DNA from: Phycisphaera sp.
GTDB lineage: Bacteria > Planctomycetota > Phycisphaerae > Phycisphaerales > UBA1924
Direction of reading: 5' to 3'
Assembly (NCBI GenBank): GCA_025916675.1
Contig: CP098402.1
Coordinates: 3,529,205 to 3,593,204 of the forward strand
Length of the DNA: 64,000 bases
The translations under genes and the position numbers were made by a program. Under the pieces are notes generated by a model. It was given only the letters and a program-made list of their open reading frames with translations. It did not search any database and was not told the origin of the DNA. Positions 1 through 64,000 of the stretch are shown piece by piece. Positions within the stretch are counted from its first letter, which is position 1; each line of letters starts with the position of its first letter.

Positions 1-305
1 GGGCCGGTGCGAAAGGACTTATGCGTGAACAACCGGTGGTAACCGATCGTCACGCCAAAGCCGGTGACCAGGTAGAGCCCGGTCATCAGCCCAAGTTCGG
101 TCCATCCCACCCCATGCCCCCACGAATAGGCGATAGCCCACACGAGCATGCACAGTGGCACCATGATAAAGATCAGATTCGCGATCCGCTGCCCAAGGGG
201 CAGGGGGCCGTAATCTTCGGTCTCACGAGCCGCAGCGCGGGCTGTAGCCTGAGCCGTGGCGTCTCGACGGACGACCACAGGGGGCGTCGATGGGATGGTT
301 GTCAT
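1..305 (-). CDS. fatty-acid (acyl-CoA/acyl-lipid) desaturase, N-terminal part, cut by window edge
   Basis: Only about the first 100 codons lie in the window; the gene runs off the left end. The ATG at 303-305 is preceded by AAAGGA about five bases upstream. The reading shows a charged N-terminus, two hydrophobic stretches (around residues 40-60 and 65-85), then GYHRLFTHKSF. This is the first HxxxxH iron-binding box of membrane delta-9-type desaturases, placed right after the first hairpin of membrane helices as the family expects. The role would be oxygen-dependent introduction of a double bond into membrane acyl chains. It lies 36 bp downstream of the RNA-binding protein gene on the same strand. 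The remaining His boxes are outside the window, so the exact substrate class cannot be assigned. Confidence 0.8.
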   Translation of the reverse strand, partial: MTTIPSTPPVVVRRDATAQATARAAARETEDYGPLPLGQRIANLIFIMVPLCMLVWAIAYSWGHGVGWTELGLMTGLYLVTGFGVTIGYHRLFTHKSFRTG

Positions 306-341
306 AAGTTCCTTTGTTTCGGACAGTGGACCCGATGGTCT

Positions 342-704
342 TTAGCGACGGCCCCAGCCACCGCCTCCGCCACCACCGCCGCCGCCACGGCCACCGCCGT
401 AGCCGCCGCCACCACCGCCGCCTCGGCCACCGCCGAAGCCGCCGCGACCGCCGCCGCCACCCTCACGGGGCTTGGCTTCGTTGACCGTCAGGGGACGACC
501 GCCGAAGTCCTTGCCGTTCAGGCCTTCCAGGGCGTTGCGGGCCGCGGCATCGTCGGTCATCTCGACAAAGCCGAAGCCACGGGGACGACCGGTTTCACGG
601 TCCATGATCAGCGACACGCTTTCAACTTCGCCGAACTCACCAAAGAGTTCCTGGAGCGAGCCTTCGGACGTGTCATACGGGAGGTTACCAACATAGATCT
701 TCAC
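342..704 (-). CDS. RRM-domain RNA-binding protein with glycine-rich tail
   Basis: 120-residue protein with one RNA recognition motif (residues 1-80) and a low-complexity Gly/Arg tail (about 83-120). RNP2 reads KIYVGNLP (2-9) and RNP1 reads RGFGFVEM (42-49), both intact with their aromatic RNA-stacking residues. The tail is a run of GGRGG/GGYGG units ending in WGRR. I chose the GTG at 702-704 because the frame has CAGGAGTC at SD distance there and homology starts immediately. The layout is that of cyanobacterial and planctomycete Rbp-type proteins, often cold-regulated and thought to bind mRNA. A cytoplasmic single-stranded RNA chaperone or stability role is inferred, not shown. Confidence 0.92.
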   Translation of the reverse strand: MKIYVGNLPYDTSEGSLQELFGEFGEVESVSLIMDRETGRPRGFGFVEMTDDAAARNALEGLNGKDFGGRPLTVNEAKPREGGGGGRGGFGGGRGGGGGGGYGGGRGGGGGGGGGGWGRR

Positions 705-969
705 GATTCTGACTCCTGCCCTGAGAAAATACATCCGAGAGAGACCTTCAGGGCAAGTCGCATCGGAAGATCGCGGCCGGCGGTACCCCCGGGTCCGCCG
801 CGCCAGAATCCAGTTCCAAGAGTAGCTACGCCCTATAGGACGATCCAGTTCGGTCAAGGGCGGCCGCCGGGGGGCCATACACTGCCCAGGGAGGGGCCTC
901 CGGAGGCATTCTCCGTGAGGCGGGGGTCGGGTTGTCGCATACGCGACTTTTTCAGCGTTGGAGGCTTCG

Positions 970-2094
970 ATGCGGGCCATTGTCACCGGGCAGATCGGGC
1001 TGGATAAGAAGGCCTACCTCGACGAGGTAGCCGCCTTCGCGGGCCAGCAGGGCGAGTCAATCGAACTGCTTAACGTGGGCGACATGATGTACGCCGAGGC
1101 CCCAGACGTCCGGCCCGGCCGCATCCTCGACCTGCCCCTGAGCCGCCTGCACTCGCTGCGGCGGGCGGCCTTCAAGGACGTCATCAGCGAAACCCGCGAT
1201 GCGACCAACGTGCTGGTCAACACCCACGCGACCTTCCGCTGGCGGCACGGCCTGTTCAGCGCCTTCGACTTCGACCAGATTTCCAAGATGCGGCCCGACC
1301 TGTTCATCTGCCTGGTGGACAACATCGAGACCGTCCACGAGCGGCTGCACCGCGACCACGAGATCGACGCCACCATGAAGGACTGCATGGTCTGGCGCGA
1401 GGAAGAGCTGCTGGCCACCGAGCTCATGAGCCAGGCCGTGCCCGGCAGCGACTTCTACATCGTCAGTCGGGGCCGCCACGCCAGCACGGTGCGGACGATG
1501 TTCCGCCTGGTCTGCCGGCCCGAGATGCGCAAGGTCTACCCCAGCTTTCCGATGAGCCATGTGGTGGACATGCCCGAGGTCCTGGCCGAGATCGACGCCT
1601 TCCGGGCCAAGCTGGCCGAGCAGTTCATCACCTTTGACCCGGGCGACGTCGACGAGAAGCTGCTGCTGGATCGTGCGCTCGAGGCCGCCCGTCAGGGCCA
1701 GGAGTTCTTCGACCACGCGCCCCATAGCTTCGGCGGCGGCAAGGCCAGCACCAAGCCCCTACGCGTACGCACGAGAGAAGTCCTCGATATCGCCGGCGAC
1801 ATCGACGGCCAGATCTACATGCGAGACTTCAAGCTCATCGACCAGAGCGACATGATCGTCAGCTACATCCCCGAGCTGCCCGGCGGCATCCCGGGGCTCT
1901 CCAGCGGCGTCGAGCGCGAGCTCCAGCACGCCTGGGAGCACACCAAGGAGGTCTACGTCGTTTGGCGGCCGGCCAAGGCTCCCAGCCCCTTCATCACCGA
2001 GACGGCCACGCGGATCTTCTCGACGGTCGAGGAGGCCATCACCCACTTCGAGGAGTCGGGCATGTTCGCGCAGACGAACCTGTTCGGGCACTGA
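970..2094 (+). CDS. adenylate-kinase-like P-loop-derived protein with a degenerate Walker A
   Basis: 374-residue soluble protein of uncertain function. The N-terminus MRAIVTGQIGLDKK sits where a nucleoside/adenylate kinase has GxxxxGK(S/T); the Lys is kept, but the second Gly and the Ser/Thr are not. Residues around 80-110 contain an AMP-kinase-like LVNTHATFRW segment and a strand ending LFICLVDN. The C-terminal 100 residues (QIYMRDFKLIDQSDMIVSYIPELPGG...) resemble a nucleoside deoxyribosyltransferase-like Rossmann fold. I chose the ATG at 970 over an in-frame TTG at 958 because GGAG lies six bases upstream of the ATG. Catalysis cannot be assumed; a nucleotide-binding or sensing role is inference. 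Confidence 0.7.
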   Translation: MRAIVTGQIGLDKKAYLDEVAAFAGQQGESIELLNVGDMMYAEAPDVRPGRILDLPLSRLHSLRRAAFKDVISETRDATNVLVNTHATFRWRHGLFSAFDFDQISKMRPDLFICLVDNIETVHERLHRDHEIDATMKDCMVWREEELLATELMSQAVPGSDFYIVSRGRHASTVRTMFRLVCRPEMRKVYPSFPMSHVVDMPEVLAEIDAFRAKLAEQFITFDPGDVDEKLLLDRALEAARQGQEFFDHAPHSFGGGKASTKPLRVRTREVLDIAGDIDGQIYMRDFKLIDQSDMIVSYIPELPGGIPGLSSGVERELQHAWEHTKEVYVVWRPAKAPSPFITETATRIFSTVEEAITHFEESGMFAQTNLFGH

Positions 2095-2113
2095 GCCGAT
2101 GGGAGGTACACGT

Positions 2114-2407
2114 ATGACCGACCCTGAGATGGCGATTCATATACAAAAACTACGATCGGTGGCGAGGCTGATCATCCGCATTAGCGCCTCGCTGTTAATC
2201 GGCTACGGAGTCATTCAAGCCGTCCTCGGTTTCACGCTCACGACCCCTCTGCGCGGCCGGTATGAGGCCATGGGCGCAGAAGGCATGCCTCCCTGGGACA
2301 TATTCATCGTCGCGGCTTCGGCGTGTTTCGTCGTGATCGGGTTGCTGCTGTTTCTCTTTGAGCGGTGGATCATCCGTACCCTCGTTCCGGGCAAGCCCAT
2401 TCGATAG
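2114..2407 (+). CDS. small two-helix membrane protein
   Basis: 97 residues with two predicted transmembrane helices (about 17-45 and 67-90) and short charged ends. The start is the ATG at 2114, which has a strong GGGAGG seven bases upstream; an in-frame ATG at 2099 would place that SD inside the gene. The next two genes encode similar helix pairs but add a zinc ribbon, which this one lacks, so the three may be diverged paralogues. No function can be assigned. Confidence 0.65.
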   Translation: MTDPEMAIHIQKLRSVARLIIRISASLLIGYGVIQAVLGFTLTTPLRGRYEAMGAEGMPPWDIFIVAASACFVVIGLLLFLFERWIIRTLVPGKPIR

Positions 2408-2434
2408 GGTGCCGGCTACCGAAAGGCAGCGGTC

Positions 2435-2836
2435 ATGGAGTCGAACATCTCCGATGGCATTTGGATCGGCAGAATGCGCATGGTGGCGCGGCTCGTGATT
2501 CGGGTCGGCAGCTTCGTGCTCTTCCTGCTGGCTGGCGAGACGCTGTTGTCGTGGGTGTACTACGCCGCGACGCCCGCGTTCGGCAACGTGCCCGGCCAAG
2601 TGACGGCCAGCTACCATTGGTGGTACGTTGCCATGGCGGCTTTGTATGGCGCGCCGGCGGCGTGCCTGTTAACGTTCGAGCCCGCGCTGTTGCGGTGGTT
2701 GGTCCCCAGCCCCGAACAACGCTGCCCGAGTTGTGGCTATCCGATCGCGGCAGAAACCGTGCCCGAGTTGTGCCCGGAGTGCGGCGTCCGGCTGAAAAAC
2801 CAGCCGCTCGATGGCGGTTCTCGGAAGGACGATTGA
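2435..2836 (+). CDS. membrane protein with C-terminal zinc ribbon (CxxCGYP...CPECG)
   Basis: 133 residues: two hydrophobic helices (about 22-48 and 65-85) followed by a cytoplasmic zinc ribbon, RCPSCGYPIAA...ELCPECGVR, at about 95-120. The four cysteines form two CxxC knuckles, so zinc binding is well supported. This ribbon type recurs in planctomycete membrane proteins and again at 2840, 44435 and 57813 in this window. The function is unknown. The gene lies in a tight run with its neighbours, ending 3 bp before the next start. Confidence 0.75.
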   Translation: MESNISDGIWIGRMRMVARLVIRVGSFVLFLLAGETLLSWVYYAATPAFGNVPGQVTASYHWWYVAMAALYGAPAACLLTFEPALLRWLVPSPEQRCPSCGYPIAAETVPELCPECGVRLKNQPLDGGSRKDD

Positions 2837-2839
2837 GCC

Positions 2840-3238
2840 ATGCCTACGCCAACTGCCCGAGAGGTCATTGCTCTGCGGTGGCGCGTGCGGATCGTGCTGC
2901 GGCTCGCCACGTTCGCTCTCACCCTCGTGTCGCTCGCCTGGGCCGCACTGCGTCTGCCCGATTTTCTCCGAATCCGCCGCTTCGCGGGCACGGGTTTTGC
3001 TCCGTCACCAGACCCGCTGGCCCTGGAGTGGTTCGCGTTTCCCGCCGCGATCTTCGCCGTGGCCGTGTTCATCGCGCTGGTTGCTCAGTTCGGCATCAAG
3101 ATGATCGTTGAAGTACCCAAACCCAGTTGCCCAGGGTGCGGCTACGACCTGGGCAAACCCAGTGGGGACAAGTGCCCCGAGTGCGGCCTGCGCATCGGCG
3201 TCCCGCGTTCCTCATCGCGCGCCAACGATCCCGCGTGA
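2840..3238 (+). CDS. membrane protein with C-terminal zinc ribbon
   Basis: 132 residues, organised like the preceding gene: two transmembrane helices (about 18-40 and 68-92) and a C-terminal ribbon SCPGCGYDLGK...KCPECGLR. It is probably a diverged tandem paralogue of the upstream gene. Its stop overlaps the GTG start of the globin gene by four bases (GTGA), which suggests translational coupling. The function is unknown. Confidence 0.75.
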   Translation: MPTPTAREVIALRWRVRIVLRLATFALTLVSLAWAALRLPDFLRIRRFAGTGFAPSPDPLALEWFAFPAAIFAVAVFIALVAQFGIKMIVEVPKPSCPGCGYDLGKPSGDKCPECGLRIGVPRSSSRANDPA

Positions 3239-3672
3239 GTGAACCCCCCCAAGACCAGGCAACCCCATACCAACGCCTCGGCACCGAAGGCTTCGACCGC
3301 CTCACCCGCGGCTTCTACGACGCTGTGCCGGGCGACGACATCCTCGGGCCCATGTACCGCCAGCATCTGGCACAAGAACATGGCGTTGATGGTGACGACG
3401 ATGCCGCTATCGCGCCGTTCATGGAAGAGGCCCGTGTGCGGCTGCGGGACTTCCTGATCCAACGCTTCGGCGGGCCCACGACCTACAGCGACCAGCGAGG
3501 CCACCCCCGCCTGCGTATGCGGCACATGCCCTTCGCGATTGATCATGCTGCCGCCGAGCGGTGGCTCGAGGTCGTGTTCGCCTCGCTTGACGACATGGGC
3601 CTCGAGCCCGATCTCTACCGAGAGCTTCGCGTGTTCTTCACGCAGACGGCGTTATTCATGGTCAATCGCTGA
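3235..3672 (+). CDS. truncated hemoglobin (group II-like globin)
   Basis: 145-residue heme globin. Visible family signatures are YQRLGTEGFDRLTRGFYDAV at the start, FGGPTTYSDQRGHPRLRMRHMPF in the centre (the proximal-His F-helix region, RMRH) and an aromatic-rich C-terminus. Group II truncated globins bind O2 or NO and usually act in detoxification or redox sensing. The GTG start at 3235 overlaps the upstream stop as GTGA; an earlier in-frame start would add residues unlike the family. The last 21 bases overlap, tail to tail, the end of rsmA on the other strand. Confidence 0.88.
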   Translation: MSEPPQDQATPYQRLGTEGFDRLTRGFYDAVPGDDILGPMYRQHLAQEHGVDGDDDAAIAPFMEEARVRLRDFLIQRFGGPTTYSDQRGHPRLRMRHMPFAIDHAAAERWLEVVFASLDDMGLEPDLYRELRVFFTQTALFMVNR

Positions 3673-4476
3673 CGCAAGCCGGCAGAACGCCTGCAGCGAG
3701 ACCTCCTCGGCCCGCATGTCGGGCGACACGCCCTCGGGCGGTTCGCGATCGCCTAGCAACTCGCGTAACGGCTTGGCGATGCGTTTGCGTCGCTGTTGGA
3801 ACAATGCGCCGCAGACGGTGCTCAGCGCGTATGGGTCGCACATGGGCTCTGGCCGGCGACGGAGCACCAGCATCGAGCTATCGACCTGCGGCCTGGGCCA
3901 GAAGCACGCCGGCGGCAGGTGGGCGATCTTCTCGACGTCGCACACCGCCCGGGCAATCACCGAGATCGGCCCATACTCGCGGTTGCCCGGCGTCGCGAGC
4001 AGCCGGTCGCCGAGTTCCTTCTGGATGGTCACGCCGAGGATGGAGCACGTCGGGTAGTGCATGAGCAGTGTCGACATCAGCGGTGTTGCGCAGCCGTAGG
4101 GCAGGTTGGCGACGAGCCTGAACGGCTCGGCGCCGAGCCACTCGATAATCTGCGGGTTGAGCGCCCGCTTCCCTTCCAGGCAGTCGCCATGAATGAGCGT
4201 GAAGTTCTCGCGATCCCCAAGCCGTTCTTGGAGCAACCCGGCCAGCGCATCGTCAAGCTCGCACGACAGCACCTGCGCTCCGGTATCAACCAGGGCCTCG
4301 GTCAGCGTTCCAGTACCCGGGCCGACTTCGAGCACGCGAGAATCGACAGCAATCCCGCACGCTTTCACGAGCTTCAGGATCAGGTTCTGATCGGTCAGGA
4401 AGTTCTGCCCCAGCGATCGCTTGGGACGCAGGCCTCGTGATTCCAGCAGTTCCTTGATTTCCGCGAGCGTCTGCAC
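3652..4476 (-). CDS. rsmA: 16S rRNA (adenine(1518)-N(6)/adenine(1519)-N(6))-dimethyltransferase RsmA
   Basis: 274 residues, standard length for KsgA/RsmA. The N-terminal SLGQNFL (21-27) and the SAM motif LEVGPGTGTLTEAL (about 49-62) are present, with acidic motif II (CELDD) and the catalytic motif NLPYGCATPL (124-133, the family N-L-P-Y). The enzyme dimethylates two adjacent adenines in helix 45 of 16S rRNA, a late step of 30S assembly. The start is GTG at 4474-4476, four bases after the HAD-phosphatase stop, so the two are probably cotranscribed. It converges on the globin gene with a 21-bp overlap. Confidence 0.97.
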   Translation of the reverse strand: MQTLAEIKELLESRGLRPKRSLGQNFLTDQNLILKLVKACGIAVDSRVLEVGPGTGTLTEALVDTGAQVLSCELDDALAGLLQERLGDRENFTLIHGDCLEGKRALNPQIIEWLGAEPFRLVANLPYGCATPLMSTLLMHYPTCSILGVTIQKELGDRLLATPGNREYGPISVIARAVCDVEKIAHLPPACFWPRPQVDSSMLVLRRRPEPMCDPYALSTVCGALFQQRRKRIAKPLRELLGDREPPEGVSPDMRAEEVSLQAFCRLASAIDHE

Positions 4477-4480
4477 GCGA

Positions 4481-5362
4481 TCACCACTCGCCGTTCAGGA
4501 TACGGTCGATGGCCAGCGCCACGCCGTGATTCGCGCACGTCTCGGACACGCGGTCGGCCTTGGCCTTCACGAAGTCGGGCGCTTCGCCCATCGCCACGCC
4601 CAATGCAGCGCCTTCGAGCATCTGCAGGTCGTTGGCCTGATCGCCGATGGCCGCGATGCGGTCGTGCGGCACGCCCAGCCGATCGGCCAGCCGCTGCAGG
4701 GCGCTCCACTTGTCGGCCTTCACGGGGAACACCTCGAGCACGTGCGGGGGTTCCGTATCCTCGGGCACATGGGTGCTCAGCGGGAAGGCATGAACCATCG
4801 CCACGCCCGCCAGCTCACGCGTGAGCAGCTCGCTCAGCCGGGCGACTTCGGCCGCGCTGCCCGAGGCCACGGCGCGGACGCTGGGCAGGTCGTGCAGCGG
4901 CCCGTCGCGGCTGACGCGATACTCCACCGCCGAGCCCTTGGCCTTCTGCTTGTCCATCCACAGCTCGAGCACGGGGTGCAGCCGCTCGCCCTCGTACAGC
5001 ACGACGTAGTCGAAGCCCGCCTGATCGCGGTCCTTCTGGACCAGCACCGCGAGATCGTGCCCGCGGCTGAACTCGGCGACGCGATCGATGAGCACCGAGT
5101 CGAGGCTGAGCCCGTCGAGGGTCCGGCGCTCCCGGCCGCAGGCGATCTGCGCCCCGCCCGAGACCACCACCGGCTCGAGCTGCTCGATCGCGTCGAGCAC
5201 CGCGTGGCACTCGCTCAGCACGCGCCCGGTGCAGATCGTCACGCCCACGCCCGCCCGCCGGGCACGTTGTACGGCCGCCAGATTCTCCCGGGACACCGCT
5301 CCCTGGCGGCCGACGAGGGTGCCGTCCAGGTCGATGGCGATGAGGTCGTAGCGTGATGGCAT
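4481..5362 (-). CDS. Cof-type HAD-superfamily hydrolase (phosphatase)
   Basis: 293 residues. Motif I is DLDGT at residues 11-15 (nucleophile Asp11, acid/base Asp13), motif II is CTGR near 40, and motif IV is AIGDQANDLQML near 250, with a C2-type cap domain between. This is the Cof/type-IIB layout of sugar-phosphate or nucleotide-phosphate phosphatases. The substrate cannot be read from sequence. The ATG at 5360-5362 opens directly at the conserved RYDLIAIDLDG strand. It is the first gene of a two-gene unit with rsmA and is divergent from the glycosyltransferase gene. Confidence 0.9.
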   Translation of the reverse strand: MPSRYDLIAIDLDGTLVGRQGAVSRENLAAVQRARRAGVGVTICTGRVLSECHAVLDAIEQLEPVVVSGGAQIACGRERRTLDGLSLDSVLIDRVAEFSRGHDLAVLVQKDRDQAGFDYVVLYEGERLHPVLELWMDKQKAKGSAVEYRVSRDGPLHDLPSVRAVASGSAAEVARLSELLTRELAGVAMVHAFPLSTHVPEDTEPPHVLEVFPVKADKWSALQRLADRLGVPHDRIAAIGDQANDLQMLEGAALGVAMGEAPDFVKAKADRVSETCANHGVALAIDRILNGEW

Positions 5363-5422
5363 CGGGGCATCGTTGGCGCGCCCGGGTACGCAAACCGGCG
5401 TCGCATTGCCGATGCAGGGACA

Positions 5423-6967
5423 ATGCCCGACGCGCCCGCCAATCCGTCCGTGCTCATCCCCATGCCCCAGGGCATGGGCGTCAACGGCGTGGTGAGCTGG
5501 GCCCTGCGGCTGGCCGGAACGCTCACCGAGCGTGGATGGCCCGTGGGCCTTGTGTTGCACAACGAGCCCGAGGGCCACGCGCCGGCGGGGCACCAGATCC
5601 CGCGAGGCGTACGCACGTTCGACCTTCGGCACCTGCCGCCCATGAGCCCGCCGGGCCAGCCGCTGGCACCCTTCACGCGGGCGTATCGCGAGGCCCTCGC
5701 CGAGCTTGGCTGGTCGCCGTGGAATCCCGCCGTCATGCTGCCCAATCTCGACGCCGGCACGTTCGCCATCGCCGCCGCCCTGAGCGCCACGCACGGCGAC
5801 TACCTCCGCGTCGTCGGCTGGCAGCACAGCGACGTGCCCTTCGACACGGCATTGCTGACCACCTACGAGCCCATGCTCGCCGCGATGGTGGGGGTGAGCG
5901 CGCACATCACCGAGAATCTGCGCGAGGGACTCCCGTGGCGGGCGGATGGCATCCACAACATCCCCTGTGGCGTCGAAGTTGTCGAGGCACTGCCCGAGCG
6001 GGAGCCCGGCCCCATCCGCCTGCTCTACGCCGGCCGCCTCGAGCACGAGCAGAAACGCATCGGCGTGCTCCTCGAACTCGCCGAGGTGTTGCACGAGCGT
6101 GGCGTGCCACACGATCTGCGTTTCATCGGCGATGGCCCGGCCGCACGCGAGATCGAAGAACTGGCCAGGAAGCTCCCGAGCGTCCGGCATGTTCCGCCGG
6201 TCAACCGAAGCCAGATGCACGAGCACCTGGGCTGGGCCGACGCGATGCTGCTGTCGTCGCGCTACGAGGGGCTGAGCCTCTCCATGCTCGAAGCGATGGC
6301 GGCCGGCGTCGTGCCGATCGTGACGCGCGTCCGTTCTGGCGCATCGGAAGCGGTCGAGCACGGCGTGAGCGGCTGGCTCATCGATGGAGAAGGCGAAGAC
6401 CCGGCTGTCGCTCGTCGCTTCGCCGACGTGATCGAGCAATTGGCCGGCGATGGATTGGCCAGCATGTGCTCGGCCGCCCACGCCCGCGCCGCGGAGCGGT
6501 ACAGCCTTGGCACGCACGCCGACGCGTGCGCGCAACTCTTCCGCCAAGCCGTCGCCGGCGAGCCCCGCTGGTGGCCGCTCGACCGCCCCTGCACGTTCGG
6601 TGGCTCGGGCTCTGGCTCACCGACCGCCAGCGTGCCTCCCGACGCCGCCGAGCGTGCCGCCAAGGCCCTCGCCACCATCGAAGGCCCCATCGCCATCTAC
6701 GGCGCGGGCCGCCACACGCTGGCCATCGCCGAGGTGCTTGCCAACGCCGACGTCGTGTGCGTGATCGACGACGACCCGAAGAACCACGGCAAGACGCTGT
6801 GGGGGTGGCCGGTGGTGGGGTTGGAGGATTGCCCGAGGGATGTGGTGGTGCTGGTGTCGTCCTTCATGCACCGGGATGGAATGGCTCGGCGCTGCCACGG
6901 CGTGGGTCTGAAGCCGCTTGTTCTCTACCAGGTTGCAAGAGACTCACTGTTGGAAGGACCACAATAA
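5423..6967 (+). CDS. glycosyltransferase family 4 protein with extra C-terminal Rossmann-like domain
   Basis: 514 residues. Residues 1-390 are a GT-B, GT4-type enzyme: N-terminal loop PQGMGVNG, donor strand IRLLYAGRLEHEQKRIG (about 195-210), and the family's E-x7-E motif in YEGLSLSMLEAM (about 279-290) followed by a G(V/S)xPIVT loop. A Gly/Ser linker near 395 leads to a separate alpha/beta domain (420-510, IAIYGAGRHTLAIAEVL...VIDDDPKNHG). That domain resembles the nucleotide-binding domain found in PglD-like acyltransferases and some sugar enzymes. It probably transfers a sugar to a cell-surface or secreted glycan. The 3' end overlaps the convergent gene by 24 bp. Confidence 0.88.
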   Translation: MPDAPANPSVLIPMPQGMGVNGVVSWALRLAGTLTERGWPVGLVLHNEPEGHAPAGHQIPRGVRTFDLRHLPPMSPPGQPLAPFTRAYREALAELGWSPWNPAVMLPNLDAGTFAIAAALSATHGDYLRVVGWQHSDVPFDTALLTTYEPMLAAMVGVSAHITENLREGLPWRADGIHNIPCGVEVVEALPEREPGPIRLLYAGRLEHEQKRIGVLLELAEVLHERGVPHDLRFIGDGPAAREIEELARKLPSVRHVPPVNRSQMHEHLGWADAMLLSSRYEGLSLSMLEAMAAGVVPIVTRVRSGASEAVEHGVSGWLIDGEGEDPAVARRFADVIEQLAGDGLASMCSAAHARAAERYSLGTHADACAQLFRQAVAGEPRWWPLDRPCTFGGSGSGSPTASVPPDAAERAAKALATIEGPIAIYGAGRHTLAIAEVLANADVVCVIDDDPKNHGKTLWGWPVVGLEDCPRDVVVLVSSFMHRDGMARRCHGVGLKPLVLYQVARDSLLEGPQ

Positions 6968-7281
6968 GGTGCGGTTCTCGGCGAAAGCAGGAAACGCGAC
7001 TTGGCTCCACCAATCGTTCGGTATGTGCTCAAACTGAACGTGGACTTCGTTCTCAAGAGCCTCGAAACCGTCCATATCTTCCTGAACCTCGTAGTGTGAT
7101 CCGTCCCGCAGCGCAAAGAGCAGGCAAATGCAATCGACCGTATAGCAATCAAGCTTGTATGCGTCGATCCTCACCACTTCGTTCCACGCGAACCCCTCGG
7201 CTCGCGCGCCTCGGACGATTCGAAGGCCGCCCTCGTCCAACTTGATGGAAGGCTTGGAGCGTCGCCGAAGCCAGAATCGCA

Positions 7282-7282
<1 letters not shown>
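6944..7282 (-). CDS. conserved small protein of unknown function, low GC
   Basis: 112 residues, soluble, with a basic N-terminus (MRFWLRRRSKPS), a beta-rich middle and a Trp/Phe-rich C-terminus (IPNDWWSQVAFPAFAENRT). I do not recognise a named domain. The GTG start overlaps the thiC stop as TAGTG, which implies translational coupling to thiC. Base composition is visibly more AT-rich than its neighbours, and the 3' end overlaps the convergent glycosyltransferase gene by 24 bp. The size and the DWW...FP pattern are reminiscent of orphan immunity-type proteins, but that is a guess. Confidence 0.65.
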
Positions 7283-9195
<1,913 letters not shown>

Positions 9196-9196
9196 A

Positions 9197-9283
9197 GCGC
9201 GTTCCCTCCGCCGGCATAACCCGGATCAGGTGGTGCGGGTGCGTCTCAGCCCCCACAGACAAGTGGGGGCGCCCCGAGCGAGT
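9197..9283 (-). promoter_or_regulatory. TPP riboswitch (THI element) controlling thiC
   Basis: Read on the minus strand, the region has the full THI-box order: CTCGGGG, a P3 hairpin closed by CCCCCAC/GTGGGGG, CTGAGA, CACCTGATCCGGGTTA, TGCCGGCGGAGGGA. These match the pyrimidine-sensing and pyrophosphate-sensing arms of known TPP aptamers such as E. coli thiM. The terminal GGAGGGA is about seven bases from the thiC ATG, so ligand-stabilised P1 pairing would hide the ribosome binding site. This points to translational control; no terminator hairpin follows. Confidence 0.97.
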
Positions 9284-9316
9284 TGAATGATAGGTGGCCG
9301 CCCAGACCGAACTGGC

Positions 9317-9826
9317 CTACGGGAAGATCTCGGTATCCACCCAGTGCATGACGCTCCCCGTCGGCGGCTTCTCGACGCCCACGTGCCGGAGCATGTTGAT
9401 CATCTGGGCCCGGTGGTGCATGCTGTGCGTGGTGACGTGGACCAGGATGTGGGCCCGCGTGAACCGCCGCGTCGAGTCGCCACGCGGCCGTTCGATGACT
9501 TCCTCAAGTGGGAATTGGTCCGCGATCGCGCCCCAGTCGTGGTGCAGTTCGGTGGTGAGTGCTTCGAGTTGCTCGATGGTGTACGGCCCTTCATCGGGCA
9601 GCCAAGCCCGCCGCGGACGGTTCGCGTACACGTCGGCCCACCCACGGAGCGCCCCCAGGTTGTGCTCGAACGTCGCGCGGATCGAACCTGGGCCCATCTC
9701 GAAGGGGCGGTCCAGTTGCTCGGGTGAGAGCCCACGCATTGCGGCGAGCAACTCGGCATCGGCTGACTTGCAATGGGCCAATAGGATTGCGAAAGCGTCG
9801 GTCTTGATGTTGCTCGGATCGATCAT
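9317..9826 (-). CDS. DinB/YfiT-like four-helix protein
   Basis: 169 residues. Helical throughout, with the three His positions typical of the DinB superfamily metal site: RATFEHNLG (near 53), and HVTTHSMHHRAQM near 130-142. Members are metal-dependent thiol transferases (mycothiol or bacillithiol S-transferases) or of unknown role. The gene's ATG overlaps the rny stop by four bases (ATGA), so it is likely translated from the rny transcript. Substrate unknown. Confidence 0.85.
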   Translation of the reverse strand: MIDPSNIKTDAFAILLAHCKSADAELLAAMRGLSPEQLDRPFEMGPGSIRATFEHNLGALRGWADVYANRPRRAWLPDEGPYTIEQLEALTTELHHDWGAIADQFPLEEVIERPRGDSTRRFTRAHILVHVTTHSMHHRAQMINMLRHVGVEKPPTGSVMHWVDTEIFP

Positions 9827-11385
9827 CGCGCGATCTCCACCGCTCGTGTTTCCCTCAGCACCGTCACCCGGATCTCCCCGGGGAACGTCATCTCGTCGGC
9901 CACCCGCTTGGCAATCTGCGTCGCCACGTAGTGCGCCTCGTCGTCGGTCACGCGCTTGGCGTCGACCATGACGCGCACCTTGCGCCCCGCCTGCACGGCG
10001 TACGCCTCGGTCACGCCCTTGTGCGCCAGCGCGATGTCCTGCAGGTCGTTCAGCCGCTGGATGTACAGCTCCATCGACTCACGCCGCGCCCCGGGCCGGG
10101 CACCGCTGAGCGCGTCGGCGGCCATCACGATGGGCGTGTAGAAGCTGGTCGAGGGGATGTCGCCGTGGTGCCCGCCGATGGCGTTGAGTACGGGCTCCTT
10201 CTCGCCGTAGCGCTTGGCGAAGTCCATGCCGATCTTGGGGTGCCCGCCCTCCATCTCGTGGTCCATGGCCTTGCCGATGTCGTGCAGGAAGCCGCACCGC
10301 CGCGCGAGCTTGCCATTGAGCCCGAGCTGGTCGGCGATGATCTGGCTGAAGGTCGCGACCTCGATGGAGTGCTGTAGCACGTTCTGGCCGTAGCTCGTGC
10401 GATAGTGCAGCTTGCCCATGGCCTCGATGACCTTGGCGTGCAGCCCGCCGATCTTGACCTCCATCTGCGCGTCTTTGCCGTGCTTGCGGATGCGCTCCTC
10501 GAATTCGGTCTTGACCTTCTCGACGGTTTCCTCGATGCGTGTGGGGTGCATCCGGCCGTCGGAGATCAGGCGTTCGAGGGCTTCGACCGCCACCGCCTGC
10601 CGAACCTTGTCGAAGCACGACACCGTAATCACGCCCGGCGTGTCGTCGACGATGATGTCCACACCGGTCATCTTCTCGATGGCGCGGATGTTGCGGCCCT
10701 CACGGCCGATGATGCGGCCCTTCATCTGGTCGTTCGGGATCGCGACCGACCGCACCAGGTGCTCGGTCGCGAAGTCGCCCGCGTACCGCTGGGCGGCTTG
10801 CAGCAGGATCTCGGTCGAGCGCTCCTTGGCTTGGGCCTCGGCTTCGTCGGTGATCTTCCTGGCCACCGCCGCCGCCTCGTGGCGTGAATCCTCGGCCACG
10901 CGTTCGATGTACGCCTCGCGAGCCTCCTCGACGCTCATGCCGGCGACCTCGGCGAGTGCCCGGGTCTGGCGGTCGATCAGCTTCTCAAGCTCGCCCGAGC
11001 GTTCCTCGAGCTTCTCGTCGCGATCGCGCATCTCGCGATCCCGCTTGTCGGCCTGCTTCTCGCGATCGGCCACCCGAGATTCGGCCTTATCAAGAGCCGA
11101 ATCGCGCTTCGACAGTTCCTTGTCTTCCTGGCGTAGACGCTTGCGTTCGGTGTCGAGTTCGTCTTCCACTTCCCGAAGCCGCTGGTGCACCTGCTTCTCG
11201 GCATCGGCCTCCGCGCGGCTCTGAATGGCCTGCGCCTCGGTTCGTGCCTGTTCGGTGATCAGGTCGGCCTCACCCCGGGCGTGAGACAGCGTGCGCGCAA
11301 TGATCCTCGCGTGCGCGAATAAGCCAATCACCCCACCGATAACCAAACCGGCGGCGATATACAAAATGGTCAGTGTGTCGGGCAT
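9823..11385 (-). CDS. rny: ribonuclease Y
   Basis: 520 residues in the canonical order: N-terminal membrane helix (about 6-26), long charged coiled coil (30-200), KH domain with MKGRIIGREGRNIRAIE (221-237), and an HD domain with LQHSIEVA and FLHDIGKAMDHE (about 345 and 375-385). RNase Y is a membrane-anchored endoribonuclease that starts mRNA decay and processing. The start is ATG at 11383-11385 with only a weak SD. It is followed by the DinB gene with a 4-bp overlap. Together with pnp and rpsO later in the window, it is a key mRNA turnover factor of this organism. Confidence 0.97.
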   Translation of the reverse strand: MPDTLTILYIAAGLVIGGVIGLFAHARIIARTLSHARGEADLITEQARTEAQAIQSRAEADAEKQVHQRLREVEDELDTERKRLRQEDKELSKRDSALDKAESRVADREKQADKRDREMRDRDEKLEERSGELEKLIDRQTRALAEVAGMSVEEAREAYIERVAEDSRHEAAAVARKITDEAEAQAKERSTEILLQAAQRYAGDFATEHLVRSVAIPNDQMKGRIIGREGRNIRAIEKMTGVDIIVDDTPGVITVSCFDKVRQAVAVEALERLISDGRMHPTRIEETVEKVKTEFEERIRKHGKDAQMEVKIGGLHAKVIEAMGKLHYRTSYGQNVLQHSIEVATFSQIIADQLGLNGKLARRCGFLHDIGKAMDHEMEGGHPKIGMDFAKRYGEKEPVLNAIGGHHGDIPSTSFYTPIVMAADALSGARPGARRESMELYIQRLNDLQDIALAHKGVTEAYAVQAGRKVRVMVDAKRVTDDEAHYVATQIAKRVADEMTFPGEIRVTVLRETRAVEIAR

Positions 11386-11683
11386 CGCGTCGGCCTATCA
11401 GCATGCGTTCATTGCACGCGCGACCACACGGTTTCCCCGAATCGCTCACCCTACGTCGCAACCTCGGCTCTCCGGAGCTGCCGTCCTCTGTCGGATTGAC
11501 GCCACCGGAGAGTCGGCGGCTTGCAACGGGGCGAGCGACCTGCGTCGGCGGCCCCGAGAGATCGGGTGATATTCGGCCCTGTCGGTCGAGCGTCAGCCGG
11601 GCATTCCCCAGCCGCTGGCAGTATAGCAGAACGCCCTGTAGATTATGACAACTTCACAAAAGTCCGCGAGACAGGGGTGGGGC
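11386..11683. other. intergenic region upstream of rny
   Basis: About 300 bp without a credible gene; the short open frames lack SD sites and recognisable protein features. On the minus strand TTGTCA (11646-11651) and TATACT (11620-11625) resemble promoter boxes, but the spacer is 20 bp, longer than usual. If used, it would give rny an approximately 230-nt leader. I see no clear terminator for the PilZ-like gene. Confidence 0.4.
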
Positions 11684-12535
11684 TCAACCCGCACGCCGGG
11701 TTCGTTGCATGCCGGTAACCCGATCGACATACCCGGTAATCTGCCGAACAATGAAGTCCCGGTGCTCGGCGTGCTGCGAGAAGTCGAAGGCGAAACCCAG
11801 GTGCAGGTTCTGCGCGCTGTCGAGGTGCTGATGCACACAGCGGGCCGTTACGACCAGCGGCGCGGGCATCTCGGTGCCGAGGGCCATTCGCAGCCAGTAG
11901 CGGCCGCTCGAGTCGAAGCTGGGCCGAGACGCCGGCGGCACCACCAGCCCCGCGCCTCCGCCACCCACGTTGACCAGCTGTCCCTGGTACGCCCCGGCAA
12001 CCTCAGGCATGAGGGAGATCGGCGACTCGAGACCCAATTTCGGTGAACTCGCATCCCCCTCATCCTCGAACGGGATCCGGCTGGCGACTTCGGCGGCTAC
12101 CGCGGTCTGGGGGTCGACCAGCCTCCACCCCTGCACCAGAGGCAGGCTAAACCCCGCGGTCGTGGCTCGAAAGAAGTTGCGCCGCTGGCATCGTTCGACC
12201 AGCGTCGGTGCGGCGATGTGCAGCAGGCCGCGCATATCGCCGGCCGGCGGCTCGACCGACATGGTGCGGAACATCCAGCGGTTCTGGCCGATCGACATCG
12301 CGACAACAAGACGCAACCCCGGCTCGACGCGCATGGTCTGGCCCAGGGCAACCGGCTGCTCGAGCACGAGGCGCTCGTCATCGATAGCCAGCAGCCGCAC
12401 GCGCCACACGAGGTTGGTTGCGCCCTTGTCGGCTGCGTCCCCGACGTCCACGCTCACTTCGAGCGAGCCGCCACGGTCGCGGATCTGGTCCAGGCACTCG
12501 CGCCATCGCTCGGTGCGTGATCGGTTGGTATTCAT
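11684..12535 (-). CDS. PilZ-like (YcgR-type) protein
   Basis: 283 residues. The N-terminal half is beta-rich with a PilZN-like arrangement; near residue 117 comes QRRNFFRATT, matching the RxxxR c-di-GMP-binding box at the domain entrance. The second PilZ box, normally (D/N)xSxxG, reads NVGGGGAG, with Ser replaced by Gly. The tail HLGFAFDFSQHAEHRDFIVRQI is typical of YcgR-type PilZ domains in planctomycetes. A c-di-GMP effector role is plausible, but ligand binding is uncertain given the altered box. Confidence 0.7.
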   Translation of the reverse strand: MNTNRSRTERWRECLDQIRDRGGSLEVSVDVGDAADKGATNLVWRVRLLAIDDERLVLEQPVALGQTMRVEPGLRLVVAMSIGQNRWMFRTMSVEPPAGDMRGLLHIAAPTLVERCQRRNFFRATTAGFSLPLVQGWRLVDPQTAVAAEVASRIPFEDEGDASSPKLGLESPISLMPEVAGAYQGQLVNVGGGGAGLVVPPASRPSFDSSGRYWLRMALGTEMPAPLVVTARCVHQHLDSAQNLHLGFAFDFSQHAEHRDFIVRQITGYVDRVTGMQRTRRAG

Positions 12536-12605
12536 GCTGCGGGCCTCCGAGCCGGCGGCCAGCGCCGGCCCCTAAGACCCATATCGAGCCAAATCGATGG
12601 CTACT

Positions 12606-14801
12606 TCAACTCGACGCCGTTGCGGGTGGCCCGGCGAGGCGTTGCCCGGCTTCGGCGATCGTCCGGCGCAGGCCCTGGGCCTCGCTAGCGCTCAGGGGGC
12701 GATTACCGAATCGGGCTTCGTACAGGCGATCGACCACGTCCGAGAAGCCCTCGGCACCGCCCGGCACGTCGCTCACGTGGGCCAGCAATGGCTTCCAAGC
12801 CGGCTTGGGGTGCCCGGCCTTGTCGAGGGTGCGGAGCAGGAACTCGCCCACCTCGCGCGTGCCGCCCAGGATGCGCACCCGCGGGCCGCGTCCGCCCCCG
12901 ATGCCCAGATTCCGGAAGAACGACTGGGCCACGATGGTGATGACCAGCACGCCCGTGAACGCCAGTGCGCCCGCGAGCACGGCCTGCACGATCCCGACCC
13001 AGCCCGACGAGCGGGCTCGCTGGATGAACTCCGAGATCGATTCGAGCGCGACCATCTGCGGCTCGTCGTCGGACTCTTCCGATCCGAGCACCCGCCGCTG
13101 CGAGCCACGATCGAAGCTCACGACAGAATCGACCCAGAAGAACTCGATCGCATCGATCCAACGCCGGGCGACCGAGGCCAGGCTCGTGCCGGGTGCGTGG
13201 ATGCGTTCGAGGTCGGCCGGGGGCGTCGGGTCGTGCCGGCGCCAGTGCCCAGGCGCGTGCTCGACCTCGACCCACGCGTGGGCGTTGCTCTCGCGCACGG
13301 TGTACTGGGCCGTCGCGTCGTTGTATTCCACCGCGACGTAGCCGGTTACGACCCGCGCGTTGATGCCCACGCTGCGGCACATGGCCGCCATGGCCGAGGC
13401 GAAGTACTCGCAATGACCGCGCTGGCCGGCTTCTTCATTGAACAGGAACCACTCGATCGGGTCTCCTCGCGCGCGCAGGATGTCGAGCGTGTATTCGAAT
13501 CCCTGGAGGTGCTCGCGGATGGCGCGGGTCGCGCCGGCGATCTCGGTCGCCGAACGAGGGACGCGTTCGCCACTCAAGCCGTTGGCCTCGATCAGGCCAG
13601 CCGTGAGTTCCCGGATACGCTCGGAATCGAACGTCGCCAATCGGCTCGGGCCGAGTGCTGCTGGTGTTTGGGTTCCAAGGGTGCGGGATCCTGGCAGGCC
13701 AGAATGCACGATGTAGCTCTGCGTCTTTGCGTTCTCTTGCAGCCGCAGCGTGCCCAGCGCGCGATCGTGCAGGAACTCCAGGGGCTCGCCGAACTCCCAT
13801 AAGAAGGGCTGCTGGATGGCGAACACCATCGAGCCATCGGCGGGCGGGTCGTAGAGGGAAATCTCCTGCACGATCACGGCTCGTGTCTGCGTGTCGCCGG
13901 TCTCGAGGCGCTGGTTCTCATCGGTCCGCATGACCCCGTACTCGGCCGGACGCCGTCGTGCTCGCGTCCAGCGACCATTTTCATATGCGTCCAGCACGCC
14001 ACCACGCAGGTAGTACACGCGGCCGGCCCCGCCCAGATTGCCGCCGGTCGTGTCGCTGACGCGCATCTCCATTACCTTCTGCTGGCTCTCGGAGATGAGC
14101 CCCGCGCGCCCGAGTTGGACCGTGTCGGTGTAGCCCGTGACCGAACCACGCTCACCGCCAAGGTCTCCCAGGAAGCTGGGCGCGAGCCCGCGTGGCACGA
14201 GCACGAATACGGCCGCCGCGATAAGTGAGGCCGAGATAGTCAGCACCCCGGTCATGCGTCGCAGCCCGCGAGACAGCGCCCCGCCCTGGCGCACGCGCCG
14301 ACGCGTGGCGCCGATCTCGTCCTGGTACGCCTCGACACGCTCATCGGCGGCGACCACTTGCTGCACCAGCGCCGCCCACACCAGCAGCGGGCAGAACACC
14401 AGCAAGAACACGCCAACCGATAGCTTCAGGCTCGTGAGGATTGCCCCGAAGACGAGGAACACCGCGAGCGCCAGCACCTCGGCCGCGTCGCGAGCATTGC
14501 GCCGGTCAAAGAGCTTGATCACCAGCAGCGAGGCCAGCATCTCGGCGATGCGTTCCACGTTGAATTCGCCGTTGAACGACGCAAGGCCCAACCCCAACGC
14601 TACCACGATGAGCAGCACGGCGTTGATGAGCATCCGGGGAACCGAGGGCCCCCAGGGCTGGTGGGCCGCCCACCAGCACAGCCACGCGCTGGGCATCCCG
14701 AGCACCGCGACGGCGATCGACTCGGCGGCAATGGCATAGATCGCGATGGCCATCAGGGCCGTCCAGATCAGGGCCAGTCGCAGTGTGCGTTGCAGGGTCA
14801 T
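12606..14801 (-). CDS. TgpA-type transglutaminase-like membrane protein (DUF3488/DUF4129 layout)
   Basis: 731 residues. The N-terminal 215 residues hold about six membrane helices (DUF3488/TgpA N-terminal type). A large periplasmic part follows, with the transglutaminase core: Cys in GHCEYFASAM (near 463), His in NAHAWVEVEHAPG and Asp in HDPTPP. A further helix near 630 and a cytoplasmic C-terminus complete the fold. The catalytic triad is intact. In Pseudomonas, TgpA is essential, but the substrate is unknown. It is directly downstream of the DUF58 gene, the usual partner; a MoxR ATPase gene, often third in this set, is not present here. Confidence 0.9.
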   Translation of the reverse strand: MTLQRTLRLALIWTALMAIAIYAIAAESIAVAVLGMPSAWLCWWAAHQPWGPSVPRMLINAVLLIVVALGLGLASFNGEFNVERIAEMLASLLVIKLFDRRNARDAAEVLALAVFLVFGAILTSLKLSVGVFLLVFCPLLVWAALVQQVVAADERVEAYQDEIGATRRRVRQGGALSRGLRRMTGVLTISASLIAAAVFVLVPRGLAPSFLGDLGGERGSVTGYTDTVQLGRAGLISESQQKVMEMRVSDTTGGNLGGAGRVYYLRGGVLDAYENGRWTRARRRPAEYGVMRTDENQRLETGDTQTRAVIVQEISLYDPPADGSMVFAIQQPFLWEFGEPLEFLHDRALGTLRLQENAKTQSYIVHSGLPGSRTLGTQTPAALGPSRLATFDSERIRELTAGLIEANGLSGERVPRSATEIAGATRAIREHLQGFEYTLDILRARGDPIEWFLFNEEAGQRGHCEYFASAMAAMCRSVGINARVVTGYVAVEYNDATAQYTVRESNAHAWVEVEHAPGHWRRHDPTPPADLERIHAPGTSLASVARRWIDAIEFFWVDSVVSFDRGSQRRVLGSEESDDEPQMVALESISEFIQRARSSGWVGIVQAVLAGALAFTGVLVITIVAQSFFRNLGIGGGRGPRVRILGGTREVGEFLLRTLDKAGHPKPAWKPLLAHVSDVPGGAEGFSDVVDRLYEARFGNRPLSASEAQGLRRTIAEAGQRLAGPPATASS

Positions 14802-14835
14802 GGTGTGGTTGCCAATTGGGTCCGAACGAGCACGA

Positions 14836-15969
14836 TCAGAATGCTGTTCGGTCCGGTTCCTTCGTCGGTTCGGCCCGCAAGCGGGCCAGGTCTTCGCCGC
14901 TCAGCGTGTGGACGCCGCCACCGGCCGGCCCGCGAGCCAGTGTCAGCACGACGGCGCCGAAGCGGGCGGTGGGCTTCGCAGTGGTGTTCCCGGTACCGCC
15001 GGAGAACCCGTACGCGCCGAGCCGCCGCAGCAGCCCCGCGCGGCCGGCTGGGGTGGTGACCGAACCGCTCGAGACCCCCATCTGGGGAATCGCAAGGCTC
15101 ACGGCGATGGCGCGGCGGCCCGCTTCCACGATCAGCGAAGCCGCCAGGCTAAGGAGTTGTTCCGCGCCGGCGTCTCGATCTTCGGCCAGTTTGGGATCGA
15201 GGTCGAGGTGCAGCACCAGCCGACGCGGGGCACGGGCCGAGCGCTGCGTGACCACCAGCGTGTCGCTCCGCGCCGAGAGCCGCCAACTCACGTCGCGTAC
15301 GCGGTCGCCCACGCGATATTCACGCACGCCAAAGAAGTCCTCGCCCGCGCCGGGGCTGGCGATGGCCTCGGTGCCGTCGTGGGCGGGTTCGAGGATAGTC
15401 TCGACCACGTCGCTGCGGAGGCGGTGGACGGCGGGCGTGGCCAGCGATGGCTGGGTGAGATCGAAGGTCACGCTCTTGCGCGCCACGCCGAAGGGGAAGG
15501 TCGTGCTCACACGCACACGCGACAGCTCGAACGGCCCGCGTTGTTCGATGAGGGCGCTGGTCTCGCAGCGCACGGTGCGCCGAGGCGGCACCCGGCCGAC
15601 GCTGGCCACCGGGCGGCCGACGAGCGGCATCTCCTTGCGGCTCTCGCCCTTGGGGCGGAGTTCCTCGATGAGCAACGCGTACGCGGGCATGAACCGGCTG
15701 CGGTTGCGCACGCGGTACCGGATTGCGAACGGCCGGCCCACCTGCGCCTCGGGCACCGGCTCGCGTTCGATTGCCAGGCCCATGAGCGAGGTGCCGCTGA
15801 CGAAACCAGAGGCCAGCAGCCCGCCGATGGCCAGGCCGAGGGCCCAGAACAGCAGGTTATTCTGGCTGTTGACCGCCCCCAGCAGCACGAACGCGGTCAC
15901 GATGGCGTAGGCCACCCCCGGCAGGTGGAGGTGGTAGCGGCGGACCGGCTTGGCTCGGTGCGCGCTCAG
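14836..15969 (-). CDS. DUF58 domain-containing membrane protein
   Basis: 377 residues if started at the CTG at 15967-15969. Two N-terminal helices (about 20-60) are followed by a beta-sandwich region and the DUF58 core signature EDFFGVREYRVGDRVRDVSWRLSARSDTLVV (about 210-240). An obvious GTG lies 18 codons later at 15915, but the intervening residues (AHRAKPVRRYHLHLPG) look like the normal basic N-terminus of DUF58 proteins. The CTG overlaps the upstream stop as CTGA, with GGAG eight bases ahead. It is paired with the transglutaminase gene. Its role in envelope biogenesis is inferred from that pairing. Confidence 0.85.
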   Translation of the reverse strand: MSAHRAKPVRRYHLHLPGVAYAIVTAFVLLGAVNSQNNLLFWALGLAIGGLLASGFVSGTSLMGLAIEREPVPEAQVGRPFAIRYRVRNRSRFMPAYALLIEELRPKGESRKEMPLVGRPVASVGRVPPRRTVRCETSALIEQRGPFELSRVRVSTTFPFGVARKSVTFDLTQPSLATPAVHRLRSDVVETILEPAHDGTEAIASPGAGEDFFGVREYRVGDRVRDVSWRLSARSDTLVVTQRSARAPRRLVLHLDLDPKLAEDRDAGAEQLLSLAASLIVEAGRRAIAVSLAIPQMGVSSGSVTTPAGRAGLLRRLGAYGFSGGTGNTTAKPTARFGAVVLTLARGPAGGGVHTLSGEDLARLRAEPTKEPDRTAF

Positions 15970-16421
15970 CCGGACCGCTCCGCATCGCTAGCTGCCGGTG
16001 ACTCGGGCTGGGGATCAACCGTGCGCCGCTGGCCCGGGCCCTGGATCATCGTGATGTACAGCGAGCGGTAAAAAGAACGCAGCGGCACGGTCTTGTCCAC
16101 ACGCGAGTACCCCTCGGCTTCCACGATCACGCGTACCGTGCCTCGGGCCATCTGGCTGCCGCTGGTGGGCACGCTGAAGCGGCCATCCTCGTCGGTCTGC
16201 GTGTCGACCAGCGTGCGCCCGTTGCCCGTCAGGCTGACGCGCACGTGGGCATAGGGGATGCCTACCTGGTCGAGGCGGGTGTCGTCGTTGTCGATCACCG
16301 CGACAACGCCGATCGGGCCGGGGATGACGACGCCCTCGAGTCGGGGGGTCGAGCAGCCTGGCAGGAGCGTTGCCGCCAGGGCGAGCATGCCCACCAACAT
16401 CACGCGGGTCAGGGTTGTCAT
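15966..16421 (-). CDS. lipoprotein with carboxypeptidase-regulatory-like (beta-sandwich) domain
   Basis: 151 residues with a lipoprotein signal peptide ending in LLPGC (Cys about 23). The mature part is a single beta-sandwich of the CarboxypepD_reg type: GIPYAHVRVSLTGNGRTLVDTQTDEDGRFSVPT, where the DEDGRF turn is diagnostic. It is predicted to be membrane-anchored and periplasmic. Its stop overlaps the proposed start of the DUF58 gene. Function unknown. Confidence 0.75.
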   Translation of the reverse strand: MTTLTRVMLVGMLALAATLLPGCSTPRLEGVVIPGPIGVVAVIDNDDTRLDQVGIPYAHVRVSLTGNGRTLVDTQTDEDGRFSVPTSGSQMARGTVRVIVEAEGYSRVDKTVPLRSFYRSLYITMIQGPGQRRTVDPQPESPAASDAERSG

Positions 16422-16472
16422 CGTCGGTCTCCTTCGTGGAGTTGAGTGGTCGCTTCCGTGCGTCGGTCGTTT

Positions 16473-17063
16473 TCAGGTCTTGAGTTGAGAGGCCGCGCCG
16501 GGCAGGTCCTTCAGGCTCGCGAGCCCGAACAACTCGAGGAACTGCGGCGTGGTGCCGTACAGGATCGGCCGGCCGACCTCCTCGGCCCTTCCTTTGATGG
16601 CGACCAGCTTCCGTTCGAGCAGGCTGCGGAGCACCTCGCCGCAGGCCACGCCGCGGATGGCCTCGACCTGGGCCCGCGTCATGGGCTGGCGGTATGCGAT
16701 GATCGACAGCGTCTCGATGCTGGCCCGGCTGAGCTTGGTGCTCTGGCGGTTGCGATCAAAGGTAGCGACGACCGAGCCGTACTGGGGGGCCACCATCAGC
16801 CGATACCCGCCGGCCAGCTTCTCGGCCCGAGCCGGGCGGCCCTGGGCTTCGAGTTCGTCGTTGAGCTGGGCGGCAAGGGTCTCGAGGATGTCCTTGGGCT
16901 TGCGCTCACCCGCGAATTCGGCCGCGCCGCTGCTCAGGGCCAGGGCCTCCCACAGCGCTTCGGCCGGCACGGCCCTGCCGGCGGCCAAGAGGATGGCTTC
17001 CAGCCCCGCCGTCAATATGGCGGGGGCTTGTGCGGCGTCGGTCTGGTCGGCGGCGGCGGTCAC
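16473..17063 (-). CDS. scpB: segregation and condensation protein B
   Basis: 196 residues with the two winged-helix domains of ScpB: LEAILLAAGRAVPAEALWEAL at the N-terminus and KLSRASIETLSIIAYRQPMTRAQVEAIRG (about 115-140), the most conserved family block. It then has GRPILYGTTPQFLELFGL, the typical C-terminal signature. ScpB joins ScpA and SMC in the chromosome-condensing complex. The GTG at 17061-17063 is the only start compatible with the family. No scpA or smc is nearby in the window. The gene is divergent from the transporter with 82 bp between them. Confidence 0.95.
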   Translation of the reverse strand: MTAAADQTDAAQAPAILTAGLEAILLAAGRAVPAEALWEALALSSGAAEFAGERKPKDILETLAAQLNDELEAQGRPARAEKLAGGYRLMVAPQYGSVVATFDRNRQSTKLSRASIETLSIIAYRQPMTRAQVEAIRGVACGEVLRSLLERKLVAIKGRAEEVGRPILYGTTPQFLELFGLASLKDLPGAASQLKT

Positions 17064-17145
17064 GGTGCGATGCTAGGCGGATGGGGGGTTTGCGCTCGCC
17101 CGCGCCGGTCCTCCAGAGCCCTGGGCGGCCGCTACCGTCACGATC

Positions 17146-18024
17146 ATGGCGATCTCCGACGAAGCCCGGGCCACGCTCCCCAGCCGCCAACACGCCTACG
17201 ACGGGCTGGCGTTCCTCGACGAGGCCACGCTCTACCGCCGCCGCGAGGGCGTGTTCCTGGTGCTGGCCGGGCTGTTCCTGGCGTCGCTGGCGATGCTCAA
17301 CATCCTGGGCATCAGCCGGTTCATCAAGCTGGGCGAGGTTTCGGTGGGCGACGCGGCCGATCCGCTGGTGCTCACCTTCGCCGTCGCCGTGGGCGTGCTC
17401 CCCTACCCGATTACTTTCCTCTGTACCGACTTCATCAGCGAGCTCTACGGCCGCCGGCGCGCGAACGCGGTCGTGTGGATGGGGCTGGTCGTGAACTTCT
17501 GGGTCATCGCCGTGCTGTGGGTCGGCGGGCTGCTGCCGGGCTTCGAAGCCATCGATCCCGAGATCGGCGCGATGGCACGCGATGATGCGGGGCGGTTGCC
17601 GGTGTTCTTCGAGATCAGGAATCTGGCCTTCGCGGCGGTGCTGGCATCCATGGTCGCCTACCTCGTCGCCCAGCTCGTGGACGTGCACGTTTTCCACTTC
17701 TGGAAGCGCCTTACTAAAGGCAAGCACCTCTGGCTTCGCAACAACGGCAGCACCCTCATCAGCCAGCTCGTTGACACCGTGGCGGTCATCCTCATCACGC
17801 ACTACGTCGCCAACGGCCTGCCGGTGAATGAGGACAACCCCATCGCCGCGCAGTTGTTGCTGTTTATCGGTACTGGTTATGTGTTCAAGCTCGTCGCGGC
17901 CCTTGTGGATACCGTGCCGTTCTACATAGGATCGAAGTGGCTGGCGCGGTACCTGCGCCTGCCGCCGGCCCACGGCCTGCCGTCGCCGCCGCCCGGGGCG
18001 GCCGTGGAAGCCGGAGTCGGGTGA
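17146..18024 (+). CDS. yhhQ: queuosine precursor transporter (YhhQ/VUT family)
   Basis: 292 residues with six predicted transmembrane helices from about residue 36 onward. Family signatures include TFLCTDFISELYGRRRA (about 85-100) and HLWLRNNGSTLISQLVDT (about 195-212), closely matching the WIRNN.ST..SQ.iDT block of the YhhQ family. Characterised members import queuine-pathway precursors such as preQ0 and preQ1. The 36-residue hydrophilic N-terminus is longer than in E. coli. It is followed at 29 bp by the M14 peptidase gene on the same strand. Confidence 0.92.
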   Translation: MAISDEARATLPSRQHAYDGLAFLDEATLYRRREGVFLVLAGLFLASLAMLNILGISRFIKLGEVSVGDAADPLVLTFAVAVGVLPYPITFLCTDFISELYGRRRANAVVWMGLVVNFWVIAVLWVGGLLPGFEAIDPEIGAMARDDAGRLPVFFEIRNLAFAAVLASMVAYLVAQLVDVHVFHFWKRLTKGKHLWLRNNGSTLISQLVDTVAVILITHYVANGLPVNEDNPIAAQLLLFIGTGYVFKLVAALVDTVPFYIGSKWLARYLRLPPAHGLPSPPPGAAVEAGVG

Positions 18025-18053
18025 GTTGTTCGGGGTCTTGTGAGGAGATTGGG

Positions 18054-20684
18054 ATGCGTGCGATTGCCGCTTGTATGTTTGGTCTGTCCGTGTGCGTGCT
18101 GGCCCCATTGGCGTGGGCCCAGGGCACGCTGACGGCCGCCGATGTCTCGCCCAACGCCGACCTGCCGTACGACTACTTCGATGGGCTGCACTTCGACCCG
18201 GCCGTGCCAACGCCCGAGGGCACGCTGGGCTACAAGGTCGGCGAGCGTTTCACGCGCCACGCCGACCGCGTGGCCTACAGCAAGGCCTTGGCCGAGGGCA
18301 GCGATCGCGTGCGCTTCGCTGAGTATGGACGCAGCCACCAGCAGCGCCCGCTGGTCATGCTCACGATCTCGAGCCCAGACAACCTCGAGCGCCTCGACGA
18401 GATCATCGCCGCTAACAAGGAACTGGCCGACCCCGACAACCTGACCGACGCGCGCCGCCGCGAGATCGTCAAGAACAACCCGGCCATCGTCTGGTACAGC
18501 TTCGGCGTGCACGGCAACGAGGCGAGCTGCGGCGAGATCTCGATGCAGTTCGCCTACACGCTGGCCGCCGCGGTCAACGACGAGATGGCCGACATCCTGG
18601 ACAACTGCGTCTTCGTCGTCGACCCGCAGGTGAACCCCGACGGCCAGAGCCGCTATGTCGCGTGGTACGAGAACGCGACCGGCCAGGCTCCCGACCCAAA
18701 CCCCAGCGCCTTCGAGCACGACGAGCCCTGGCCCAGCGGTCGCAGCAACCACTACCTGTTCGATCTCAACCGCGACCTGGTGTGGGGCGTGCACCCCGAG
18801 AGCCGTGCGCGCCTCGCGGCCATCCGCCGGTACCTGCCGCAGCTCCATCTCGACTACCACGAGCAGGGCTACCACAGCCCCTACTTCTTCGGCGAGGGCG
18901 ATAAGCCCTACAACAAGAACATCCCCCAGGACACCAAGGATTGGATCGCCCTGTACGGCCGCGAGAACGCGCGGGCCTTCGATAAGCACGGCATCGTCTA
19001 CGCCACACGCGAGCGGTTCGATTATCTCTACCCCGGCTACGGCAAGGTGTTGCCGGTATACCACGGCGCCATCGGGCTTCTGCTCGAGAAGGCCGGCCAC
19101 GGGCGCGCGGGCCTGGCCATCCGCGTGAGCGACCAATACATCCTTACCCTCGCCGAGCGCGTGCGCGACCACCTGGTCACCGCCATGAGCTACGCCGAGA
19201 CCACCGCGGCCAACCGCGAGGTCCAGCTCGATCGCTTCGCCAAGTTCTGGCGTGACAGCGTGGCGGGTGAGGGGCCGGGGCCCAAAGCCTTTGCCATCTC
19301 GGCCGACAATGACCCGGCCGTGCTCAAGAAGGTGTGGGACTTCTGCCTGATGCACGGCATCCGCGTCGATCGCCTGACCGAGCGCGTGACCACCGGCGCG
19401 TTCGCGACCTACGACACGGGCGAGTTGGTCGAGGATCTGGAACTGCCCGAGGGCACCTGGGTCATCGGCACGAATCAACCCATGACCAATCTCGTGCGCA
19501 CCATGTTCGAGCGCGTGACCGAGGTTGAAGACCCCGACACCTACGACATCACCGCGTGGAGCCTGCCCATCAGCTTTGGCGTGGAGGGCTGGTGGAGCGA
19601 CCAGGTGCTCAGCGCACGCACCGAACGCGTCACACGATTCGCCCCGCCCACCGCGCGCCTCACAGGCAGTGGGGGCGTGGCGTTGCTCATCGATTCGAGC
19701 CACCACAACTTCCCGGTGGCCGTCGGGCAGGCCGTCGAACACGACATCTTCTGCCGCGTGCTGGGCAGCGAGGTCCAGGTCGACGGCAAGACCTTCGCGC
19801 AGGGAAGCCTCCTCGTCCACCTGATCCGCAACCCCGACCGCGACCTGGAGGCCTTCGTGCGCGACGTGCTGGCCAGCGGCGTGAGCGTGCACCGCGCCAG
19901 CGAGGGTTTCACCGCCAGCGGCCCGATGCTGGGCAACAACGCCAACCCCATTATGCGGCTGCCCAAGGTGCTGCTGGCCACCGGCCCGAGCGTGAACAGC
20001 CTGAGCGCGGGCCAGCACTGGCACATGCTCGAGATCAACTTCCCCTTCCCCCACACCCGCGTCGACGCGGGCGACCTGGGCCGCATGAACCTGAGCGACT
20101 ACAGCGTCATCGTCCTGCCCTCGATGGGCGGGCTTTCCGGCACGGCCGCCGAGAACATCAGCGACTGGGTCCGCCGCGGCGGTGCTGTGGTTGCCAGCGA
20201 TAGCGCCGCCGGTTGGGCGCTGCGCGAGATCGCGGGTGCCGAGCGAGAGCGAGACGAGCAGGACGGCGACGAACCCAAAGCCAACACCAAGTCTTGGGAA
20301 GATCGCGAGCAGGCTTCGGTCGCCCGCCGCGTCGCCGGCGCGATGGGGCTCACCAGGCTCGACACCAGCCACCCGCTCACCGCGGGCTTGCGTGACCACC
20401 AGGACTGGATGGGCGTGCTCGTGCGCGGCATGAGCGACCTGCCGATGCGTGACGACGCCTACGTCGTGGCCCGGTACGACGAGGAGCAACCCATCATCTC
20501 CGGCCCGGTCAGCGAGCGTAACCAAGATCGCATGGCCGGCGAGCCGTTCATCGTCCACCACCGCGTGGGTGGCGGCGCAGTCATCGTGTTCGCCGACGAC
20601 GTGACCATCCGCGGCTTCCACCACGCGGGCATGCGCATGCTGATGAACGCGATCGTGTACGGGCCGACGCTGTCGCGGTTCTAA
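18054..20684 (+). CDS. exported M14-family zinc metallopeptidase, large form
   Basis: 876 residues with a signal peptide (cut near AWA-QG, residue 23). The M14 zinc site is visible: GVHGNEAS (His and Glu ligands, about 152-157), then NPDG, DLNRD and DYHEQGYHSP with the third ligand His near 267. About 500 further residues follow, including a DPAxTH-free alpha/beta region with LPSMGGLSG and VVASDSAAGWALRE resembling a glutamine-amidotransferase-like fold. This long M14 form is common in Planctomycetota and Bacteroidetes and probably trims peptides in the periplasm. ATG 18054 is preceded by TGAGGAGATTGGG, a strong SD. Confidence 0.88.
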   Translation: MRAIAACMFGLSVCVLAPLAWAQGTLTAADVSPNADLPYDYFDGLHFDPAVPTPEGTLGYKVGERFTRHADRVAYSKALAEGSDRVRFAEYGRSHQQRPLVMLTISSPDNLERLDEIIAANKELADPDNLTDARRREIVKNNPAIVWYSFGVHGNEASCGEISMQFAYTLAAAVNDEMADILDNCVFVVDPQVNPDGQSRYVAWYENATGQAPDPNPSAFEHDEPWPSGRSNHYLFDLNRDLVWGVHPESRARLAAIRRYLPQLHLDYHEQGYHSPYFFGEGDKPYNKNIPQDTKDWIALYGRENARAFDKHGIVYATRERFDYLYPGYGKVLPVYHGAIGLLLEKAGHGRAGLAIRVSDQYILTLAERVRDHLVTAMSYAETTAANREVQLDRFAKFWRDSVAGEGPGPKAFAISADNDPAVLKKVWDFCLMHGIRVDRLTERVTTGAFATYDTGELVEDLELPEGTWVIGTNQPMTNLVRTMFERVTEVEDPDTYDITAWSLPISFGVEGWWSDQVLSARTERVTRFAPPTARLTGSGGVALLIDSSHHNFPVAVGQAVEHDIFCRVLGSEVQVDGKTFAQGSLLVHLIRNPDRDLEAFVRDVLASGVSVHRASEGFTASGPMLGNNANPIMRLPKVLLATGPSVNSLSAGQHWHMLEINFPFPHTRVDAGDLGRMNLSDYSVIVLPSMGGLSGTAAENISDWVRRGGAVVASDSAAGWALREIAGAERERDEQDGDEPKANTKSWEDREQASVARRVAGAMGLTRLDTSHPLTAGLRDHQDWMGVLVRGMSDLPMRDDAYVVARYDEEQPIISGPVSERNQDRMAGEPFIVHHRVGGGAVIVFADDVTIRGFHHAGMRMLMNAIVYGPTLSRF

Positions 20685-20687
20685 TCG

Positions 20688-21236
20688 CTACTGTGGCCGG
20701 CGGCTCTCCGTCGTAATGCGCCGTTCCTCGATCCAGATCTGCGGATTCACGCCGTCGCCAGTGTACCGCAGCAGTTGCATCTGGAAGATGTACGACACCT
20801 GCAGATCGCGGCCGAGCTCGGCGACGTCCTCATAGATCTTGGCGTTCAGGGTGTACGAACGCTCGGGGAGCGTGCCGCGCGTAGCCAGCGTCTCGAAGTC
20901 GCTCGGCGTGTAGCCGACAGCTTGCTGGCTGTTGACGAACACCTGCAGGATGCGATTGGTCACGCGATCGCGATCGATGTTGATCTGGCTCGTGTTGTTC
21001 ACGAAGCGGTTCATGGCGATGGCGGCCGGCTCGCCCTCGGCCGTAATGTAGTTCGAGGCGATGAGGCTCTCGGCCAGCTCGATGCCGACGCGCTCGACGT
21101 CCTGCACGTTGAGGCCGTGCGTGGTGATCTCGGTGCCGCGGGCCTGCTCGCGCGGGGCGTAGGCGTCGCTGCGGCAGGCGGGCATGGAGAGCGCCAGGGT
21201 GAGGCCGGCCAGTGCGAAGAGTGTCTTGGTGTGCAT
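20688..21236 (-). CDS. LpoB-like lipoprotein (penicillin-binding-protein activator family)
   Basis: 182 residues. Lipoprotein signal ends MPACRS (lipobox Cys about 21). The mature domain, GLNVQDVERVGIELAESLIAS...NRFVNNTSQINIDRDRVTNRILQVFVNS, has the LpoB/COG3417 pattern. In E. coli LpoB stimulates PBP1b across the periplasm. The next gene encodes a YcfL-like lipoprotein, matching the ycfL-lpoB adjacency in gammaproteobacteria. Whether a class A PBP partner exists here cannot be told. The start is the ATG at 21234-21236, 36 bp after the ycfL-like stop. It converges on the M14 gene with 3 bp between stops. Confidence 0.82.
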   Translation of the reverse strand: MHTKTLFALAGLTLALSMPACRSDAYAPREQARGTEITTHGLNVQDVERVGIELAESLIASNYITAEGEPAAIAMNRFVNNTSQINIDRDRVTNRILQVFVNSQQAVGYTPSDFETLATRGTLPERSYTLNAKIYEDVAELGRDLQVSYIFQMQLLRYTGDGVNPQIWIEERRITTESRRPQ

Positions 21237-21276
21237 GGTGGGATTTCCTTGTGTTGATGTGCTGGGTGAAGCGTGG

Positions 21277-21720
21277 TTAGGGCGCGCCGATGATCTCGAG
21301 CTGGAAGTCCACGACACGGTCGTTGGGCGCGACGGCGCTGATGCGGGTGCGCTCGCCCGACAGCAGCGCCCGATCGCGGAACTCGTCCATGGCCGAATCG
21401 ACGGCGAAGCCCTCCGCGTCGAACCACTCGAAGCGGTAGCGGATGGCAAGCCGCTGCCGGGCCGCGTTGAACAGCTCCGCCTCGACCTTCTTGAAGCCGT
21501 TGGGCGCGGTGCCCTCGATCAGGCCGACGAGTTGGACGGCCTTGGCCAGGTCCTCGTCCCAGATCAGCCGGGCATCCTCGATGGTCTCGGGCGCGCCCTC
21601 GGGGTTGGCCGCCACGGTGGTGTTCACGCGCGGGTGCCACTTCGAGCACCCGGCGAGCAGGCCCGCGGCGATGATGCCGCCGACAAGCACGAGTCGGATT
21701 CCAGAACGTGAGATGGGCAT
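21277..21720 (-). CDS. YcfL-like lipoprotein (DUF1425)
   Basis: 147 residues with lipobox GLLAGC (Cys about 25). The mature region AVQLVGLIEGTAPNGFKKVEAELFN...RYRFEWFDAEGFAVD matches the DUF1425/YcfL beta-sandwich, where paired strands end in RFEWFD. Its role is unknown, but it is encoded next to lpoB in several phyla. It lies between the LpoB-like gene and the large COG3014-like lipoprotein gene, all on the minus strand with 22-40 bp gaps, so the three probably form one operon. Confidence 0.8.
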   Translation of the reverse strand: MPISRSGIRLVLVGGIIAAGLLAGCSKWHPRVNTTVAANPEGAPETIEDARLIWDEDLAKAVQLVGLIEGTAPNGFKKVEAELFNAARQRLAIRYRFEWFDAEGFAVDSAMDEFRDRALLSGERTRISAVAPNDRVVDFQLEIIGAP

Positions 21721-21742
21721 GTTGAATCTCCCTTGAGTTGGA

Positions 21743-23176
21743 TCACTGTGTTTCGAGTTGGATGAAGGTCCAGGGGTCCGGCTCCAGCAGCGTGCTGGTG
21801 ATGAGCGGTGCGAAACCGGGCCGGACCGAGCGTACGACGACGAGGTTGATGCCCTTGGGCTCGACCGGCACCGAGAGGCTCTGGCCGCCGAATATGAGCT
21901 CGACAGAGCCGTCGGCAGGCGTGTTGAGCCGGGCGTATTGCACTTCCTTAGGCAGCGTGGCCCAGGTGCGCAGGTCGGCCTCGTTGCTGGCCGACGCCCA
22001 GACCCCGCCGGCGAGCATCGCGACGATGCGGATCAGCGGATCCGAGCGTCGTAGGGCCTGATTCACACCAAACTGCACGCCCACCTTGAACGCCGCGGCA
22101 GCGATCATCCGCGTGGTCAGCCGGGGAAGCTGCGCGCGAAACTCGGCGGCGACGATGCGATCGATGCTGGCCAGCATCGCCGTGCTGCGCCCATCGGCGT
22201 GGAGCGTGCGGGCGAAGGTCTCGTCGAACACGATGTATGGTGCGGCGATCGGCACGACTTGGACCCGATCGCTCACCAGGAATACCGGCACCGAGATCTG
22301 TGATTGCGCCCGGAACGGCGCGAGCCCTGTCTCGAAGAACACGTAGACCATGTTCGGCCGATCGATCTCGCCCTGGGCCAGCTTATCTGCAAGATCAAGG
22401 TCTTCGAGAATATACGGATTGTCCGGCGCCATGCCGGCCACCCGCCGCATCAGGTTGCGCGCGACGTCGAAGTCGCTCGCGCTCTCGGCGACGCCAAGCA
22501 AGTACACGGCCCGCAGCATGTCGACGTACGGGTTGGCAAACTCGGCATAGGCCTCGAATTGCTCGAGGTCGCCGTAACGCTCGCGTGTCGCGCTGGCCAG
22601 CCTGGGGTCGGACGCGGCGCGATCGAACGTGCCGAACTTCCGCCGGGCCGCGGCCTCCTCCTCGCGCAACTGCTCGGCACGCTGCCGGTTCTCGAGTATC
22701 GCCAGCGCCTGCCAGCGGTCGGCCCGGACGAAGTGCTGCCGGGCGTCCTCGAGGTTGCCCAGGGCGATCGCATTGAGCGCGCGATAGGCCGCGACGAACT
22801 GGCGGTCGTAGAAGTAGCCCTCGTAGGCGATGCGGTCGGGCGTGCGCGCCATCGCCGACACTCGCTCGGTGGCGCTGATGCCCGGGTTCGTGTCCAAGTC
22901 GGCCATCCTCGCCTCGGCCGCGGCGAAGGCGGCGTCGCTCTCGGCGAAGCGACCCACCATCCGCGCCATCGACCCGTGCTCGATCAGCGCGATCACCGTC
23001 TGGGGCGTGCCGCCGTCGTGCCTGTCCGAATATCCGCGGATTTTGTTGGCAGCGGTTTCGAAGTCGCCCTGCCGGAAGGCCTGCTGGATGGGCAGCAGCC
23101 CCGACGCGCAGCCCGAGAGCAGGCCGGCGAAGGCCAGGCAGAGCAGGGTCGGGATGCAGCGGGTGGGGCAGCTCAT
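21743..23176 (-). CDS. large lipoprotein, COG3014-like, first gene of the LpoB/YcfL operon
   Basis: 477 residues from ATG 23176 (a TTG at 23188 is possible). The signal peptide ends GLLSGC. The N-terminal 250 residues are TPR-like helical pairs (QQAFRQGDFETAANKIRGY...); the C-terminal half has FDETFARTLHADGRSTAMLASIDRIVAAEFRAQLP and a beta-rich end. I recognise the size and order as the COG3014-type protein that accompanies COG3417 (LpoB) and COG5633 (YcfL) in Vibrio/Shewanella-like clusters. The function is unknown; a periplasmic peptidoglycan-related role is inferred from neighbours. Confidence 0.75.
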   Translation of the reverse strand: MSCPTRCIPTLLCLAFAGLLSGCASGLLPIQQAFRQGDFETAANKIRGYSDRHDGGTPQTVIALIEHGSMARMVGRFAESDAAFAAAEARMADLDTNPGISATERVSAMARTPDRIAYEGYFYDRQFVAAYRALNAIALGNLEDARQHFVRADRWQALAILENRQRAEQLREEEAAARRKFGTFDRAASDPRLASATRERYGDLEQFEAYAEFANPYVDMLRAVYLLGVAESASDFDVARNLMRRVAGMAPDNPYILEDLDLADKLAQGEIDRPNMVYVFFETGLAPFRAQSQISVPVFLVSDRVQVVPIAAPYIVFDETFARTLHADGRSTAMLASIDRIVAAEFRAQLPRLTTRMIAAAAFKVGVQFGVNQALRRSDPLIRIVAMLAGGVWASASNEADLRTWATLPKEVQYARLNTPADGSVELIFGGQSLSVPVEPKGINLVVVRSVRPGFAPLITSTLLEPDPWTFIQLETQ

Positions 23177-23255
23177 GGCGTACGGCAAATGCTAGTAAGC
23201 ACTATACTATTTGGAAGCCGCCCGGGCGATTTCAGGGAGCTGTGTTATCCGGACG

Positions 23256-24416
23256 CTATGGCGAGGCACTCGCCGCCCCTTCGGCCTCGCTCGCGTTGAT
23301 CACACGATAAATCGCCGTGCTGATGGCCCCGCAATCGCCGTGCTCGCTGTTGGTCATGACGACGACGCCGTGGCCGGCCTCGGGGTAGAAGACCATCCGC
23401 GTGCGAGTCTTCTCTTGCGACCCGGTATGCATGATCCGGAGCTGGCCGTTGTTGGTCGAGATTCGCAAGCCGAGCCCGTACCCCGAGCTTTCGCCGTTCG
23501 CATCGATGCGCGGCGTCCACATGTCCCGGGTGGTCGCCTCGCTTACGAGTTCGCTGTTCATCAGCGCAACGGCGAATCGAGCCAGGTCTTCCACGTTCGA
23601 GATGAACCCGCCGCCGCCGAGCTTCCAGCTCACGTCGGTGTTGGTGCTGGGGAAGATGTGCCCCCGCACGCGACGGTAGCCTTTCGCGCGATTAGGGATG
23701 TCGACCCACTGGTAATCGGGCTGGAGCGTGGTCAGCCCTAGTGGCTCACAGATGCGCTCTTGCACCTGCTCGGCGAACGGCTGCCCGCCCGCGCGCTCGA
23801 CCACCGCGCTGGCCAGGATGTACCCCCGCGTGCTGTAGCTGTATCGCTCGCCCGGCTGGCTCACCAGCGGCGAGGGCGCGAACGTGTCGAGCGCCAGGAT
23901 CACGCTCTCGTACGGGTTCGGCGTGTCATATTCACGCTGCGTGCGGATCACCGGCCCGTTGGTGTAATGCACGATGCCGCCAAGGTGCGCGAGCAGTTGC
24001 TCGGTGGTGATCGGCGCACCCTTGTCGGGAAACTCGGGCACGTGCTCGTGGATGTCCGCCGCCAGATCGAGCGTGCCCGCCTCGACGAGTTGCATCGCGA
24101 CGATCGCGGTGACTGGCTTGGAGATCGACGCCCAGCGGAACAGCGTGCCATCGGTGACGGGCACCTCGTTCTCACGGTCGGCGTAGCCGTAGCCGGCGGT
24201 GTACGCGACCCCGCCCTCGTGGATCACGCCGACGGCAACGCCCACGAGTTGCTGCCGATCCATCTCCTCGCGTACGGCTGTGTCAATGGCCTCGCGAAGA
24301 TCCTGCGAGAGTGTTTCGACGACGGCGGTGGGGGCCACATCAGACTGCGAATGGACCGGAATGGCCACCAGGCCGATCGCGAGCAGGGCCAGGACGCAGC
24401 GGGTGGGCGTGTTCAT
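23256..24416 (-). CDS. exported serine hydrolase, class C beta-lactamase-like (DD-peptidase fold)
   Basis: 386 residues with a signal peptide (about 1-24). Catalytic SxxK is SISK (97-100), the Tyr motif is YST (near 194) in a PGERYSYSTRGYILA context, and the third box is HTG (near 330, MHTGSQEK). This is the S12 layout of estB esterases, DD-peptidases and AmpC-like enzymes. True beta-lactamase activity should not be assumed. ATG 24416 was chosen because the signal peptide begins there. It lies 16 bp downstream of the UbiA-like gene. Confidence 0.88.
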   Translation of the reverse strand: MNTPTRCVLALLAIGLVAIPVHSQSDVAPTAVVETLSQDLREAIDTAVREEMDRQQLVGVAVGVIHEGGVAYTAGYGYADRENEVPVTDGTLFRWASISKPVTAIVAMQLVEAGTLDLAADIHEHVPEFPDKGAPITTEQLLAHLGGIVHYTNGPVIRTQREYDTPNPYESVILALDTFAPSPLVSQPGERYSYSTRGYILASAVVERAGGQPFAEQVQERICEPLGLTTLQPDYQWVDIPNRAKGYRRVRGHIFPSTNTDVSWKLGGGGFISNVEDLARFAVALMNSELVSEATTRDMWTPRIDANGESSGYGLGLRISTNNGQLRIMHTGSQEKTRTRMVFYPEAGHGVVVMTNSEHGDCGAISTAIYRVINASEAEGAASASP

Positions 24417-24432
24417 GGCCGATGGTACTCCC

Positions 24433-25224
24433 TCACACGAACGCCAACGCGACCAGCGCGAGCACCCCGCCTCGCACGTCGATGAGGCTCCGCACCCGCG
24501 GCAGGAACGCGATGAGCATGCCCATGGCGGGAAGCCCGATCGCCAGCGTGAGCGTGGTCGGCGTGTGCTCGCCAAGGCCTAGCCAGTACGCGACCGCGAT
24601 CACGTAGATTCCGATGGCGACCACCCTGGCCCATCGCCGACCAGCCAACACCGAGACGGTCTTCGTGCCGAACATCGCGTCGGCGGGCGTGTCGTCGATG
24701 TCGCTCAGGATCGCGTCGCCGGTTACGAGCATGCACACTATGCCCAGGGCGATCCAGGGCAGGCGTTGCTCGAACAGTTCCGGAACCGAAGCAAACAGCA
24801 CGCATCCAATCAGCGTCGCATACGCGAGGCCCGTGAGCGCGTTCTTGATGACCAGCACGTCCTTCGGTCGCGTGCGCCGGCTCTCGCTTCTACGCGAGCC
24901 GTAGATGATGACCGAGACCGCCCCAATCGGCACGAGTACAACCAGCCATGGCTCGACAAGTACCGCCAGCATGCACGCCGAAAGCCCAAGCGAAGCGGCC
25001 AAGACGTTCATGGCGACCCGATGCCGTTGCACGAAAGCATCGCGCACCGGGTTGGCCATACGGTCGGCCGGGTCGTCCCATGCCATGAGGGGTTTGGCGC
25101 GGTCGAGCAGGTGGGCCATCCAGACGATGGTGGTGATCAGGGCGATCGAGAGCGACCAGGTTCGAGCGTCGAAGGCCGCTCCCGAGAGCTCGAGTGTCGC
25201 GGTTGCCAGGCCGGCCGCGTACAA
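24433..25224 (-). CDS. UbiA-like prenyltransferase-family membrane protein
   Basis: At least 263 residues with seven or eight membrane helices. The sequence has UbiA-superfamily spacing and a second acidic loop, GDAILSDIDDTPADAMFGTKTVSVLAGRR, which resembles the (N/D)DxxDxxxD...GxKT metal/isoprenoid site. The first acidic loop is weaker (HLLDRAKPLMAWDDPADR). The reading frame stays open to 25287 and its upstream residues also look natural (ARLEFACLPSALYAAG), but there is no standard start in that stretch; the TTG at 25222-25224 is the first usable codon. The substrate is unknown. Confidence 0.65.
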   Translation of the reverse strand: MYAAGLATATLELSGAAFDARTWSLSIALITTIVWMAHLLDRAKPLMAWDDPADRMANPVRDAFVQRHRVAMNVLAASLGLSACMLAVLVEPWLVVLVPIGAVSVIIYGSRRSESRRTRPKDVLVIKNALTGLAYATLIGCVLFASVPELFEQRLPWIALGIVCMLVTGDAILSDIDDTPADAMFGTKTVSVLAGRRWARVVAIGIYVIAVAYWLGLGEHTPTTLTLAIGLPAMGMLIAFLPRVRSLIDVRGGVLALVALAFV

Positions 25225-25287
25225 GGCCGACGGGAGGCAGGCAAACTCCAGCCGGGCGAGCGCGGACGGATGGCCACTGGCGATCGA

Positions 25288-26754
<1,467 letters not shown>

Positions 26755-26935
26755 GGGGGCTCCTGGTAGGCTTGGATTGGGTCTCTGGTTGGGTCCGGCA
26801 ATCAATCGTACGGTGCCCATAGCTCGGAGGTCACCACGCAACCCAGCATCGGGTGGCCCGTACAGTTACTCGAAGAGCAGCACCGCCGCCCGCCGGCCGT
26901 GCCCCACCCACGCCCAACTCCAAGGGGGCCCGCCC

Positions 26936-28240
26936 ATGCTTCGGACCACTCGATTTGTCGCCCTCGCCGCGGCCAGCCTGGCGCTGGCGGGCAGCGTCCT
27001 GGCCCAGAGCAGCGTGCTCCGCCAGGGCGACAGCAAGGACTGGACCATCCGCTTCCGCGCGAACATCCGGGCCTGGCAGGATTTCGGCAACCAGCAGCAG
27101 GAACGCGGCGCGTCGCACGACCTCTGGGAGTTCGAGCAGGCGACCATCGTGGTGCCCATGCTCGAGCGCACGAGCCTCAGCCGCTCGAACGACAGCAAGA
27201 TGACCATGGAGGTCCGCGTCAACGACCGCGACGCGGTGCCCGCCAGGACCGATCCGTACGTCCGCCTGAACAACAAGCACGCTGGCTCGCGGTACCTGGG
27301 CTGGGCCGTCGCCAAGGGCAGCGCCCGCGACATCGAGGTGGTGACCCAGCAGGCCATGACCTCCTACGACGTGACCGTCGATGACGACCGGGCGCTGCGC
27401 GTCGAGTGGCCCGCGGGCGACTGGCCCGACGATGCGCTCAGCGCGCTCGACCCGCAGGTGGGCATCGAGTTCGGCCTCGACGGCAACCCCTACGACGGCC
27501 TGGACCGCACCGCCGATCGCATCGACACGCTCATCGGCCGCCTGGGCCGCAGCCCGCGCGACGTGTCTCCCTACCTGGTGGCCAAGTACCTGACCGGCGC
27601 CGTCTGGGGCCACATCCGCTCGCGCGATGGCACGGGGCTGAACACCTCGCGCACCGGCGAGATCGAGGGCGTTGATATCGCGGGCGTGCCGACCACGTTC
27701 GTGCGCCGCCGGGGCAACCAGTACGAGACGTGCGCCCTCTTGGTCTACACCATGCGCCGCGCCGGGCTGCCGGCCCGCATGGTGATGGGCTTCGTCGCCG
27801 ACTCCGATGGCGACGGCGAGGACGAGCTCACTGGCGACCGAGATCGCGAGGGCGAGCCCATCTGCTGGGTCGAGTTCGCTCTGGTCGAGGGCGGCCGCAC
27901 CACCTGGATCCCCGTCGACCTCAACGGCATGATGCGCTCGTCCAGCCGCGCGCCCAACATCGCCGACCTGGAGACCCTGCAAAAGCCCTGGGACGGCTTC
28001 GGCACCATCGACGACTCGAAGTATTGGGTGCCCTTCGCCTTCCACGTGCACCCACCGATCACGGTCAAGGCCTACGGCTCGCCGGGCTTCTGGGGCATCT
28101 TCGCCACGCCCACCGAGCCCAGCCGGGCCGAGCAGATGATCATGATCGACGTGACCACCACGCCCGTGACGGCCGAGACGCGCCGGGAGAAGAAGGCCGA
28201 GGAGTCGGGCAACGATCGCCCCCGCCGCCGGCGTCGCTGA
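26936..28240 (+). CDS. exported transglutaminase-fold protein, catalytic His apparently missing
   Basis: 434 residues with a signal peptide (about 1-24, SVLAQ). A beta-sandwich-like N-terminal half precedes a transglutaminase-core-like region: NQYETCALLVYTMRRAGLPARMVMGF keeps the nucleophile Cys, but the strand that normally reads HAWVE reads ICWVEF, so the catalytic His is not in place. The Asp position may be VDLNG. The C-terminus is Arg-rich. It may be a structural relative without transglutaminase or protease activity, which is my inference. ATG 26936 is chosen at the signal peptide. Confidence 0.72.
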   Translation: MLRTTRFVALAAASLALAGSVLAQSSVLRQGDSKDWTIRFRANIRAWQDFGNQQQERGASHDLWEFEQATIVVPMLERTSLSRSNDSKMTMEVRVNDRDAVPARTDPYVRLNNKHAGSRYLGWAVAKGSARDIEVVTQQAMTSYDVTVDDDRALRVEWPAGDWPDDALSALDPQVGIEFGLDGNPYDGLDRTADRIDTLIGRLGRSPRDVSPYLVAKYLTGAVWGHIRSRDGTGLNTSRTGEIEGVDIAGVPTTFVRRRGNQYETCALLVYTMRRAGLPARMVMGFVADSDGDGEDELTGDRDREGEPICWVEFALVEGGRTTWIPVDLNGMMRSSSRAPNIADLETLQKPWDGFGTIDDSKYWVPFAFHVHPPITVKAYGSPGFWGIFATPTEPSRAEQMIMIDVTTTPVTAETRREKKAEESGNDRPRRRRR

Positions 28241-28273
28241 GGGCGATGGCCCCGGGGCCCATAGCCTCGGGGC

Positions 28274-28924
28274 ATGGAACTCAGCCCCAGCCACCTCCGC
28301 GTTGCCGACCGCTACAAGCTGCTCATCGGGCTGATCGTCCCAAGGCCCATCGCGTTCGTGTCGACGGTGTCGCCCGACGGCCGGACCAACCTCGCGCCGT
28401 TCAGCTTCTTCAGCGGCGTGGGCAGCGAGCCCATGATGCTCGCCTTCTGTCCGGCGACAGGCGCGAATGGCCAGGACAAGGACACGCTCCGCAACGTCCG
28501 CCCGGCCGATGATCGGGACCACCCCGTCGGCACCGGCGAGTTCGTCGTCAACGTCGTGACCGAGGCCATCGCCCGCCAGATGTCGGCCACCGCCGAGGAT
28601 TTGCCATATGGCGACAGCGAGTTCGATCTCTCTGGATTGACGCCCATCGCCAGCAGCGTCGTGAAACCCCCGCGCGTGGCCGAGTGCCCGGCGGCTTTCG
28701 AGTGCGTCACCCGCCAGATCGTCGAGACCAACCCCGGCGTGCCCAGCAGCGGCAACCTCGTGCTGGGCGAGGTCGTCCGCGTGCATGCCGACGAGGGCAT
28801 CCTGAACGAGCGCTACCACACCGACGCCGCCAGGCTCGCCGCCTTCGGCCGCATGGGCGGGCCGGCGTACTGCACGACGCGGGATCGGTTTGAGCTGTCG
28901 AGGGGGAAGGGAGCGCTGGAGTAG
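28274..28924 (+). CDS. flavin reductase-like domain protein (DIM6/NTAB family)
   Basis: 216 residues with an FMN-binding split-barrel: YKLLIGLIVPRPIAFVSTVSPDGRTNLAPFSFFSGV is the classic N-terminal signature. It has FVVNVVTE and GNLVLGEVVRVH strands later. Family members bind FMN and often serve as reductase partners of monooxygenases, or have no known partner. None is encoded nearby. It is convergent with the SUKH-like gene, 10 bp away. Confidence 0.88.
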   Translation: MELSPSHLRVADRYKLLIGLIVPRPIAFVSTVSPDGRTNLAPFSFFSGVGSEPMMLAFCPATGANGQDKDTLRNVRPADDRDHPVGTGEFVVNVVTEAIARQMSATAEDLPYGDSEFDLSGLTPIASSVVKPPRVAECPAAFECVTRQIVETNPGVPSSGNLVLGEVVRVHADEGILNERYHTDAARLAAFGRMGGPAYCTTRDRFELSRGKGALE

Positions 28925-28934
28925 CACGTGTGGC

Positions 28935-29384
28935 TCAGCCGTACTCGTTTATCCAATCCTCCAGCCAAGCGACAACTGACTTCGCTTCTTGACGCGTCTC
29001 GAGCAATTCTGCATCGATGCGATAGACCGGCGACTCATGCTCGAGTGTAGTGCGGAGGTAGTATAGATCAGCCCCCGCATCCTCCATGATGACCAGCGCA
29101 TCGTCTGGCAGTGGGCTCCCATCGGGGCCTCTGCGGTCCTGGTTTCGCATGTCGATGTTGAGGAGGCCATCGGGATCATTGAAGCCATAGCACATCTCGC
29201 CAGCCAGATCGATCCGCGAGTGCATCTGCAATAGTGTCGCGTATTGCTTCGGCGCCTTGCCAGGAAGGCCGGTCATCATCCGCTCGGCGGCATCTCCATC
29301 GAATGGCTCGCTTACTTGGATAACTCCGGCATCGATGCCTCGCTTGATGACGTTGCGGATCGCGTTTTCGATGTTCCCAGGCAT
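28935..29384 (-). CDS. SMI1/KNR4 (SUKH)-like protein, low GC
   Basis: 149 residues. The C-terminal half, LPDDALVIMEDAGADLYYLRTT...SPVYRIDAELLETRQEAKSVVAWLEDWI, matches the SUKH pattern of a conserved D(S/A)G-D-YY turn followed by a final helix. SUKH proteins often act as immunity proteins against contact-dependent or secreted nuclease toxins, though many are orphans. The gene is clearly more AT-rich than its surroundings. AAGGA lies six bases before the ATG. No toxin gene is visible nearby, so an orphan immunity role is only a hypothesis. Confidence 0.65.
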   Translation of the reverse strand: MPGNIENAIRNVIKRGIDAGVIQVSEPFDGDAAERMMTGLPGKAPKQYATLLQMHSRIDLAGEMCYGFNDPDGLLNIDMRNQDRRGPDGSPLPDDALVIMEDAGADLYYLRTTLEHESPVYRIDAELLETRQEAKSVVAWLEDWINEYG

Positions 29385-29502
29385 CTGTCGTTCCTTGCGT
29401 TGATCGAGTATTGCGTCGCGGCTTCGAGAGGTTATGCTCCGGCCTTGCCTGCAGAGATCACATTCTTGTACCGGTTTCTGCCGCGCGTCTGAGGCCCCGT
29501 GC

Positions 29503-29865
29503 TCACGCCCGCGGCTCGGTTTCGCGGCGGGCTAGTTCGTTGAGATTGGCCTCCAGGCGCGCAAAGCCGTCGATGACCCATTCAAGAAAGGAGTCTGAGG
29601 GCGCGTCCGTATCCGATTCCCGCCGATGGGCGAACTCGACGGTCCACCGTCTCGCGTTCGTAAGCACGGAACGCGCCCAGTCGCGCTCGTTGGGATCGCT
29701 CAAATCGACCAAGTGCGAGTCCTGATACCGGTCCCGCTGCTGCTCCGTCAGGACGGGGTTGGACTCCAAGATTGCACGGCATATGAAGTCGAAATCGATG
29801 TTCCTGACCTTCCAGTTGAGATCAAGGTCTTCTTCGCGCGTGCTGATCATTATCAAGACAGACAT
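29503..29865 (-). CDS. hypothetical protein, low GC
   Basis: 120 residues, acidic and helical (TREEDLDLNWKVRNIDFDFICRAIL...EANLNELARR). I recognise no family. A very good SD, GGAGG, sits seven bases before the ATG at 29863-29865, which supports expression. It precedes the SUKH-like gene on the same strand, with 118 bp between them, and shares its lower GC. The two may be a small acquired accessory unit. Confidence 0.6.
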   Translation of the reverse strand: MSVLIMISTREEDLDLNWKVRNIDFDFICRAILESNPVLTEQQRDRYQDSHLVDLSDPNERDWARSVLTNARRWTVEFAHRRESDTDAPSDSFLEWVIDGFARLEANLNELARRETEPRA

Positions 29866-29996
29866 CGCAAGACCTCCGGATGGCCGCCAGATTGGGCCGC
29901 GGGATGCTACCGGCGGGGGTCTCGCCTGGCTCCATCGAGCCCTATCCTGCCATTCCCGACGGCATCTCGCCCCGATACCCCGTCACGGAGTTACCG

Positions 29997-31058
29997 ATGG
30001 AGATTTACGAGGACCAGGCCCGCGACATCCTCGCCCGGCCCGGCGCTCGCCGTGCGATGCCTTCGTGCGCCGGGCGGGCCAGGTGCGGCATGGCGGGTTT
30101 GCTTGGTCTCCTCGTGCTGGCCATCGTGCCTGGGTGCGCCTCGACGCCCACGCCCGCGTGGTCCCCCGACATCCCGCCGCTGGGCGTCGGCGACCGGGCG
30201 CCCGCGTTCGAGGCTGATCACTGGATCCGCGAGCCGCACGTGAGGCCCTTCGAGGGCGGGTCCATCTACGTCGTCGAGTTCTGGGCGACGTGGTGCGTGG
30301 CGTGCATCGCCGGCTTCCCCGAGCTGGCCGACCTGCAGGCCGAGTACGCCCACCGGGGCGTCGTCGTCATCGCGGCGACCAACGCGGACGACCGGGGCTG
30401 CACGCTCAAATCGGCGACGGCCATGGCGCTCGACCCCGCCCGGCGCATGGACTTCGGCGTCGCCTTCATGGACGATCCCGGCGTCTACCGCGCCTGGGCG
30501 AGGGCGGCCGGGCACCGGGGCATCCCGACCGCGCTGGTCGTTGACCGCTCGGGCCGGCTGGCGCACGTGGGCTACGAGCGGCCGCCGCGTGCGGTCGTCG
30601 AAGAGCTCCTCGCGGGGACGTTCGACATGGAGACCGCCGCCGAGCGGCACGAGCGTGTCATGGTCACGCGGGCCTCGGTCAAGCGCTACGAGGAGCTGCT
30701 CGAGGCCGGCGATCCCGGCGCGAGCGCCTTCGCGTGGCGAGCGCTCGAGGGGCCGACCGGGCGGATCTCCAGCGGGCCGACGGCCATCGCCGAGCTGGCG
30801 ATGTTTTCCACGCCCGGGGGTACCGAGCCGGACCTCGGGCTGGCGCTGGCGGGTGCCCGCCTGGGGTACGAGCTGCGCACCGACCCGACAGACCTGTGGT
30901 ACGACCAGACGCTGGCCGAGGCCGAGTTCCGCGCCGGGAACGTCGAGCGGGCGATCGAGGTGTGCGAGTGGGCCCTTGACCAGGAAGGGGCGCTGGGAGC
31001 GGACGCGCTGCGGGAACGGCTCGCCGGGTATCGGCAGGCGGTGGCAAGCGACGGGTGA
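29997..31058 (+). CDS. TlpA-like thioredoxin-fold lipoprotein with sucC-like 5' end
   Basis: 353 residues from the ATG at 29997; a shorter start at 30057 (MPSCAGR...) would give a normal-length signal peptide. The lipobox is LAIVPGC. A thioredoxin domain follows, with WATWCVACIAGFPELADL (CxxC) and the cis-Pro segment RGIPTALVVDRSG. The C-terminal 150 residues are TPR-like helices. The first 17 codons and about 60 bp upstream resemble the sucC start (MEIYEDQARDILARPGA against MKIHEYQARDILSQAGV), including the SD. It probably reduces disulfides in the periplasm. The chimeric start is described in the findings. Confidence 0.8.
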   Translation: MEIYEDQARDILARPGARRAMPSCAGRARCGMAGLLGLLVLAIVPGCASTPTPAWSPDIPPLGVGDRAPAFEADHWIREPHVRPFEGGSIYVVEFWATWCVACIAGFPELADLQAEYAHRGVVVIAATNADDRGCTLKSATAMALDPARRMDFGVAFMDDPGVYRAWARAAGHRGIPTALVVDRSGRLAHVGYERPPRAVVEELLAGTFDMETAAERHERVMVTRASVKRYEELLEAGDPGASAFAWRALEGPTGRISSGPTAIAELAMFSTPGGTEPDLGLALAGARLGYELRTDPTDLWYDQTLAEAEFRAGNVERAIEVCEWALDQEGALGADALRERLAGYRQAVASDG

Positions 31059-31065
31059 GCACGAC

Positions 31066-31092
31066 GGGCCGCGCGTTGGGCCGCGCGTTGGG
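31066..31092. repeat. short GC-rich tandem duplication between the TlpA-like gene and sucC
   Basis: The 12-base unit GGGCCGCGCGTT occurs twice in direct succession and begins a third time (GGG). It lies between the two genes, 8 bp after the TlpA-like stop and about 70 bp before sucC. Function unknown; it could be replication slippage or part of a GC-rich hairpin. Confidence 0.6.
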
Positions 31093-31158
31093 CCCGCTGG
31101 CCCTACCCTGAGACGCCCGACGACACCTGACCCAAAACCCCGGCACGGAGTGCCCCGC

Positions 31159-32361
31159 ATGAAGATCCATGAGTACCAGGCCCGCGACATCCTCAGCCAG
31201 GCGGGCGTGCCCGTGCCGCCGGCGGTCACGATCGACAACGCCGACGAGGCGGCCCGCGTCTTCAAGGACGTGACCAAGGACATGGGCGACAAGAAGCTCG
31301 CCGTTGTCAAGGCCCAGGTCCACGCCGGCGGGCGGGGCAAGGCGGGCTTCGTGAAGCTCGTCAAGACGGCCGAGGAGGCCACCGAGGCCGCCCGATTCAT
31401 GCTGAGCAACAAGATGGTGAGCGTGCAGACCGGGCCCGAGGGCCTGGAGGTCACCAAGCTGCTGATCGCCGCGGGTGTTGACATCGCCCACGAGTACTAC
31501 GTCGCCATCACGACCGACCGCAAGACGCGCCAGCACGTGCTGATCGCCAGCAGCGAGGGCGGGGTCGAGATCGAGAAGGTGGCCGAGGAGAACCCCGACG
31601 CGATCGTCCGTGAGCGGCTGCACCCCTTGCTGGGCCTGCAACCGTACCAGGCTCGAAAGGTCGCGTTCGCGCTGGGCTTCAAGGGGAAGCTCGTCAATCA
31701 GGCGGTCAAGACGCTGATGGCGCTGGCCAAGTCATTCCTTGAGAAGGACTGCACGATCGCCGAGATTAATCCCCTCATCACGACCAAGCCGACCGCCGAG
31801 CACCCCGACGGCGAGCTGCTGGCCATCGACGCGAAGTTCAACTTCGACGACAACGCCCTGTTCCGCCACAAGGACGTCCAGGGCATGTTCGACCCCAGCG
31901 AGGAGAACCCCGGCGAGCTGCGCGCCAGCCGCATGGGCCTGAACTATATCGCCCTGGACGGCAACATCGGCTGCCTGGTGAACGGTGCGGGCCTCGCGAT
32001 GGCGACGATGGACACGATCGCCCTGGAGGGCGGCCAGCCGGCGAACTTCCTCGATGTGGGTGGGAGTGCGAGCGAGGAGGCCGTGACCGAGGCGTTCCGG
32101 ATCATCCTCGACGACAAGGCCGTCAAGGGCGTGATGGTCAACATCTTCGGCGGCATCATGGACTGCGCGGTCATCGCCCAGGGCATCGTCAACGCGGCCA
32201 CCGAGATCGGCTTCGAGGTGCCGCTGGTTGTGCGGCTGGAGGGCACGAACGTGCAGGCCGGCCGCAAGATCCTCGAAGAGGCTAGCGGCAAGCTGACCAC
32301 GCTCCAGGCCGCCAGCGACCTGGGCGACGCGGCCAAGAAGGTCGCCGCGGCCGTTGCCTGA
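31159..32361 (+). CDS. sucC: succinyl-CoA ligase (ADP/GDP-forming), beta subunit
   Basis: 400 residues, standard for SucC. The ATP-grasp start MKIHEYQARDIL is canonical, followed by VKAQVHAGGRGKAGFVKL, EKDCTIAEINPLI and NIFGGIMDCAVIAQGI with LRLEGTN-like ending (VVRLEGTNVQAGRKIL). It catalyses substrate-level phosphorylation in the TCA cycle as a dimer with SucD. A sucD gene does not follow, although the two are usually adjacent; the next gene is an unrelated phosphatase four bases on. The start ATG has CGGAG ten bases upstream. Confidence 0.96.
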   Translation: MKIHEYQARDILSQAGVPVPPAVTIDNADEAARVFKDVTKDMGDKKLAVVKAQVHAGGRGKAGFVKLVKTAEEATEAARFMLSNKMVSVQTGPEGLEVTKLLIAAGVDIAHEYYVAITTDRKTRQHVLIASSEGGVEIEKVAEENPDAIVRERLHPLLGLQPYQARKVAFALGFKGKLVNQAVKTLMALAKSFLEKDCTIAEINPLITTKPTAEHPDGELLAIDAKFNFDDNALFRHKDVQGMFDPSEENPGELRASRMGLNYIALDGNIGCLVNGAGLAMATMDTIALEGGQPANFLDVGGSASEEAVTEAFRIILDDKAVKGVMVNIFGGIMDCAVIAQGIVNAATEIGFEVPLVVRLEGTNVQAGRKILEEASGKLTTLQAASDLGDAAKKVAAAVA

Positions 32362-32364
32362 GGC

Positions 32365-33186
32365 ATGAGCGAGCCGTTCGCAAACGTCGATCGCGAGGTC
32401 ATGGCCCGTCTCGAGCTGGCGCTCGAAGCGGCGCGCGCCGCCGGTGGCGTCACGTTGCAGTTCTTCCAGGGCGACCAGCTCGGCACCATCAGCAAGGCCG
32501 ACGGCAGCCCCGTGACCGAGGCCGACAAGGGTGCCGAGCGTGTGCTGCGCGTGGCGATCGAGGAGGCGTTCCCGAGTGACGCCATCATCGGCGAGGAGTT
32601 CGGCGAGAAGGACGGCGAGTCGGGCTACCGCTGGATCCTCGACCCCATCGACGGCACGGTGAGCTTCGTGCAGGGCGTGCCGCTGTATGGAACCCTGGTT
32701 GGCGTGTTCAAGGGCGACGAGCCGGTGGTGGGCGTCGTGCACATGCCCGCGCTCAGCGAGACGGTGTTCGCGGCCAGGAGCGGCGGGGCGTGGTGGATCC
32801 CCGGCGTGGGCCAGGACGCCCGGCCCGCGGGATTGACGAACACGAGCAGCCTCGCCGACGCGCTACTGGTGACGACCGCGCTGGAGTACTTCGACCCAGC
32901 TACCGGCGGGGACGTGTACGCCCGCCTGACCAGGGCCTGCAAGCGCACGCGCGGGTGGTCCGATTGCTACGCGCACGTGCTGCTGGCGACCGGCCGGTGC
33001 GACGTGGTGGTCGAGCCGACGATCAACCCGTGGGACATCGCGCCGATGGCGTGCGTCCTGGCCGAACTTGGCGGCCATTTGGTAGATTGGACGGGTGCGA
33101 GCCGGATCGATGGCGGCGATGCCATCCTGACCAACGCGCACCTCAAGGACGCCGTGCTGGACACCCTCCGCGGGTCGGCGTCCTGA
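32365..33186 (+). CDS. inositol-monophosphatase-family phosphatase, probably histidinol-phosphatase (HisN type)
   Basis: 273 residues. Metal-binding motifs are complete: IIGEE (74-78), DPIDGT (93-98) and WDIAPM (about 221-226). The family hydrolyses inositol phosphate, histidinol phosphate, PAP or FBP using Mg2+ or similar. The overall sequence (FVQGVPLYGTLVG...TRGWSDCYAHVLLATGRCDVVVEP) best fits the HisN histidinol-phosphatase branch, but I cannot exclude another substrate. Encoded immediately after sucC with a 3-bp gap. Confidence 0.85.
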   Translation: MSEPFANVDREVMARLELALEAARAAGGVTLQFFQGDQLGTISKADGSPVTEADKGAERVLRVAIEEAFPSDAIIGEEFGEKDGESGYRWILDPIDGTVSFVQGVPLYGTLVGVFKGDEPVVGVVHMPALSETVFAARSGGAWWIPGVGQDARPAGLTNTSSLADALLVTTALEYFDPATGGDVYARLTRACKRTRGWSDCYAHVLLATGRCDVVVEPTINPWDIAPMACVLAELGGHLVDWTGASRIDGGDAILTNAHLKDAVLDTLRGSAS

Positions 33187-33219
33187 ATCGGTTGCGTCGG
33201 TTTGCGCTACTCTTCCCGC

Positions 33220-33702
33220 ATGGCACGCACGCAACACGCCATCTTCGGGGCCGGCTGCTTCTGGGGCGTCGAGCACTCGTTCCGCCGCATTGATGGTGTC
33301 ATCGATGCCACCACCGGCTACGCGGGCGGCACGATGGAGAATCCCAGCTACGAGGACGTCTGCACGCACACCACCGGCCACGCCGAGGTCGTGCGCGTCG
33401 AGTACGACCCCGAGCGCGTCGCATTCGATGAGATCCTGCACGCCTTCTGGCGCATGCACGACCCCACCCGCCGCGCGCAGCAGGACGGCGATACCGGCCA
33501 GTACCGCTCGGTGATCTTCACCACGAGCGACGAGCAACTCGAGCAAGCACGGGCATCGAAGGACGCCGAAGAATCCAGCGGCCGCCACGGCGAGCCGATC
33601 GTGACGCAGATCGCCCCAGCACCGGCGTTCTACCGGGCCGAGGAGCGCCATCAGCGATACGCCGAGAAGCACGGCGCGGGCGCCTGCCCCCAAAACCGAT
33701 AG
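33220..33702 (+). CDS. msrA: peptide-methionine (S)-S-oxide reductase
   Basis: 160 residues. The catalytic Cys is C13 in FGAGCFWGVE, followed by GYAGGTMENPSYEDVCTHTTGHAE and FWRMHDPTRRAQQDGDTGQYRS, all conserved in MsrA. It repairs the S-epimer of methionine sulfoxide in proteins with thioredoxin. The Cys residues near the C-terminus are reduced to one, in GACPQNR, so the recycling mechanism may be the simplest one-resolving-Cys type. ATG 33220 begins right before the first strand; an upstream TTG adds six residues without support. Confidence 0.95.
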   Translation: MARTQHAIFGAGCFWGVEHSFRRIDGVIDATTGYAGGTMENPSYEDVCTHTTGHAEVVRVEYDPERVAFDEILHAFWRMHDPTRRAQQDGDTGQYRSVIFTTSDEQLEQARASKDAEESSGRHGEPIVTQIAPAPAFYRAEERHQRYAEKHGAGACPQNR

Positions 33703-33767
33703 CACCTGGTGTGCAGGGCGTGTTCGGGTCGGCCGCTGGCACGTGAGCGCGGCGGGTACAGTTGCTG

Positions 33768-34448
33768 GTGAGCGACACGAAAGCCAAATCCAAGACCGAA
33801 GCCAACGGTGACCAGCCGCACCGCAAGCGTCCCGGGCCGCTGCAGATGGGCCTGCTGGTGCTCTCAGGGCTGGTGATGATCGCCGGCGTGGCCCTGGGTG
33901 TCACCGGCACGCTCCAGGATGAGGCCGCGGTCGAGACCATCCAGCAGCAGCAGGCCGCCGCGACCGAGGGCCAGACCGCTCCCGGTGCCGATATGTCCAG
34001 CGGCTTCGTGGGGCAGGGCGGCGACGTCACATTCCCGTTCCCCGTGCCAGGCCTACCCGGCAGCACGCCCGAGCCCACTGGAGAACCGACCGGGGCACCC
34101 GCCGGGGGCGAGCCGGCCGAAGCCGCCGAGGAGACCGTGACCGATCCCTGGAGCCCGGCGATCTTCCGCATGGGCTTCAGCTTCTTCGTTGGCTTCGCGA
34201 TGGCCTACGCGCTCAAGGCGTTCGCCAAGGTCACCGTCGTGTCGGCGGGCATCTTCTTCCTGCTGCTCTTCGGCCTGCAATACGCCGGCCTGGTCGAGGT
34301 GCGATGGACGGCCATGGCCGACCGCTACGACACCATCCAGGCCTGGCTCGGTGCGCAGCTCGGCGGCTTCCAGGCGTTCGTGACCGGCTATCTTCCTTCG
34401 GCGGGTGCGGGGATCGCGGGCCTCGGCTTGGGCTTCATCCGCAAGTAA
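33768..34448 (+). CDS. FUN14-family membrane protein
   Basis: 226 residues. An N-terminal helix (about 30-50) is followed by a Gly/Pro/Glu-rich periplasmic linker (60-125). The C-terminal domain, FFVGFAMAYALKAFAKVT...FLLLFGLQYAGLVEVRW, has the FUN14 pattern, with a paired helix and a C-terminal Gly-rich helix. FUN14 proteins in eukaryotes sit in mitochondrial membranes; bacterial members are of unknown function. The GTG at 33768 is preferred, though a TTG at 33762 is in frame and neither has a strong SD. Confidence 0.75.
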   Translation: MSDTKAKSKTEANGDQPHRKRPGPLQMGLLVLSGLVMIAGVALGVTGTLQDEAAVETIQQQQAAATEGQTAPGADMSSGFVGQGGDVTFPFPVPGLPGSTPEPTGEPTGAPAGGEPAEAAEETVTDPWSPAIFRMGFSFFVGFAMAYALKAFAKVTVVSAGIFFLLLFGLQYAGLVEVRWTAMADRYDTIQAWLGAQLGGFQAFVTGYLPSAGAGIAGLGLGFIRK

Positions 34449-34450
34449 TC

Positions 34451-35062
34451 TCAGGACATCGACCGCACGGTCGCACGCCCAAGCGCCAGACCCACGAGAT
34501 TCGCGAAGCCGTGCAGGAAATGGGCATCGCCTTCATCGAACTTGTCGGGTTCCGGGCTGTCGGCCTCGAGCACGCCCCAGCGATCGGTGCGCGTGCGGAT
34601 GATGACGTTGATGGCCGCGTGGATGCCGTGATCGATGAGGATCTGGGGCCGGCGGAACTTGTCTTCTTTTACAAGGTCATTGCTCAGCACGATGTCATCG
34701 AGCTTGAAGGCGTATCCCGCGGGAGATTCCAGATCGGCCCCCACACGCATCGTGCCCACGACGCCATCGCGCCATCCATATCCGGCGCGAACCAGGAAGT
34801 CGCGCCTCTTGGGGTCGTACTCGAGCACCTTGGCGTACTTGCACTTCAGGCCCTCGGCCGTCAGTCTGGCCGCAGCACCGAGAACCTCGTCCAGATCGTC
34901 GCTCTGGAGGGCCGCCCAACCGAACTCGGCGAGCGTCTTCTGCCGATTCATCATGGTGAACAGGCGGTCGTGGACTTGATCGAGGTGCTCGAATGGATTG
35001 CTAGAGGGGTCTGCAATACCCACGCCATTTCCTCCCGTTGGGTTGGATGAGCCGTGCTTCAT
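34451..35062 (-). CDS. GAF-domain sensor protein
   Basis: 203 residues; one GAF domain spans about 40-195. Signatures are LTAEGLKCKYAKVLEYDPKRRDFLVRAGYGW and INVIIRTRTDRWGVLEADS...DAHFLHGFANLVGLAL. No output domain is attached, so it may act as a stand-alone sensor or partner protein; ligand unknown. There is no SD before the ATG at 35060-35062, and AT-rich TATAGT-like DNA lies directly upstream, so a leaderless transcript is possible. Confidence 0.8.
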   Translation of the reverse strand: MKHGSSNPTGGNGVGIADPSSNPFEHLDQVHDRLFTMMNRQKTLAEFGWAALQSDDLDEVLGAAARLTAEGLKCKYAKVLEYDPKRRDFLVRAGYGWRDGVVGTMRVGADLESPAGYAFKLDDIVLSNDLVKEDKFRRPQILIDHGIHAAINVIIRTRTDRWGVLEADSPEPDKFDEGDAHFLHGFANLVGLALGRATVRSMS

Positions 35063-35136
35063 ATACTATGCGATCCCCCGTCTGGCCGGCGGGGCAGCGC
35101 CGCCCCTAACCTTGATGCCACCACCGAGAGGACGAA

Positions 35137-35379
35137 ATGGACCACCCCGAGCCCGTGACCGTCGGCCAGTTCCCTACCGAGATCCAGGCCACCTTCGCCG
35201 CCAACATGCTTCGCGAGGCGGGCATCCGCTGCGAGCTCCTGGGTGGGGCCAGTTCGGGCTTCAAGGCCGAGAGCCCCGGCTATGTGCGTCTACTGGTTTC
35301 CGCGAACGACGAAACCAAGGCCCGCGCGTTGCTCGAGGAGTTCAACGCCGAGAAGGCACCCGACGAAGATTCCGACTGA
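35137..35379 (+). CDS. DUF2007-type putative signal-transducing protein
   Basis: 80 residues. The sequence VGQFPTEIQATFAANMLREAGIRCELLGG...YVRLLVSANDETKARALLEEF matches the ferredoxin-like alpha/beta fold of DUF2007. Role unknown, perhaps protein-protein signalling. A good SD, AGAGG, precedes the ATG by five bases. The acidic C-terminal tail (APDEDSD) is disordered. Followed at 30 bp by a coiled-coil lipoprotein gene. Confidence 0.8.
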   Translation: MDHPEPVTVGQFPTEIQATFAANMLREAGIRCELLGGASSGFKAESPGYVRLLVSANDETKARALLEEFNAEKAPDEDSD

Positions 35380-35409
35380 TTCCAGACGATCCGAGAGAGG
35401 ATTCCATCC

Positions 35410-35775
35410 ATGCTGTACATGCCCCGCGCCCGCCTGCTGGCGGCGATGACGCTCGCCACACTGGCCCTCCACATGTCGGGCTGCCTGGCGTACGAGATTC
35501 GCAACGAGCTGCGCCAGGCCAACGCGTCGCTGGACGACGTGAAGCTCAGGCTCGCCACCGTCAACGACAGCCTGCTGAAGCTCGAACGCACCAACACGGT
35601 GCTCTCTGACCTCGACATGAAGCTCAGTACGCTCGAAGCGACCAACGCTTCGCTAGCCAGCATCGATTCCTACCTGGCCTCGTTGCGGCGAGCGCTGACC
35701 GCCCTGGCCGATCTCGATGCTCCCGACGACGAGCAGGACGCCAAGCCAGACTCTTCACCATCGGATCCCGGCTGA
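35410..35775 (+). CDS. small coiled-coil lipoprotein
   Basis: 121 residues. Signal peptide with lipobox LHMSGC (Cys about 25). The mature part is one long coiled coil made of ASLDDVKLRLATVNDSLLKLERTNTVLSDLDMK-like near-repeats in which Leu recurs at heptad spacing. An acidic Asp/Glu/Pro tail ends the protein. It may be an oligomeric envelope spacer in the style of Lpp, but without sequence homology. It converges on the DUF1570-type gene with 4 bp between stops. Confidence 0.7.
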   Translation: MLYMPRARLLAAMTLATLALHMSGCLAYEIRNELRQANASLDDVKLRLATVNDSLLKLERTNTVLSDLDMKLSTLEATNASLASIDSYLASLRRALTALADLDAPDDEQDAKPDSSPSDPG

Positions 35776-35779
35776 GGCG

Positions 35780-37273
35780 TCACCCGCCCGGGATGCGCAC
35801 GCTCTCGAACTCACGCCGGCTGGCCAGTCGCGCGGGCAGTTCGAGCATCTGCCGCCCGCGCCGCACGCTGAGCACCACGATGTCGCCGGGTATGTATCGG
35901 CCCACCACGCGATACAACTCGTTGATGTCGCGTGTGCCCTGGCCGTTGATAGCCACCAGCACGTCGCGAGGGCGCAAGCCGGCATTGCGCCCAGGCGAGC
36001 CGCGTGCGACGCGAAGCACCGCCAGCCCCTCGCCACGCTCGCCGTCCACGTCGATGCCCAGCGATGCCGTGGGCGGGTGGTTCTGCTCGGGCGCGACGGG
36101 CAGGCGGTCGAGCCACCGGCGGAAGCTCAGGTCGATGCGGTCGATCTCGGTGCCAAACGTGCGCTCGAGCGCCTGCACGCCAGTGCGGTCGCGTTCCCAC
36201 GTGTCGACGTAGTTATCGTAAAACTCGCCAAGCTCGCCGGCGGCGACCAAGTACAGCATGACCGTCCGCGCGTGGCCGTAATGCAACAGCTGCGAGGTGC
36301 TGATGAAGACGTGGTCGGGTGTTTCGGCGAGCTGGGTGAGCGACTTCAGGCCGCCGCGCGAGCTGGCCTTGCGCACCAGATTGCTACGCCACGAGGGCGC
36401 GAAGCTGGGCGTGCCATCGGGGTTGGCATCGATGTCCTCGACGAGCGACGCCATCCCCTCCATGATCCACGAGGCGTGCCGCTGGCCCTCCAGGCTCTGG
36501 CTGCGATAGTGCAGCGCGTGGAACACCTCGTGCCGGAGCGTGGCGCCGAGGTCCTTGCAGACCAGTTCCTTGCGATCATGGTCGTACGTGCCGGCGATCT
36601 GCCGGGCCGCGCCGCGTGCCGCATCGCCGTGGCGTTGCTGGGCCCATCGCGCGAAGTCCCGATCGGTGGGGATCACCACGCTCACCCAGGGCACCGACGC
36701 CGCGTCGGCCTCGACCAGATTATCGAACAGCTCGGCCACGGCCCAGCGGCTGACCATGTCGAGCTCGTCGCGGGCCATCGAGAAGCTGGGCTGCGGCAGG
36801 CCGACGGCGAACCGCAGCCGCAAGAACGCGTCCTCGTCCTTGAAGTACGAGCCGCCGAACTTCCTGTAGAGCGCGTCGAAGCGGGCTTGGGCGAGCGCTT
36901 CCATCCGCTCGGGCCAGCCCTCGATGATCGCCTCGAACCGATCGGTGCCGCGAATCGACGCGAGGTCGGGATCGTTTTGCAGGTGGGCCAGCTCATCGAA
37001 GCCGAGCCCGAGCGCGCGATCCAGGGCATCCAGCGCCTCATCGGTGCGCCCCAATCGGGCGAGCGAGCTGGCGATGTTGTACTCGGGCACGAACGACTCG
37101 GGCTGCCGGCGGGCCATCTCCTCGAACAACGGGAGGGCCGCCTCAAAGTCGCCGTCCATGGCCAGCGTAAAGGCGTCGGTCTCGAGCTGCGCATCGGACA
37201 GGCGGGCGGGGTCATCCTGAGCGAGGGCGAGGGTGCACAGGGCCAGCACAACCAGTGGAACCAATCGCCTCAT
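35780..37273 (-). CDS. exported TPR - HExxH peptidase-like - PDZ protein (DUF1570 type)
   Basis: 497 residues. Signal peptide (1-18), two TPR-like units (about 28-100), then a gluzincin-like core with HEVFHALHY (near 252) and downstream WIMEGMASLVED supplying the Glu ligand. A PDZ domain (about 415-490) carries GLRPRDVLVAINGQGTRDINELYRVV. The zinc motif is complete, so metallopeptidase activity is plausible but unproven. The ATG overlaps the purN stop by four bases (ATGA), which couples it to purN. Confidence 0.8.
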   Translation of the reverse strand: MRRLVPLVVLALCTLALAQDDPARLSDAQLETDAFTLAMDGDFEAALPLFEEMARRQPESFVPEYNIASSLARLGRTDEALDALDRALGLGFDELAHLQNDPDLASIRGTDRFEAIIEGWPERMEALAQARFDALYRKFGGSYFKDEDAFLRLRFAVGLPQPSFSMARDELDMVSRWAVAELFDNLVEADAASVPWVSVVIPTDRDFARWAQQRHGDAARGAARQIAGTYDHDRKELVCKDLGATLRHEVFHALHYRSQSLEGQRHASWIMEGMASLVEDIDANPDGTPSFAPSWRSNLVRKASSRGGLKSLTQLAETPDHVFISTSQLLHYGHARTVMLYLVAAGELGEFYDNYVDTWERDRTGVQALERTFGTEIDRIDLSFRRWLDRLPVAPEQNHPPTASLGIDVDGERGEGLAVLRVARGSPGRNAGLRPRDVLVAINGQGTRDINELYRVVGRYIPGDIVVLSVRRGRQMLELPARLASRREFESVRIPGG

Positions 37274-37869
37274 CGTGTCGCCTCCTGCGCCGCGCCGTCG
37301 CGCGACAGCAACTCAGTCAGGGCCTTGGGGTAGGCCCGGCATTCCAACTCGAACACACGCGCGGCAAGGGAATCAACCGTGTCGCCCGGCAACACCGGGC
37401 AGCGCTCCTGCAGCACGATGGGCCCCGTGTCGTACTCGGCATCGCACACGTGCACCGTGCAGCCGCTCTCGGTCTCGCCCGCGTCGAGCACGGCCCGGTG
37501 CACACGATCGCCGTACATGCCAGGGCCGCCGAACTTGGGCAGCAGCGCGGGGTGGATGTTCACGATCCTGCCGGCGAGCTCGTCGGGCACGTCGATGCGT
37601 TGCAGGTAGCCGCACAAGACGACCCATGACGCGCCGTGCGCGCGCACGAGTCCGAGCAGTTCTTGGGCTGGGATCATGCCGCGAATGATCTCGGTTTGCA
37701 GGCCTCGCGCTTCTGCTCGCTCGGCTCCCGCGCAAGGCCTCGACGCGACCACGCCGGCAACCCGGGCGTGCAACGCGCCCGCCTCGATCGCGTCGAGCAG
37801 GTTCAGCAGCGTGCGGCCGCCCCCGCTGAGCAGGGCCAGCAGCCTTGGGGCCTCGCGTTGGTCGCCCAT
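37270..37869 (-). CDS. purN: phosphoribosylglycinamide formyltransferase (GAR transformylase)
   Basis: 199 residues. GAR-transformylase motifs are present: GGGRTLLNLLDAI (N-terminal phosphate loop), NIHPALLPKFGGPGMYG with the catalytic Asn-His pair (about 103-105), HRAVLDAGETESGCTVHVCDAEYDTGPI including the catalytic Asp (near 147). It uses 10-formyl-THF in the third step of purine biosynthesis. It is followed by the DUF1570-type gene with a 4-bp overlap. No other pur gene is nearby. Confidence 0.95.
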   Translation of the reverse strand: MGDQREAPRLLALLSGGGRTLLNLLDAIEAGALHARVAGVVASRPCAGAERAEARGLQTEIIRGMIPAQELLGLVRAHGASWVVLCGYLQRIDVPDELAGRIVNIHPALLPKFGGPGMYGDRVHRAVLDAGETESGCTVHVCDAEYDTGPIVLQERCPVLPGDTVDSLAARVFELECRAYPKALTELLSRDGAAQEATR

Positions 37870-37901
37870 GGGTGTCTCCTGCGTGTTCTACCGGCCGGCG
37901 G

Positions 37902-38378
37902 TCATTGGGCTGAGGCTGGGTCGGCAGGCGGCTTGGCCGGCAAATGGGCCGTGGGGGGGCTGTCCATCGGCACGGGCCGCCCATCGGGCCCGATCGCCAC
38001 CATGGTCAGTTGCGCCTCGGTCACGCGGACGGTTTCACCGCCCTCGTACCGCTCGGCCTCCACCCGCACCTCCACGGTGGCGCTGCTGGTGCCGGTGCGG
38101 GTCGTGCGCGTCAGGCAGGTCACCAGGTCGCCCACGTGGACGGGCTGGCTGAACTCGACCTTGTCGACGCTGGCGGTCACCCAGCGGTGGACGCCGTGGC
38201 GGCGGGCCTCGACGAAGGCCGCCTGGTCGATCGCGCTGAGAATCACCCCGCCGAAGATCGTGCCGTACTGGTTGGTGTCCCTGGGCATCGCCATGATGCG
38301 CAGGCTGCACGCCCAACCCTTGTTCTCGCTCGGGGTCGGGGCGCTCGGGGTTGGTTGGGGTGTGGGGTTGGTCACCAT
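37902..38378 (-). CDS. acyl-CoA thioesterase (hotdog fold)
   Basis: 158 residues. It has one hotdog domain with the thioesterase signature NQYGTIFGGVILSAIDQAAFVEA; the Asp in the central helix is the expected catalytic residue. Then SVDKVEFSQPVHVGDLVTCLT follows as in the YciA/BFIT-like subgroup. It probably hydrolyses medium or long acyl-CoA. The Pro-rich segment before GWACSLRI is disordered. The start is ATG 38376-38378; a longer TTG-started version would overlap the divergent promoter region. Confidence 0.85.
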   Translation of the reverse strand: MVTNPTPQPTPSAPTPSENKGWACSLRIMAMPRDTNQYGTIFGGVILSAIDQAAFVEARRHGVHRWVTASVDKVEFSQPVHVGDLVTCLTRTTRTGTSSATVEVRVEAERYEGGETVRVTEAQLTMVAIGPDGRPVPMDSPPTAHLPAKPPADPASAQ

Positions 38379-38416
38379 CACAAGGTTAGGGGCACGCCGG
38401 GCCCGTACCATTGGCC

Positions 38417-39133
38417 ATGACACAAGCCCCCACGAACACCCAAGCGTGCGATAGCCAGGCCGGCCCGATGTCAGGTCCGATGTGCCGCCAGCTCGAGGTC
38501 GCCCCCGTCGAGGCCCTGGCCGCCATGGACTGGCCCGACCTCGTCCGCCGCTTCGCGGTGTCGGTCGAGTGGTTCGACCCCCGCATGTTCCACCTGCCCG
38601 AGCAGGATCTCGACACGCCCTTCAAGCCAGAGGCCGCGGCGGGCCTGCTCCCCATCCGGGCCCTGGTGACCCACCTGGCCGACTGTGAGATGGTGTGGCT
38701 GCACCGCATCCGCCGGGCCGTGGCCGAGCAGACCCCCATGCTGGCCAACTTCGACCACGACGCCTTCCTCGACGGGCCGCTCTACGGCCGGGGCACCCGC
38801 AGCGGCGTGACCAGCGCCCCGCCGGTGGCCGGCTCGGTGGCCGTGCTGCACACCATGCGCCGCTGGGCGCTCGACTGGCTGTTCGACATGGACGAGGCAA
38901 CCCAGAACCGCAGCGCCATGCACCCCGAACGGGGAAGCATGACCGTGCGCGACATGCTGGCGACCACGACCTGGCACCTGGAGCACCACGCGAAGCTTCT
39001 CAATGCCAAGATCGAGCACCTGCTCGGGCCTCTGACCGAGGCCCCGCCGATGGCCAATATTCCCGAGGGCGGCTGCGGCCCGGGCTGCGGGTGCGCATCG
39101 AAGCAAGCCGGTGGAGGCGATGCCCAGAGCTAA
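38417..39133 (+). CDS. DinB-family protein with Cys-rich C-terminal tail
   Basis: 238 residues, four-helix DinB superfamily: LLPIRALVTHLADCEMVWLHRIRR (first His), then TVRDMLATTTWHLEHHAKLLNAKIEHL with the two C-terminal metal-ligand histidines. The tail GGCGPGCGCASK holds three closely spaced cysteines, unusual for this family, and could be a second metal site. Function unknown. The ATG at 38417 is preferred; the upstream TTG has no SD. The stop overlaps the start of the following lipoprotein gene. Confidence 0.78.
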   Translation: MTQAPTNTQACDSQAGPMSGPMCRQLEVAPVEALAAMDWPDLVRRFAVSVEWFDPRMFHLPEQDLDTPFKPEAAAGLLPIRALVTHLADCEMVWLHRIRRAVAEQTPMLANFDHDAFLDGPLYGRGTRSGVTSAPPVAGSVAVLHTMRRWALDWLFDMDEATQNRSAMHPERGSMTVRDMLATTTWHLEHHAKLLNAKIEHLLGPLTEAPPMANIPEGGCGPGCGCASKQAGGGDAQS

Positions 39134-39707
39134 CGCGATCATCCTGGGATTCTCGATGCTGGCGCTCGGTGGCTGCCAGGAGGTGGTCCTGAACGAGACG
39201 CCCAAGAACGACCTGTTCGGCCGGCTCAACGGCTCGCCCAGCAGCCGCGCGGCCCGGGTCTCGCCCGACGCCCGCCAAGCGATCGATCCCGACTTGCAGA
39301 CCCCCATCCGCGAGGAGCTACCCGACGGCGAGATCGTCCTGCGGTCTCGCACCGCCCGCGACCTGATGGCCCACATCCAGCGGGCCCTGACCCATCGCGA
39401 GCGGGACCTGGAGCGCGAGCTGTTCACCGAGCACCTGCTCAGCGACATGACCTGGGCCGAGTACGAGGCCCGGGGGCTGCCCCCAGAGCAGGCCTACGAG
39501 ACCCTGCTGGCCCACCGCGACGACGTGCTGCTGCTGTTCAACCGCATCGGCCCGCTAGCCGAGAATTCGCCCCAGGTCATCATGCGGTCGCTGGGCAACA
39601 ACGTGATCCGCCTCCAGGTGACCGGCATGGCCAGGGAGGGCCTCCGCTGGACCTTCATGGACATGGTCATGGAGGGCGGCAATTGGCGGCTGCGGTGGTT
39701 CGGGTAG
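39120..39707 (+). CDS. lipoprotein of unknown function
   Basis: 195 residues. Signal peptide with lipobox LALGGC (Cys about 19). The mature part is mostly helical, with an internal TAYE-like SNTF2-like segment, FNRIGPLAENSPQVIMRSLGNNVIRLQVTG, and a Trp-rich C-terminus (GNWRLRWFG). A GTG nine bases upstream is an alternative start; GGAGG lies too close to the ATG to decide. The last part of the DinB gene overlaps the first codons. Confidence 0.6.
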   Translation: MPRANAIILGFSMLALGGCQEVVLNETPKNDLFGRLNGSPSSRAARVSPDARQAIDPDLQTPIREELPDGEIVLRSRTARDLMAHIQRALTHRERDLERELFTEHLLSDMTWAEYEARGLPPEQAYETLLAHRDDVLLLFNRIGPLAENSPQVIMRSLGNNVIRLQVTGMAREGLRWTFMDMVMEGGNWRLRWFG

Positions 39708-39710
39708 GGC

Positions 39711-39740
39711 TGGACCCGGCTGAGGCCGGCGGGCTATGAT
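39711..39740 (+). promoter_or_regulatory. candidate promoter for rpsO
   Basis: TGGACC (39711-39716) resembles a -35 box and TATGAT (39735-39740) a -10 box, with an 18-bp spacer, about 85 bp upstream of rpsO. Based on pattern alone. Confidence 0.5.
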
Positions 39741-39825
39741 CTGGGCTGTGGCGGATGCCGGCGTGGCCGGCACCGTGTGGTGGTGGCAATCGAGTCCTTA
39801 CTGAGAATCGGAGAGGCCAGCGTTT

Positions 39826-40095
39826 ATGGCAATCGAACCCGCGGTCAAGCAAGAGGTCATCGGCGAGCACGGACGGCACGAGGGCGATACGGGCTCTCCG
39901 GAGGTCCAGATCGCGATCCTGACCAGCCGCATCAAGGAACTCTCCAGCCACCTGCGTGAGCACCGCCACGACTTCCACAGCCGTCGCGGGCTGATCCTGA
40001 TGGTGGGCAAGCGCAACCGCCTGCTCCGCTACCTGAACAGGACCAACCACGACAGCTACAAGGCCCTCATCAAGAAGCTGGGCCTGCGCAAGTAA
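39826..40095 (+). CDS. rpsO: 30S ribosomal protein S15
   Basis: 89 residues, exactly the usual length. Family blocks include [32 protein letters not shown] (residues about 8-40) and [35 protein letters not shown] at the end. S15 binds the 16S three-way junction early in 30S assembly and often represses its own mRNA. GGAGAGG lies about ten bases before the ATG. It is followed after about 390 bp by pnp, the same order as in E. coli. Confidence 0.98.
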
Positions 40096-40111
40096 AATAG
40101 GTTTCGTGCGT

Positions 40112-40151
40112 ACAAAGCCCCGTGTGTTGGAATTCGGAGGGCTTTGTCGTT
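40112..40151 (+). terminator. rho-independent terminator or attenuator after rpsO
   Basis: A perfect 9-bp stem, ACAAAGCCC (40112-40120) paired with GGGCTTTGT (40139-40147), is closed by an 18-base loop and followed by CGTTTT. The position, 17 bp after the rpsO stop, suits partial termination between rpsO and pnp. The T-run is interrupted, so read-through is likely. Confidence 0.6.
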
Positions 40152-40485
40152 TTGAGGCATTCCCGGGGCGGGCCCGGCGCATGGGCGTCGGGGAAAGAGG
40201 CCGTCCCGTTCCGACAACCCGGGCCACGCGTGCCGAGCCTCGGAAGGCTTGGCGGGCCCGTCCACAGCGAGGGCTTCGGAAGGCCGAGGAGCAGTCGGCG
40301 CGATGCAGTTTGTGGTGGAAGCCACGAATGGGAACTGCCTTACGTCCTCTGCCCCTTCCTTCTGAGCCACACTCTCCCCTCGCGGCCGATGCGATGCTGG
40401 CCTTTTCCAGCAGCCTCGGCGGTTGGCTTTTTCCCGAGCCGGCGGTCGATTCCGACTCTCGGCTTCTACCCACAGGGGTTTTCAA
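40152..40485 (+). other. structured leader upstream of pnp, no gene seen
   Basis: I find no convincing coding region here; a 131-codon open frame across the area has no SD and only low-complexity composition. A strong hairpin lies at 40232-40253 (GCCGAGCC, loop TCGGAA, GGCTTGGC), flanked by an outer GGGCC/GGCCC stem. A second CTTCGGAAGGC element follows about 20 bp later. In E. coli PNPase represses its own mRNA through an RNase III-cut leader hairpin. The position here suggests similar autoregulation, by analogy only. Confidence 0.45.
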
Positions 40486-42870
40486 ATGGCAGATGTTGTG
40501 ATTTCCGAGCAGATCAAGGTCGAGCGCGAGATCGCCGGCCGCATGATGTCGATCGAGACCGGCGTGGTGGCACGCCTGGCCTCGTCGGCGGTCATCCTGC
40601 GGTACGGCGGCAGCGCCGTGCTGGCCACCGTGGTGCGGGCCGACGCCCGCGAGGGGCTGGACTTCTTCCCCATGCAGGTGGACTACCGCGAGAAGCTGAC
40701 TGCCGCGGGCAAGTTCCCCGGCGGCTTCCGCAAGCGTGAGGGCCCGCCCAGCGAGAAAGAAATCCTCACGATGCGGATGATCGATCGCCCGATCCGCCCG
40801 CTGTTCCCCGACGGGTTCATCGAGGAGATCCAGATCCAGTGCTGGGTCATGAGCCACGACGGCGAGAACGACACCGACGTGCTGGCCTCGGTCGCCGCGT
40901 CGGCCGCCCTGGCCATCAGCGATGCGCCCTTCGAGGGGCCCATCGCCACGGTTCGGGTTGGCCGTGTGCACACCGACGACGGCCCGACCCTGGTGGCCAA
41001 CCCGACCGCCAGCCAGATGGACTACTCCGACCTGGACATGGTGCTCAGCGGCCACGCCGACGGCATCAACATGATCGAGGTCGGCGCCGCCGAGGTGGGC
41101 GAGGACGACATGCTCGACGCGATCGAGTTTGGCCAGGGCGTCATCGACGATATGCTCGTGCTGATCGACGACCTGGTGGCCGAGGCCGGCCAGGAGAAGC
41201 GCCCGGGCAACCTGGTGCTGCCGACCGACGACGTCATCGCGACCGTCGAGAAGGCCGCCAAGGCCAAGATGCTCAAGGCCCGCCAGATCATGGGCAAGCA
41301 CGACCGCGGCGCTGCCGTCCGCGAGCTGCGCGACGAGGTGCTCGAGAAGCATTTCCAGATCGTGGAAGACGGCACGCCCGGCGAGCACATCACGTCGGTC
41401 AAGCGCCGTGCGATGGCCAAGGAGGCCTTCCGCACGCTCGAGAAGAAGTGTGCCCGGCAGTTGCTGGTCGACAAGGGCATCCGCGCCGATGGCCGCGACC
41501 TCGAAGAGCTGCGTCCGATCTTCGGCCAGGTGAACTATTTCGAGCGCACCCACGGCTCGGCGCTCTTCCAGCGCGGCGAGACCCAGAGCATCGTGAGCTG
41601 CACGCTGGGCACCGGCAAGGACGCCCAGATCGTCGACGGCCTGATGCCCGAGTACTCCAAGAAGTTCACGCTGCACTACAACTTCCCGCCCTTCTGCGTG
41701 GGCGAGGCCCGCCGCATCATGGGCCCGGGCCGCCGCGAGATCGGCCACGGCGCACTCGCCGAGCGCAGCCTGCTGGGCATCCTGCCCGGGCCCGACGAGT
41801 TCCCCTACACCGTTCGCCTGGTCAGCGACATCACCGAGAGCAACGGCTCGTCGTCGATGGCGTCGATCTGCGGCGGTTGCCTTGCGCTCATGGACGCCGG
41901 CGTGCCCATCCTGGGCACCTGCGCCGGCATCTCGGTCGGCCGCGTGACCGACGAGAAGGGCGGCAGCGAGACCTACATCACTGACATCATCGGCGAGGAA
42001 GACTTCTTCGGCGACATGGACTTCAAGGTCGCCGGCACCCGCGAGGGCATCACGGGCATCCAGCTCGACCTCAAGGCTCGCGGCCTGGTGATCGACCAGA
42101 TCGAGCGCATCTTCGAGCAGGCCCGCGAGGCCCGCATCGAGATCATCGACATCATGGAAGAGGTGATCGAAGCGCCGCGCGACGACATCTCCAAGTTCGC
42201 CCCGCGCATCGAGACCGTGAAGATCAACCCCGAGAAGATCGGCAAGCTGATCGGCCCGGGCGGCAAGACCATCCGCGCCATCCAGGAGCGGTGGGGCGTG
42301 CAGGTCGACGTGGCCGAGGACGGCACCGTGTCGGTCGCTTCGACCGACGCCGAGGGTCTGGCCGGCGCGAAGCAGGAGATCGAGGCACTCGGCGAAGAGA
42401 TCAAGGTCGGCTCGATCTACACCGGCAAGGTCGTGAGCGTGCGCGACTTCGGCGCGTTCATCGAGATCGCGGCTGGCACCGATGGCATGTGCCACATCAG
42501 CGAGCTCAAGGACGGCTACGTCGAGAAGGTGACCGACGTGGTGAACGTGGGCGACGAGGTCACCGTGAAGGTGATCCTCGTCGACGACCAGGGCCGCATC
42601 AAGCTCAGCCGCAAGCAGGCGCTGCCGCCCGAGGAGCGTGGTGGCGACGACGATGACGATGGCGAGCGCGGAGAACGCGGCGACCGGGGTGATCGTGGCT
42701 CGCGTGGCGAGGGCAGAGGCGATCGCAACCGCGACGGCGGAGGCCGCGGCGGACGTGGTGGCCGGGATCGCGATCGAGACGGCAACCGAGACGGCAACCG
42801 CGATGGTGGCCGGGACGGCGAGCGGCGGCCCAAGCGCCGTGGCGGCCGGAGGCCGGCTTCGGTCGAGTAG
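40486..42870 (+). CDS. pnp: polyribonucleotide nucleotidyltransferase (PNPase) with RG/RD-rich tail
   Basis: 794 residues in canonical order: two RNase PH domains (about 10-140 and 330-550) with a helical linker, a KH domain (IGKLIGPGGKTIRAIQE, about 580-600) and an S1 domain (GSIYTGKVVSVRDFGAFIEI, about 640-710). It then has a roughly 90-residue tail rich in Arg, Gly and Asp, absent from most PNPases. The enzyme phosphorolytically degrades RNA from the 3' end. The ATG at 40486 begins the conserved VVISEQIKVE start. It is followed by a strong terminator at 42911. Confidence 0.98.
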   Translation: MADVVISEQIKVEREIAGRMMSIETGVVARLASSAVILRYGGSAVLATVVRADAREGLDFFPMQVDYREKLTAAGKFPGGFRKREGPPSEKEILTMRMIDRPIRPLFPDGFIEEIQIQCWVMSHDGENDTDVLASVAASAALAISDAPFEGPIATVRVGRVHTDDGPTLVANPTASQMDYSDLDMVLSGHADGINMIEVGAAEVGEDDMLDAIEFGQGVIDDMLVLIDDLVAEAGQEKRPGNLVLPTDDVIATVEKAAKAKMLKARQIMGKHDRGAAVRELRDEVLEKHFQIVEDGTPGEHITSVKRRAMAKEAFRTLEKKCARQLLVDKGIRADGRDLEELRPIFGQVNYFERTHGSALFQRGETQSIVSCTLGTGKDAQIVDGLMPEYSKKFTLHYNFPPFCVGEARRIMGPGRREIGHGALAERSLLGILPGPDEFPYTVRLVSDITESNGSSSMASICGGCLALMDAGVPILGTCAGISVGRVTDEKGGSETYITDIIGEEDFFGDMDFKVAGTREGITGIQLDLKARGLVIDQIERIFEQAREARIEIIDIMEEVIEAPRDDISKFAPRIETVKINPEKIGKLIGPGGKTIRAIQERWGVQVDVAEDGTVSVASTDAEGLAGAKQEIEALGEEIKVGSIYTGKVVSVRDFGAFIEIAAGTDGMCHISELKDGYVEKVTDVVNVGDEVTVKVILVDDQGRIKLSRKQALPPEERGGDDDDDGERGERGDRGDRGSRGEGRGDRNRDGGGRGGRGGRDRDRDGNRDGNRDGGRDGERRPKRRGGRRPASVE

Positions 42871-42910
42871 GCAAGAGCCGAGAACCGACCAGGGTTCTGA
42901 ATGAATCGTG

Positions 42911-42937
42911 AAAACGCCAGCTAGCGCTGGCGTTTTT
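42911..42937 (+). terminator. strong rho-independent terminator after pnp
   Basis: A perfect 11-bp inverted repeat AAAACGCCAGC / GCTGGCGTTTT with a four-base TAGC loop, ending in TTTTT. It lies 41 bp after the pnp stop. Because the stem starts with AAAA, it could also work on the other strand. Confidence 0.93.
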
Positions 42938-43007
42938 GGTTTATGTATGGCATTTCGATTATCCCCAAAACGAGGGAATCAAGCCATTTAATACATATTT
43001 TGTACGG

Positions 43008-43013
43008 TATAAT
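43008..43013 (+). promoter_or_regulatory. candidate -10 box for the cold-shock gene
   Basis: A perfect TATAAT occurs in a locally AT-rich stretch that is unusual for this genome. No good -35 is seen 16-18 bp upstream. If it is used, the transcript has a leader of roughly 180 nt. Confidence 0.45.
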
Positions 43014-43201
43014 TCCACTATCTACGGTGAAAGTTCTGCTAACTTGGGTGCCATTGGTAGAAATAGCGTCACGAAAGTATCCGGTTTCCGGTAAACTGGG
43101 TAAAGACCCGGCTCGGGCTGGCCATGGTTGGCCCGATTGCATGCCGTTCCGAATTCCCGCGACGTGGGGTAGTTTGCGGGTAGGGCGGTGGAGTGGCGGC
43201 C
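43014..43201 (+). other. long 5' leader of the cold-shock gene
   Basis: A non-coding stretch with a stem at 43114-43135 (CGGGCTGGCC/GGTTGGCCCG, three G-U pairs). GGAG at 43190-43193 serves as SD, eight bases before the ATG. Long structured leaders are typical of cspA-type temperature-responsive mRNAs; function here is inferred. The region from 42938 to 43007 upstream holds no gene. Confidence 0.45.
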
Positions 43202-43483
43202 ATGTCCGAACAACCGACCGACACGCTGGTGGGTGTCGAGGGCGAAGTGAAGTGGTTTGATGCTCGCAAGGGCTTTGGCTTCATTATCGGCCCCGATCAG
43301 CAGGACGTGATGGTGCACTACTCGGTGATCAACGGCCCGGGCTACCGCTCGTTGCGCGATGGCACCACCGTGGAGTACGACGCGAAACGAACCGAGCGGG
43401 GTTGGAAGGCCACCCGCGTGGTGCGGCTTAGTTCTGTAGAGACGCCCAAGCATCGGTCGGCCCCGCGTACACCCAGGCAGTGA
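43202..43483 (+). CDS. cold-shock domain protein (CspA family)
   Basis: 93 residues with one cold-shock domain. RNP1 is KGFGFI and RNP2 is VMVHYS, both with intact aromatic residues, in the frame GEVKWFDARKGFGFIIGPD...DVMVHYSVINGPGYRSLRDGTTVEYD. Short N- and C-terminal extensions (ending in Lys/Arg/Pro-rich residues) make it longer than the 67-residue E. coli CspA. It would bind single-stranded RNA and prevent structure at low temperature. ATG 43202 is chosen over a GTG at 43193 because GGAG is eight bases ahead. Confidence 0.93.
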   Translation: MSEQPTDTLVGVEGEVKWFDARKGFGFIIGPDQQDVMVHYSVINGPGYRSLRDGTTVEYDAKRTERGWKATRVVRLSSVETPKHRSAPRTPRQ

Positions 43484-43519
43484 GCCGCGCCCGATCGCTC
43501 GCGCAACTATGCTCTGCCC

Positions 43520-44374
43520 ATGGCGATGGAGCCGTGGGGCACGACCCTGACCAACACGATCGCCGGCTTTGGTGCCGGCTTGCTCGTAGCCGCCTGTGCG
43601 GGCTGGTGGGCGACGCGCGTGCTCATGCGCCGGGCGCGGCAGGCCGAGGGCCGGGCGCGTGCCGCCGAACACTTGGCCGAGATCGGTGCGATGACTGGCG
43701 GTTTGGCGCACGAGATCAAGAATCCGCTCTCGACCATCGGGATGAACGCGCAATTACTGGCCGAGGCTGCGGAGGAGTTGCCGACCGTCGATGAGCAACA
43801 GCGGGGCCGCCTCGTGCGCCGGGCGGGCACGCTCAAGCGTGAGGTCGAGCGATTGGGGGACATCCTCAGCGACTTCCTCGATTTTGCGGGCGAGTTGCGG
43901 TTGGCACCGGTTCGTGTCGACCTGAACCGGCTCGTGGAGGAACTCGGCGACTTCTTTCTACCTCAGGCCGAGAGCAAAGGCGTGCGGCTGCGTGTCGAAT
44001 TGGCCCCCGACCCGGCGTGGGCGAACGTTGATGCGCCGCGCCTCAAGCAGGCGGTGCTGAACCTGATGCTCAATGCCACGCAAGCGATGGCTGCCGCGTC
44101 AGAGGAGGGGGTGCCGAAGGAACTCATGCTCCGCGTCCGCCACCATGCGCGCGACGGCCGGGTCGAGGTCCATGTGACCGACACCGGGCCGGGCATGGAC
44201 GACGAAACCGCCGAACGAATCTTCCATCCGTACTTCACGACCAAGGCCGGCGGCACGGGCCTGGGCCTGCCGACGAGCCGGCGGATCATCCAGGCGAGCG
44301 GGGGCGAGATGAGTTTCACGAGCGAAGTCGGGCGGGGGACGGACTTTGTGATTGCGTTGCCGGCGGTGGAGTGA
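43520..44374 (+). CDS. orphan sensor histidine kinase
   Basis: 284 residues. One membrane helix near the start (about 10-35), a HisKA dimerisation domain with H64 in GGLAHEIKNPLS, and an HATPase_c domain with N-box NLMLNATQAM, G1 DTGPGMDDE and G2 GGTGLGLPTSRRI. The periplasmic part is minimal, so sensing is likely through the membrane or a partner. No response regulator gene is adjacent. It is convergent with the ankyrin gene, 60 bp away. Confidence 0.9.
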   Translation: MAMEPWGTTLTNTIAGFGAGLLVAACAGWWATRVLMRRARQAEGRARAAEHLAEIGAMTGGLAHEIKNPLSTIGMNAQLLAEAAEELPTVDEQQRGRLVRRAGTLKREVERLGDILSDFLDFAGELRLAPVRVDLNRLVEELGDFFLPQAESKGVRLRVELAPDPAWANVDAPRLKQAVLNLMLNATQAMAAASEEGVPKELMLRVRHHARDGRVEVHVTDTGPGMDDETAERIFHPYFTTKAGGTGLGLPTSRRIIQASGGEMSFTSEVGRGTDFVIALPAVE

Positions 44375-44434
44375 GCTCGCAATAACCCACAGTAGCTATC
44401 GAAGCACATGACCAAGCAGGATTGCGGATCCGAT

Positions 44435-46447
44435 TTACTTTTCAGGCTCCCATTCGGCTTCTGCGCGTTCGAGCATGGTTGCGATCCGGTCGGCCTCTTC
44501 GCTATGCGGCATGCTCGGCTTGATCTGGCGAGGGAGCAGGCCCTGGTCGTCCCGCGCCATCGGGTTCGCACCTGCGGCAAGCAGCGCCTCGACGAACTCG
44601 GCCCGGCAGTACACGACCGCCTGATGCAGGGGCGTCCGCCCGCGATAATCCAGAGCGTCGACCGGCACTCCAGCTTCAAGTAAAAGGTGCATGACCTCGA
44701 CGAGACCGCTCTGCTGGGAGAGCTCGTGGAGCAGCGTGGCCCGGCCATGCCCGCGTGCGATGGGGTCGGCACCGGCTTCGAGCAATGCACGGATGGTATC
44801 TTCCAGTGGCAGAGCCTCTCTCAAGGGCCATAGCTCGGCGTGTCGTTGCGGGGAGATGCCGAGTTCCAGGGCTGCGCGGGTCTGCGGTGCGCCGTGGACG
44901 GGGTTGTAGATTGAAGCCCTGATCACGTCCAGCTTGATGGCTTGGCCGAGCAAATCGCGGCCGATTTTCTCTTCGATTGAGAGGCCTTTGGCAATGACCG
45001 CTTGCATTACCCGATCATCATCGATCTGATACTTGATGATGTCGAACAGTTGGGTCTGGTCCCAATCGAAGTGTTCCAGCAAGAGCGTGAACACGGGTTC
45101 TGGCTGGACGCGGATCTCGCGGGGAAGTGGGTCTGGCGCTTTGCCGGTTGGTGTGTGCATGAGGATGAGTGCCACGATCTCCGGATCGGTATCCCCCCAG
45201 TCGAGTGCGTCGGTCAGTGCCAGACTGAAACGATCGCGCCGATGGAGCGGGCTGGCACCGGCGTCGAGCAGCAGCTTGCACATTTGCGCATCATTCGCGC
45301 GGGCGGCGAGCGCGACTGGGGCAGGGTCGAAGTTCATGCCGCTGTTGCCACCAACACCATCCGGCGACGCCCCGGCCTTTAGGAGTGCCGCGGTGGCGTC
45401 TGTTTTACCACGGCCGGCGGCCCACGAGAGTGGGGTGCTGCCGCTCATCTGGAGTTCCACGCCCGGGATGTTGTCCACGCCCTCGTTAACATTCTTGCCA
45501 GCGGCAAGCAAGAGCCCGATGTCGTGCAGATTTCCGGTGGCCGCCGCGTGGTGCAGGGGTGGTAGCATCGGCCTCGCGCTCCATTGGCGGTGAGCGAAGT
45601 ACGCGAGGCCGGAGGCGAGCAGGAGTACGGCCAATGTTCCGACAACCATGGGCAGCACACCGATGAGTGGTTGCCGTTGGACGCGGGGCTTGCCGCACTC
45701 GGGGCAGATGTCGGCTCCCGACAGCGGATAGCCGCACCGGGTGCATCGGTCGCGGCGGCGCCGCCAGCGCATTCGCAATAAGCCGGGAAGGATCGCGGGC
45801 ATCATCACGATGGCCCATGCCGAGCCAAACACGAGCGAGTTTGCAAACAGGCCGAGCCACATCGGCGTGAGCGGCAGGGCGTGCTCGAGTTCGACTGATT
45901 CCCAACGCGGCTGGAGCCAGTGGTACGGCTTCTCGGGTTGTTTCCGCTGGTGGGCGGTGTGGCTCCACGGCCACTCCCAAGCGGCGACATGGAGCCCGCC
46001 GCGGACGTACTCCCCGGGGAAAGCAACGCGGTGGTCCGCGACGGCGTGATGGGCGCTCAAGCAGCGCATGGGCCACCCCGCCTCGCGCTCCCAGACCCTG
46101 GCTTTGAGGTTGATCAGTCGGTGATCCGCCGGATCGGCCTTGCGAGTGCGAACGATACTACCTCGACTGATAGCGGGTTTATCGGCGCTAGGTAGGGTTT
46201 CAAATTCGAGGTAGGGTGGCACCGGCGACTCGGACCAGAGGTTGATGAGCCGTCGCGTGCAGGTGGCGTCGCTGGTTTCGTCCACGAGCCAGCCGTCGAC
46301 GACGGCGGCTCGCTCGACCGTACCACGGGTGAGCGGCACGTCGGGCCAGGTCTCTCGGTTGAGTGCAGCGCCGAGCCAGGCTATCGCAACCGACGTGAGC
46401 AGGCCGAGGAACAACGCCAGCGAGATCAGCGGGACCCAGCGACGCAT
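44435..46447 (-). CDS. membrane protein with zinc ribbon and C-terminal ankyrin repeats
   Basis: 670 residues. An N-terminal helix (about 8-28) precedes a large non-cytoplasmic region (30-195). A second helix (about 200-225) leads to a zinc ribbon RCTRCGYPLSGADICPECGKP (about 235-255), then a third helix (about 270-290). Ankyrin repeats from about 300 to 650 follow, for example GSTPLSWAAGRGKTDATAALLKAGASPD and GRTPLHQAVVYCRAEFVEALLAAGANP. Partners are unknown; the ankyrins could bind other proteins in the cytoplasm. Confidence 0.78.
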   Translation of the reverse strand: MRRWVPLISLALFLGLLTSVAIAWLGAALNRETWPDVPLTRGTVERAAVVDGWLVDETSDATCTRRLINLWSESPVPPYLEFETLPSADKPAISRGSIVRTRKADPADHRLINLKARVWEREAGWPMRCLSAHHAVADHRVAFPGEYVRGGLHVAAWEWPWSHTAHQRKQPEKPYHWLQPRWESVELEHALPLTPMWLGLFANSLVFGSAWAIVMMPAILPGLLRMRWRRRRDRCTRCGYPLSGADICPECGKPRVQRQPLIGVLPMVVGTLAVLLLASGLAYFAHRQWSARPMLPPLHHAAATGNLHDIGLLLAAGKNVNEGVDNIPGVELQMSGSTPLSWAAGRGKTDATAALLKAGASPDGVGGNSGMNFDPAPVALAARANDAQMCKLLLDAGASPLHRRDRFSLALTDALDWGDTDPEIVALILMHTPTGKAPDPLPREIRVQPEPVFTLLLEHFDWDQTQLFDIIKYQIDDDRVMQAVIAKGLSIEEKIGRDLLGQAIKLDVIRASIYNPVHGAPQTRAALELGISPQRHAELWPLREALPLEDTIRALLEAGADPIARGHGRATLLHELSQQSGLVEVMHLLLEAGVPVDALDYRGRTPLHQAVVYCRAEFVEALLAAGANPMARDDQGLLPRQIKPSMPHSEEADRIATMLERAEAEWEPEK

Positions 46448-46475
46448 CGGCTCGCCTCCAGACTCGACCGGCGGG

Positions 46476-47336
46476 CTACCTGCTGGGTGCCGGCAGTTCC
46501 TCGATCCGCGTCCGCACCTCCCACAGCTCCGGGAAGAACTGGTGGTCGATCATCTGGCGGAGGAAGGGCACGCCCGACGAGCCGCCGGTGCCGCGCTTCA
46601 TGCCGATGATGCGGTGGACGGTGCGCAGGTGGCGGTAGCGCCACTGGCCGAACTGATCGTCGACGTCCACGAGCTTCTCGGCCATCTCGTAGCTGGCCCA
46701 GTGGTCGTGGGGGTTCTCGTACACCGTCTTAAGGACGGTAATGACGCTCTCGTCCATTTCTCGCGGCTCTGAGTAGTCGCGGTTGACGGCCGCTTCGGGC
46801 ACGGGCAGGCCCTGGCCCTTCATGTATGTCAGGAAGGCGTCGTAGATGCTGGGCGCTTCGAGCGCCTCGGCCAGGATGTCGTGGGCCACCTTGTCGTGCT
46901 CATGCACCTTCAGCATCCGCCGGTCCTTGTTGCCCAGCAAGAACTCGACGAGGCGGTACTGGAAGCTCTGGAAGCCGCTGGCATTACCCAGAATGCCGCG
47001 GAACTGGGCGTACTCGGTGGGCGTGAGCGTGGCCAGCACGCTCCATTGATTCAAGAGTTGCTGGAGGATGTGCTTGACGCGGGCGAGGATCTTGAAGCTC
47101 GGCTCGAGGCTGCCGGCCTGCACGGCCGCGATGGCGGCGCGCAACTCGTGGATCATCAGCTTCAGCCACAGCTCGGTGGTCTGGTGCTGGATGATGAACA
47201 GCATCTCGTCGTGGTGCGCGGGGCTGCTCAGCGGCTGCTGGGCCGTGAGGACCTTCTCCAGATGCAAATAGCCGCCGTAGGTCATACGGTCGGCCATGTC
47301 GGTGTGGAGCGTGGATTCGAACTCGCGTTGGGACAT
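46476..47336 (-). CDS. kynA: tryptophan 2,3-dioxygenase
   Basis: 286 residues, standard for bacterial TDO. Visible family blocks are MTYGGYLHLEKVLTAQQPLS, HHDEMLFIIQHQTTELWLKLMIHEL, SGFQSFQYRLVEFLLGNK and the C-terminal WRYRHLRTVHRIIGMKRGTGGSSGVPFLR, where the heme-ligand His sits in RHLRTVHRIIG. It opens the indole ring in the kynurenine pathway. Kynurenine-pathway partners are not visible nearby; citrate synthase lies just upstream on the same strand with a 9-bp gap, so they may be cotranscribed. Confidence 0.96.
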   Translation of the reverse strand: MSQREFESTLHTDMADRMTYGGYLHLEKVLTAQQPLSSPAHHDEMLFIIQHQTTELWLKLMIHELRAAIAAVQAGSLEPSFKILARVKHILQQLLNQWSVLATLTPTEYAQFRGILGNASGFQSFQYRLVEFLLGNKDRRMLKVHEHDKVAHDILAEALEAPSIYDAFLTYMKGQGLPVPEAAVNRDYSEPREMDESVITVLKTVYENPHDHWASYEMAEKLVDVDDQFGQWRYRHLRTVHRIIGMKRGTGGSSGVPFLRQMIDHQFFPELWEVRTRIEELPAPSR

Positions 47337-47345
47337 GGAGGGACG

Positions 47346-48515
47346 TTAGTCCTTCCACTTGCGAAGGTCGGGGCCGACGTAGTTCGCACGCGGGCGGATC
47401 AGCCGGTTGTTGGCGTGCTGCTCCATGATGTGGGCGGCCCATCCGGTAATGCGGGCGGCCACGAAGATGGGCGTGTACTGCGGGATGGGGATGCCCAGGG
47501 CGAAGTACGTCATGCCACAGGGGAAGTCGACGTTGGGGTGGATGCTCTTCTCGTCGAGCATGATCTTCTGGACGATTTCGCCCAGTTCGAACCACTTGAC
47601 GAACTCGGCCCCACGCTTCTCGGCAGCCGCACGGCCAAGATTGTGCAGGATCGGGGCCCGGTGGTCGCCGTTCTTGTACACACGGTGACCAAAGCCCATG
47701 AGCTTGCGCTTGTCCTGGAAGGCCTGACGCATCCATGCCTCGACGGCGGGCTTCTCGATCTTGCCGTCCAGATCCTTCATGATCTCGCGGAGCATGTCCA
47801 TGGCCGCCTCGTTGGCGCCGCCGTGCAGCGGGCCCTTCAGGGCGGCGATGGCGCCGGTCACCGCGCCGTGCATGTCGCTCAGCGTGCCGGCGATGACGCG
47901 GCTGGCGAAGGTGCTTGCGTTGTAGTCGTGCTCGGCGTACAAGGTGAGCGAGACATCGACGACCTTCTCGGCCTCGGCGTCTGGCTTCTCGCCGCTCATC
48001 AGGTAGAGCATATTGGCCGCATGCCCCAGGTTGGCGTCGCCGCCGGTGTCAGGCGCAACGATGTCGCGGCCGTCGATCACGTTCTGCATGTGGCCGATGA
48101 TCGTGGGGATCTTGGCGGTCAGCCGCTTGGCCTTGCGCAGGTTGGCCTCGGCGCTGATGTCCTGGCTTTCCTTGTCCAGGTTGGCCAGCAGGCTGACGGC
48201 CGTGCGGAGGATGTCCATTGGCACGGCGCTGCCGGCGATGACCATGGGCTTGACCGTCTTGAGGTAGTCGATGATCTGCGGCGGCAGCGCCCGGTTGGCG
48301 ATCAGCTCGTCCTTGAAGAACTTGAGCTGGTCGGCCGTGGGCTTGTCGCCCTCGAGCAGCAGGTAGGCCACCTCCTCGAAGCTGGCGTTGTCGGCCAGGT
48401 CGTGGATTTCGTAGCCGCGGTAGATCAGGGCGTCTTGCTCGACGTTGCAGATGCTGGTGTCGCCGGCGACGACGCCTTCGAGGCCGGCCTTTGGGGCTGG
48501 TGCGGCGGTGGTCAT
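47346..48515 (-). CDS. citrate synthase (or 2-methylcitrate synthase), short type
   Basis: 389 residues, the shorter CitZ/PrpC-like size rather than the long GltA form. The active-site segments are present: GPLHGGANEAAMDML with the first His, FGHRVYKNGDHRAPIL with the second, and NVDFPCGMTYFALGIP with the Asp. It condenses acetyl-CoA (or propionyl-CoA) with oxaloacetate. Sequence alone does not separate the two; the presence of other TCA genes in the window suggests citrate synthase. GGAGG lies seven bases before the ATG at 48513-48515. tRNA-Cys is upstream. Confidence 0.93.
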   Translation of the reverse strand: MTTAAPAPKAGLEGVVAGDTSICNVEQDALIYRGYEIHDLADNASFEEVAYLLLEGDKPTADQLKFFKDELIANRALPPQIIDYLKTVKPMVIAGSAVPMDILRTAVSLLANLDKESQDISAEANLRKAKRLTAKIPTIIGHMQNVIDGRDIVAPDTGGDANLGHAANMLYLMSGEKPDAEAEKVVDVSLTLYAEHDYNASTFASRVIAGTLSDMHGAVTGAIAALKGPLHGGANEAAMDMLREIMKDLDGKIEKPAVEAWMRQAFQDKRKLMGFGHRVYKNGDHRAPILHNLGRAAAEKRGAEFVKWFELGEIVQKIMLDEKSIHPNVDFPCGMTYFALGIPIPQYTPIFVAARITGWAAHIMEQHANNRLIRPRANYVGPDLRKWKD

Positions 48516-48576
48516 TGGAAAGCCTCCGATTCGGAAAGTATTTGGGAATGGCAGGCGTGAGCCCGCCGGATCAGAA

Positions 48577-48661
48577 AGGGCGCGGTGGGATTCGAACCCA
48601 CGGTTGGATTTCTCCAAACGGATTTGCAATCCGCCCCATTAGTCCACTCTGGCACACGCCC
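48577..48661 (-). tRNA. tRNA-Cys (GCA) with long variable arm
   Basis: About 85 nt on the minus strand. The acceptor stem GGGCGTG/CGCGCCC, anticodon loop TTGCAAA (anticodon GCA, bases 48625-48627) with stem GCGGA/TCCGT, T-arm GTGGG-TTCGAAT-CCCAC and discriminator U73 all fold cleanly. U73 and GCA identify cysteine. The D-arm has a three-pair stem and the variable region forms a TTGGA/TCCAA hairpin with a GAAA loop, as in class II tRNAs (Ser, Leu, Tyr) rather than ordinary Cys. The 3' CCA is not encoded. Confidence 0.9.
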
Positions 48662-48755
48662 GGGGCATCCACCGGCATTCGCTCCGGCGGAGCGTCATTA
48701 TTGCGCGCTCGGCGACCAAAAGCCCGGTTTCATGGCCATGTCCGGGCATTCGCGG

Positions 48756-49787
48756 TCAGAACGCCCGATTGACCACAGCCTCGGCCATTGCCAGCAGGAT
48801 CCGACGGGCCGGCGAGTCGACGACGGCGTCCAGGTGCCCGCGAGCCCTGCCCACGATGGTCTCCGAGGCCCGCTGGGCGTGCTCGACAGAGCCGGTAGTC
48901 TCCAGCCGCTGGCGGAGGCGGGCGGGGGCGTCGCCCGAGTTTTCGTGGGCGGCACGGACGGCGAGCGCCAGGCTGTGGGCCCGCTCGTCTGGGCTGGCGG
49001 CCCGGAGGTGGTGGATGACCGGGAGCGTGAGCTTGCCCTTACGCGCGTCTCGGCCCACGCTCTTGCCCACCACCTCCTCGCGGCCGGTCAGGTCGAGCAG
49101 GTCGTCGCGCACCTGGAAGGCCGATCCGATCTGCCGGCCAAAGGACTCGAGCGCCGCGACGATCTCTGGTGTGCCGCCCGCGGTCACGGCTCCGAGTTCG
49201 CACGCGGCGGCGATGAGCTCGGCCGTCTTGCGATTGATGATCTCGAAGTAAGTGGCTTCGTCGAGCGAGAGGTCGTCGCGGCGGTCGAGCTGGAGCAGCT
49301 CTCCGCTGCACACCACCATGCTGGCGCGCGCCACGCGCAGGGCGGTGGCCTGCTCGTCGAGCGTGGAGCAAAGGTGGTACGCGCCGGCGATGAGGTAGTC
49401 GCCCAGGATCACGGCCGTCTCGTTGCCGCTCATGGCGTTGACGGTGCGTCCGCGACGGCGCGTATCGGCCTCGTCGAGCACGTCGTCATGCACCAGCGTG
49501 GCCATGTGGACCATCTCGCACACGGCACCGATGACCTCCAGTGCCTCGCCCTTGGGCCCGCGCAGCACTTTCGTGAGATCGCCATGGGACGCGCCCGCCG
49601 AGAGCGCGACGAGCGCGGGGCGCAGCATCTTGCCGCGGTAGCGTTCGACGTGCTGGGTCAGCCGCTGGACGGCCAGAATATCGCTGTGCAGGGCGTCGTC
49701 GAAGCGGTCGGCCACGCGGCCCAGGAACGAGGCCAACTCGCCCTGGACGGGTTCGAGCGAGGCGTCCAGATCCAGCATTTCTCGCAT
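48756..49787 (-). CDS. polyprenyl diphosphate synthase (trans-isoprenyl, IspB/octaprenyl type)
   Basis: 343 residues. The first aspartate-rich motif is LVHDDVLDEADTRRRGRTVN (DDVLD at 101-105); the second is FQVRDDLLDLTG (near 230). Preceding RGKMLRPALVAL and GDYLIAGAYHL are typical. It elongates farnesyl or geranylgeranyl diphosphate for quinone or membrane-lipid carriers; chain length cannot be read. GGGAGG precedes the ATG. It is divergent from the TPR-sulfotransferase gene. Confidence 0.93.
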   Translation of the reverse strand: MREMLDLDASLEPVQGELASFLGRVADRFDDALHSDILAVQRLTQHVERYRGKMLRPALVALSAGASHGDLTKVLRGPKGEALEVIGAVCEMVHMATLVHDDVLDEADTRRRGRTVNAMSGNETAVILGDYLIAGAYHLCSTLDEQATALRVARASMVVCSGELLQLDRRDDLSLDEATYFEIINRKTAELIAAACELGAVTAGGTPEIVAALESFGRQIGSAFQVRDDLLDLTGREEVVGKSVGRDARKGKLTLPVIHHLRAASPDERAHSLALAVRAAHENSGDAPARLRQRLETTGSVEHAQRASETIVGRARGHLDAVVDSPARRILLAMAEAVVNRAF

Positions 49788-49869
49788 GGGCCCTCCCGGT
49801 GCTAACCCTGCTGGACGATAGGCCCAAAGCCACGCATGCCCGGCCCGAAACGGGGTTTATGATCGCCCC

Positions 49870-51351
49870 ATGAGCCTCAGCCCACAGCGTGCGACCGAAC
49901 TCCTGCAACTGGCCCGTGATGCCACCTCACGCGGCGACTACAACCAGGCCCACACGCTCGGCTCGACGCTGCTCGAGAACCTGCCCAACGACCCGCAAGT
50001 GCACCTGCTGATGGGCGAGGTCTCCCTGGCGACCGGCTTCATCGACAAGGCCATCGAGCACCGCAAGTTCGTGGTCGAGCACTCGCCGCCCTCGCCCCTG
50101 CGAGAGGTGCAACTGGGCGAGACCTACGTCCACGCGGGCAAGCTGGGTGACGCCCTGGCCCACTACGCGAGGGCCCTGAAGCTCGACCCGAACTTCCCGC
50201 CTGCCGTCGCCGGGCGGGCCGAGGTGTACGAGATGCAGGGCAACACCAAACGCGCTTGGAAGTCGCTCGAGCCGGGTATCGCCGCCCACCCGACCAACCC
50301 ATCGCTGGCGGCGGTGGGGGTCCGGGTGCTGATGGAGTCCAATCGCCTCAAGGACGCCATCGACCTCGGCGAGCGGGTGATGGCCGCCGGCCTGCCCGAG
50401 GAGCCCCAGCTCCGCAGCACCTGCCTGACCATGGCACGCGCCTACGAGCGAAACAAGCAATATGAGCAAGCCCTCGACGCGGCCGAGCGCGGCAACGCCA
50501 TGCTGCGCGCGCCGTTCAGCATCGAGACGTACAAGAGCCAGAACGACGAGGTCATCGAGACCTTCAGCAAGGACTGGATGCAATCCGGGCCGCGCGCCAC
50601 GGTCGATGGCTCGTGGGCCGTGTTCATCGTGGGCATGCCCCGGAGCGGTTCGACGCTCACCGAGCGCATCATCCACGCCCATCCCGATGCCTTCGGTGCC
50701 GACGAGGACTTCACGCTCCAGCTCCTCATCGGGGGTTTGAACGCCCAATTCGAGTTGGAAGCCCAATGGCCCGGCAACGCCCGAGAGTTGGACGTGGAGC
50801 AGCTCAACGAGTGCGCGCGCAAGTACGAGCGCGGCATGAGAACCAAGGCGCCCACCGTCAAGCTCATCTCGAACAAGGATCTGGCCAACATGCGCCGCCT
50901 GGGCTTCGCCGATCGCATCCTGCCCGGTGCCAAGTTCATCCACACGCGTCGGGATCCGGCAGACAACTGCCTGTCGTGCTACTTCGAGCGTCTTCGGCCG
51001 GTGGCGATCCCGTACGCCGACAGCTTCGACAGCCTCGCCGCGGTGTACGCCGAGAACGAGCGGCTGGCGGCCCACTGGCAGGTTGCGTGCTCGAACGACT
51101 TCCTGACCATCCGATACGAGGACCTGGTCGCCGACCTGCCCACCGCGGCCCGGCGGATCATCGACTTCGTGGGCCTGCCGTGGGACGATCGCTGCCTGCG
51201 GCCCCACGAGGCCAACCGAGCCGACCGGACCCTGAGCGTGACCCAGGTCCGCCGGCCTATTTACAAATCGGCCAAGGGCCGGGCGGCCAAATACGGCGAC
51301 CTGATCGCCCCATTGCGCCAGGCGCTGAAAGCCCACGCACTGGAAGCGTAA
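49870..51351 (+). CDS. TPR-repeat sulfotransferase
   Basis: 493 residues. About five TPR units span residues 5-225 (for example QLGETYVHAGKLGDALAHYARALKLDPNFPPA). A sulfotransferase domain starts near 250, with the PAPS 5'-phosphosulfate loop VGMPRSGSTLTERIIHAHP and the 3'-phosphate region FIHTRRDPADNCLSCYFERL. A late KYGD...PLRQALKAH end is common to this family. The domain pair is abundant in Planctomycetota and Proteobacteria, and probably sulfonates a glycan or protein. Target unknown. Confidence 0.9.
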   Translation: MSLSPQRATELLQLARDATSRGDYNQAHTLGSTLLENLPNDPQVHLLMGEVSLATGFIDKAIEHRKFVVEHSPPSPLREVQLGETYVHAGKLGDALAHYARALKLDPNFPPAVAGRAEVYEMQGNTKRAWKSLEPGIAAHPTNPSLAAVGVRVLMESNRLKDAIDLGERVMAAGLPEEPQLRSTCLTMARAYERNKQYEQALDAAERGNAMLRAPFSIETYKSQNDEVIETFSKDWMQSGPRATVDGSWAVFIVGMPRSGSTLTERIIHAHPDAFGADEDFTLQLLIGGLNAQFELEAQWPGNARELDVEQLNECARKYERGMRTKAPTVKLISNKDLANMRRLGFADRILPGAKFIHTRRDPADNCLSCYFERLRPVAIPYADSFDSLAAVYAENERLAAHWQVACSNDFLTIRYEDLVADLPTAARRIIDFVGLPWDDRCLRPHEANRADRTLSVTQVRRPIYKSAKGRAAKYGDLIAPLRQALKAHALEA

Positions 51352-51396
51352 GAAACAGTCTGGATCGACCTGCCGCCTCCTCAAGGGAGTCCCCAT

Positions 51397-52128
51397 ATGC
51401 ACCGTGCCTGTCTTGCCGTCGTTGTCATATTCACTGCTGCCACCGCCGCTCTAGCCCAGCCAGCGGGGCAGAACGAGGCGCCGGAAGCTCCCGGCCAAGA
51501 GTTCGAGTTCATCCAGATCGAATCTGGGACCTCCGGCTACCGCGGTTTCGAGCGGAAGGTGTTCGCCGATTTCATTGAGGCTGCCCAGGGTGACGACGAC
51601 GCGAGACAGCGTTTGATCGCCGCCTGCGAGCGTGCGATCGAGGCAGACGCTAAGAACGCCGAGGCTATCGCCTGGCGCGGCGCCGCCAAGATGTTCGAGG
51701 CCGGCACGGCTTCGGAAGAAGGTGACTTCATGGCCGCCATGAGGCACACCAACGCGTCCCTGGAGGATCTCAATACGGCTCGCGAGCTCGAGCCCGAGAA
51801 TCCCGGTGTGCGGATGGTCGCCGCGCAGATGCTGCTCAGCCTGGCCAAGTACCACCCGATGGAGAACATAGCCAAGGGCTACGCGAAGCAGGGCATCGAG
51901 GACGCCAAGGCGGCGTTATTGAAGCTCTACAACAACTGGGGCAAGCAGCCGGCCGACGTGAAGGGCCAGCTCCTATCGGGTGTCGCCGAGAGCTACGACA
52001 AGCTCGGCAAGGCCACCGAAGCCCGCGACTGGTTCAATCGCGTCATTGGTGCCGTGCCCGGCACGACGTGGGCGAAGCAGGCGCAGGCATGGATCGACGC
52101 GGCCGACAAGAAGGCCAACGAACTCTAG
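51397..52128 (+). CDS. exported TPR-like protein of unknown function
   Basis: 243 residues with a signal peptide (about 1-21, ALAQP). The mature part is helical with TPR-like pairs, for example RLIAACERAIEADAKNAEAIAWRGAAKMFEAG and ESYDKLGKATEARDWFNRVIGAVPGT. AAGGGAG lies seven bases before the ATG. It follows the sulfotransferase gene at 45 bp and may be cotranscribed. Function unknown. Confidence 0.72.
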   Translation: MHRACLAVVVIFTAATAALAQPAGQNEAPEAPGQEFEFIQIESGTSGYRGFERKVFADFIEAAQGDDDARQRLIAACERAIEADAKNAEAIAWRGAAKMFEAGTASEEGDFMAAMRHTNASLEDLNTARELEPENPGVRMVAAQMLLSLAKYHPMENIAKGYAKQGIEDAKAALLKLYNNWGKQPADVKGQLLSGVAESYDKLGKATEARDWFNRVIGAVPGTTWAKQAQAWIDAADKKANEL

Positions 52129-52135
52129 TGCAGAA

Positions 52136-53956
52136 TCAAAACCCAACCGCCTGTCCGTCGGCCCGCAGGTCGCTCGCGGCCAAGTAGCCGTCTTCCAATC
52201 GGTAGATGACCTGCCCGCGGCCGAACGTCGCGTTGCGCGTGCGATAGCGGCGCATCGGGTGGCCCATCGCTTCGAGCTGGTCGTACACGCTATCGCCCGC
52301 GAGCGTCTCGAAGCCCGGCTCGATCATGACGCGGCCGTCGCGTTCGATCTGCCAGCGCGGCGCGTCGAGACACGCTTGCGGGTTCTGTCCGTGGTCGGCC
52401 AGGCGCACCAGCACCTGGGCGTGGCCCTGGGGCTGCATGAACCCGCCCATGACGCCGAAGGCCATCGCGGGGCCGCCCTCGCGCGTGACGAAGCCCGGGA
52501 TGATGGTGTGGTAGGGGAGCTTGCCCGGCGCGATCTCGTTGGCGTGGCCCGGTTCGAGCGAGAAGTTGCCGCCACGGTTCTGCATCGCGACGCCGTAGCC
52601 GGGGATGACCATGCCCGAGCCGAAGCCCGTGTAATTGCTCTGGATGAAGCTGACCATGTTGCCGTCGGCATCGGCGGCGGTCAGGAGCACGGTGCCGCCG
52701 TCCTTGGGCTCGCCATATTCGAAGTTACCGGCCTTGTCGCGATTGATGAGCTTGGATCGATCTTGCAAGTACCCATCGTCGAGCAGGTCGTCGACCGACA
52801 CCCGCATGTGCTCGGGGTCGGCGACGTGCTGGTGCGCGTCGGCGAAGGCCAGCTTCATCGCCTCGATCTGCAGGTGCATCCACTTCGCGGAGTCGATCTC
52901 AAGGTCGGCAATATCGAAGTGCCGCAGGATGCCAAGGGCGATGAGTGCCGTGATCCCCTGGCCGTTGGGCGGGATCTCGTGCAGCCGCCAGCCGCGGTAG
53001 TCGATGGAGATCGGGTCGACCCAGCGGGCCTCGTGGGCCGCGAGATCGACCATTCGCAGCGAGCCGCCGTGCTTCTTGCTCTCGGCGTCGATGGCTTGCG
53101 CGATCTCGCCCTCGTAGAACGCGCGGCCGTTGGTCTTCGCGATAGCCTCCAGTGTGCGCGCATGGCCCGGGCTGGCGAACAACTCGCCCGGTTCGGGCGT
53201 GCGTCCGTCACGCGTAAACGTCTGCTGCCAGCCATCAAACCGATCGGCCCCGCGATACCGGCGGGCCGACGCGCCCCAGCTCTGCGCCACGCCCGGGCTG
53301 ACGAGGAAGCCCTCGCTCGCGTAGCGGATCGCCGGCTCAAGGACCTTTTCGAACGGCAGCTTGCCGAACTTCTCGTTCACCGCCGCCCACCCCGACACCG
53401 CGCCGGGCGTGGTCACCGCGCGCCAGTCGTAGAGCGGCATACGGTCGAGCCCGTCGTAGTCCTCGCGCTTCAGCCCCTTGGGCGCACGGCCCGAGGCGTT
53501 GAGGCCGTGCAGCTTCGTGTTGCCGCCCTCATCCTTCATCCACAGCAGTGCAAAGTTGTCGCTGCCGATGCCATTGGCCGTGGGCTCGACGACCGTGAGC
53601 GCGGCGGCCGTGGCGACCGCGGCGTCCGCCGCGTTGCCGCCCAAGCGCAGCATCTCGAGCCCGGCTTGCGCCGCCAGCGGCTGGCTGGTCGCCACGCAGT
53701 TGCGCGCCAGCACGGGCATGCGCTGGCTGGTATAGGGCAGGTCGTAGCCGAACGGCCCCTGGCCCCACTTGCGATCCTGCGGCAATGCGTCGAGTTCTTC
53801 CACGACGGCATCGTTGCGTCGCGGCGAGGCCGACGCGCGCGACGCGAGGTACCCGCTGCCCGCCGCGGCCGCCAGGCCGGCCGACGTGGCACGCATGAAA
53901 TCCCGTCGTGTGAGGTCGTCGTTGGGGTCACCCGGCGCTTTGTGTGGGGTTGTCAT
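52136..53956 (-). CDS. ggt: gamma-glutamyltransferase, Tat-exported
   Basis: 606 residues. A twin-arginine signal (RRDFMRATSAG, about residues 20-35) precedes the N-terminal-nucleophile hydrolase. The autocleavage and catalytic Thr is in KDGGTVLLTAADADGNMVSFIQS (Thr near 421), with FGSGMVIPGYGVAMQNRGGNFS downstream. It probably hydrolyses glutathione or related gamma-glutamyl compounds in the periplasm. Start ATG 53956; an upstream ATG at 53977 adds seven residues. The C-terminal end converges on the TPR-like gene 8 bp away. Confidence 0.9.
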   Translation of the reverse strand: MTTPHKAPGDPNDDLTRRDFMRATSAGLAAAAGSGYLASRASASPRRNDAVVEELDALPQDRKWGQGPFGYDLPYTSQRMPVLARNCVATSQPLAAQAGLEMLRLGGNAADAAVATAAALTVVEPTANGIGSDNFALLWMKDEGGNTKLHGLNASGRAPKGLKREDYDGLDRMPLYDWRAVTTPGAVSGWAAVNEKFGKLPFEKVLEPAIRYASEGFLVSPGVAQSWGASARRYRGADRFDGWQQTFTRDGRTPEPGELFASPGHARTLEAIAKTNGRAFYEGEIAQAIDAESKKHGGSLRMVDLAAHEARWVDPISIDYRGWRLHEIPPNGQGITALIALGILRHFDIADLEIDSAKWMHLQIEAMKLAFADAHQHVADPEHMRVSVDDLLDDGYLQDRSKLINRDKAGNFEYGEPKDGGTVLLTAADADGNMVSFIQSNYTGFGSGMVIPGYGVAMQNRGGNFSLEPGHANEIAPGKLPYHTIIPGFVTREGGPAMAFGVMGGFMQPQGHAQVLVRLADHGQNPQACLDAPRWQIERDGRVMIEPGFETLAGDSVYDQLEAMGHPMRRYRTRNATFGRGQVIYRLEDGYLAASDLRADGQAVGF

Positions 53957-54028
53957 AGCATGAACGGTATAGACCATCGCCCCGCGGCGTGAGGCCCGGG
54001 GCCCAATTCGCTCAGGAGGGGTCTTGTT

Positions 54029-55279
54029 ATGCCACGCCGCACGCTTGCTCTGGGCATCCTCGGGTGCCTCCTCGCATCGACCGCCCACGCCGACCCGGCC
54101 GTGGACGCCTTCACCCGAGACGGCGCGACGCTCACGAAGGCGACCCAGGAACTCGGCAAGCTCGTTGACAGCGGCGATGCCGACGCGCGCACCCGATTCG
54201 CCCACGCCCTGGCCTCCTTCTTCCACAGCGGCGAGCGTGCGGTCCAGCGGTTGTACGACCACGGCGCGGGCCAGCCCATCCGCTCGGGCAGCGTCATGAT
54301 GTTCCGTGGCATGATGCAGGCCGGACGCAACCCCGACCCCAAGCCGGTCAGCGCCGAAGACGTCCGCGATATCGCCCGCCAGTGGCTGACCGACCTGCGA
54401 CGGGTTGACCAACTCTTCGACGGTGTTCCCGAGGGCGATTGGAAGCTGCGTCTGGACATGGCGCAGATCCCCATCGACTTCAACGGCGACGGCGTGGCCT
54501 CGCCGGGCGAGGCGCCAGCCCGGGCCTTCTCGATCCTCTTTCGCGGTGGTGTGAACATCCCCCAGGACCAGCAGTCGTTCGTGCTCGGGCTCGACGCGAC
54601 CGACCTGCACTGGCTGCGGGCGTACAACGACGTGCTGATGGCTGCCGCCGAGATCATGCTGGCCTACGACAACCAGGAGATGTTCGACCGCTGCGGCCAC
54701 TTGTTCTTCCCCAAGCCCCAATCGCCGTATCCGTTCCTGCAGCAGAGCCGCCCGCTCGATCCGATGGGCATGGATATCGACGTGGGTGACATCCTCGCGT
54801 TCGTGGGCAGCCTCGACTTCCCGCTGGCCGCCGACGGTGCGACGCGCATGGGGAATGCCCGGCAACACCTGCTCCGTGCCATCGACCACAGCAGCGACAT
54901 GTGGAGCAGCGCCCGGGCCGAGACCGACGACGACCGTGAGTGGCTGCCCGCCCCGGGCCAGACGCCCGCGATGGATGGTGTCGAGATCGGCGAGCCGCAG
55001 GTCCGCATGTGGCTCGACCTGCTCGACGAGGCCGAGGCATTGCTCGAGGGCGAGAAGCTCCTGCGCTTCTGGCGCGGCGACGGCTCCCAGGGCATCGATG
55101 TGCGCGAGTTTTTCGAGGAGCCACGCGACTTCGACGTGTTCTATTGGGTCCAGGGCTCCGCCGCCGCGCCTTACCTCGTACCGGTCGAGGATCGCCCCGT
55201 GACGCGCGACGAGCTCTGGAGCGACATGCAGGACGCCTTTGGCGACGATCTGTTCCGGTCGCTGTTCTACATCAACTGA
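54029..55279 (+). CDS. exported protein of unknown function
   Basis: 416 residues with a signal peptide (about 1-21, TAHAD). AGGAGGGG lies eight bases before the ATG, an unusually strong SD. The mature part is mixed helix/strand with the calcium-loop-like DFNGDGVAS and many acidic residues; I do not recognise a family. Divergent from the gamma-glutamyltransferase gene. Confidence 0.68.
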   Translation: MPRRTLALGILGCLLASTAHADPAVDAFTRDGATLTKATQELGKLVDSGDADARTRFAHALASFFHSGERAVQRLYDHGAGQPIRSGSVMMFRGMMQAGRNPDPKPVSAEDVRDIARQWLTDLRRVDQLFDGVPEGDWKLRLDMAQIPIDFNGDGVASPGEAPARAFSILFRGGVNIPQDQQSFVLGLDATDLHWLRAYNDVLMAAAEIMLAYDNQEMFDRCGHLFFPKPQSPYPFLQQSRPLDPMGMDIDVGDILAFVGSLDFPLAADGATRMGNARQHLLRAIDHSSDMWSSARAETDDDREWLPAPGQTPAMDGVEIGEPQVRMWLDLLDEAEALLEGEKLLRFWRGDGSQGIDVREFFEEPRDFDVFYWVQGSAAAPYLVPVEDRPVTRDELWSDMQDAFGDDLFRSLFYIN

Positions 55280-55297
55280 TCTGCGGGAAATAGAACA

Positions 55298-55332
55298 ACG
55301 CGGGCGGCCTGGCAAGGAAAGCACGCCCGCGT
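55298..55332. terminator. inverted repeat between convergent genes
   Basis: A perfect 9-bp inverted repeat ACGCGGGCG / CGCCCGCGT with a 17-base loop lies between the convergent exported genes. No T-run follows on either side, so termination activity is uncertain. Confidence 0.35.
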
Positions 55333-55357
55333 GTAGGGAAGTGATCCGGTTTGGGCC

Positions 55358-57022
55358 TTAGTCGAGCACGCAGCCCGCGTCGAAGGCGTTCTGGAAGGCC
55401 TGGAAGTCGAACATGTCCAGGGACCCGTCGCCGTTCAGGTCGGCGATCAGATCACCAGCGTTGTAGGCATTGAAAAACGCCAGGAAGTCGAAGACGTTGA
55501 GCGTCGCGCTGCCGTCGAAGTCGGCCACGCACGCGCTGAGCGGATTGAACAGTGCGTACAACTGGCCCCCCTGGACCAACTCGGGATCGGCTTCGGCCTC
55601 GTGGACCTGCATGTCCATGAGCCACCAGCCTTCGCCCAGCAGGTCGTCGGCGTAGAAGGCGCCGCTGCTCTCCTCGTTGGTCGTGATGAACTCTGGCTCG
55701 CCCTCGGTGAAGAACTTGCCGGCCGACGCGGCGATCTCGGTAAGCACGCCGCTGTCGACGTTGTAGTTCCAGATCTTGGCCAGGCGATCGCTGCCACCCG
55801 GATCCTCCTGGATGACCACGTTGCCGCGATTGTCGATGCCCATGTTGTCCATGGTCTGCTGGCCCTCATCGCCCTGCAGCAGGATCTCGATCACACCGCC
55901 CGCCTCGGGGTTGGTAATGTCGTCGAAGTAATTGGCAAACAGGCGGCTGTTCAGCGAGCTGCTGGCCGTGGTCACCCAATAGAAGTCGCTCTCGCGACCG
56001 TCGCGGACATCCCACGCGCCATCCTCGATGCGCTGCCAGCGGGTGATGTCTTGGGCGATCGATTCGGTCTGAAGCTCGATTCCCGTCATGTCGCGCACGT
56101 CGCCTAGGTCGATCAGCTCGAAGCGGGCTTGGCCGACATAGCCCGTGGTCGCGTCGCCGAAGCCGAACTCGTTGCTCTCCTCGACGACCGTCGTGCCGTC
56201 GAAACGCACGACCTGGACGCCGTACAGCGTGCCGTTGGTCAGGCCGGCCTTGTCGGCGGGGCTGCCTTCGGGCTGCTTCTCGCCCACGTACACGTACAAC
56301 TCGCAGGGGGCCGGGCCGGGTGCGGTGCTGCGATCGGCGTCGTCCATGGGGATGACGATGGTCTTGACCTGCTCGAAGGGATTGGCCAGCACGTTCTCGT
56401 GGGCCATCTTGCCGACGGCGGGGATTTCGTAGCTCACGCCGGCGTCATCGCCGGTTACGACGTGGGCGAACGCACGGCCGTGGTCGGCGCTGAAGGGCGG
56501 GCGGGTCTCCTCGCCGCTCATGAAGATGCGTTCGGTCGTGCCCAGGCCGGTGGTCGAGTCGTAGAACGCGCTCACGGGCGGCAGGTCGGCCGAGCACAGT
56601 CGGTTGAGCGTCTCGCTGAACGACTCCGTGTAGCCGACGAACGGTGTCCACACGAAGACGCGCTTGATCAGATCCTCGCCGGCGATCACTTCGAGTGTGT
56701 CGGCGTCGATGGTCCACTTGCTCACGAACGCGCCGATCGCGCCATGCTCACGAACCACGCCGGCGGACGTGCCAAGTTCGTGGTTCATAAGCACGGTGAA
56801 CGTGCCGTCGCCGTTGTCGTATCCACCCATGCCGTCGGGAATGCCGACCATCCGGTAGTCGCTCCCCGTCGGGCTGTCACCAACGGTCAGGATGCTGGTC
56901 GATCGGGCGTCGCTCAGTGTTCCGTCGACGTAGGGCTCGGCCGAACTGTTTGGGCCGGTGGTCTGGGCAAGGCCGGTGGCGGCACCAGCGAGAAGCATCA
57001 GGGTCGCGATCGAATTGCGCAT
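55358..57022 (-). CDS. secreted PhoX-like (DUF839) protein with C-terminal dockerin-like module
   Basis: 554 residues. Signal peptide (1-20, LAQTT). The main domain opens DGTLSDARSTSILTVGDSP and contains DGMGGYDNGDGTFTVLMNHELG and WWLMDMQVHE, resembling PhoX/DUF839-type beta-propeller proteins, though I see no certain metal ligands. The last 50 residues hold two calcium-loop-like repeats, DFDGSATLNVFDFLAFFNAYNAGD and DLNGDGSLDMFDFQAFQNAFDAGC, the dockerin-like C-terminal module common in Phycisphaerales. It may anchor or sort the protein. ATG 57022 has AGGAG five bases ahead. Confidence 0.8.
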   Translation of the reverse strand: MRNSIATLMLLAGAATGLAQTTGPNSSAEPYVDGTLSDARSTSILTVGDSPTGSDYRMVGIPDGMGGYDNGDGTFTVLMNHELGTSAGVVREHGAIGAFVSKWTIDADTLEVIAGEDLIKRVFVWTPFVGYTESFSETLNRLCSADLPPVSAFYDSTTGLGTTERIFMSGEETRPPFSADHGRAFAHVVTGDDAGVSYEIPAVGKMAHENVLANPFEQVKTIVIPMDDADRSTAPGPAPCELYVYVGEKQPEGSPADKAGLTNGTLYGVQVVRFDGTTVVEESNEFGFGDATTGYVGQARFELIDLGDVRDMTGIELQTESIAQDITRWQRIEDGAWDVRDGRESDFYWVTTASSSLNSRLFANYFDDITNPEAGGVIEILLQGDEGQQTMDNMGIDNRGNVVIQEDPGGSDRLAKIWNYNVDSGVLTEIAASAGKFFTEGEPEFITTNEESSGAFYADDLLGEGWWLMDMQVHEAEADPELVQGGQLYALFNPLSACVADFDGSATLNVFDFLAFFNAYNAGDLIADLNGDGSLDMFDFQAFQNAFDAGCVLD

Positions 57023-57262
57023 GGATTCTCCTTTGCTCGCAGGCTCGATCGGAGCGGACGCGTGCCTGCTCCACCGAGTGCGGCTTTGGTACCCATGCGT
57101 GAAACGAAAGCCAAGCAATCCGGGTCGCTCTGCGCCGAGTCTTCGCGCAATGACGCCGGTCTTGTCCGAGCGTAAACACCCTCTTTATGAACGGGGGCGT
57201 GCATGCTCCGCGATGTGCTGCGCATGCGAGTGCTGCTTTTTCTGAACAACACAGTGTTGCAT

Positions 57263-57493
57263 CTATCCAAAGACGTGCAGCAGCGCCCAGATCGCCAGCA
57301 CCGGCAGCAGCCAGTCGTTGCCGTGATACCCGTGATGGCCGTAGTGCCCGTGGAAGCCGTGGTGGCCGCCGTGGTAGCGGTAATGCCCGTGGCCGTGGCA
57401 GCCCGAGAGCAGGACCGCGCTCCCGACACCAATGAGCACCAGCCCGCCGCGCCACGTATTGAGTCGAGTTCGTCCGTTGGTCGGCTTGCCCAT
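57263..57493 (-). CDS. His/Gly-rich small lipoprotein
   Basis: 76 residues. Lipobox VLLSGC; the mature region starts HGHGHYRYHGGHHGFHGHYGHHGYHG, with about 12 His residues, then a hydrophobic helix near the C-terminus (LLPVLAIWALLHVFG). It could bind metal. GGAG lies seven bases before the ATG at 57491-57493, while the ATG six bases earlier is too close to the SD. Function unknown. Confidence 0.7.
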   Translation of the reverse strand: MGKPTNGRTRLNTWRGGLVLIGVGSAVLLSGCHGHGHYRYHGGHHGFHGHYGHHGYHGNDWLLPVLAIWALLHVFG

Positions 57494-57683
57494 GATCATG
57501 CTCCTTTGGCCGCACACACGGGCCGCTAGCCGCCCCCTCCAGCGGCTCGCAGCCCGATGTGTAAGCTAGTGCTAACAACATAACGGCGATCGGCTGAATC
57601 CGAGCCAAGAAATCGCCGGTGTGGGGCGATTTTACGGTTATCGGGCTATATGATCTGCCCCAGCGGCTCGGGAATGGCCGCCC

Positions 57684-57689
57684 TATACT
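57684..57689 (+). promoter_or_regulatory. candidate -10 box for tRNA-Ala
   Basis: TATACT lies 32 bp before the tRNA start in GC-rich sequence. I see no convincing -35 hexamer. Pattern only. Confidence 0.35.
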
Positions 57690-57721
57690 CACGCCCTCCG
57701 GCCGAGAGGCCAAGCGAAACC

Positions 57722-57794
57722 GGGGCGGTAGCTCAGTTGGTAGAGCGCATCGTTCGCAATGATGAGGTCGCGTGTTCGACTCACGTCCGCTCCA
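57722..57794 (+). tRNA. tRNA-Ala (CGC)
   Basis: 73 nt including the discriminator A. Cloverleaf: acceptor GGGGCGG/CCGCTCC with the G3-U70 pair (the alanine identity element), D-arm GCTC-AGTTGGTA-GAGC, anticodon stem-loop CATCG-TTCGCAA-TGATG (anticodon CGC, reading GCG), T-arm GCGTG-TTCGACT-CACGT. CCA is not encoded. Confidence 0.96.
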
Positions 57795-57812
57795 CTTCCC
57801 AATCACACAGGC

Positions 57813-58325
57813 ATGACCGATCGACCCAATCGACTGTGGTGGGCCGTATATCCGCCCCTGGCGGTGGCCCGAGAACTGGCGATTCCGATCAAGCAGGCCC
57901 GGGCGGCCGTCAAAGCTGTTCAGAAGCGACGCCGGATCCTGATTGCGGCCGCCCCTGCGGCGTTCGCTATCGGGGCGTTCGGCTGGCTCGCGTTTCTCGA
58001 AGCCGTATCCACCATCTACAACGAGGTGAACACGTTCCACCCCGATGGCTCGCTCGCGTCCACGAGCGCCACCGGCCCCTTCGGCACCACGACCTACCCG
58101 CTGCTGGCCAGCGCGATCCTCGGGTATGGCGTCGCGTGGCTCATCGGCGTCGTGCTGACGTTTGTCGCCCAGGACCGCATCATCGGCACCGAGGCCCGCC
58201 GCTGCGCGCGCACGCCCGCCTGCTTCGCCTGTGGTTACGACCTCTCGGCGGTGGTGGGGGATGTCTGCCCCGAGTGCGGCACCGCCCGCGTTGGCGAGCC
58301 TCCGGCGCGTATCGTGTCGCCATGA
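57813..58325 (+). CDS. membrane protein with C-terminal zinc ribbon
   Basis: 170 residues. Two transmembrane helices (about 43-62 and 93-118), then the ribbon ACFACGYDLSAVVGDVCPECGTA (about 137-157). It is the same architecture as the zinc-ribbon genes near the start of the window. The stop overlaps the next gene's ATG as ATGA. Function unknown. Confidence 0.75.
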   Translation: MTDRPNRLWWAVYPPLAVARELAIPIKQARAAVKAVQKRRRILIAAAPAAFAIGAFGWLAFLEAVSTIYNEVNTFHPDGSLASTSATGPFGTTTYPLLASAILGYGVAWLIGVVLTFVAQDRIIGTEARRCARTPACFACGYDLSAVVGDVCPECGTARVGEPPARIVSP

Positions 58326-58894
58326 TCGAGACCGACTTCCTGCGGACCAAGTTCGAGCAAGCCCTGCTATACGACGCCTACGTCGCCACCGGCAAGGACA
58401 ACCACCAGAAGGCGTGGGCTGACTTTCGCCAGAGCGTCCGGACGACCGTCGAGCACCACTCCCTGTTCGAGGGTTTTACCCGTCGCATGCACGTCCTCGC
58501 CATCAGCGGCACGTGGTGCGGCGATTGTGTGCAGCAGGTGCCGATGCTCGACGCGATCGCCAAGCTCCGGCCCGACCTCATCGGGCTGGGATTGCTCGAT
58601 CGCGACGAGCACATGGACCTGGCCGAGCGGCTGGTGATCAACGATGGCAACCGTGTGCCGGTGGTGCTGTTCCTCAACGAGGAATTCGACTTTGTGTCGA
58701 TGTACGGCGATCGCACGCTGACGCGATACCGGGCGATCGCCGAACGGCAACTTGGCGCATCGTGCCCGCTGCCGGGCGCGCCGGTGCCGGCCGACGAGAT
58801 CGCGGCGACCTTGCAAGATTGGATCAACGAGACCGAGCGGGCCCAACTGGTCTGCCGGATGAGCACCAAGCTGCGCGCCAAGCACGGCGATTAA
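58322..58894 (+). CDS. thioredoxin-family protein
   Basis: 190 residues. A thioredoxin-fold region has SGTWCGDCVQQVPMLDAIAK (CxxC active site near 65) and later NRVPVVLFLNEEFD (cis-Pro region). The N-terminal 55 residues are helical. No signal peptide, so probably cytoplasmic. ATGA overlap couples it to the zinc-ribbon gene upstream. Its substrate is unknown. Confidence 0.85.
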   Translation: MIETDFLRTKFEQALLYDAYVATGKDNHQKAWADFRQSVRTTVEHHSLFEGFTRRMHVLAISGTWCGDCVQQVPMLDAIAKLRPDLIGLGLLDRDEHMDLAERLVINDGNRVPVVLFLNEEFDFVSMYGDRTLTRYRAIAERQLGASCPLPGAPVPADEIAATLQDWINETERAQLVCRMSTKLRAKHGD

Positions 58895-58907
58895 CGGAAG
58901 TCTCACG

Positions 58908-59681
58908 ATGCTCGAACTCTGGCCCCACGCCCGCTACATCTGGCGCACCGCGTTGTCGGACGTGCGCCACCGCTACGCCGGCGCGAGCGCGGGCGTGCTG
59001 TGGAACGTCCTCCAGCCGCTCTCGATGATCCTGGTGTACTCGATCGTGTTCGCCCAGATCATGGACCGCCCGAGCCGGGGCGATGCGCCGTACGTGGTCT
59101 ACCTGTGCAGCGCGATGCTGCCGTGGCTGGCTTTTGGCGAGACCGTTTCTCGCGGCAGCAACGCCATCCGGGCGAATGCCCAGTATCTACGGAAACTGCC
59201 CATCCCAGAGAGTGCTTTTGTCGCCCAGACGGTCGTTTCGAGCGCGATCGGGCTGGCGATCAGCTTCGCGCTTCTGGCGGTGGCCGCCATCCCCTTCGGC
59301 TTTATTCCGAATGCGTACTGGCTCCTCGCGCCACTCCCGTTCGCGCTGCTCCTGTTGCTCGCGTTCGGCGTGGCGTCGCTCGGTGCGGCGGTTGTCCCCT
59401 TCGTGTCAGACGTGAGCGAGGTCATCAAGATCGGCCTGACCATCGGTTTCTGGGCCTATCCGATTGTCTATGTCGCCGACATCTTGCCCCAACCGATCCA
59501 GGCCGTGCTCCCATACAACCCGGCGTATCCGGCGCTCGAGGCCGGTCGGCAGATGATCATCGAAGGGCGTTTGCCGGACTGGTGGCTCATGCCCGCCGCG
59601 CTCGGCTGGGGCGTGCTGTTTACGACTCTCGGTTTGCTCGCGCTCAAGGCCGTTCGGGCCGAGATCCGCGACGTGATCTAA
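58908..59681 (+). CDS. polysaccharide ABC transporter permease (Wzm/TagG-like)
   Basis: 257 residues, six predicted transmembrane helices (from about 33 to 245). Typical starting context RTALSDVRHRYAGASAGVLWNVLQPLSMILVYSIVF and the ABC-2 end PYNPAYPALEAGRQMIIEGRLPD. It would export a polysaccharide or lipid-linked glycan across the inner membrane together with an ATPase. The partner Wzt-like ATPase is not visible in the window. GGAAG is seven bases before the ATG. Confidence 0.88.
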   Translation: MLELWPHARYIWRTALSDVRHRYAGASAGVLWNVLQPLSMILVYSIVFAQIMDRPSRGDAPYVVYLCSAMLPWLAFGETVSRGSNAIRANAQYLRKLPIPESAFVAQTVVSSAIGLAISFALLAVAAIPFGFIPNAYWLLAPLPFALLLLLAFGVASLGAAVVPFVSDVSEVIKIGLTIGFWAYPIVYVADILPQPIQAVLPYNPAYPALEAGRQMIIEGRLPDWWLMPAALGWGVLFTTLGLLALKAVRAEIRDVI

Positions 59682-59684
59682 GCG

Positions 59685-62600
59685 TCAGTCTTCGATCAGC
59701 CGCAGGTCGGTCAGCATGATCGCCAGCGGGCGGCCCTCCCCCTGATTCCACTTCCACATGTTGAGCTGCAGGTGGTTCGCGCCCTCGTTCACGCGCACGG
59801 GGATGGTGATGGCGTGGTCGGTACGGGGTTGTGTCTTGGGGATGGGCTGGTCGGCCACCTGCTTGCCGTTGAGGACAACTCGAATACGTTGACCGGGATG
59901 CGTGTTGCGGCAGGTGATCGCCAGCTTTGCCTTGCCGGCCCTGGTTGCGTGCAACACGGCCGCCGCGCTTGGCCCGCGCAGCCACCGGAAGCGGTCGAGG
60001 TTCTGCTCGGGCTTGGGGCCTTCCCAGTGCTCGAAGCCGAAGCGGGGTTCATACGCCGGGTGCGTGGGGCGGATGAGTGTGGCGCTCTGGGGCATCGGCG
60101 CGGGTCGTGTGAAATCGATCTTGCGGCTCAGGCCGATGCGTTTGCCCGCGCCGCTCTGGGCCAGGGCCGAGTGCAGACGCTGGTAGCTCGTCCACAGGCT
60201 CCACTCGTTCTGGGTGTGGATGCGGGCCCATTGGCCCAGGTCGCTGCGGTAGCTGGCGTCGCGATACAGCGTATCGATCGCCGCGGCCAGCGCTTCGGCT
60301 GATACGTCGGATGCCACGAGCCCGGTCACGCCGTGGGTGATCGCCTCGGGCACGCCACCCACCGGGAAGCCCACCGAGGGCGTGCCGCACGCGGCGGCCT
60401 CGATGAAGACCTGGCCGAACGCCTCGTCGGTGCTTGGCGCGACGAACACGTCGCACGCCGAGTAGAGCATCGTGAGCTGCTGGGCGTCGCGCATGTAGCC
60501 CATCGCGCGCATGCCGGGGATGGGCGGCTTGGCGTTGGGGGCCATATAGCCCACGCCGACGACGGTGGCGTCGGGCAGGTCGAGTTGCTTGAGTGCCTTG
60601 GCGAGGTAGCCGATGCCCTTTCGCTCGTCTTCGAGCGAGCAGGCCGAGGCCATGATGATGAAGTCGTCCTGGGGCAATCCCAGGATGTCGCGGCAGGTCG
60701 CCTTGTCGCGTGGTTGGAGGGCATCGAGGTCAAGGCCATAGCGAACCGCGTGGACCGGTGGGCGGCACCCGAGGTCGAAGGGAGCCGCGTCATGGTCCTG
60801 GGTAGGTTTCTCGATCGTGTCGAGCTTGGCGAGCGCGGCCTTCGCGCGGTCGGCCAGCCACTGGCTGTTGGTCAAGATCGTGAGCGTCTCGCTACCAGTC
60901 AGAAAACGCCGCTTTGCCTCCCACGCGGGGCGGATGGCGTCGTCTTCCATGGCCGGGTAGCCGGCGTTGGTGCTGGTCGGGCCGACGGTGCCGGTCAGGA
61001 AGTCTTCGTTGTCGCCGAAGTAGGTCTCGCGGCCGGTGAGCAGCCACGCGTCGTGCATAAAGAACACGGTCTCGTGCTTGGCGGTGATGGCGCTGAGCAC
61101 CTCTGGCGCGATGTCGGCGCCGTGCACGTTGCCGATGATGACCAGGTCGGGGTCGTGCGCGTCGATGGCGGCCAGGGCGTCGGTGGCCGAGACGGTCGGG
61201 CTCTCGCGCACCGGCTCGGGATGCGTCGCTGCGAGCACACGCACGTCGTGCCCGGCGCTGGCGAAGGCTTCGGCCAATCGCCGCTGCGCGATGCCCGCGC
61301 CGTATTCGAATCCGACGTCATTGAAGAACACTACGCGCAGGCGGCCCTTGACGACCTCCTTCTCCCGCTTCTCCAGCGTGATGTCGTGTTTCTCGCAGTG
61401 GTCGACGACGACCTTGGGCAGCTCGCCTCGGAAGCCCTCGCCTTCGCCCTCGCTGGTCTTCTGGTCGGCGTGGGTGCGATACCAGCAGATGGGGCGGCCG
61501 ATGCTGTGGACGGTCGCGCCGGCCTGCGCCATGCGTAGCCACAGCTCGTAGTCCATCGAGTAGTACCAATCGACGCGCACGTGTGCGCCGGCATTGTCCC
61601 ACAGTTCCTTGCTGAAGAAACAATCGGGCTGCCACCAGAACTGCCCGGTGAGCCAGCAGTTCTCCAGGTCGAGCATGTCCATGAGCGGCATCGGGCCGTC
61701 GGGACAACTCGTGATGCACTGGTGGACCAGCTTGCCCTCGCGGAACACCTGCGAGACGCCGTTGATGAAGCTCGCGCCGCTGGTCTTGTACGCGATGGCC
61801 GCCGCGGCGAGCGCGCCGGGCGTCAGCATGTCGTCGCTGTTGATCCAGGTGAGCAATTCACCGGTGGAGCGCTCGAAGCCTTTATTGATCGCGTCGCTCT
61901 GGCCCTTGTCCTTTTCCGAGACGATCACGGCGAAGTGATCTCGGTACTTATCGACGACCTCCATCGTGTGGTCGGTCGACTTGCCGTCCATCAGGATGTG
62001 CTCAAGGTTGGGGTAGCCCTGGTGGATCACCGAGAGGATGGTCTCCTCGATGAAGTGGCCCTGGTTGTACGTGGGCGTGACGACCGTGATCTTGGGCCAG
62101 GGCGAGCCGTCGGGCATCGTTGGCGGCAGAGGCTTCGCGTCGGGCACCACCCAGGGCCACCGGCTGAGGCCTTCGAGCCGCCGGTTCTGTCGACGGGGTT
62201 CGAGAATCTCTCGGGCCCTCATCACGTTCTTCACAAGGGCTTGCCGCGTCTTCGCACTTCCCAGGCCCGTGGGCGAGACCACCGCCGGCGTGCGCATCGT
62301 GGCGTCGGGGGCGGGCGTCGGACCCTCGGAGAGCGCCTTGCGCGACAAGTCGCTCAGGCGGCCATAAAGGTCACCTTCAAGCCGGATCGGAAGCACACCG
62401 GCCGACGCGGTGTGGCGGGCGAGCAGTGCCAGATCCTTGCCACCGCCGATCCCGCGCCAGTCTTTGGTGCTACGGGCATGCGCACCGATCACCACGGCGA
62501 GTGCGCCATCGGGCATGGCGTCGGCGATGGAGTCGAGGCTGGCCGATACGGCATCCGCATCGCCGCCGCACACGACCGCGACGGATGGCTTGATGGGGAG

Positions 62601-62912
62601 CGTGCGGAGCAACTCGGCCGCCGTGTGCTCAACGATGACTGCCCTGCGGAGCTTTTCGGCGATCGTGGTAGCAGCATCGGCATCGCCTGTGGCAACAAAC
62701 ACGTGCCACGATCGTTCGTCGCACGCCTTGGTGAGCGCGTCGAGCGATGCGGCAGTGGGTTCGCCGGCCACCAAAGCCACGCCATCCTTGCCGTGCAGTG
62801 CTAATTCCAGTGCTTTGGCGGGTGTTGCGTCGCGGCCCAACTTGCTGGCCTGTTCGGCAAGATCGCGAGCGTGTTGCAAGAGTCCCGTGCTCACGGTTTG
62901 GGTCGTGGTCAT
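59685..62912 (-). CDS. multidomain glycosyltransferase (GT2 plus GT4 plus extra domains)
   Basis: 1075 residues. Residues 1-255 form an unassigned alpha/beta region. A GT2 domain (about 275-535) has ITVVTPTYNQGHFIEETILSVIHQGYPNLE and the acidic ELLTWINSDDML motif. A GT4 domain (about 545-935) has DVGFEYGAGIAQRRLAEAFASAGHDVRVL and the EAFGQVFIEAAACGTPSVGFPVGG E-x7-E motif. The C-terminal 130 residues are a beta-sandwich (RIRVVLNGKQVADQPI...GANHLQLNMW). It probably adds two sugars in surface glycan assembly. GGGGAG precedes the ATG. Confidence 0.88.
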   Translation of the reverse strand: MTTTQTVSTGLLQHARDLAEQASKLGRDATPAKALELALHGKDGVALVAGEPTAASLDALTKACDERSWHVFVATGDADAATTIAEKLRRAVIVEHTAAELLRTLPIKPSVAVVCGGDADAVSASLDSIADAMPDGALAVVIGAHARSTKDWRGIGGGKDLALLARHTASAGVLPIRLEGDLYGRLSDLSRKALSEGPTPAPDATMRTPAVVSPTGLGSAKTRQALVKNVMRAREILEPRRQNRRLEGLSRWPWVVPDAKPLPPTMPDGSPWPKITVVTPTYNQGHFIEETILSVIHQGYPNLEHILMDGKSTDHTMEVVDKYRDHFAVIVSEKDKGQSDAINKGFERSTGELLTWINSDDMLTPGALAAAAIAYKTSGASFINGVSQVFREGKLVHQCITSCPDGPMPLMDMLDLENCWLTGQFWWQPDCFFSKELWDNAGAHVRVDWYYSMDYELWLRMAQAGATVHSIGRPICWYRTHADQKTSEGEGEGFRGELPKVVVDHCEKHDITLEKREKEVVKGRLRVVFFNDVGFEYGAGIAQRRLAEAFASAGHDVRVLAATHPEPVRESPTVSATDALAAIDAHDPDLVIIGNVHGADIAPEVLSAITAKHETVFFMHDAWLLTGRETYFGDNEDFLTGTVGPTSTNAGYPAMEDDAIRPAWEAKRRFLTGSETLTILTNSQWLADRAKAALAKLDTIEKPTQDHDAAPFDLGCRPPVHAVRYGLDLDALQPRDKATCRDILGLPQDDFIIMASACSLEDERKGIGYLAKALKQLDLPDATVVGVGYMAPNAKPPIPGMRAMGYMRDAQQLTMLYSACDVFVAPSTDEAFGQVFIEAAACGTPSVGFPVGGVPEAITHGVTGLVASDVSAEALAAAIDTLYRDASYRSDLGQWARIHTQNEWSLWTSYQRLHSALAQSGAGKRIGLSRKIDFTRPAPMPQSATLIRPTHPAYEPRFGFEHWEGPKPEQNLDRFRWLRGPSAAAVLHATRAGKAKLAITCRNTHPGQRIRVVLNGKQVADQPIPKTQPRTDHAITIPVRVNEGANHLQLNMWKWNQGEGRPLAIMLTDLRLIED

Positions 62913-62942
62913 GAATCGCTCCCCTGGTTCATTCGTAGCGTG

Positions 62943-64000
62943 CTAGCCGGCGTGATGCCCGTTGGTGTTTGGGGCCACCAGGCGTTTGCGCTCGGCTTCC
63001 TCCCACGGCAGCACCATGGCCATATGCAGCCGCTGGCCCATCTGCCGCCACCGGCTGGCGAGTAGCTCGCCCAGCTTGTTCTCGAGGGCCTGCACGGCCA
63101 CCAGCCGCTGGTCGGCCAGCTTTTCCATGGCCCGCCGCTCGCGGACGAGTTGCTCGACGCGGAGCTTGAGGTCGTTGTGCTCACCTTGCAGCGAACCGGC
63201 GACCTTGCGGGCACTGGACAGGTCAGCGTGCAACTTCCGCAGATCGACGCCCGCGTACTTCGCACGGAGTGCCGCGGCCTCACGCTCGGCCGCGTCGCGC
63301 TGCTTGGTGAGTTGCTCAATGTTCTGCTTGATTTCCTGCCGGACCGTTTGGGCGTCCTGCTTTGCCTGCCTGGTGTTTTCCTGGGATTCGGCCAGCAGCG
63401 CCTTCAGCTTTTCGACCTCGCCGGCGAGGTTCGACTTCTGCTGGTCGGCGTTGTCGGCGCGGCGCACGGCTTGAGCCAGCTCCTGGCGGGCGGACTGCAA
63501 GGCCTGCGTGTTCTGGCTGAGCTTTTGCGTCACCTCGCTGGCACGCCGCTGGGCCTCTTCGGCCTGCTTGTTCGCCTGGCCCGATTTCTGGACCGCCTGT
63601 TCCAGGCGATCCAGGCGTTGCATGACAGCGCTCTCGCTCATCGAATTCCTCCGAACCTCTTCGTCTCGTTCTTTCAGGGTGCGGCGCGCTACCGACAACT
63701 CAACACGATACTGCCGCGCGGCCTTGGCCGCGTCGCCAGCCAGCCCGACGAGCGCCGCCCGGCTCGGCTCGATCTGCCGCACCTCGGCACCCTCGACCCG
63801 CCCGGCCTCGAACCGATCAATCTGTGTCCGAACCGCACCCACCGGGATGTCCTGGATGCAATGCGAGCGTCGCTGCTCGCACCGCCAATCGCACGGCGAG
63901 CACGGCACCGCCAGCGTGATCGACACGCTGGGGCTGGCCAGCGGGCGAAAACGCGGCCACGTGCCGCCGCCAAACAGCGCGAACACCGGCTTGCCCAACG
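62943..64000 (-). CDS. GT9-family glycosyltransferase C-terminal part fused to a long coiled coil, cut by window edge
   Basis: The gene starts outside the window. The visible N-terminal part, KPVFALFGGGTWPRFRPLAS...LAVPCSPCDWRCEQRRSHCIQDIPVGAV, has the GT9/ADP-heptosyltransferase C-terminal pattern, with the Cys-x2-Cys...Cys arrangement. From about residue 90 a 240-residue coiled coil follows, rich in Gln, Lys, Ala and Glu (EEAQRRASEVTQKLSQNTQALQS...), ending with Trp/Pro-rich residues. The fusion suggests a glycosyltransferase tethered to a scaffold. Length and start unknown. Confidence 0.75.
   Translation of the reverse strand, partial: LGKPVFALFGGGTWPRFRPLASPSVSITLAVPCSPCDWRCEQRRSHCIQDIPVGAVRTQIDRFEAGRVEGAEVRQIEPSRAALVGLAGDAAKAARQYRVELSVARRTLKERDEEVRRNSMSESAVMQRLDRLEQAVQKSGQANKQAEEAQRRASEVTQKLSQNTQALQSARQELAQAVRRADNADQQKSNLAGEVEKLKALLAESQENTRQAKQDAQTVRQEIKQNIEQLTKQRDAAEREAAALRAKYAGVDLRKLHADLSSARKVAGSLQGEHNDLKLRVEQLVRERRAMEKLADQRLVAVQALENKLGELLASRWRQMGQRLHMAMVLPWEEAERKRLVAPNTNGHHAG

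Follow-up and report, generated by a model that had tools for sequence, protein, structure and literature searches.

Introduction

A tRNA gene that carries the cysteine anticodon GCA together with a long, hairpin-forming variable arm raises the question of what the tRNA is, where its arm came from and whether cysteine codons are still read as cysteine. Whether a tRNA belongs to class I or to class II is commonly presented as fixed by its amino acid, the long arm being found on tRNA-Ser, tRNA-Leu, tRNA-Sec and bacterial tRNA-Tyr, and the class II systems are distinguished from one another by the geometry at the base of the arm. The gene considered here lies in a 64,000-nucleotide stretch of a Phycisphaera chromosome (the window, to which coordinates refer unless a locus is named). 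A reading of the sequence alone had offered two explanations, namely, a lineage-specific cysteine tRNA or a serine- or selenocysteine-derived tRNA whose anticodon had changed to GCA. In PMC4810241, tRNA-Cys is stated outright to belong to class I.

Results

Structure of the gene

The features of the locus to which we refer throughout are as follows.

48577..48661, minus strand: tRNA-Cys(GCA) gene of 85 nt, class II (long variable arm), CCA not encoded (ARAGORN, RF00005).
48602..48617, minus strand: variable region of 16 nt, a UUGGA-GAAA-UCCAA hairpin followed by C and C48 (direct reading, covariation in relatives, hairpin statistics).
48625..48627, minus strand: anticodon GCA, in the loop UUGCAAA (direct reading, ARAGORN).
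48636..48652, minus strand: D arm with the three pairs CCA/UGG, a G13.A22 mismatch and C10-G25 (direct reading, comparison of relatives).
48577..48577, minus strand: discriminator U73, a cysteine identity element (direct reading; role from the accessible part of PMC9976931).
47346..48515, minus strand: gltA, citrate synthase, downstream neighbour, also found beside the short-loop tRNA-Cys of the congener G270 (Pfam PF00285, 382 bits; synteny).
48756..49787, minus strand: polyprenyl synthetase gene, upstream neighbour, likewise in G270 (Pfam PF00348, 210.7 bits; synteny).

ARAGORN calls tRNA-Cys(gca) at 48577-48661 on the minus strand, and RF00005 matches the same span over the full model (54.3 bits, E 6.4e-9), the alignment having an insertion where the variable region lies. 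The gene reads GGGCGUG UG CCA GAGUGGACUAA UGG G GCGGA UUGCAAA UCCGU UUGGAGAAAUCCAACC GUGGG UUCGAAU CCCAC CGCGCCC U. When read by hand, the variable region UUGGAGAAAUCCAACC forms five Watson-Crick pairs closed by a GAAA loop and is followed by C and C48. The acceptor and T arms measure 7/5, with a five-pair T stem and no bulge. With 16 nt and five pairs, the variable region is of class II, defined as at least 10 nt with a stem (definition taken from the portion of PMC7609411 available to us), and the short variable loop of class I is lacking, so that the gene is a class-switched, non-canonical tRNA-Cys. Its assignment to cysteine comes from the GCA anticodon and U73, the principal determinants of cysteine identity in both E. 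coli and yeast (PMC9976931), and from orthology to other tRNA-Cys genes. The minimum of the predicted fold of the unmodified single strand is not the cloverleaf.

The hairpin is maintained through compensatory changes. Among 25 distinct relatives with a 14-nt variable region, all three pairs of the V stem have changed on both sides and 98.7% of the cells pair, and over the whole cloverleaf of 25 distinct genes 99.8% of the cells pair, as compared with 88.7% in shuffles. The stems of the 45 distinct long arms, drawn from 85 genes, average 3.36 pairs, as against 2.21 after shuffling (maximum 2.49 in 500 shuffles). Taken singly, the window hairpin is equalled by 1.3% of shuffles of its own variable region, while a short arm (12 nt, with a 2-bp stem) has its equal in about 70% of its shuffles. 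As we read them, three arms of the UGUG... type cannot pair unless a bulge is admitted. The tRNA-Cys(GCA) with U73 and a five-pair variable hairpin that had been described from the sequence alone is thus borne out by ARAGORN, RF00005, hand reading and covariation.

The only tRNA-Cys found in the genome

The host genome is a single contig of 3.6 Mb with a completeness of 99.97%. RF00005 finds 46 tRNAs in it, and ARAGORN, over 45 loci holding all 46, reports one tRNA-Cys, this being the window gene. The sequence-only reading had proposed listing all tRNA-Cys genes of the genome, as a second, ordinary tRNA-Cys could account for all cysteine decoding; no such gene was found among the 46 tRNAs. It is exceedingly improbable that the window gene is a pseudogene or an annotation artefact. 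Most other tRNAs of the genome do score higher (it ranks 42nd of 46) and it does not encode CCA, but its stems are all intact, its relatives covary and it is the only tRNA-Cys found; moreover, CCA after the discriminator is encoded by none of the 46 tRNAs (four merely end in CC followed by A73), and a match with such a gene was obtained in 26 of the 77 sampled genomes of the order.

One CysRS above the family cut-off, with both the catalytic and the C-terminal domain, is present in the host genome. At a threshold of E 1e-60, a single CysRS match was obtained in 29 of 30 and in 27 of 28 genomes. Several CysRS sequences of family f1 lie below the curated cut-off irrespective of arm state, and an apparent absence of CysRS in G261 and G172 was rejected as a threshold effect, a single 638-aa frame of G261 holding three matched segments of the enzyme and G172 having a fragment of it at a contig end. 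Indirect Cys-tRNA synthesis via SepRS was considered and dropped, as the profile search returned no SepRS above cut-off in any of 59 genomes. Matches below cut-off (at most 32.3 bits) were seen in 50 of these 59 genomes and also in 13 of 14 control genomes, including E. coli, and are presumably PheRS cross-hits. No CysRS column with disjoint residues in long- and short-arm genomes was found in 56 rows and 8 contrasts, this being a weak test for which the chance mean is 0.11 columns.

Some further observations were made on the RNA genes of these genomes. The lowest tRNA score of the host genome, 46.8 bits, belongs to a tRNA-Pro with the anticodon AGG (L049, G000:C1:3235344-3235418), the 3' flank of which is GTAGTG, unlike the TT that follows most other tRNAs. 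A TPP riboswitch is located at window positions 9185-9286 on the minus strand (59.5 bits). The tRNA-Sec model yields matches of 64.9-72.5 bits in G135, G090, G167, G102, G161 and G125, the next best being 54.4, and selenocysteine use looks patchy within the order.

Short- and long-arm orthologs within the order

We searched 298 genomes of the class with a pattern that spans anticodon and T arm and so exposes how long the variable region is, and 60 loci were fetched from 56 genomes of the order and from two outgroups; 59 genes were read, including the window gene. The comparison set comprises 57 of 65 genomes of the order, apparently Phycisphaerales, and the 2 outgroups. Left out of the tree were G096, G149, G177, G193, G205, G228, G243 and G294, all of family f4 and all short. 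G125 and G046 each hold, besides the intact gene that entered the comparison, a 3' half left uncalled by ARAGORN (L110 and L118).

The length of the variable region is bimodal in the 59 genes, with 36 short (5-6 nt) and 23 long (12-16 nt) forms, and it reaches 18 nt in relatives beyond the tree genomes. Long and short forms number 13 and 14 in family f1, 9 and 3 in f3, and 1 and 11 in f4, while f2 (four genes), f5 (two) and the outgroups (two) contain only short forms. Both forms occur within the window's own genus, where the variable region is long in G000, G003, G013, G039 and G255 and short in G270. Outside of the variable region, the tRNA-Cys of G270 differs from the window gene at one of 68 positions (position 27), its variable region AAUUC is an ordinary 5-nt loop, and its neighbours are again the citrate synthase and polyprenyl synthetase genes.

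The D stem with three pairs had been taken from the sequence alone as a sign of a Ser-, Leu- or Tyr-like class II body. The three pairs are indeed there, but short-loop orthologs have them as well, with A.A or G.A at 13.22 in all 59 genes, and we thus rejected the D stem as class II evidence. The pair C10-G25 is found in 53 of 53 genes of families f1, f3, f4 and f5, while the other 6 genes lack it, a distribution that would suit one early event in the common ancestor of the four families. G9/G13 occurs in 22 of 23 long genes versus 7 of 36 short genes, a link that falls short of significance when relatedness is taken into account (independent contrasts, median p 0.125); A9/A13 is seen in 6 of 62 long-arm GTDB genes among the matches listed.

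Gains and losses of the arm

On an RpoB tree of the 59 genomes, the arm label needs 10 changes, 8 of which are forced by starred branches, while shuffled labels need 18.5 changes on average, with none of 500 shuffles as low as 10. G270 is nested within its long-arm congeners by starred branches, and a two-state model gives a long arm to the ancestor of the genus with P 0.998. The log-likelihood under this model is -31.3 when gains and losses are allowed (root short), -41.3 for gains only and -30.9 for losses only (root long). As the gains-only model fits far worse, losses occurred. Losses only with a long root fits as well as the mixed model, and Dollo reconstruction places one gain followed by 12 losses. 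Losses of the arm are thus supported, while the gains could be one to several.

The base of the arm and its possible sources

We counted the unpaired nucleotides between the arm stem and position 48. With Watson-Crick pairs only, the 45 Cys arms have two in 33 cases, one in 9 and three in 3, as compared with two in all 31 tRNA-Tyr, values of 1, 1, 2, 1 and 1 in five tRNA-Leu, and 3, 0, 0 and 1 in four tRNA-Ser. If G.U pairs are allowed, the Cys arms have one unpaired nucleotide in 26 cases, two in 15, zero in 2, three in 1 and eight in 1, as compared with two in 22 and zero in 9 of the 31 tRNA-Tyr, and zero in all four tRNA-Ser and all five tRNA-Leu. The window arm has one unpaired nucleotide before C48, or two if U44 is unpaired. 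With G.U counted, the arm base is unlike that of tRNA-Ser in nearly all cases; tRNA-Tyr is closest by the Watson-Crick count, the arm being in part Tyr-like. Because its arm base is closest to tRNA-Tyr and unlike tRNA-Ser, the window tRNA should not be accepted by SerRS.

These results bear directly on a serine or selenocysteine origin, under which a tRNA-Ser or tRNA-Sec would have had its anticodon changed to GCA and the product may insert serine or selenocysteine at Cys codons. We regard such an origin as very improbable. The long arm itself speaks for it, as do the roughly 41-43 bits that the tRNA-Sec model, with its cut-off of 47, gives to several long-arm tRNA-Cys; the short-loop gene of G084, however, scores likewise. 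The body of the window gene is that of the congener's short-loop tRNA-Cys at the same locus (the single difference in 68 positions), it has U73 rather than the G73 present in all four tRNA-Ser of the genome, its arm base is unlike that of these four, and its acceptor and T arms are 7/5. No tRNA-Sec above the RF01852 cut-off was found in the genome, in which the best match to that model is tRNA-Ser(UGA) with 45.0 bits. The serine- or selenocysteine-derived alternative of the sequence-only reading is accordingly not supported. Membership in tRNA-Ser (G73, arm stem adjoining 48) was rejected on U73 and the one or two unpaired nucleotides before C48, and membership in tRNA-Sec (RF01852 cut-off, UCA) was rejected on that score and on the GCA anticodon.

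The arm could instead have come from tRNA-Tyr by gene conversion, a route that we consider possible, albeit on balance doubtful. In geometry, Cys arms of 14 nt (UGGC-NNNN-GCC-UUC) are similar to the tRNA-Tyr arms found in the order, and they often share the GGC/GCC stem with the tRNA-Tyr of the same genomes, and C10-G25, also found in tRNA-Tyr, is present in the Cys genes of f1, f3, f4 and f5, to which all long-arm members of the tree belong. The loops, however, differ, with GNRA in 31 of the 45 distinct long Cys arms versus UUAC, AUAC and others in tRNA-Tyr; no shared tract is seen by eye in the flanking anticodon and T stems; the 12- to 16-nt arms of other genera are unlike Tyr; and f5 has C10-G25 with no long arm. 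In addition, convergence on a geometry that SerRS refuses would give the same appearance.

Distribution in Planctomycetota and beyond

A pattern for long arms only matched in 32 of 393 genomes of the phylum. The order accounts for 77 of these 393 genomes by our own count, and the 26 genomes with a match and a long-arm tRNA-Cys called by ARAGORN consist of 22 from the tree set, G580 and three more; G060 matches additionally through a tRNA array. Of the 316 Planctomycetota genomes outside of the order, 5 match the pattern, none with an ARAGORN tRNA-Cys at that place. It should be noted that this pattern misses at least one real long-arm gene, that of G143.

The same type of scan over GTDB gave 119 loci, 80 of them listed, with an ARAGORN tRNA-Cys at the match in 63; one (L168) was dropped as doubtful, leaving 62 long-arm tRNA-Cys genes among the 80 loci listed. 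Among these listed matches, the record titles of the 62 are nearly all Phycisphaerales, Phycisphaeraceae, Phycisphaerae or Planctomycetota. A class II tRNA with GCA is present in an Actinomycetota MAG (L186:1116-1201), in an array of 18 called tRNAs; RF00005 scores it at 52.6 bits, ARAGORN misses it, and its GCA anticodon and long arm are from our own reading. G060, whose other tRNA-Cys is short, carries a second, class II tRNA-Cys with a 17-nt variable region (L436:2776-2860) in an array of 22 tRNAs. The suggestion, made from the sequence, of a lineage-specific cysteine tRNA is supported, in that confirmed long-arm tRNA-Cys genes among the 393 Planctomycetota genomes were limited to one order, although phages (see below) and one Actinomycetota MAG have them as well.

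Certain loci contain only tRNA-like pieces. Records of Nocardioides, Mycobacterium and Micromonospora (L145, L169 and L204) contain tRNA-like 3' halves that bear GCA and a stretch resembling a variable arm, with no 5' half recognizable by reading in the three loci, and three tandem tRNA-like copies with TGCAAA and a long variable-like region occur in G326 (L407, L439 and L632), where ARAGORN calls no tRNA-Cys.

Phage copies and half-sites

When applied to IMG/VR, the GTDB pattern matches 65 contigs (L442-L506), of which 54 have a long-arm tRNA-Cys. These 54 cases represent 32 distinct genes, all with U73 and 29 with an encoded CCA, and further tRNAs are found in the stretch in 52 of the 54 contigs. 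Considering pattern matches only, long forms are seen in 17 stretches (at least two of which are half-sites) versus at least 120 short ones, so that long forms are a minority in IMG/VR and their ratio is bounded rather than determined. In L487, L493, L504 and L506, the 12-nt arm is identical to that of the chromosomal gene of G273. Cultured phages with the long-arm gene were sought by BLAST, in four queries of phages and one with the window gene, and no record could be confirmed as a long-arm tRNA-Cys. The Acinetobacter matches cover about 61 bases where the query has 69, and their loop is thus probably short; several other matches are annotated as tRNA-Tyr, tRNA-Asn or tRNA-Lys, and some as tRNA-Cys, and one query had no match.

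Three contigs hold the 3' half alone of a Phycisphaerales-type long-arm tRNA-Cys (L446:4310-4346, L453:1487-1523 and L489:8817-8853). In L446 and L453, a gene for a tyrosine integrase (PF00589, 50.7 and 46.5 bits) is separated from the half by some 160-170 bases, and L489 has an open frame bearing this recombinase motif at a similar distance. Since 3' halves that include the V arm adjoin integrases in L446 and L453, the presumed att site spans the arm. Such 3' half copies are also present in host MAGs, namely, G125, G046 and two other GTDB MAGs.

Integrative elements could accordingly swap the arm: with an att site running from the anticodon arm to the 3' end, integration would replace the variable region and could switch the class. 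The half copies described above, both beside integrases and in host MAGs, and the long-arm genes of many phage contigs are in line with this, yet we consider it an unlikely source of the arm. A related integrase was found near only 2 of the 140 tRNA-Cys or pattern loci fetched, the neighbours are unchanged in the one clear loss (G270), the half copy and the intact gene share the arm in G125, G046 and MAG PL25a (L165 and L187), and no long-arm element was caught in a short-loop host. With related integrases at 2 of 140 loci only, transfer by integration should be taken as a lead and not as a result.

A broader view of the same data would have class II tRNA-Cys as recurrent and partly mobile, carried by phages, tRNA arrays and integrative elements, with gain and loss in hosts driven by defences that cleave tRNAs at the variable region or anticodon arm and with CysRS indifferent to the change. 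This reading we hold to be quite unlikely. A related case is the tRNA-Tyr of phage T5, which in the part of PMC13096335 consulted has a cleavage-resistant variable loop and was shown to confer resistance to retron-Eco7. An altered variable region on a phage-borne tRNA is common to both, while the tRNA is a different one and the copies described here are known from genes alone.

Discussion

Comparison with known systems

With the canonical bacterial class I tRNA-Cys, the window gene shares GCA, U73, the 7/5 arms, its status as sole gene and an orthologous body, and with the short-loop orthologs of the order also the three-pair D stem with the mismatch at 13.22. It differs in the variable region, which is 5-6 nt in the canonical form and here 12-16 nt (to 18 nt in relatives) and hairpin-forming. 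Like bacterial tRNA-Tyr, long-arm tRNA-Cys has two unpaired nucleotides before C48 when Watson-Crick pairs are counted and C10-G25 in the D stem (in those tRNA-Tyr that were read); tRNA-Tyr differs in its anticodon GUA and in A73.

Among unusual tRNAs, selC* tRNA-Cys, of which Mukai et al. 2017 is reportedly the source, also combines cysteine identity with a long arm. As described in the part of PMC7609411 consulted, selC* tRNA-Cys has GCA (some UCA), U73 and a long variable arm, is built like tRNA-Sec with 8/4 arms and a bulged A51a, and lies beside selB*/cysS* in some lineages. The window gene has 7/5 arms and a five-pair T stem without the A51a bulge, and it is the sole tRNA-Cys in a genome with an ordinary CysRS, whereas selC* is, as we read the review in that part, an extra isoacceptor beside a normal tRNA-Cys; membership in selC* was rejected on both counts. 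Allo-tRNAs, with a 12-bp acceptor branch (8/4 or 9/3) and serine identity according to the same partial source, were likewise rejected, given 7/5 and U73. The nev-tRNAs of nematodes (Hamashima et al. 2012), as presented in the accessible part of PMC4033280, place a class II arm on a tRNA with class I codons, carry class II recognition elements in the arm, with nev-tRNA-Gly decoding as leucine, and in the two that were measured show very low expression relative to canonical tRNAs. They join a Ser/Leu-type class II body, as far as that source goes, to a class I anticodon, and were rejected since the window body is that of tRNA-Cys. PMC2474678, seen in part, is also among the closest related literature.

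Besides selC*, we found no published account of a class II tRNA-Cys in the open-access literature, which largely excludes subscription papers and thus offers weak evidence of novelty. Of the possibility, raised in the sequence-only reading, that many Phycisphaerales with the same tRNA had already been described, the many carriers are real and the published description was not found in that literature.

The preferred reading

The window gene is, in our judgement, likely to be the normal and sole elongator tRNA-Cys of its host, descended from an ordinary short-loop tRNA-Cys, with an arm that was gained and then lost in several relatives, charged by CysRS and reading UGY codons. In this scheme, the ancestor would have been an ordinary short-loop tRNA-Cys, the arm would have been acquired once or several times within f1, f3, f4 and f5, and several descendants, including a member of the window's own genus, would have lost it again. 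An ordinary CysRS would charge the tRNA with cysteine by way of U73 and the anticodon GCA, both left untouched by the arm, and the tRNA would read UGU and UGC. The arm may be tolerated because a class II-like D stem (three pairs and a purine.A22 mismatch) is present in the tRNA-Cys of the order in any case, and because the one or two unpaired nucleotides before C48, closest to tRNA-Tyr and unlike tRNA-Ser, should lead SerRS to reject it.

Within one order, then, the sole tRNA-Cys crosses the line between the classes, and within one genus a near-identical molecule crosses back. Such near-isogenic natural pairs can serve to probe the effect of the arm on charging, SerRS rejection, stability, decoding and phage resistance, while the phage copies and att-like sites extend the feature beyond one chromosome lineage. 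The class-switched tRNA-Cys most likely functions as an ordinary tRNA-Cys with the code unchanged, and the surprise lies in the switching of class and in the occurrence in phages rather than in an altered genetic code.
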